A stretch of 34,162 bases of DNA, from positions 1-34,162 of the forward strand of contig VGYT01000011.1 of assembly GCA_016872895.1 (NCBI GenBank), given 5' to 3'. Each line of letters begins with the position of its first letter. Positions within the stretch are counted from its first letter, which is position 1. This document shows positions 1-34,162 of the stretch, piece by piece. The notes beneath the pieces were generated by a model that saw only the letters and a list, made by a program, of their open reading frames with translations, searched no databases and was not told the origin of the DNA. This DNA comes from Planctomycetota bacterium (GTDB taxonomy: Bacteria > Planctomycetota > Phycisphaerae > FEN-1346). The translations under genes were made by a program, and so were the position numbers.

Positions 1-1105
1 CGGTCTCGACCGCGAGGCCCAGGTTCACGTGCTTCCAGCGGATGATGCGGCCGCGGTCCCACGTGCGGTTGATGTCCGGATGCTGCCGCAGCGCCTTCAG
101 GCACGCCAGCATCACCAGGTGCGTAACCGTGGCGCCCATCTTCGCCTTGAGTTCCTCGCGCCGCGCCAGCAGCCGCGTTACGTCGGCGCTCGTCGTAACG
201 TAGAAGTGCGGGATGACGTGCTTGGCGGCGGTAACGCGGCGAGCCTGGGTCTTGAGGCGGAACGGCGCGTCTTCGACGTCGGCCTCCTCTTCCGTGACCT
301 CCAGGGCGGGCAGTTCCTCGTCGGCGGGCGGCCGGGCAGCGGGCTGCGGCCGGGCGCACAGCATCGCCAGCACATCATCGACCATGATAAGGCCGCCGGC
401 CCCCGTGCCGCGCAGCATGGAGGGGTCCAGCCGGAACCGTTTGATGAGCGCCGCCGCCAGCGGCTCCGCCTCGGGCTCGGGCGCGGCCGGGCGGGCCACG
501 GCACCGCCCCGGCGAGGCGCAGGGGCCGGCGGCGCCTTCACCGGCACCGGTTCGACGCGCGGCGGCTGGGCCTGGGCGACGAGGCGGGCCGCCTGCTCGA
601 CGTCCTCAGCCACGATGTTGCCGCGGGGGCCGGTGCCCTTCACCTTCGCGTAGTCTATGCCGCGCGCCTCGGCCAGTTTCCGCGCGTAGGGCGAGATGGT
701 GACGCGGCCTTCGCGCGGGGTCGCGGCCGGTTCGGGCGGCGGGGGCGCCGGGGACGGCGCCGGCGACGGCGGGGGCGGCACCGGGGCAGCGGCCGGAACT
801 TCGCGGGCAGCCGGCTCGCTGGGCGGCGCGGCCTCGCGCGCCGGCGCTTCCGCCGGGCCGGCATGCTCGCCCGGGCCCGACAGATACGCGATGACCTCGC
901 CGACGGGCACCTCGTCGCCGTCGCCGCGGACGATGCGGTCCACGCGGCCATCGTGGAAACACTCCAGTTCCATCACGGCCTTGTCGGACTCGATCTCGGC
1001 CAGGACGTCGCCCTCGCGGACGGCGTCGCCTTGCCGGACCTTCCACTTGATGATCTTGCCCTCTTCCATGCTGTCGGAGAGGCGGGGCATGACAACTTCG
1101 TACAT
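1..1105 (-). CDS. 2-oxoacid (pyruvate) dehydrogenase complex E2 component, dihydrolipoamide acyltransferase; C-terminus runs off the window
   Basis: Reverse-strand reading starts MYEVVMPRLSDSMEEGKIIKWKVRQGDAVREGDVLAEIESDKAVMELE (lipoyl domain with ESDKA). Then Pro/Ala linker, PSBD (ISPYARKLAEARGIDYAKVKGTGPRGNIVAEDV) and start of catalytic domain (IPHFYVTTSADVTRLL). Missing from the ORF track because its stop is outside the window. Confidence 0.93.
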   Translation of the reverse strand, partial: MYEVVMPRLSDSMEEGKIIKWKVRQGDAVREGDVLAEIESDKAVMELECFHDGRVDRIVRGDGDEVPVGEVIAYLSGPGEHAGPAEAPAREAAPPSEPAAREVPAAAPVPPPPSPAPSPAPPPPEPAATPREGRVTISPYARKLAEARGIDYAKVKGTGPRGNIVAEDVEQAARLVAQAQPPRVEPVPVKAPPAPAPRRGGAVARPAAPEPEAEPLAAALIKRFRLDPSMLRGTGAGGLIMVDDVLAMLCARPQPAARPPADEELPALEVTEEEADVEDAPFRLKTQARRVTAAKHVIPHFYVTTSADVTRLLARREELKAKMGATVTHLVMLACLKALRQHPDINRTWDRGRIIRWKHVNLGLAVET

Positions 1106-1232
1106 GGCGTACTCCCCTGGTGCTTCTGCTATCCAATTGTAGAGGCGGGAGGATTTTCTGCAAGCGTGGCGCCATATAGAGGCAATAGGCGGGCCGCCTC
1201 GACCGTATATACTTCCAGAAACGGAAACCTCT

Positions 1233-2993
1233 ATGCCCTTGGTTCGCCTGTTGACAGTCCTTCTGGCGGCCGCCCTTACCGCGCGCACGCTGGCGGCCGA
1301 AGCACAACGTCCCGCCGGGGATGCCGCCGACGAGTTCCAGTCGCGCTACGGCGAGGAACTGAAGCGCGCCCTGGAGACGCCCGCGCCCACCGACGACATC
1401 GCTCTGGCGTCGCGGCTGTACCGCGATGCCCGCCGCTCGTTTGAACCGGCCGGCCTTGCCGCCATGCTGTACGAGAAAGCCTACGAACTGGGCGCGAAGG
1501 ACCTTTCCGGCCACCCGACGGCCCTGGCGGCGCTGCGGCGACTGGGCGCCCTCCTCCCGGCGCGCAAGGTGGAGTGCTGCCAGAAGGCCGTGACCCTGCA
1601 TCAGCGCGAGTATGCCCAGGCGCGCGGCGAGGAGCGGCCCAAGGCGGCGGAGAGCGTCATCGGCGCATACCGCGACCTGGCCCAGGCCCAGGAGGACGCC
1701 GGCGACGCCGACGCCGCCATCGCATCCTTGCGCCAGGCCCTCATCCTGGCCGGCAGCATCCGGGCCGAGTCGCGCCCCGCCCTCCAGACGCAACTGGCGG
1801 ACCTGGTGGGCCGCACGCAGACAGCGCGGCAACTGGCATCGCTGAAGGCCAAACTCGAAGCCAGCCCGCAGAACCTGGCCCTCCGCAAGGAACTCGTGCG
1901 GACCTGCCTCGTGGACTTGGACGACCCCGCCCAGGCGGCTGCGTTCGTCGATGACAGCCTCGACCCGCCCGCGCGCAAGTACGTTCCCGCGGCCGCCCGC
2001 GGCGTCGAGGCGGCGCCCGAACTGGCATGCCTGGAACTGGCCGACTGGTACCGCGGCCTGGTTTTGGAGGCCAGGACTTCCGCCGCCAAGGCCGCCGTCC
2101 TCGGCCGCGCCCGCGATTACTACACGCGGTTCCTGGCCCTCCATACGATTCAGGACGCGGCGCGAGCCGCCGCAGCGCAGGCCCTTAAGAAGGTGGAAGA
2201 CGACCTGGCGACCCTCGGCCCCGCCGCCCGGCCAGGCAGGCGGCGGCTGCTGGTCATGACGCTGGCCAGGTCAAACTTCCACCGCTCCACGGCCGTGGCA
2301 GCGCGGCTCATCCAGGAGACGGGCCAGAAGACGCAGTCCTATGATACGACCGTGCGCGACGATGCCGGCGCGTTCAGCCCGACCGTCCTTATGCCCTTTG
2401 ACGCCGTCTGCCTGGTCAACTGCAACGGAGAACTGGCCGACGCCTCCGGCTTGAAGGCCCTGCTGGATTTCGTCCGCAACGGCAAGGGGCTGGCGGCCAT
2501 CCACTCCGCCGCCGCCGCGTTCACCAGGTCCCCGGACTACGCCGACATGCTCGGCGCGGGCTTCGGCGGCTCGCCCTTCGGCCGCGTCTCGGTGAAGATC
2601 GACGACCCCTTCTCGCCGCTGGTCGCCTCGTTCGGCGGCAAAGGCTTCGAACTGCGCGACGAACTCTACTCGTTCCGCGACCCGTACTCGCGTGAGAAAC
2701 TGCACATCCTTCTGAGCGTGGACGCCGAGAACTCCGGCCCCTACCTCGGCCGGCGCACCGAACGGCAAGACGCCGACTACGCCGTCAGTTGGATAAAGAC
2801 CTACGGCCAGGGCCGCGTCTTCTACACAGCCCTCGCACACGACGAGGCGGCCTACAGCGACCCGGCCATCGCCGGGCACATCCTGGCGGGCGTCCGCTTC
2901 GCCCTGGGCCTTCTGGCGGCCGACACGACGCCTAGCGCGCGGCTGGCGGCGGTCAGGCCCGTCCGCGGCCCGCCCCTCAGCCGGCAGCAGTAG
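1233..2993 (+). CDS. Exported protein with helical N-terminal region and C-terminal ThuA-like (trehalose utilisation / class I GATase-like) domain
   Basis: 586 aa; signal peptide MPLVRLLTVLLAAALTARTLAAEA; C-terminal FDAVCLVNCNGEL...LLDFVRNGKGLAAIHSAAAAF...YADMLGAGFGG...GRVFYTALAHDEAAYSDPAIAGHILAGVRFALG typical of ThuA family. Confidence 0.82.
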   Translation: MPLVRLLTVLLAAALTARTLAAEAQRPAGDAADEFQSRYGEELKRALETPAPTDDIALASRLYRDARRSFEPAGLAAMLYEKAYELGAKDLSGHPTALAALRRLGALLPARKVECCQKAVTLHQREYAQARGEERPKAAESVIGAYRDLAQAQEDAGDADAAIASLRQALILAGSIRAESRPALQTQLADLVGRTQTARQLASLKAKLEASPQNLALRKELVRTCLVDLDDPAQAAAFVDDSLDPPARKYVPAAARGVEAAPELACLELADWYRGLVLEARTSAAKAAVLGRARDYYTRFLALHTIQDAARAAAAQALKKVEDDLATLGPAARPGRRRLLVMTLARSNFHRSTAVAARLIQETGQKTQSYDTTVRDDAGAFSPTVLMPFDAVCLVNCNGELADASGLKALLDFVRNGKGLAAIHSAAAAFTRSPDYADMLGAGFGGSPFGRVSVKIDDPFSPLVASFGGKGFELRDELYSFRDPYSREKLHILLSVDAENSGPYLGRRTERQDADYAVSWIKTYGQGRVFYTALAHDEAAYSDPAIAGHILAGVRFALGLLAADTTPSARLAAVRPVRGPPLSRQQ

Positions 2994-3043
2994 GCCGGAG
3001 CATTGCCGCCCGCATGCTCCTTGTGCCCGAAGATGCCGGGGCG

Positions 3044-4531
3044 TCAGCCCGACGGCCTTCCATTGCGCACTTCGCACGAATATGTGAACGCAGGTTCGCC
3101 GTTGCGAACGCCGAGCCCCGCCGTTCTATCATCGCCCGTGCGAATGTATTGAACAGTTACGCGCTCCGGTGCAACGCGCACCAGCAGGTGCCCCGAGTTG
3201 GGAAGAAAGTCTCCCTTGCGGTAGGCGTATTCCTCCGCCTGATGATTGCGGAAGTTGCGGTGCGCCGGCTGAGGCACGAGTTGGTACACCACGCCGTCAA
3301 GTTCCTGTCGCGCAAAGAAGTGGTCGTGTCCGTGGAAGACGATCCGCACGCCGTTATCCGCCAGGAGGCGATGGATCGGGGCGCCCCAGCCCGGGCGCCG
3401 CACCGCAAACTCATCTTGTCCGCCGGCGCTGCGACCACCCCACTCGTACAGGGCCGCCGCTTCAGCGCCCCCGCGTCCTGCCGAATCCAAACCGCCGACC
3501 AACTGGTGGATAAAGACGAACTTCCACGCGGCCCTGGACGACCGGAGCGTACGGCCCAGCCAATCGTACTGCGCCTTGCCAATCGCCATGTTCCAGGGAG
3601 TCGCGCCGCCGCGCGTAGATCCGGAATACCAGTAAGGGTCAAGGACGACGAAAAGCCCGTCGCCCCATTCCCATGCATAGTAGTTCTGAAGGCTGCCCGC
3701 GTGGGGATGGGCGGCGTCATTGCCGCTGTAGAAATCTGACGCGACGGGGTTCGGAAAGAACCGTTTTCGCTGGGCGTTGGCCCATACTGCCAGGCCGCCC
3801 GCCGCATCGGCCCCGGGCCGGAACGTCTCTTCGCCATCGTGGTTGCCAAGCACCAGAAAAACGGGCGCTGCGTGGCCAACCAGTCCCAGCCAGTAGCGCT
3901 GCGCATCGTACTGACGTGCTGCGCTCTGGCGAGAGGCATGTTTGCCGGTCATGAACGCGTCGCCCAGGTCAATGTGAAAGTCCGGCCTTTCGGCAAGCAC
4001 GTTCTCAAGCGTCCGCCGGTACAGGATTAAGTCGGTTGATTCGTCCAGGTGGGCATCGGATTGCACGGTGAAAGCGAACGCCGCGCCCGGCTCGCGCCTT
4101 GTGTGAAACGAGCCATTTCCCTCAACCGGCAACAGCGGGACGCCTGTCTCGGCGTCCAGCACGCGATACTCATAAGGCCTGTTCTTCTCCAGCCCGTCAA
4201 TGACGACCTCGCGGGGCTCGCCCGGCCGCAGGTCAAAGGCCGGCGTTCGGCGTTGCAAAGGTTCGCCCCGGACTCCGTAGGCGATGATTGCCCGCACCGG
4301 CCTGAAAAGCAGAACACTGGCAGTCACCGAACGGTCCGTCGGCCGGCCCAGAATGACGTTGCCCTCGTACTTGGGGACGTCAGTCAGGAAAACGGCGCCG
4401 CTTTTCTCCCCGCGATCCCGCCGCATGTTCGGGAGCGGACCCCGCTGCTCGGGCGATGCCGCATCGGCGGCGGGCGGCCAGCACGTAACGGCGGCACAGA
4501 ACACGGTCAAGCAGCACGCAACATGTCGCAT
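3044..4531 (-). CDS. Exported calcineurin-like metallophosphoesterase
   Basis: 495 aa; signal peptide; motifs QSDAHLD, HIDLGDAF, LGNHDGEE, VFIHQLVGG, IVFHGHDHFF match the calcineurin-like phosphoesterase metal-binding set. Confidence 0.88.
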   Translation of the reverse strand: MRHVACCLTVFCAAVTCWPPAADAASPEQRGPLPNMRRDRGEKSGAVFLTDVPKYEGNVILGRPTDRSVTASVLLFRPVRAIIAYGVRGEPLQRRTPAFDLRPGEPREVVIDGLEKNRPYEYRVLDAETGVPLLPVEGNGSFHTRREPGAAFAFTVQSDAHLDESTDLILYRRTLENVLAERPDFHIDLGDAFMTGKHASRQSAARQYDAQRYWLGLVGHAAPVFLVLGNHDGEETFRPGADAAGGLAVWANAQRKRFFPNPVASDFYSGNDAAHPHAGSLQNYYAWEWGDGLFVVLDPYWYSGSTRGGATPWNMAIGKAQYDWLGRTLRSSRAAWKFVFIHQLVGGLDSAGRGGAEAAALYEWGGRSAGGQDEFAVRRPGWGAPIHRLLADNGVRIVFHGHDHFFARQELDGVVYQLVPQPAHRNFRNHQAEEYAYRKGDFLPNSGHLLVRVAPERVTVQYIRTGDDRTAGLGVRNGEPAFTYSCEVRNGRPSG

Positions 4532-5832
4532 TACTGCGCCCCCTTGGCGGCCCGGGGAGGGAAGAAAAAGTGGTCGGTATCCGGCAACGCCGGCGCCTGC
4601 TCAACCGGCTGCGAGTAGATATAGGCCGGAGCGCTCTTGTAGCCTTCAAGGTTGCGCAGTTTGGCAAACAGTTGCCTCTGCTCGGCCGACAGGGTCTTGT
4701 TGACGGCGGCAAACGCCGCGGCATAGGCGTGGGAGACCTCGCCGTCAAGTTCGCCGTAGCGGCGGCCAAGCGCAAGGACCTTCGCCTTGTCGGGCGTCTC
4801 GCCTTTCAGGAACCTTCGGAGTTCCGTGGAGATCGCGCGCCGCACTTCCACAATCTCTGCAAGGGCCTTGCGTTGCCGGGGAATAATCGCGGTGACGCAA
4901 CTGCGCTGCTCGGGCGTAAGAGCGTCAAGAAACGCCCTGCCCAGGTCCCCCGTAGCCGAAGTGCTTATGTCGTAGTCGCGCTTGCCCATGGCCGGCATGT
5001 CTTTCATGTAGAACCCGCCGAAGTAAGTGCCGTGGCGCTCGGGACAGAAGTACGTGTCGGCCTCAACGGAGCCTGCGTACCAACTGAAGAACTCGCTCGC
5101 ATAGGTCATGTACGCCACATTGACGAGCCTCTCCGCGCCCCTCGGCAACCTGTACCCGTCCGCGTCAACCTCAGGCCAGGTGCTGAAGTCGCCGAACTTC
5201 ATCCTGGCAAGACAGGCTTTCTGTTCGGGCGTGAACGACGCCGCGACCTGTGCAAACACTTGTGCACGCTTGTAACTGATCTCCGCGTCAAAGGCGAAGA
5301 GGTCGCCCACGTACTTGACGACCGACTCCTTGTTCAGCCCCTGGCTGCCGGCAGGCAGGTCGCCCTTCAACTCGCGCCAGAAGGCCTTGATGAGCGGCAG
5401 GCGCTTCTCGGCCAGTGCGCGCAGTTCTCCGGCCTCCCGCCGCGCCGCTCCCTGGAACAGGGCACGCTGCTCGTCGTTCAGCACGTGCAGCACGTTTCCC
5501 GCGACGCGGTTAAGGAAGATGGGATTGTGCCCTTTGCCTGCCGCGTCAATGTCGCGCATGTACTGGAACCCGAAGAAGTCGCACACCTTGCCTGGCGGCA
5601 GGAACGTGCAGGCGCCGTAATCGCCGCTGATGAAAGCCAAACCGCTGAAGGCAATGGTATGCAGTTGGGCCTGGTCCGACACGGCCTGCTCTATTGAATA
5701 CCGCTGCCTGGGCCCGCGCCGACCCTGTTCCGGCTGCGCGGCAGCACAGACTTCCGCGCCGACAAGCGCCAAGAACAAGACCGCTGCCGCGCACGCAAAG
5801 CCGCATCCGCCGTTCTTCTTGCCGGACCGCAT
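4531..5832 (-). CDS. Exported protein with two tandem Spy/CpxP (LTxxQ)-like modules, function unknown
   Basis: 433 aa, signal peptide, four L/F-x-x-EQ helices (LNDEQRALF, FTPEQKACL, LTPEQRSCV, LSAEQRQLF). Stop overlaps the phosphoesterase start by 1 nt (TAATG), so likely one operon. Confidence 0.72.
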   Translation of the reverse strand: MRSGKKNGGCGFACAAAVLFLALVGAEVCAAAQPEQGRRGPRQRYSIEQAVSDQAQLHTIAFSGLAFISGDYGACTFLPPGKVCDFFGFQYMRDIDAAGKGHNPIFLNRVAGNVLHVLNDEQRALFQGAARREAGELRALAEKRLPLIKAFWRELKGDLPAGSQGLNKESVVKYVGDLFAFDAEISYKRAQVFAQVAASFTPEQKACLARMKFGDFSTWPEVDADGYRLPRGAERLVNVAYMTYASEFFSWYAGSVEADTYFCPERHGTYFGGFYMKDMPAMGKRDYDISTSATGDLGRAFLDALTPEQRSCVTAIIPRQRKALAEIVEVRRAISTELRRFLKGETPDKAKVLALGRRYGELDGEVSHAYAAAFAAVNKTLSAEQRQLFAKLRNLEGYKSAPAYIYSQPVEQAPALPDTDHFFFPPRAAKGAQ

Positions 5833-5972
5833 GGCTGTTTCCCTTCGTTCCGTTGCCCCCTCCCGTGCAATAGTGCACTCGCAGGGCGTCCGGTAACGCC
5901 GGGGCGTGCAGAATCCGCGGCTGCGCCGGGGCCTACATTCTGGGGAGCACCAAGCCGGGGCGCTACCCCGGC

Positions 5973-8132
5973 CTACATACTGCGGAGCACTTCCTCGGCA
6001 TCCCGGCGGGTGGCCTCGGTTTGCGCTGCGGCAAGGACTTTCTTCATGGCGGCGCGGACGGCTTCTCTTGAGTCCGCACCGAGGCCGCGGGCGATCTTGA
6101 CGGCGGCGGCCGCAGCCTCTTCCCGGAGCGCTTCGTCGGCCAAGAGCGGCACGACCATCTGCAGCGCGTCCGCCGACTTCATGTCGCCCAGCGCACCGAG
6201 CACCAGGCGCTTCTCATCCGGCCGCCGGGCCGCCGCCAGCGCAGCGGCGTACATCGCCAACCTCTCGGCCTCCGGGCGCTCGGTCATCGCACCGGCCAGC
6301 CGCACGTAGCCCCGCAGCGCCAGCACCTGGTGCGCGGGCTTCGCGGCCGACCGCGCAAGTTCGAGCAGGTCCGGCGCCGCCGCGGCGTCGGGCCAGTCGG
6401 CCAGCGACCTGACGGCGGCATCCTGAACTTGGGGCCGCGAGTCCTTGACGGCGGGCCGCACGGCCGCAAGCGCCTTATCGCCCCCCGTCCTGCCGAGAAC
6501 GCGAACGAGGGCCGCCCGCACGCGCGTCACCGTGCGGAAATCCATCGCCTGGATGATCATATCCGCGTACGCATCCTTGTCCTTGGCGCGCGTGCCCATG
6601 GCCGCGAGCGCGCGCTCGGGGCCGGCCGGCGAGTCAGGCAGCGACAGCAACAGCAGGAGGCTCGCCGCGTGTTTCTCTTCTGCGAGGTTCTCCAGGGCGG
6701 CATACGCTTCGGCGGCAACATCCGGCCCGAAGCGGCCATCCGCCGCCGCAAGAAGCGCATCTACATAATTTCTTGCCCCCCGTGTGACCAGGACGGACAC
6801 GAGTTCTTTGGCGCCGGTAAAGGGTCCATCCAGAATCGCCTGCGCGACGGCGGCGGTCGCCCGCTGGCCGGGCATGCGTTCAAGAGACCGACGGGCCGCC
6901 TGCTTCTCCTTGTCGTTCGGCGAAGACAGCATGCCGATTAGCGCCTCGGCGGCCTTGCCGTCGGAGGACTCGGCGGCGGCGCGGATGCCCGCCAGCCGCG
7001 CGGCCTCTTCCCGCTCGCCCATGGCCGCGATTACGGCCGCCGTCGCCGCCGACCCGCCGCGGCGGACAAGCATCGCCAGCACTTCTCCGCGAGCCTGCGG
7101 CTCCAGCGAAGGCATGACCGCAAGCCACGCGGCCGTCACGGCGTCGCCGGGCAAGAGGGCGGCCGCATCCATCGCCGCCGCGCGGACCTGCGGGTCGCCG
7201 TCCTTCATGGCCTGAACCAGGTCGTCCGCGGCCGCCGCTCCGAGCAACGCCGCCAGGCCGCGAAGCGCCGCGCCGACGATGTGGCGCTCGCCCCGAGCCT
7301 TCGCGCCCGCCAGGAGCGCGCGGTAAACCTCCTCGGCCTCGCGGGGTCTCTGCGTCTCGGCCAGGCGCTGTGCCAGCAGGAGCGCGGCATCGGTCGCCAC
7401 GGCTCGCTCGTAGGCCGACTCGGCTGCGGCCGCCTTATGGAGCGTCTCCCACGCGGCAGGGTCGCCGATGTTCGCCAGGGCCCGGAGCGCGGCCATGCGC
7501 ACCTCGCGGTCGGGGTCGGCGGCCGCCTTCGCGAGGTCCGCCGCCGCGGGCGCGTAGCGCAGCACTCCGAGGTTCTGAACGATGGTCAGGCGGCACTTGC
7601 CGTGCGACTTGGGGCGCGCAGCCAGAAGCGCCGCCGCGGCCTCGCCGCCGCCGATGGTCACGAGCGTCTGCGCGGCATATTCACATAGTTCATCGTCCAG
7701 GAGGAACCCGCTGACGGCGGGCACGGCCTTCGGGCAGCCGGCGATGCGAAGTTGCTGGAGGAAGAACCCCTTGACGGCCGTCGGGGCAGGCCCGGCCAGG
7801 AGGCCCCGCAGCGCCTCGCAGACCATCAGCCGCTCGGCCTCCGCCCCCGGCCGCGAGACGTAAAGCGCAACGCCGTGCAGAGCCTGCCGCGCGCGCCAGT
7901 CGTCGGCCGCCCCCGGCTCGACCACGAGGGCCGCCAGGTCCGCGACGCCCCGGGGCCCGAGTTTGACGAGTTCGGCCACGGCCGCCCGGCCCGCGGCGGC
8001 GTCGGCGGCCGGGAACTTCTCCAGGATGGCCGCGAGCGGCCCCGACGGCGGGGGCGTGGCCGGGCCGGCCGCCGCCCCGGCCGCCGGCGCCACCAGGCAG
8101 GCGGCAAGGGCCGAGGCCCAGAGAAGTCGCAT
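5973..8132 (-). CDS. Exported HEAT/PBS-lyase-like repeat protein
   Basis: ORF 5973..8423 with likely start MRLLWASALAACLVAPAAGAAAG at 8132 (signal peptide). Many helical repeats of type DPDREVRMAALRALANIGDPAAWETL, DGDPQVRAAAMDAAALL, DSRPQVQDAAVRSLADWPD. Confidence 0.85.
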   Translation of the reverse strand: MRLLWASALAACLVAPAAGAAAGPATPPPSGPLAAILEKFPAADAAAGRAAVAELVKLGPRGVADLAALVVEPGAADDWRARQALHGVALYVSRPGAEAERLMVCEALRGLLAGPAPTAVKGFFLQQLRIAGCPKAVPAVSGFLLDDELCEYAAQTLVTIGGGEAAAALLAARPKSHGKCRLTIVQNLGVLRYAPAAADLAKAAADPDREVRMAALRALANIGDPAAWETLHKAAAAESAYERAVATDAALLLAQRLAETQRPREAEEVYRALLAGAKARGERHIVGAALRGLAALLGAAAADDLVQAMKDGDPQVRAAAMDAAALLPGDAVTAAWLAVMPSLEPQARGEVLAMLVRRGGSAATAAVIAAMGEREEAARLAGIRAAAESSDGKAAEALIGMLSSPNDKEKQAARRSLERMPGQRATAAVAQAILDGPFTGAKELVSVLVTRGARNYVDALLAAADGRFGPDVAAEAYAALENLAEEKHAASLLLLLSLPDSPAGPERALAAMGTRAKDKDAYADMIIQAMDFRTVTRVRAALVRVLGRTGGDKALAAVRPAVKDSRPQVQDAAVRSLADWPDAAAAPDLLELARSAAKPAHQVLALRGYVRLAGAMTERPEAERLAMYAAALAAARRPDEKRLVLGALGDMKSADALQMVVPLLADEALREEAAAAAVKIARGLGADSREAVRAAMKKVLAAAQTEATRRDAEEVLRSM

Positions 8133-8155
8133 CGCACGACCTCCATCAACGCGGC

Positions 8156-10197
8156 TTACTTTTTCTCCCACCCGCTGTAATGCACCTCCATGAAGAGCGG
8201 CTCGTCCAGGACGAGGATTTTTTCCAGGCGCACGAGTTGCCCGTCGAGCGGCAGGTTGACGCGGATGGGCGTCGCGCCGGCGGCCGCGGCCGTGGCGTCG
8301 GCCTGGGCCTGCGCGGCTTCCTGGATGGCGCCGGCCGCCGCCTGGGCATCCACCGGCGGCTGCTCCGGGGCGCCCGTCAACTGCCGGAACGCCTTGACGA
8401 CGGTCAGCGGCCCTTCGATCCACGGCTCGCTCGACCAGGGGCGCGCGTACTTGCCCTCCTTCGGCAGGTACAGGTTCACCATCAGGTGTGTGACGGGTTC
8501 GCTTGAGCGGGGCAGGTCGATGCGAAGCGTGCCGGCGGGGGCGGGCTTACGGGCCGGGTCGTCGGTCTTTTCTACATATACGAGTTCCACCGGGAATGCC
8601 GCAAGGCCGCTCGAGGCCCCCTCGGAGCGGACGAGAGGCAGGAGGACGCGCTTCTGCTCGTCCCTGGCCGGGCGCACCGACCGCCCGGACACGCTGGCCG
8701 ACCAGATGTCCACGCCCTCCGGCATCGCCAGGCGCAGGAACTGCTGCCGGTTGTTCCGCACGTTGTAGACGACCTTGGTGATGCGCCGCCCCTCCATCGT
8801 CTGCATGGTCGTGATGACCGCGGAATCGACGATCGTCACCAGCACGCTCACGTCTTCGTGCTTCTTGATGGCAAGCGGAACGGTGAACGTCTCCGCCACG
8901 TAGCGGAACGCGAGAAGGATGGGCTGCCCGGTAAGGGCGAGCATCTCGGGCGGCAGTTCGCGGACGTCGATGGCGGTTGCGCCGTCGAGCCGCGGGGCCG
9001 AGAGTTCCACGTTGGCCAGCGCGACGACGCCGATGTGGCCCTTCTCGCGGACAACGTCCATCGTCCGCAGGACGGGCAGGGGCACCTCGCCGCCGCCGGC
9101 CGCGCCCGTGGGCTTCTCGTACGTCACGTTCAGCGTGTAATCGCCGAGGACCTCGCTGGAGAGCGCCACGGCCAGTTCGGCCTGCGCCACGCGCCAGTCG
9201 CGGACGCGGTCGCCCTTGACCTCCAGGATGCTCGCCCCATCGGGCACTTTGAGTTTCAGCACGCGCACGCCGGAGTGGAGGATGTTGTACTTGAGGCGCT
9301 GGCGCCCCACGAGGATGCCGTCGCCGACGGCCAGGAGGGTCTGCGTCTCGGCGTAGAGTTTGGGCGGCACTTTTTCGGCCTCGGGAATGGCCCGCTCCCA
9401 CGCCAGTTGCACGGCCTGGGCCGCGGGAAGGGCCGCCGCCACGCGCGTGGCCCCGCCCTCCTCTTTCTTGATTACGGACTGCGCGCCCGTGACCTTTATA
9501 TCAACACCGGTTTGCGCCAGGCGCAGGTCCAGGATGCAGGTTGACGAGGGCACGCGGTCGAACTTCAGCGTCAGCGTGCCGGCCTGCTCCGTGACGGCCA
9601 CGGCGAACTTCGCCTTGACCTCCATCGGGCCGGTCGCCGTGGTGAGGACCTCGTAGAAGTTGCCCGCCTGCCGCAGGAACGCCCCCTGCGGCAGCGTAAC
9701 GTCCTGGATGGCCACGCTCGCCGGCAGGATGGGGATGACCTTCCAGTCTTTCTCCTTAAGGACGCTCACCTTGACGGTGGCGGTGAACACGGCGCCGTCC
9801 TTCGTAAGGTCGCCGGTGTACTCGGCGCCGGTGACTGCGAAGTCGGCCGGCGGCGGGCCGCCTTTCTGCTTCTGCTCAAGGCTCCACTGGAGGAGGGCCT
9901 TGAACTCCTGCCACGGGATGCGCACCCTGGCCTGGCCCATGTTCTGGATTTTCATGCCCAGCAGGCCCTCGACCTCTTCCCAGGTGAGCGTGAACATGCC
10001 GGCCTCGCCCGGGCCGCGCGCCTCGTCGTAGCCGGTGATCTTCTTGAAGAGGTCCCAGGGGAGGACCACCTGGCCCTTGTCGTCGGCGGCCGTGGCGGCC
10101 GGGACCGCGGGGGCCTTCGGCTGGGCGGGGGCCGCAGGGACCGACGCCAGGATGAGCGCGGCCGCAGCCAGCGCCGCCAGGAACCATCGACTTGTAC

Positions 10198-10201
<4 letters not shown>
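8156..10201 (-). CDS. Large exported protein of unknown function, paralogous in part to the upstream 1949-aa protein
   Basis: Likely start MSTSRWFLAALAAAALILASVPAAPAQP at 10201; start overlaps the upstream stop by ATGA. Contains VYNVRNNRQQFLRLAMPEGVDIWSASVSG...FPVELVYVEK. Confidence 0.82.
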
Positions 10202-16047
<5,846 letters not shown>

Positions 16048-16141
16048 TGGCCGCCCGAGCGCAAGGACACCGATGGACCGCTCCCCGGCGTCATTCCAAA
16101 CATCAGACGCCGCCCGACAACAGAAGTTCCGCGGAATCCGA

Positions 16142-16229
16142 CCCCCGCCTTACGGCGGGGGCCAGTCAAAGCGCTCAGCGCGGGGCGACGGGCCCGCGCG
16201 CCCCGGCCCCCCCTTACGGCGGGGGCCAG
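16142..16229. repeat. Two copies of a CCTTACGGCGGGGGCCAG hairpin motif in the intergenic region
   Basis: Copy 1 at 16142..16165 has a perfect CCCCCGCC-TTAC-GGCGGGGG stem-loop. Copy 2 (about 16206..16229) shares CCTTACGGCGGGGGCCAG with one stem mismatch. Confidence 0.75.
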
Positions 16230-16241
16230 CCAAGGTCCGCC

Positions 16242-17768
16242 TCAGCCGCCCGTCACGAACGCCCTCGCGGCGTACTGAAGGACGAACAGCCCCGCGAACA
16301 GCGCCACCATCCAGTGAAGTTCCCGCGCGCGGCCCGTGACGAGTTTCAGCAGCGTGTACGAGATGAAGCCCCACGCGATGCCGTCGGTAATCGAAAAACT
16401 GAACTGCATGACTACAATCGTCAGGAAGGCCGGGACGGCCTCGTCGTACTCGTCCCATCGTATGCGGCGCACGGTCCCCATCATCATCGCGCCGATGACG
16501 ACCAGCACGGGCGCAATGACGGGATAGAACGCCACCGGGTCGGCCGTTCCGGCCGCAACCTGCACCAGCGGCGCGCCCGTGGCGGCGTCGAGGAACCGCA
16601 CGCCCGCCCCCACGGTCTGCACCAGCGGCGCAAGGACCAGCGACGCCAGCATCAGGGCGCCCACGACGACCGCCGCAAGGCCCGTCCGCGCACCCGACGC
16701 CACCCCCGCCGCGCTCTCCACGTACGACGTAATCGTGCTCGTGCCCATGAGCGCCCCGACCACCGTGCCGCAGGCGTCGGAGAAGAGGGCCTGGCGTGCT
16801 CGCGGCAAGCGGCCCTGCGCATCGAGGAAGCCGGCGCGCTCCCCCACGCCGATGAGCGTCCCCACGGTGTCGAAAAGGTCGAGGAAAAACAGGATGAATA
16901 TGACCACCAGCACGTCGAGGAGGCGATGGTTGCGGAAGAGGGCCGACCCGTCGGCGGCAAACAGTGTGGTGCTCGGCCACCGGGGCAGTTCCAGCGGGGC
17001 CGGCTCGGCCATGACGACCTTGACGGCCTCCGGCGGCACGGCCTTGACCGGATCGGCCTTGCCCTGCGCCAGCGCCGCGGCGCGCTGGCCCAGGCTCGCG
17101 GCAGGGATGACCTCGCACCCGTCCGGCCGATGGTACGGCACCTGCCAGACGTGCCCGGCGGCCAGGGCCAGGACGGCCGTGCCGACGATGCCCACCAGGA
17201 CCGCGCCCTTGAATCGCAGGGCCATCAGGCCGGCCGTCAGCGCGATGCCCACCAGGACAACCCACGCGATGGGGCTGGTCAGGTCGCCCAGGCGCACCAG
17301 CGTAACGTTGTGGTTCTGCACCAAGCCGCCGTACTGGAGGCCCACGAAGGCAATCAGCAGGCCGATGCCGTTGGCGATGGCGTACTTCAGGCCCTCCGGC
17401 ACGGCGTTCATGACGGCCTCGCGCAGGCCGAAGACGGTCATGAAGAGAAAAAACGCGCCCGACATGACGTTCGCCGCCAGCGCCTCCTCCCACGTAAACT
17501 TCATCGCCAGGCACACTGTGAAGACGAAGAAAAAGTTGTGGCCCATGGCGGGCGCAAGGGCGATGGGGTAGTTCGCCAGCAGGCCCATCAGGAAGCACGC
17601 GACGGCCGAGGCCACGCACGTGGCGACGAAGACGTCGCCCGGCGGCATGCCCGCCACCGACAGCACGGCGGGCTGCACAAAGAGGATGTACGACAGCGTC
17701 AGGTAGGTGACGACGCCGCCGCGCACCTCGGCCCACGCGCTTGAGCCGCGCTCGCGCAGTTGGAACAT
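16242..17768 (-). CDS. NCS2/AzgA-type hypoxanthine/guanine/adenine permease
   Basis: Likely start MFQLRERGSSAWAEVRGGVVTYLTLSYILFVQPAVLS. LAPAMGHNFFFVFTV, FFLDLFDTVGTLIGVGERAGFLD and STITSYVESAAGVASGARTGLAAVVVG are strongly AzgA/PbuG-like. Confidence 0.92.
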   Translation of the reverse strand: MFQLRERGSSAWAEVRGGVVTYLTLSYILFVQPAVLSVAGMPPGDVFVATCVASAVACFLMGLLANYPIALAPAMGHNFFFVFTVCLAMKFTWEEALAANVMSGAFFLFMTVFGLREAVMNAVPEGLKYAIANGIGLLIAFVGLQYGGLVQNHNVTLVRLGDLTSPIAWVVLVGIALTAGLMALRFKGAVLVGIVGTAVLALAAGHVWQVPYHRPDGCEVIPAASLGQRAAALAQGKADPVKAVPPEAVKVVMAEPAPLELPRWPSTTLFAADGSALFRNHRLLDVLVVIFILFFLDLFDTVGTLIGVGERAGFLDAQGRLPRARQALFSDACGTVVGALMGTSTITSYVESAAGVASGARTGLAAVVVGALMLASLVLAPLVQTVGAGVRFLDAATGAPLVQVAAGTADPVAFYPVIAPVLVVIGAMMMGTVRRIRWDEYDEAVPAFLTIVVMQFSFSITDGIAWGFISYTLLKLVTGRARELHWMVALFAGLFVLQYAARAFVTGG

Positions 17769-17845
17769 CGAAAACGTCCCCCGGAGAGCCTCGCCGCCGG
17801 TCGCCGCAGCCGCGGAACGCCACGCCGGCCCCGCATCACTGCCGC

Positions 17846-18037
17846 CTACTCTTGCTCGATGATTATCGCCCCGGTGGGGCAGGCATCGACGGCTTCCCGC
17901 ACCTTGTCCTGGAGTTCGGGCGGGATTTCCTTCAAGAGGACCGTCGAGAGGTCGTCGCGGATCTCGAAGACCTCCGGGCAGACTTCCGCGCACGGACCGC
18001 ATCCCGTGCACAGGTCGGTGTCAACGCGCACCTTCAT
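17846..18037 (-). CDS. 4Fe-4S ferredoxin
   Basis: 63 aa MKVRVDTDLCTGCGPCAEVCPEVFEIRDD...AVDACPTGAIIIEQE; CxxCxxxC...CP pattern. Confidence 0.93.
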   Translation of the reverse strand: MKVRVDTDLCTGCGPCAEVCPEVFEIRDDLSTVLLKEIPPELQDKVREAVDACPTGAIIIEQE

Positions 18038-18149
18038 GACTGGCCTCCTTGAATTCGCGTTTGTGCCGGCCGCACGGCGCCGGACGTCCGGCCGGGCCCC
18101 GGCGCCACAGCAGCATTCTACCAGCCCCCCCTGCCGCGCCCAACGTCTT

Positions 18150-18194
18150 TCCGAAACAGAAAACGTGAGGAAGGCCGCGCGCCTCCCTCACGTT
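18150..18194 (-). terminator. Rho-independent terminator downstream of arsR-like gene
   Basis: Stem AACGTGAGGAAGGC/GCCTCCCTCACGTT (one mismatch, 5-nt loop) at 18162..18194. On the minus strand it is followed by TTTTCTGTTT. Confidence 0.8.
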
Positions 18195-18351
18195 CCACGA
18201 CAATCGAATCCGTCCTGGTCCCGGCCCCTCGGGGCGCCTGTGCACCGGCGCACTGCGCCGGACGCTTCCGGCCGCCGCCGAGCGGCGCGCGGGCGGCGCA
18301 CTTCCGGCCGCCGCCCGAGGGGCCTCGTCAGGCCGAGCCGTCGCGCCCGGG

Positions 18352-18633
18352 CTACCGCCCGGCAAGTTTCGCGAGGCCGGCCGCCAGTTCCTTCATGCTG
18401 GCCGTGTCGATCACGTAGACGACCGACTTACCCTTGCGGTTGCCGATGACCATCCGGCCCATGCGCAGCAGGCCGAGGTGATGGCTGATCGTAGGCTGCT
18501 TCAGCCTCAGGCCCTTGCACAGCGCGGTGACGTTCTTCGGGCCGCCGGTCAGCAGTTTCAGAATGCCCAGCCGCGTGGCATCCGACAGCAGCGAAAAGCC
18601 CCGAGCCAGTTCCATCAGTTCATTCTTCGCCAT
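18352..18633 (-). CDS. ArsR-family winged-helix transcriptional regulator
   Basis: 93 aa; LLSDATRLGILKLLTGGPKNVTALCKGLRLKQPTISHHLGLLRMGRMVIGNRKGKSVVYVI; RBS-like AGAAAGGA before ATG. Confidence 0.92.
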   Translation of the reverse strand: MAKNELMELARGFSLLSDATRLGILKLLTGGPKNVTALCKGLRLKQPTISHHLGLLRMGRMVIGNRKGKSVVYVIDTASMKELAAGLAKLAGR

Positions 18634-18851
18634 TGATACATCCTTTCTTTTTTTGACCCCCCTGATTCACCTAGTCTATGCGCTTAACGCGATGGCACGC
18701 AACAAAAATCCGCTCGATTTTCCGCCGCACGCCCGCCCGCGCCCCCGCATCAATGCCAGCATAGCCATGACGGCATCCATTGCAACTACAGATGATTCGT
18801 AATGCGTTACTTGCGGGGGCGACCATCACCAGGCAATGTGGCACGGCCGCG

Positions 18852-20204
18852 TCAGCGGAGGAGTTCCCGGATCGCCTCCTTCAGGAGCGCCTCCGTGGGC
18901 GGGCCGACCACCGACATCGTGGGCTCGTACCCGCCCTCGGAGAAGGCCGCGTCGGTGCAGATGTAGCCTGGCCCGCCCTCGCCGTTGGCCGCCACGGCGA
19001 CGAAGCCGTTCGGGAGGATCGACTGCGCGTAAAGTTGGAACTCCACGAAGGCCTCTCCCGGAAGGTGGAGGATCGTGACGGGGCCGAGGCGCAGGCGGCC
19101 GGCGTCGATCCCCGGCCGGGCCGTCACCCGCTCGCGCCACGCCAGCGCCAGCGCCGCCTTCAGTCGCCGCTCGGGCCTCTCGGCGGCGTCGCCAAGTTGC
19201 CTGCGAAGCGTCTCCTCGGCGAACTGGCCGTCCTCGCGGAGCGGGAGCACCACCTCCACGGTCTTCCAGCCGATCTCGGAAACGGGCGCCGTCTCGGTCG
19301 CCGCGATGGCCGCCCGCATGCCCGCCGCCAGGCGCTCCGCCAGTTGCCGGTGGACATCCTCAGCCGGGCCCACGTTGTATTTGCCCACGGTGACGTCGCC
19401 GCAGCAGCCCGAGAAATAGAGGTGCGGAATGCCCTCCTCCTTCTCCATCGCCGCCCGGGCCAATCCCGCCACGTCGGGATCGGCCTTTCCGTCGCCGTAA
19501 TTGTTGTGGAGGTGGCTCGCGTAGTAGTGCATCCGCAGGATGGGCCGGCCGCCCTCGAAGAGTGTCACCGTGCGGAGCCACGGGTCAATTTTGCCCTCCG
19601 GCGCGTCGCGGACCGCCGGGGCCTTCGTCGCGCTGGAGCGCACGTGCAGCGTCCCCTCGATAAAGACCCTCCGCGCGGAGGCGAACTGCTCCACCTTCGC
19701 GCGGCCGGCCCCGACGTGCGTGAAGGGCCGCAGCCGCCCGATTGCCCCGCGTACGGCGGCCGCGGCCCGGTCCGTCACCTCGTCCATGAACCGCAGGTCG
19801 AGGTGCGGCGGCGCGGAGGGCGCACGGTCGAGCAGGCGCTGGGCCTCCGTGTCGGCCAGCGGGGCGTCGTGCGCGTGTGTGCAGTGCACCGCCACCTGCG
19901 TCTCGGCCACGCACGCCGCCGAGGCCATCTTGCGCCGGAACAGGTCGCAGGCCCCGTTATGGAGGCGGCACCAGTCGAGCGAGGCCACGACGTACCGCGT
20001 CCGGGAGTCCGCCAGGACGATGCCCTTCAGGAGGAGCGGCGCCTCGACCTCCCCCAGCGGCGCTATCCACCCGCCGCACGCCGGGTGGCCGGCGGGGGGC
20101 GTGGCGTCGCACTCGAAGGCGGCCGCGCGGAGACCGTCCCTGGCCGGGCCGGGCGAGACGCAGCCCGCGGCCGGCAGCCAGGCGACGGCGGCGAGAAGAC
20201 CCAT
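18852..20204 (-). CDS. Lipoprotein similar to neutral/alkaline non-lysosomal ceramidase N-terminal domain
   Basis: Likely start MGLLAAVAWLPAAGC (lipobox) at 20204; AAFECDATPPAGHPACGGWIAPL, VAVHCTHAHDAPLAD, YFSGCCGDVTVGKYN, LGPVTILHLPGEAFVEFQL match this family's style. Confidence 0.72.
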   Translation of the reverse strand: MGLLAAVAWLPAAGCVSPGPARDGLRAAAFECDATPPAGHPACGGWIAPLGEVEAPLLLKGIVLADSRTRYVVASLDWCRLHNGACDLFRRKMASAACVAETQVAVHCTHAHDAPLADTEAQRLLDRAPSAPPHLDLRFMDEVTDRAAAAVRGAIGRLRPFTHVGAGRAKVEQFASARRVFIEGTLHVRSSATKAPAVRDAPEGKIDPWLRTVTLFEGGRPILRMHYYASHLHNNYGDGKADPDVAGLARAAMEKEEGIPHLYFSGCCGDVTVGKYNVGPAEDVHRQLAERLAAGMRAAIAATETAPVSEIGWKTVEVVLPLREDGQFAEETLRRQLGDAAERPERRLKAALALAWRERVTARPGIDAGRLRLGPVTILHLPGEAFVEFQLYAQSILPNGFVAVAANGEGGPGYICTDAAFSEGGYEPTMSVVGPPTEALLKEAIRELLR

Positions 20205-20287
20205 GCAGAAATGCAGAATGAAAAATACAGAATGCGGCGGCATCCGCGCAGGCATTTCGCTCCGCATCCTGCATTCTCCGTTCCGCA

Positions 20288-21622
20288 TCACGCCAACTCG
20301 GCGCGGTGCGCCCAGACCTTCTCGAACGCCTTCGCGTACTGCTCGATCAGGTCGGGCGCTTCGCCGTAAACGAGCGGCAGGAAGATGTGGTTGGCGTTGA
20401 CGTGGGCGTTGCCCGGCATGGACACCGGAATCCGCGGCGGGTGATGCCACCACCTGGCCTCGGAGTAGATCTTCAGTTTGTGCTGTTCGGGGTAGTCCCA
20501 CACGCTGGCGCGGACGCCCTCGGCCGCCAGGGCCTTCAGGAGCGCGCCGCGCGAAAGGCCGAGTTTCCCGAAGTCAATAAGCAACATATTCGCATGATAA
20601 TAGGCGCGCTTCTGGTCGGAGCGGCAGCGCGGCTCGGCGATGCCCGGCAACTGCGTCAGCCGATCGTTCATCGCGCGGACGTTCTTCTCGACGATCGCCC
20701 CTGTCTGGTCGAGCGCCTTCAGTTGCTGGCGGGCCACCGCGGCCGCGAACGGGTGCATCCGGTATTTCTGGCCGAACCCCGTGCCCTCGTACGCGCGCAC
20801 CGGGCTGTCGGAGGGGAACTTGGGCGGGTCCTCGTAGTGCCCGAACGCCGCGGCGCGCTCGTAGTACTCGCGCGTCTGGTACATGCCCATGCCGCCCTCG
20901 ACCGCGGGCATCACCTTGGACGCCTGAAAACTATAGATGCCCATCGCACCCCACGTGCCCATCTTCCTGCCCTGCATCGAGGCGCCGTGCGCGTGGGCCG
21001 CGTCCTCCAGCAGCACCAGGCCCTTCTGGCTGGCCCAGTCGCCGATCAGGTCCATCTCGCACGGCAGGCCCCAGGCGTGCATGGCCTCGACGGCCTTCGT
21101 TTGCGGCGTCAGTTTGCGCTTCGCGTCCTCAAGGTCGAAGCAGGCCGTCTTCGGGTCAACATCGACGAAGACCGGCACGAGGCCGAAGAACCGCATCGCC
21201 AGGCACGCGGAGAAGAACGTGTAGGACGGCACCATGATCTCGCTGCCCGGCGGCAGGTCGAGCGCGAAATACATGCTCGTCAGCGCGCTTGAGCCGTTCA
21301 TGTGCGCCTTCACGAACGGCGATTGCGTGTATTCCTTCCACTCCTTCTCGAGCAGCGGCAGTTCCTGGTAGAACTGGTTGCTGTCGATCAACTCGTGCAG
21401 CCGTTTCTTCTCGGCGTCTCCGTACCGCGGCCAGCGGGTGAGGGCCGAAAGTTGAGCCGCCGGAAACGTCACGGTCTTCGGCCCGCCCTTCGCCGCCAGC
21501 GTCTCAGCCTTGTCCTGGGCGAACGACCGGCCCGCCGCAAGGCCCGCCACGACCGCGCCGCCCGCCTTGATGAATCCCCGCCGCGTCAGTTCCGCCTTGC
21601 CGTTCCCGGAAATGGTTTCCAT
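20288..21622 (-). CDS. DegT/DnrJ/EryC1/StrS-family PLP aminotransferase with Tat signal peptide
   Basis: Start METISGNGKAELTRRGFIKAGGAVVAGLAAGRSFA (twin-arginine). MNGSSALTSMYFALDLPPGSEIMVPSYTFFS, LLEDAAHAHGASMQGRKMGTWGAMGIYSFQASKVMPAVEGGM (candidate catalytic Lys in SFQASK). Confidence 0.9.
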   Translation of the reverse strand: METISGNGKAELTRRGFIKAGGAVVAGLAAGRSFAQDKAETLAAKGGPKTVTFPAAQLSALTRWPRYGDAEKKRLHELIDSNQFYQELPLLEKEWKEYTQSPFVKAHMNGSSALTSMYFALDLPPGSEIMVPSYTFFSACLAMRFFGLVPVFVDVDPKTACFDLEDAKRKLTPQTKAVEAMHAWGLPCEMDLIGDWASQKGLVLLEDAAHAHGASMQGRKMGTWGAMGIYSFQASKVMPAVEGGMGMYQTREYYERAAAFGHYEDPPKFPSDSPVRAYEGTGFGQKYRMHPFAAAVARQQLKALDQTGAIVEKNVRAMNDRLTQLPGIAEPRCRSDQKRAYYHANMLLIDFGKLGLSRGALLKALAAEGVRASVWDYPEQHKLKIYSEARWWHHPPRIPVSMPGNAHVNANHIFLPLVYGEAPDLIEQYAKAFEKVWAHRAELA

Positions 21623-21843
21623 GTGCGCTCTCCTGCCTGAAGTGAACGTCCACACGTGCACCCTAGACTTCCTGCCCGAGAATGTCAATAGCGGTTCTCT
21701 CCACATAGCGGTTCTCGCGCCTCGCGGCCTTTGCGGGGAACCGCCCTGCCCGACGCCGGTTCAACCTGGGGTGAAACAGGCAAGGGTCGGCACCGCGGAG
21801 CCCGCCGGGCCGCCCCTGCCGCGCAACCGGGCACTTACATAGA

Positions 21844-24381
21844 ATGGGATCAATCATGTTCATCCGACGCTTCGCTGAGGCGGCGGCGATCCTGGGCGTA
21901 CTCGCGGCCGCGCAAGGGGCGCCCGCCGCCTCCGCCCCGACGGCCGAGAAGGCGGCAAAGGCGAAGCCCGCCCCGACATCAGCCGCGCGAGTCCCCGCGG
22001 CCCCCGCGCCTCCAGCGGCGCCGGCGGCCGCGCTCGCGCTCGATGAGTCTCCCGCCAGGCCGGGAGAGTGGGGGTTCCGGCCGGAGGACGGGCGGGCGAG
22101 CCCCGTCAACCCGCCCAACTTCGTCTGGCGTCCGCAGAAGGGGGCGGACGCGTACGAACTGGAATGCTCGCGCGACGCGGCCTTCGCAGCGGTTGATTAC
22201 CGGGCCGCGGGCCTTCAGTTTTTCTGCCACACGCCGCCCAGGACGCTGGCCGAGGGGCCGTGGCACTGGCGGTTCCGATATGTCGATAAGTCCGGCCGCG
22301 CGTCGGCGTGGAGCAAGGTCCGCGCGTTCACGCTCGACAAGTCGGCCGCCGCCATGCCGATGCCGACGCGAGAGGAACTCCTTTCGCGCATCCCGAAGAC
22401 GCACCCGCGCCTGTTCATCCGGCCGGAGCAACTGCCGCGCCTCAGGGAACTGGCAAAGGGCGAACTCAAGCCCCACTTCGACCGCCTCGTCGCCGACTGC
22501 GACAGGCTCCTCAAGAGCCCGCCGCCCACACAGGAGCCCCCCAAGTATCCCCCCGACTGCAAGCGCCTGAGCGAGGAGTGGCGCGTCATCTGGTGGGGCA
22601 ACCGCGAGTACACCATCCGGGCCTTGAACGCCGCGGCCACGCTGGGCTTCACGCGCCTTCTGGGCAGCAGGCAGGAGTACGGCCCGCTTGCGCGGCGGAT
22701 ACTGATGGACTGTGCCGCGTGGGACCCCAAGGGGAGCACCAACTACCGCTACAACGACGAGGCGGGGATGCCGTACGCATACTTCTTCTCGCGGGCGTAC
22801 ACGTTCAACTATGACCTTCTGTCGGAGGAGGACAGGGCCAAGTGCCGCGAGGTCATGGCGGTGCGCGGCCGCGAAATGTACGAGCACCTGTGTCCGCGGC
22901 ACCTGTGGTCGCCGTACAACAGCCACTCGAACCGCGCCTGGCACAAACTGGGCGAGGCCGGCATCGCGTTTTACGGCGAAATCCCCGAGGCCGCCGACTG
23001 GACCTGGTTCGCCATGAACGTTTTCTACAACGTTTACCCGGTGTGGTGCGACCCGGACGGCGGCTGGCACGAGGGGGCCTCCTACTGGAACAGTTACATG
23101 GCCCGCTTCTCGTACTGGGCCGACGTGATGCGCGTCGCCCTGGGCATCGACGCGTATAAGAAACCTTATTTTTCCCAGGCGGGGTACTACGCCATGTACC
23201 TCCAGCCCCCGGGGACGAAGGGCGGCGGGTTCGGCGACTTGAACCCCACCCGGCCGGCCGAGACGAACGCCGGCCTCATGACCAACTTCGCCGTCCAGGC
23301 CGCCAACCCCTACTGGCAGTGGTACGTGGAGGCCGTCGGCGGCCCCAGGCCGGAGGGCGGGTACATCGGCCTGGTGCGCGGAACGCTGCCGAAGACGCCG
23401 GCCAGGCCGCCCGACGACCTGCCCGCGTCGCGCTGCTTCCGCGGCATCGGCCAGGCATATCTCAATACAACGCTGCGGAGCGCCGCCGACAACGTCGAGG
23501 TCCTGTTCAAGTCCAGCCCCTTCGGCACGCAGAGCCACGGCTACGACTCCAACAACGCCTTCATGCTCTACGTGACCGGCGAGCCGCTCTTCCTTTCGAC
23601 CGGCCGCCGCGACCTTTACGGCAGCGAGCACCACACCAGGTGGATGTGGCACACCAGGAGCACCAACTGCATCACGGTGAACGGCCAGTCGCAGGGCAAG
23701 CGCAGCGCTGCCGCCCAGGGCGAGGTGCTAGGCTTCTACACATCATCAACCCTCGATTACGTGGCGGGCGAGGCGGGGGCCTGCTACGGCGACGCCCTGA
23801 AGCGGTTCACGCGGCACATCGTGTTCGCCAAGCCCGGGCTGGTGGTCATCTTCGACCGCCTGGAGGCGCCGCAGCCGGCCCTGTTCCAGTGGCACCTGCA
23901 CGCCCCGGCCGAGATGAAGGCAGCAGGCCAGGGCGACATCCGCGCCGCTACCGGCCCGGCTGCGGCCCGCGTCGCCATGCTGGCGCCGGCCGGCCTGAAA
24001 CTCTCGCAGACCGACAAGTACGACCCGCCCCCGCACCCGCGGATCAAGGTCACGGAGTGGCACCTGGCGGCCGAGACGGCGGCCCCGGCGCCCCGCGTGG
24101 AGTTCGTGACGGTCATCCGCCCGCACAGGGCGGGCCAGGAGCCGACCGGCGGGCAGACGCTCAAGCCCATCCCTGGCGGCTACGCGCTGGAGGCCGACCT
24201 CGCCGACGGGCGGGCGATAATCCTTCTGCGCGCCGCCGACTCAGGCTCGCTCTCATACGGCGGCCGGTCGGCTGACGCCGACGTGGCTGCCGTCCGCCTG
24301 GACAAGGCCGGCAAGCCCGTGGCGCACCTCGCGGCCGCCGGCCGGTCGGCTCGCGGCGGGCCGGGCGAGTGGGCCAGGTAG
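21844..24381 (+). CDS. Exported heparinase II/III-like polysaccharide lyase with N-terminal Fn3-like domain
   Basis: 845 aa; signal peptide MFIRRFAEAAAILGVLAAAQG; PPNFVWRPQKGADAYELECSRDAAF... then HPRLFIRPEQLPRLREL and WSPYNSHSNRAWHKLGEAGIAFYGEIPEA...DPDGGWHEGASYWNSYM. Confidence 0.83.
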   Translation: MGSIMFIRRFAEAAAILGVLAAAQGAPAASAPTAEKAAKAKPAPTSAARVPAAPAPPAAPAAALALDESPARPGEWGFRPEDGRASPVNPPNFVWRPQKGADAYELECSRDAAFAAVDYRAAGLQFFCHTPPRTLAEGPWHWRFRYVDKSGRASAWSKVRAFTLDKSAAAMPMPTREELLSRIPKTHPRLFIRPEQLPRLRELAKGELKPHFDRLVADCDRLLKSPPPTQEPPKYPPDCKRLSEEWRVIWWGNREYTIRALNAAATLGFTRLLGSRQEYGPLARRILMDCAAWDPKGSTNYRYNDEAGMPYAYFFSRAYTFNYDLLSEEDRAKCREVMAVRGREMYEHLCPRHLWSPYNSHSNRAWHKLGEAGIAFYGEIPEAADWTWFAMNVFYNVYPVWCDPDGGWHEGASYWNSYMARFSYWADVMRVALGIDAYKKPYFSQAGYYAMYLQPPGTKGGGFGDLNPTRPAETNAGLMTNFAVQAANPYWQWYVEAVGGPRPEGGYIGLVRGTLPKTPARPPDDLPASRCFRGIGQAYLNTTLRSAADNVEVLFKSSPFGTQSHGYDSNNAFMLYVTGEPLFLSTGRRDLYGSEHHTRWMWHTRSTNCITVNGQSQGKRSAAAQGEVLGFYTSSTLDYVAGEAGACYGDALKRFTRHIVFAKPGLVVIFDRLEAPQPALFQWHLHAPAEMKAAGQGDIRAATGPAAARVAMLAPAGLKLSQTDKYDPPPHPRIKVTEWHLAAETAAPAPRVEFVTVIRPHRAGQEPTGGQTLKPIPGGYALEADLADGRAIILLRAADSGSLSYGGRSADADVAAVRLDKAGKPVAHLAAAGRSARGGPGEWAR

Positions 24382-24423
24382 CGCCGGCGCGGGCCCGAGT
24401 TCTGCGTGCCACCTGCCTTGTGG

Positions 24424-24447
24424 GCGGCGGGTCTCCCGACCCGCCGC
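24424..24447. repeat. Hairpin GCGGCGGGTC-TCCC-GACCCGCCGC, dispersed family copy 1
   Basis: Perfect 10-bp stem with 4-nt loop between convergent genes. Confidence 0.8.
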
Positions 24448-24464
24448 GCAGACGCAACGCGCGG

Positions 24465-24543
24465 TGTGGCACGGCCGGCTTGTCCGGCCGTGACGGAGGC
24501 GCCACCGACACTGCCCACGGCCGGACAAGTGTGGCACGGCCGC
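24465..24543. repeat. Two copies of TGTGGCACGGCCG, the first forming CACGGCCGG-CTTGT-CCGGCCGTG hairpin
   Basis: Read directly at about 24465..24492 and 24530..24543; a third related copy ATGTGGCACGGCCGCGTC lies near 18836..18853. Confidence 0.75.
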
Positions 24544-24615
24544 GCGGGAAGGGCCTCAACACGCACGCGCCCCGGCCAACGGTGCCGCTCCCTGGCGGCC
24601 GCGGCCCGGATACGA

Positions 24616-25899
24616 CTACTGCCGCATGAACGTCGCGGGCAGCCACACGGCGGCCGGAGACCAGAAGGTCGTAATCAAGAGCGCCACAACCATCGCGGCC
24701 AAGAACGGCACCAGCGGCAGGGCCACGTCGCCGATCCTGATGCGCGCGATGCTGCAAGCCACGAATAGCGAGATGCCCACGGGCGGCGTGCTCTGCCCGA
24801 TGGCCAGCGCCAGCACCATCATCACGCCGAACTGGATCGGGTCCATCTGAATCTGCTGCGCGATGGGCTGGAAAATGGGCACAAGCAGAATCAGGGCGGG
24901 CGTCAGGTCCAGGAACGTGCCCACGGCCAGCAGGATGAAGACCATCAGGAGTTTCAGCACGGCCGCGTTGGCCGTCAGGCCGAGCATCCCGGCGGCGATG
25001 CGGGCGGGCACCTGCTCGGCCGTCAGCAGCCAGCCGAACGGGGCAGTCGCCCCGATGCACAGGACCACGATGCCCGTGACCTTTGCGGTGTCGACCAGCA
25101 GGCCGGGCATATCGGAAAGTGTGAGTTCCTTATAGATGAAGAAACTTACGATGAACGCCCAGACGACGGCCAGGATGGCGGCCTCCGTGGCGGTGGCCCA
25201 GCCGCCCATGATCGCCCCGACGATAAGGACCACCGTCAGCAGCGACAGGATGGAGTGCCAGAACGCCGCCGCGACGGCCCGCAGGCTCACCCGCGCCCCC
25301 GACGGCGGATGCCGCTGCACGCGCGCGATGACATGGGCCGTGGCCATCAGCGCGAGGCCCGCCAGGATGCCGGGCACCACGCCGCCCAGGAAAAGTTCCC
25401 CGATGCTCATCCCGCCCACCACGCCCATGAGGATGAAGGGGATGCTCGGTGGAATGATGATGCCGATGCTTCCGGCCGTGCACTGAAGGCCCGTGGCGGC
25501 GCCCCGCGAAAACCCCGTCCGCGCGACGGCCGGGATCATGACGCTGCCGATGGCCGCGGTGGTGGCGGCCGTCGAGCCGGAGATGCTGGCGAAGAACATG
25601 CACGCCAGGACGGCCACCATCGCCAGGCCCCCGCGCACCTCGCCCACCAGGGCCGACGCCAGCCGGATGAGTCGGGCCGACATCCCCCCCTTGCTCATGA
25701 TGCCCCCCGCCAGCACGAAGAGCGGAATGGCCATGAGCGGCCAACTGTCGCTCTGCGCGAAAAGTTTCTGCGCGACCAGGTCCAGCGAGTAGTGGCTGCA
25801 CGTAACGATGGCCAGGGCGGCCGTCAGCACCATGGCCACCGAGATGGGCACGCCCGCCGCCAGCAGCACCGCCAGCGCGATGAAGAGCACTTCGACCAT
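24616..25899 (-). CDS. dctM: TRAP transporter large permease subunit (DctM)
   Basis: Start MVEVLFIALAVLLAAGVPISVAMVLTAALAIV; IPLFVLAGGIMSKGGMSARLI, FFASISGSTAATTAAIGSVMIPAV, GSIGIIIPPSIPFILMGVVGGMSIGELFLGG. Confidence 0.95.
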   Translation of the reverse strand: MVEVLFIALAVLLAAGVPISVAMVLTAALAIVTCSHYSLDLVAQKLFAQSDSWPLMAIPLFVLAGGIMSKGGMSARLIRLASALVGEVRGGLAMVAVLACMFFASISGSTAATTAAIGSVMIPAVARTGFSRGAATGLQCTAGSIGIIIPPSIPFILMGVVGGMSIGELFLGGVVPGILAGLALMATAHVIARVQRHPPSGARVSLRAVAAAFWHSILSLLTVVLIVGAIMGGWATATEAAILAVVWAFIVSFFIYKELTLSDMPGLLVDTAKVTGIVVLCIGATAPFGWLLTAEQVPARIAAGMLGLTANAAVLKLLMVFILLAVGTFLDLTPALILLVPIFQPIAQQIQMDPIQFGVMMVLALAIGQSTPPVGISLFVACSIARIRIGDVALPLVPFLAAMVVALLITTFWSPAAVWLPATFMRQ

Positions 25900-25900
25900 G

Positions 25901-26401
25901 CTACTCGACCCCCGCGGCGGGGCCGGGCGGCGGCGGGCCGGACGCCTCGCCGCGCACCCGCCGCACAAGGTCCTCTATGCCGCGGGCAAGCATCAGCAGG
26001 CCCCCCAGCGGCACGGCGGCGTGGGGGACGGCCCGCGGCATCTCGGTTGCGGCCGCCACTGTGCCCCAGCCGGCGACGACCAGTTTCGCCCCGTAGCCGG
26101 TCACAAGGAGCGCAAAGACGATGACCGCCGCCGAGGAGAAGACCCGCATCGCGCGGGCGGCTCGCGGCGGCAACTTCTCCACCAGGAAATCCACGGCGAA
26201 GTGGTCGCGCTTCTTCAGCGCGAGGCTCGCGCCCACGAACACAAGGTACACGAACAGGTACCGGCCGACCTCCTCGGCCCACGCGGCCGGGGTGCGCGTA
26301 ACGTAGCGGCTGCCCACGTTCACCACCATCACGGCGCAGACCGCCAGCACGAGGGCCGCCCCGAGGATTTCTTCCAGGTTTTGCCACGCCTTGCGGATCA
26401 T
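25901..26401 (-). CDS. dctQ: TRAP transporter small permease subunit (DctQ)
   Basis: Start MIRKAWQNLEEILGAALVLAVCAVMVVNVGSRYVTRTPAAWAEEVGRYLFVYLVFVGASLALKKRDHFAVDFL; within ORF 25901..26767. Confidence 0.93.
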   Translation of the reverse strand: MIRKAWQNLEEILGAALVLAVCAVMVVNVGSRYVTRTPAAWAEEVGRYLFVYLVFVGASLALKKRDHFAVDFLVEKLPPRAARAMRVFSSAAVIVFALLVTGYGAKLVVAGWGTVAAATEMPRAVPHAAVPLGGLLMLARGIEDLVRRVRGEASGPPPPGPAAGVE

Positions 26402-27402
26402 GGGACGGCCTTGACGGCCTCGCAGAGGCGCTGGAAGGCGGGGCCGTACTTGCGGTAGTACGTGTCGTAAACGGCGGCGGCGCGATCCTGGAATGCAGCG
26501 GCATCTACATCCGTAAACGTCATGCCGGCGGCCTTCAGGGTTTCCAGGGCGGCCACCTCGTCCTCGGCCCACAGAACCCGCTGCTTCGCGTGGGTCTCGG
26601 CCCCCCCCTGCTCCAGGATCCTGCGGTCCGCCTCCGGCATGCCCTCGTAGCACGCCTTGTTCACCAGGAGCAAATCGGGGATCGCCAGGTGCCGCGTCCA
26701 CGCCATGTGCCTGCACCCCGTCTCGTACATGCGGAACGAGAGGGTGGTGGAAAGGTTGTTCTCCCACCCGTCCAGGACGCCCGTCTGAAGTGCACTATAG
26801 ACCTCGCCCTGGTTGAGGGCCACGGCCGAGGCGCCCAGCGCGTTCAGCGTGTCTATCATCACGGGCGACGCCATGACGCGGACCTTCATGCCCCGCAGGT
26901 CGGCCGGCGCGCGCACCGGGCCGCGCTTCGTCATGACGCTGCGGAAACCGGCGTCGAAGAACGCCAGCGTCTTGAAGCCCGCCTTCTCGATCTCGGCGGC
27001 GACCTCGCGCCCCACGGGGCCGTCCAGCACCGCGTGCTGGTGGGCCGCGTCGCGGAAAATAAACGGCATGCTCATCGCGTGCAACTGCTGGTTGTACTGC
27101 GCAAGCGGCGATACGCTGGTGAAAATCATCTCGATGTTGCCGCCGCGGCAACTGTCGAGCGTGTCGATGTTGTCGCCAAGTTGGCTGTTCAGGAACAACT
27201 GCACCTCCATGCGTCCGCCGGAGAGTTCCGCCACGCGGTCGCGGAAAAACATAAGCGCCTTCGACGACGGGTGCTCGGCCGGCAGGACGCTTGCGACCTT
27301 GAGGATGCGTTTGCCGCCCTCCGCCGCCCCGCGGTCGCAGCCGGCGGGGGCGAGAGCGGCCGCGAGACACGCCGCCCACACGACCGTAGCCGCGCACCTC
27401 AT
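26398..27402 (-). CDS. dctP: TRAP transporter substrate-binding subunit (DctP), predicted lipoprotein
   Basis: Start MRCAATVVWAACLAAALAPAGCDRG. ILKVASVLPAEHPSSKALMFFRDRVAELSGGRMEVQLFLNSQLGD and LRGMKVRVMASPVMIDTLNALGASAVALNQGEVYSALQTGVLDGWENN are DctP signatures. 4-bp ATGA overlap with dctQ. Confidence 0.93.
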   Translation of the reverse strand: MRCAATVVWAACLAAALAPAGCDRGAAEGGKRILKVASVLPAEHPSSKALMFFRDRVAELSGGRMEVQLFLNSQLGDNIDTLDSCRGGNIEMIFTSVSPLAQYNQQLHAMSMPFIFRDAAHQHAVLDGPVGREVAAEIEKAGFKTLAFFDAGFRSVMTKRGPVRAPADLRGMKVRVMASPVMIDTLNALGASAVALNQGEVYSALQTGVLDGWENNLSTTLSFRMYETGCRHMAWTRHLAIPDLLLVNKACYEGMPEADRRILEQGGAETHAKQRVLWAEDEVAALETLKAAGMTFTDVDAAAFQDRAAAVYDTYYRKYGPAFQRLCEAVKAVP

Positions 27403-27445
27403 CCGATGCCTCCGTATCTTCTGGCCTGGGTACTGCGCTTCCCCT

Positions 27446-27473
27446 GCGCGGCGGGTCGGGAGACCCGCCGCGC
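27446..27473. repeat. Hairpin GCGCGGCGGGTC-GGGA-GACCCGCCGCGC, dispersed family copy 2
   Basis: Perfect 12-bp stem with 4-nt loop, just upstream of dctP. Confidence 0.85.
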
Positions 27474-27720
27474 CCCACCGCCGCGCCCCGCCGCGCAGTA
27501 CCGAAAGCACGGCGCCCGACGGCTATTATGCCGCAGGGTTCGCCGGAGTCCACACAAACCCCCTGCCGGTAACCGATTGCGGGCCCCGGCTCTTTATGAG
27601 TGCATCGGTCCCCGGCGCCGTGGTAAAGTTACAGCCCGGCGCCTTGCCGGGCCGGCGCTTGCGGGAGTTCGCGAACCCTGCACTGCCCTGGATGAATCTG
27701 CCGCCGCGAAGGGTGTTACC

Positions 27721-30700
27721 ATGATGAAAGACTCGCGCCTGTCGCGCCGCACCGGTTACAAGGGCGCCGCCAGCGGCCTGCCCGCCGCGTCCGGCGGCTT
27801 ATCCGCCTGGTCCGACGGCTTGTCCGCCTCGGCCGGAGCGTCATCCGCCGCGTCCGGCGGCAGCGTCATTTCACCCGCGTCCGGCGCCGGCGGGCGATGC
27901 TCGCGCGGCGGGTCGCCGCCGAGGAAGGCCCGCCCGCGGGTTTTCGTGCTTGCGGCCTTGTGGCTCGCCGCGTGCGCAACGCCGGCGGCGCCGGCGCGGG
28001 CGCAGACGGCCGCGACCCGATGGAGTTGGCAGATGCCCCACGCCGCCGTGGACCCGAAGGGAGACCTCGCCTGGAAACCGCAGCCGTTCGCCTTCGAGGC
28101 CGGCGCCTCGGTTCGCTACATCGATTACGAGAATGGCAACGACGCCAATCACGGCGCGGCCAAAGATGCCGCCTGGAAGCACCATCCCTGGGACCCCGAG
28201 GCCGCCGGCAAGGCCCGGGAATGCCGGGGAATACACACGTACGTTTTCAAGCGCGGCGCCGTGTACCGGGGCTGGATGACCGCCAAAGAATCCGGCAGGC
28301 CGGGCGACCCGATCCGGCTCACGAGCGACCCCGCCTGGGGCCGGGGCGACGCCGTCATCTGCGGCTCGCAGAAGGTCGCCCGATGGACGCGGGGCGCCGC
28401 CCACCCGGACATCCCCCAGCCCGAGACCGTGTGGTATGCCGACCTGGACTTCGCCCCGCGCGCCCTGTGGACCGTGGACAAGGGTGGCGGCATAGCCCGC
28501 ATTCCCCTGGCCCGCACGCCGAACTGGAAGGTGTCGAATCCCGACGACGTCAAGAGCGAGTGGTGGCACTGGGACTACAAGGGCGAGAAGCCGTTCGACG
28601 TCTTCACCACCACCAGCCGGGGCACGAAACTCCACCTCGGCATCGACACGGCCCACCTGACGAAGCCGGCGGAATACTACAACGACGCCCTCCTCTGGAC
28701 CGAGCACGGCTGGGTGATGGGCGGGCCTTACCCGGTGCGGGTCGAGGCCGTCGATACCGCAAGGCACGGCCTGGGCTTCGGCGGCCGATACGGCGCCGCC
28801 GGCTCCTACAAGATCATCCGCTTCAACCGTTACTTCCTGGAAGACAAGCCCCACTACCTCGACGACCCGGAGGGCGAGTTCTGGTTCGACCGCAAGGGCG
28901 CCGGCGGCCGCCTGTACCTCCGCCCGCCCGCAGGCGCCGACCCCAACACGCTTCACATCGAGGCGGCTCGCCACTCCAACCTGATTGACGGCGCCGGCGC
29001 AAGCCACCTGCACATCACGGGCCTGGCGTTCCGCTTCACCAATCCGCACTGGCGGCTCGACGGCGTGCCGTATCGCGAAGGGAAGGACCTGGACATCGCC
29101 TGCATCCGCATCCTGGGCGCCGCCGCCGACATCCGCGTGGCCAACTGCCTGTTCGAGCACGTCCAGGCGGCCGTTCGCATGAAGGCCGCGGGCAAGGACG
29201 ACCTGATCGACCGCGCAGTCGTTTCCGACAACGACGTCCGTTTCACCGACCGCGGCGCCTTCGACCTGGCCGAGGGCTCGGAGTGGGGAGAAAAGGAGCG
29301 CGAGACGGGCCTCCTGGGCGACGTCAAGGTCCTGCGCAACCGCCTCTTCCAGATCGGCCTGCGCCCGACGCGGTTCGAACTCGGCTTCGCCGTCAACATC
29401 CTGAACCCGCAGACGGCCGAAGTGGCCGGCAACATCGTGGACCGCTGCTACTGCGGCGGCATAAACGTGCACGGCGGAAAACGCGGCGGCGCACTGAGGG
29501 ACTGCCCCCTCTCGCGCCTCGTCATCCATCACAACAAGGTCACAGACTGCCTGCTTAGCAGCGACGACTTCGGCGGCATAGAGACCTGGCAGGGCGGCCC
29601 CGCCTACGTCTATAACAACGTCTCCGGCAACCCCGGCGGATACCGGCACTTCTACCTGCTCAATCCGAACAAGCCGGGCACCGCACGCTTCGGACACGCC
29701 TATTACCTCGACGGGGCCTTCAAGAACTACCATTTCAACAACATCGCCTGGGGCAAATCCAGCGACCCTGCCAGCCCCCTCGGCAACCGGGCCGCGTTCC
29801 AGGAAATCATCGGTTACCAGAATACTTTCTTCAATAACACCGTTTTCAACTTCGTGAAGGGCTCGCGCCGCCAGCAGCCGGAGGCCGGAAGAAACAAGTA
29901 CCTGGCCAACGTCTTCTAGGACGTCTCGCTGATGCTTCTGCGGCACGCCGACAAGTTGGGGGTCGATCCGGGCGCTCGCGGCGCAGGCGCCCAGGGGCCG
30001 CTTTTCGCATACCACACAAGCGCATATGCCGCCAACGTCCTGTACCGCATCGGCGGGGTCGTCGGCGTCTTCGAGGCCGAGGGCGGCGATTACCGAAGCC
30101 TGGGCGATCTGCGCGCGGCCCTGGCCGGGCGAAAGGCCCTCGCCGCCGACGTGGGCGTCCTCGCCGCAAGCACCCCCCTGCGGGCCCCCGAGCGCCGCGA
30201 TTTCCGTCCGGTCCCCGGTTCCGAAGTCATCAACCGCGGCGTCAAGGTCTTCGTCCCCTGGGCGCTGCACGGCGAAGTGGCTGAGTGGCACTTCTACCCT
30301 GCCGGCGACGATCCCGCCCACATCCTCGACGAGCACTGGTACCTGACGCACTACCACGTCCAGCGCCAGGACTACTACCAGCGCCCCACGTATCCGCTCA
30401 AGGCGGTCAACGTCGCTGCCGCCGACTACGGCCCCGGACCCCTGGAGGACTGGATATCCGGGGCGCTCAACCTGAACGGCCGGAACCAGTACGCCTGGAT
30501 TTCCGCCGCCAGGCTGGCCGAGCCGTTCGTCTATGCGGCGGCGCCCGAAAAAGGCGGCAACCCGCAAACCCGCACCGCCGCAGGCGAGGACCTCAAGAGC
30601 CCGCAGATGCACCGCTCCGGCCCGCTCATCGAGGCCTTTTTCAGGACGCAGCCCGGCCACACCGGCGGCGTCCTGGTCGAGAAGATGGGCCCCGCCGCCG

Positions 30701-31134
30701 GCTACTGCCTGGCGGTCAACGATAAGGGCGGCGTGACCTTCACCATCAAGGCACAAGGGGCGTCGGCAAGCATCGCCGGCCCGTCGAAGGTCAACGACGG
30801 CCGGTGGCATCACGTGGTAGCCGAGGCCGACCGCCCCGCCGCCGCGCTCGCCCTCTACATCGACGGCCGCAAGGACGCCGCCGGCCGCGGCATCGGCGCC
30901 GACGCGACGCTGGCCAATGACGCCGACCTTTACGTCGGCGGCACGCCCCAGGGCCGCTCCCTTGCCGGAGCGATAGACTTCCTTCGCATCGCCAGGGGAA
31001 CCCTCGCCGACGCCAAGACGACCATCGAGGAACTGTACGAGTGGGAATTCAACGGGCCGTTCCTGCGCGACTTCGCGGGTCGGCCGCCAGCCGGGCCTCG
31101 CCGCGACGCAGGGGCGCTTGAACTGGCGGATTAA
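27721..31134 (+). pseudogene. Right-handed beta-helix protein with C-terminal LamG/concanavalin-like domain, interrupted by a single in-frame TAG at 29917..29919
   Basis: Part 1 27721..29919: lipoprotein-like signal VFVLAALWLAACATP and beta-helix (YIDYENGNDANHGAAKDAAWKH, HIEAARHSNLIDGAGASHLHITGLAFRFTN, VLRNRLFQIGLRP). Part 2 continues in the same frame: ...KYLANVF*DVSLMLLRHADKLG..., ending in LamG-like MHRSGPLIEAFFRTQ...VNDGRWHHVVAEADRPAAALALYIDGR. Confidence 0.75.
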
Positions 31135-31156
31135 CTCCAGAGCGCCGCCTGCGGAT

Positions 31157-31188
31157 TTGCGCGGCGGGTCAGGAGACCCGCCGCGCAA
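31157..31188. repeat. Hairpin TTGCGCGGCGGGTC-AGGA-GACCCGCCGCGCAA, dispersed family copy 3
   Basis: Perfect 14-bp stem with 4-nt loop, directly downstream of the beta-helix/LamG gene. Confidence 0.88.
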
Positions 31189-31330
31189 GGGCCCCGCCGC
31201 AACTCCCCGCCGCGGTAGAGTCGAGGTCCGGCGCGGTGACCTGCAGACACGGGAAGTTGTCGGTTCCGGCGGCTTTCGCCCATTGCCGATGCCGCGCTTC
31301 CGTGCCGCGCCTGGCGCGCCTGATTCAGAG

Positions 31331-31393
31331 CCGTGACCGTGAGGGAGCGGGGCCTTCCACGCACACCACGGCGCCGCTCCCTTACGGTCGCGG
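31331..31393. repeat. Imperfect 20-bp inverted repeat CCGTGACCGTGAGGGAGCGG ... CCGCTCCCTTACGGTCGCGG
   Basis: Arms 31331..31350 and 31374..31393 match at 18 of 20 positions when one is reverse-complemented. Confidence 0.85.
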
Positions 31394-32026
31394 ACCTGCT
31401 TCGACGGCCTCATCCGCAGACGCGCGGTCCGCGACTACACCGATTTGGCCCGCCGCGGAATTGTTGACGATGCCCCTCTCAGGGGAGCGCCCCGGCAGCG
31501 GTCTGTAGTCAACGTTGTATGTATTCGCCCCCAGGTTCCGGGGCACCGGCCGCGTGGTAAGGGCTGCCGTCGTGAGCACCATGTCGGAGACGTTCGCCAC
31601 GTCGCAGGCCAACTGGCTCCGCCGGCCGGTCAGAAGAAGGCTCGCGAGGTCGCCCAGGCCCTCAAAGATGCTCCCCGGGGCGCCCAGGCCCGGCACGTCC
31701 CGCAGGCCCTCCACGGTCTTGTTGATGCCGAGCAGGAAGTCGCCGTAGCCCTTGGCGGTCATCGCATTCGGGAACGCCGTTGATGACGCCGACAAAAACT
31801 CCACGTATCCCTCGAAGATGCCTGCGACGCCGCGCTCGACCTTCTCCAGGTCCAGCAGGCCGCTCGGATCGACCGTGTCCGCCGGGCTGGCGCCACAGTA
31901 GGCGTAGACGTTCGGCCCGGCGGCCAGGCCGACGGGGTCAACCTGCACGAACCGGCCCAGGGTGCAATGATACTCCCTGGCGTCGGTGTGATACAAGCCC
32001 GATTCCGCGTCCAGGCCGTAGCCGCC
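31382..32026 (-). pseudogene. Displaced RHS tip: partial RHS core plus pre-toxin region, no upstream RHS body
   Basis: GGYGLDAESGLYHTDAREYHCTLGRFVQVDPVGLAAGPNVYAYCGASPADTVDPSGLLDLEKV; parallel to the core of 32666..34000. Its only Met (YHTDAREY, 31996) is internal to the core. Confidence 0.85.
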
Positions 32027-32662
32027 CTACTTGACGCGCTGCAAGCGGAAGATGATGTCTTCGAAGTCGTCATCCGGCTCGCCATCGTTACACCGATATC
32101 GCCGGCCGTTGGGAATCTCCTCTACTATCATCGCCGCCCCGTTGAGCCAGAAATCCACGACGCCGTTGCCACAGTCCCATGCATTGTAGATGCGTATCAC
32201 AGATGCGCCGCCGAGCACCTCGAAATCCACGGTGTCCCAGTCTTGGGACTGCCAAAACAAGATTCCATCTTTTCCGCCCGCAAACTTGCCACCAACGGCA
32301 ATCTGCCCCTCGTTCCCTTGGCCGGCGCCCTTGTGCCACTTACCCTTACGGCCCTTAAAGACCAAAGCCACAGATACCGCCTGCCTCCACTTGCCCGGAG
32401 GCTCCAGGTTTCTCCACGGGGCAAGCCCGTCCACCGATGTGCGAAAAAATCGCCCATCGGCGGTGCGATTCTCCCGGCCCCGACCCGGGCTCCACGCACT
32501 TGCCGAATCCTGCCGAACGGGATTCCCATTGCAGGTTTCAATGACAAGGCGAAACTTGTTCGCGCCCTGTGTCGGGAAGTAGTCACACATCACCAATGTA
32601 TTGCCCTTGTACTGAACAGGTTGGCCACGCGACTGCTCAAACATGGACTGAAATTCTGGCAC
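32027..32662 (-). CDS. Unrecognised 211-aa protein, candidate immunity protein for the upstream RHS toxin tip
   Basis: Starts 3 nt after the toxin-tip stop on the same strand, no signal peptide, visibly lower GC than flanking genes, no family recognised. Position is that of an RHS immunity gene. Confidence 0.65.
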   Translation of the reverse strand: MPEFQSMFEQSRGQPVQYKGNTLVMCDYFPTQGANKFRLVIETCNGNPVRQDSASAWSPGRGRENRTADGRFFRTSVDGLAPWRNLEPPGKWRQAVSVALVFKGRKGKWHKGAGQGNEGQIAVGGKFAGGKDGILFWQSQDWDTVDFEVLGGASVIRIYNAWDCGNGVVDFWLNGAAMIVEEIPNGRRYRCNDGEPDDDFEDIIFRLQRVK

Positions 32663-32665
32663 AGT

Positions 32666-34000
32666 CTATCTCCCGCTGCCATAGTGGATTTCCCAATGTT
32701 GCGCTGGCCACATCGGTTCCACGTCGAAAAGCCCGCCCGCACTTTGCGGGGGATTGTGGTGAAGATGCATGCTTTCGAGAACGCCGGTCTCTGGATTCAT
32801 CTGCTGCGGAGCGAGCCCGTGCCGCATGCGCGCCAGGTCTTGAGGCTTGTACTTCCCTGGCTTGTAGAACGCCTCGTTCTTCCAAAACCGTTGCCGAACT
32901 GTGCTCACCGATGGCGCGTTCCCCTTGGCCGTCAAGTTGTTAATCGGTTGTCCAACCTTCCAGCCCCGCGTTGTGTTGGCTACCGTGGGGTTGGCGGAAC
33001 GGACACCGTTCGCGCCCCTAGCAACAGTCGCGCCCCTGCCCCACGCGCACGCCGCACCCGAAAGCGCCGCGTCCAGGAGCATCCCTGCCGCCCTGGTCTC
33101 CTGGAGGGGCGCGCCTGTCAGCCGGCTCACCAGGTCCCCGACCGCCTGGCCTACGTTGGCCGGCGCGCCAGGACCGGCCTCGTCCCGGAAGCCCTCGCGA
33201 ATCTTGTTCAGGCCCAGGGCGTAATCGGCCACGCCCTTGGCAAGCAGCGCGATGTTCCCCGTTCCCGGCGTGGTCGAGGGCAGGCCGCAGAGTATCTCGA
33301 TCGCGCCCTCGCCCACGCCCCACAACCCCTGCATCACCTTCTCAAGGCCTATGAGGCCGCTGGGGTCGACCGTGTCCACCGGGCTGTTGGCGCAGTAGGC
33401 GTAGACATTCGGCCCGGCGGCCGGGCCGAGGGGGTCAACCTGCACGAACCGGCCCAGGGTGCAATGATACTCGCGGGCGTCGGTGTGATACAAGCCGGAT
33501 TCCGCGTCAAAGCCGTAGCCGCCGTAGAGAATCTCATTCTGGAGCGAGCCGGACCAGGACATTTCGTCCCACGAGTCATCCGCGAACTGCGGCCGGCCGT
33601 AGGCGTCATAAAAATACCGCTCGGCCACCGCGCCCGTGGCCGCATCCACCAGGGCGGTGGTGTTCCAGTTGGCATCGTGCGTGTAATAGAGGACGTTGTC
33701 TTCTTCGTCCGCGTAATCGCCGTCGGTGTTGCCGTCGCGGAACCGGACGACCGGCGCCTTGGCGTACCGCACGTCCCAGACGTACCGGTCGAGCGGGTCG
33801 GGGGCGCCGCCCGCGCGGGTCTCAAGCACCTGCCGGTCTTCGTTGAAGTAATAGTCATAGGTTACGCCGGGCGCGCCCCCGACGGTCTTCCGGATGCGGC
33901 GGCCGAGGCCGTCGTATTGATACGCGGCCAGGAGCGTGTCGTCGCCTTCCGGCTCGAACTGGCCGTCGCCGTCGTCCTGCCAGGCGGCCGGCGCCATCAT
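32666..34000 (-). CDS. RHS/YD-repeat protein C-terminal part with HNH/EndoVII-like (LHH-type) nuclease toxin tip; 5' end disrupted
   Basis: YQYDGLGRRIRKTVGGAPGVTYDYYFNEDRQVLETR...RYVWDVRYAKAPVVRFRD...YTHDANWNTTALVDAATGAVAERYFYDAYGRPQ, core GRFVQVDPLGPAAGPNVYAYCANSPVDTVDPSG, then tip ...MNPETGVLESMHLHHNPPQSAGGLFDVEPMWPAQHWEIHYGSGR. Confidence 0.87.
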   Translation of the reverse strand: MMAPAAWQDDGDGQFEPEGDDTLLAAYQYDGLGRRIRKTVGGAPGVTYDYYFNEDRQVLETRAGGAPDPLDRYVWDVRYAKAPVVRFRDGNTDGDYADEEDNVLYYTHDANWNTTALVDAATGAVAERYFYDAYGRPQFADDSWDEMSWSGSLQNEILYGGYGFDAESGLYHTDAREYHCTLGRFVQVDPLGPAAGPNVYAYCANSPVDTVDPSGLIGLEKVMQGLWGVGEGAIEILCGLPSTTPGTGNIALLAKGVADYALGLNKIREGFRDEAGPGAPANVGQAVGDLVSRLTGAPLQETRAAGMLLDAALSGAACAWGRGATVARGANGVRSANPTVANTTRGWKVGQPINNLTAKGNAPSVSTVRQRFWKNEAFYKPGKYKPQDLARMRHGLAPQQMNPETGVLESMHLHHNPPQSAGGLFDVEPMWPAQHWEIHYGSGR

Positions 34001-34059
34001 AAGCGTACGCGTGAACCCACGCCGCGCTGGTCGGTGACGGCGGTCTCGCGGCCGAGGCG

Positions 34060-34136
34060 GTCCGCACCGATTCGACCAACGCCCAGTACGTGTGCCGCTT
34101 GCGCCCCTTGCGCCGCTCGCATCGCCGCAGGAACAT
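34060..34136 (-). mobile_element. N-terminal fragment of an IS1634-like transposase fused to RHS sequence
   Basis: MFLRRCERRKGRKRHTYWALVESVRT resembles the N-terminus of planctomycete IS1634/IS4-like transposases (from memory). It then switches to RHS-like DRLGRETAVTDQRG in another frame. Confidence 0.5.
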
Positions 34137-34162
34137 CCCTCTCTCCCGTCAACTCGCCGGCT

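What the first reader, a model, noticed from the sequence alone, without database searches (positions are those of the whole stretch)
32027..34000. RHS HNH-nuclease toxin tip with an unrecognised, tightly coupled candidate immunity gene
Seen: RHS core followed by a variable tip ending MHLHHNPPQSAGGLFDVEPMWPAQHWEIHYGSGR, then after 3 nt a 211-aa ORF of lower GC with no recognised family. Established: RHS and other polymorphic toxins carry C-terminal HNH/EndoVII nucleases (LHH, AHH, WHH, GHH classes) encoded directly before their immunity gene. Inference: 32027..32662 is a new immunity family specific for this nuclease.
Basis: partly seen in the sequence, partly recalled or inferred. Interest (0 to 1): 0.75.

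Follow-up and report, generated by a model that had tools for sequence, protein, structure and literature searches.

The report
RHS DNase toxin with unnamed immunity partner
A planctomycete RHS gene ends in a colicin-like DNA-cutting toxin tip and is followed at once by a gene from an unnamed protein family that sits beside the same kind of toxin in several other bacterial groups, so it is very probably the antidote; this is a new antidote family for a known kind of weapon, and its effect has not been tested.

Summary
On the minus strand an RHS core (TIGR03696) ends in a 100-aa tip; the stop codon is followed after 3 nt by a 211-aa GTG-start ORF (32027-32662) that the searched Pfam, NCBIfam and PDB-sequence libraries do not recognise. 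A profile of nine tips matches colicin E7 DNase at E = 4e-12, so the tip is a beta-beta-alpha-metal (HNH) nuclease on the colicin-E/Tox-LHH border. The 211-aa protein belongs to an unnamed, predicted all-beta family. It lies 42 nt or less downstream of the same tip in nine other loci (Planctomycetota, Chlamydiota, Chloroflexota, Gammaproteobacteria) and beside a tip remnant in a tenth. Tip and partner divergence correlate (Mantel r = 0.73, p = 0.0005). Best reading: a cognate immunity gene of an uncatalogued family, swapped as a cassette; an RHS-core repeat and a displaced older tip lie just downstream. Limits: half of the copies found by immunity search stand alone; some tips have unrelated partners; inhibition is inferred. 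In this copy a Glu conserved in the nine compared tips is His, and the RHS frame appears shifted twice within 180 nt of the contig end, so this toxin may be inactive. It is a new member of a known kind.

The parts
33353..33610 (-). RHS repeat-associated core domain
   Evidence: TIGR03696 E 3.1e-19, 69.2 bits (cut-off 32.5), residues 131-216 of the 444-aa ORF; ends at DPSGL
32969..33352 (-). Linker between RHS core and toxin tip (GC 0.71), similar in sequence to the linker of the displaced tip downstream
   Evidence: GC; similarity read from the two ORF translations
32666..32968 (-). Toxin tip, 100 aa plus stop: colicin-E/LHH-type HNH (beta-beta-alpha-metal) nuclease; LHH and HxxxH present, conserved Glu replaced by His
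   Evidence: phmmer colicin E7 E 5e-4; tip profile vs colicin E7 E 4e-12; Col-Pyo_DNase PF21431 E 6e-4, below cut-off; alignments A2
32670..32674 (-). GGGAG, likely ribosome-binding site of the 211-aa gene, inside the last toxin codons
   Evidence: sequence of the junction
32027..32662 (-). Candidate immunity gene, 211 aa, GTG start, predicted all-beta protein of an unnamed family
   Evidence: no Pfam/NCBIfam/PDB-sequence family; relatives behind the same tip elsewhere; AlphaFold2 pLDDT 76, pTM 0.76
32390..32521 (-). Insert of about 44 aa (residues 48-91) found only in this copy; mostly predicted disordered; single copy in the genome
   Evidence: alignments A3/A9; pLDDT < 50 for residues 53-89; DNA search of own genome
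31839..32029 (-). Second copy of the end of the RHS core, starting at the stop codon of the 211-aa gene: footprint of cassette displacement
   Evidence: direct repeat D1, 191 nt, 89% identical to 33336-33526
31382..32026 (-). Displaced (orphan) RHS core fragment and older tip; tip family not identified
   Evidence: TIGR03696 E 2e-12 in ORF 31382-31996; no Pfam match

Best explanation
The pair is the variable end of an RHS polymorphic-toxin gene plus its cognate immunity gene. Shown: the tip is homologous to colicin-E DNases; the 211-aa gene follows it at once, with its ribosome-binding site inside the toxin's last codons; relatives of the two genes are adjacent in many bacteria and diverge together; an RHS-core repeat and an older tip lie directly downstream, as expected if the tip-immunity unit was swapped in as a cassette. 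Inferred: the tip is delivered into neighbouring cells by the RHS protein and cuts DNA with a metal-bound histidine active site; the 211-aa protein, a predicted all-beta protein, stays in the producer's cytoplasm and neutralises the nuclease by tight binding over or beside its positively charged DNA-binding face. In this copy the toxin may already be weakened or dead, because the conserved Glu of the ELHH motif is His and the RHS frame seems broken near the contig end.
For: Tip fold: phmmer to colicin E7 E 5e-4; nine-tip profile to colicin E7 E 4e-12, aligning the ELHH motif and the distal His; tip-plus-partner model has strand-strand-helix at the motif and its likeliest PDB match is colicin E9 DNase (2wpt_B, probability 0.92, TM 0.47 on the target, E 0.34). 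Coupling: gaps of -4 to 42 nt in ten pairs: window; L002; Simkania plasmid pSn (L020); Methylobacter plasmid (L021); Chlamydiae MAG RHS (L024); Botrimarina (L025); Anaerolineae MAG (L026); L014, L015; L039; plus L036 with a truncated tip. Tip-first searches also lead to the family: 5 of 8 tip loci. Mantel r 0.73, p 0.0005. Tips are basic (pI 8.1-10.7); six of ten partners have pI 5.6 or lower. Cassette footprint. Precedent for orphan rhs-CT/rhsI modules: PMC3967940.
Against: No toxicity, binding or rescue data. The tip alone is below the curated cut-offs of PF21431 and PF14411. 7 of 14 family copies found by immunity-first searches have no tip in reach (L027-L031, L037, L038), and three tips have unrelated downstream genes (L013, L022, L023). 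The fused toxin-partner model gives pTM 0.58 and no verified interface. The window's 211-aa protein is about neutral (pI 7.6), unlike the acidic colicin immunity proteins (background knowledge). Shared descent of linked genes would also give a positive Mantel correlation.
Confidence: 0.87

Rival explanations
1. The 211-aa family is an accessory protein (chaperone, adaptor or second effector) of RHS toxins rather than the immunity protein.
For: Lone copies exist away from toxins; a weak DUF4114 similarity of one relative (E 0.0016, below cut-off) points to a domain otherwise seen in surface proteins; no tested immunity function.
Against: It sits downstream of the tip, in the immunity position, also where the tip is not on an RHS protein (Simkania) or is only a fragment (L002, L025), so it tracks the nuclease and not the delivery part; in the linked loci no other gene lies between; in L036 the toxin is truncated but the partner kept intact, as expected for immunity.
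Confidence: 0.07
2. The 211-aa ORF is a recombination by-product or decayed gene in a dead cassette with no present function.
For: Conserved Glu replaced by His in the tip, apparent frame shifts upstream, a 44-aa mostly disordered insert seen only in this copy.
Against: The ORF is intact with a ribosome-binding site and keeps the family's most conserved residues (W137, N160, C191); it is 54% identical to the Botrimarina partner; the frame shifts lie within 180 nt of a contig end, where assembly errors are common. Decay of the toxin would not change the identity of the partner family.
Confidence: 0.05
3. Chance adjacency of a hypothetical gene with an RHS tip.
For: None beyond the existence of lone copies.
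Against: Ten adjacent pairs on the same strand with gaps of 42 nt or less, in four phyla, with correlated divergence.
Confidence: 0.01

Closest known systems
Colicin E7/E9 and pyocin S DNases (Pfam PF21431 Col-Pyo_DNase; Tox-ColE7 of PMC3482391)
   Same: Homologous nuclease domain; the conserved tryptophan, RM-x-GxAP, LHH and distal His positions of the tip family align with colicin E7
   Different: On the end of an RHS protein, not a diffusible bacteriocin; partner is a predicted beta protein, not the helical Im protein; window tip scores 20.4 bits, below the 27-bit cut-off
Tox-LHH (Pfam PF14411)
   Same: LHH motif; several relatives of the tip pass the cut-off (L002 28.1, L022 31.3, L023 38.7 bits)
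   Different: Window tip 11.6 bits, below 23.3; the survey PMC3482391 lists only Imm-SUKH as partner of Tox-LHH
Orphan rhs-CT/rhsI modules of Salmonella and other enterobacteria (PMC3967940)
   Same: Displaced core fragment plus tip downstream of the main toxin-immunity pair, sharing a core repeat
   Different: Planctomycete-type locus; repeat 191 nt at 89% instead of 522 nt at 95%; no immunity gene recognised for the orphan
DUF4114 (Pfam PF13448)
   Same: C-terminal D-rich motif (NDGxxDxDFDDxxF) resembles the end of DUF4114; Simkania relative E 0.0016
   Different: Below the cut-off and only 1 of 18 family members matches; not a membership

Membership tests
RHS polymorphic toxin | RHS repeat-associated core ending in DPxGL, followed by a variable tip | tested here: met
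   TIGR03696 69.2 bits vs cut-off 32.5; DPSGL in the translation
RHS polymorphic toxin | Complete gene with delivery/N-terminal part | not testable with these tools
   Contig ends at 34162; RHS-like peptides in three frames near the end
Colicin/pyocin DNase (PF21431) | Score above the curated cut-off | tested here: not met
   20.4 bits vs 27; homology still supported by the profile match, E 4e-12
Colicin/pyocin DNase (PF21431) | HH ... N ... HxxxH active-site motif with the preceding Glu | tested here: inconclusive
   HH and HxxxH present, Glu replaced by His in the window; relatives have Glu, and several have SH or HxxxD
Tox-LHH (PF14411) | Score above the curated cut-off | tested here: not met
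   11.6 bits vs 23.3 for the window; met by L002, L022, L023
Cognate immunity protein of an HNH toxin | Gene directly downstream of the toxin in independent genomes | tested here: met
   Ten pairs, gaps -4 to 42 nt; remnant in L036
Cognate immunity protein of an HNH toxin | Co-divergence with the toxin | tested here: met
   Mantel r 0.73, p 0.0005, ten pairs, not corrected for shared descent
Cognate immunity protein of an HNH toxin | Binds and neutralises the toxin | not testable with these tools
   Needs expression; fused model gives no verified interface
Known immunity families (Imm, SUKH, SuFu, colicin Im and others in Pfam/NCBIfam) | Match to any curated model | tested here: not met
   No match at E <= 1 for the window; no immunity family for 18 family members in Pfam
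DUF4114 | Score above the curated cut-off | tested here: not met
   Best 19.8 bits vs 27 in one relative, none in the window

The most novel reading that the evidence does not exclude
The partner family is a beta-sandwich related to DUF4114-type surface domains that has been turned into an intracellular DNase inhibitor: an immunity fold not used by the known colicin-type DNase antidotes, paired with this nuclease class across at least four phyla.
Probability: 0.25. Interest if true: 0.5.

Novelty: new member of a known kind. Interest (0 to 1): 0.4.

Why it matters
It adds an uncatalogued immunity family, with a definable profile and many natural pairs, to the best-studied DNase toxin class, and suggests a function for 'hypothetical protein' genes in Planctomycetota, Chlamydiota, Chloroflexota and Gammaproteobacteria. 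Because colicin DNase-immunity pairs are a reference system for protein-protein recognition, a second and apparently unrelated inhibitor fold for a homologous nuclease would allow a direct comparison of how such nucleases can be blocked. The concept itself (new immunity family beside a polymorphic toxin) is well established.

Tried and rejected
Fold search of the partner model: no significant match in PDB or viral models (best E 0.11 and 0.025, low TM), so no fold name is claimed. Profile of 18 partners against PDB sequences: nothing. Serum amyloid P, Helios and RNase hits of the single sequence (E 0.65 or more) rejected as chance. Tip-search hits L016-L019 rejected because the tip profile does not find them at E <= 0.01. 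A spread-out mobile repeat as the origin of the 44-aa insert was rejected (one copy in the genome). The paper on pyocin S8 was not held, so only its title is used, as cited in PMC9990079.

Full report
What is there. On the minus strand an RHS ORF (32666-34000, open to the contig end) carries a significant RHS core (TIGR03696, E 3e-19) that ends in DPSGL, a linker, and a 100-aa tip; its TAG stop is followed by ACT and then the GTG of a 211-aa ORF in the same frame, with GGGAG 7 nt upstream. Tip and partner have GC of about 0.58, core and linker 0.68-0.71. The 211-aa protein has no match in Pfam or NCBIfam at E <= 1, and only chance hits in PDB sequences.

The tip. Alone it finds colicin E7 DNase (E 5e-4) and Col-Pyo_DNase (E 6e-4, below cut-off). 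A profile of nine related tips (A2) finds colicin E7 at E 4e-12 and other colicin/pyocin DNases. Several relatives also pass the LHH cut-off. The tip is therefore an HNH nuclease on the border of the colicin-E and LHH classes. The active-site pattern of DNase bacteriocins is HHX14NX8HX3H (PMC5536347). The window keeps HH and HxxxH, but the Glu of ELHH, present in the nine other tips aligned, is His. A study of pyocin S8, cited in PMC9990079, reports in its title that a glutamate of the motif is essential for DNase activity (paper not read; that it is the same Glu is my inference). Four relatives (L014, L015, L021, L039) have SH for HH.

The partner family. Phylum and class searches, a genome-collection scan and plasmid searches gave 18 distinct loci (alignment A9). 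Ten have an intact tip directly upstream with gaps of -4 to 42 nt: the window; L002; L014; L015; Simkania plasmid pSn (WP_041418583 + WP_013934983); a Methylobacter plasmid RHS (WP_268121084 + WP_194972257); a Chlamydiae MAG RHS; Botrimarina hoheduenensis; an Anaerolineae MAG; and L039. In L036 only the last part of the tip remains, joined to the RHS core, while the partner is intact. Seven are lone: L027, L028, L029, L030, L031, L037, L038. Counting only loci found by searching with the partner, 7 of 14 are linked; counting tip loci found by searching with the tip, 5 of 8 have this partner (L013, L022, L023 do not). In the linked cases the toxin is always this nuclease type, on RHS proteins, on a non-RHS protein (Simkania) or on orphan fragments.

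Coupling. Pairwise divergence of tips and partners correlates (Mantel r 0.73, p 0.0005 in 20,000 permutations). This is not corrected for shared descent of linked genes, but the pairs come from four phyla and do not simply follow taxonomy (Chlamydiae and Planctomycetota pairs interleave).

Structure. AlphaFold2 with eight sequences gives an all-beta model (pLDDT 76, pTM 0.76); residues 53-89, most of an insert present only in this copy, are disordered. No library structure matches significantly. One relative shows a sub-threshold DUF4114 match over the C-terminal acidic motif. A model of tip and partner read as one chain through the shared frame (TAG as residue) gives a strand-strand-helix at the HNH motif, and its likeliest PDB match is colicin E9 DNase (probability 0.92, E 0.34), but overall confidence is low (pTM 0.58) and no interface is claimed.

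Cassette history. Exactly at the stop codon of the 211-aa gene begins a second copy of the end of the RHS core (191 nt, 89% identical), followed by a different tip with a similar linker. This is the arrangement of orphan rhs-CT modules, which resemble displaced fragments of full-length rhs genes (PMC3967940). The Anaerolineae locus shows the same order: tip, partner, RHS core. The genome holds other RHS loci, including an array on contig 99.

Mechanism. Most likely: contact-delivered DNase plus cytoplasmic immunity protein that binds the nuclease. Homology, adjacency and co-divergence are shown; delivery, cleavage and inhibition are inferred. The basic tips and often acidic partners fit binding near the DNA-contact face, but the window's own partner is about neutral.

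State of this copy. Besides the Glu-to-His change, RHS-like peptides occur in three different frames between about 33980 and 34070, so the upstream frame seems shifted twice within 180 nt of the contig end. Whether this is decay or an assembly error cannot be told here. The identification of the partner family does not depend on it.

Novelty. The polymorphic-toxin survey lists Imm-ColE7 and SUKH for Tox-ColE7 and SUKH for Tox-LHH (PMC3482391). That structurally unrelated immunity proteins can block one class of beta-beta-alpha-metal DNase is known (Tde5 with Tdi5a and Tdi5b, PMC13392607). This is therefore a new immunity family of a known kind.

Noticed in passing
window 33980-34162: RHS-like peptides in all three minus-strand frames: the RHS frame appears shifted twice close to the contig end (decay or assembly error).
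   Followed up: partly
window 31382-32026: Displaced RHS core fragment with an older tip that matches no Pfam family; no immunity gene for it was recognised.
   Followed up: partly
G000 contigs C99, C21, C128, C147 (loci L042-L050): The genome carries several other RHS loci, among them an array of core fragments on C99 and an open frame of 4866 aa on C21.
   Followed up: no
L036:431-1962: RHS core fused to only the last 25 or so residues of the nuclease tip, with an intact partner gene behind it: toxin lost, antidote kept.
   Followed up: partly
L014, L015, L021, L039 tips: Subgroup with SH in place of HH in the active-site motif, paired with the more divergent partner subgroup.
   Followed up: partly
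L031:2905-3330 (Priestia koreensis plasmid): Lone family member in a stretch with a SuFu-domain gene, a NADAR gene and an HNH endonuclease gene; looks like an immunity island.
   Followed up: no
L022:2827-3294 and L023:2818-3405: Unrelated hypothetical proteins in the immunity position behind the same class of tip: further candidate immunity families without a Pfam or NCBIfam name.
   Followed up: no
window 29932-31134 (+): Laminin-G-type lectin domain protein (PF13385, E 1e-14).
   Followed up: no
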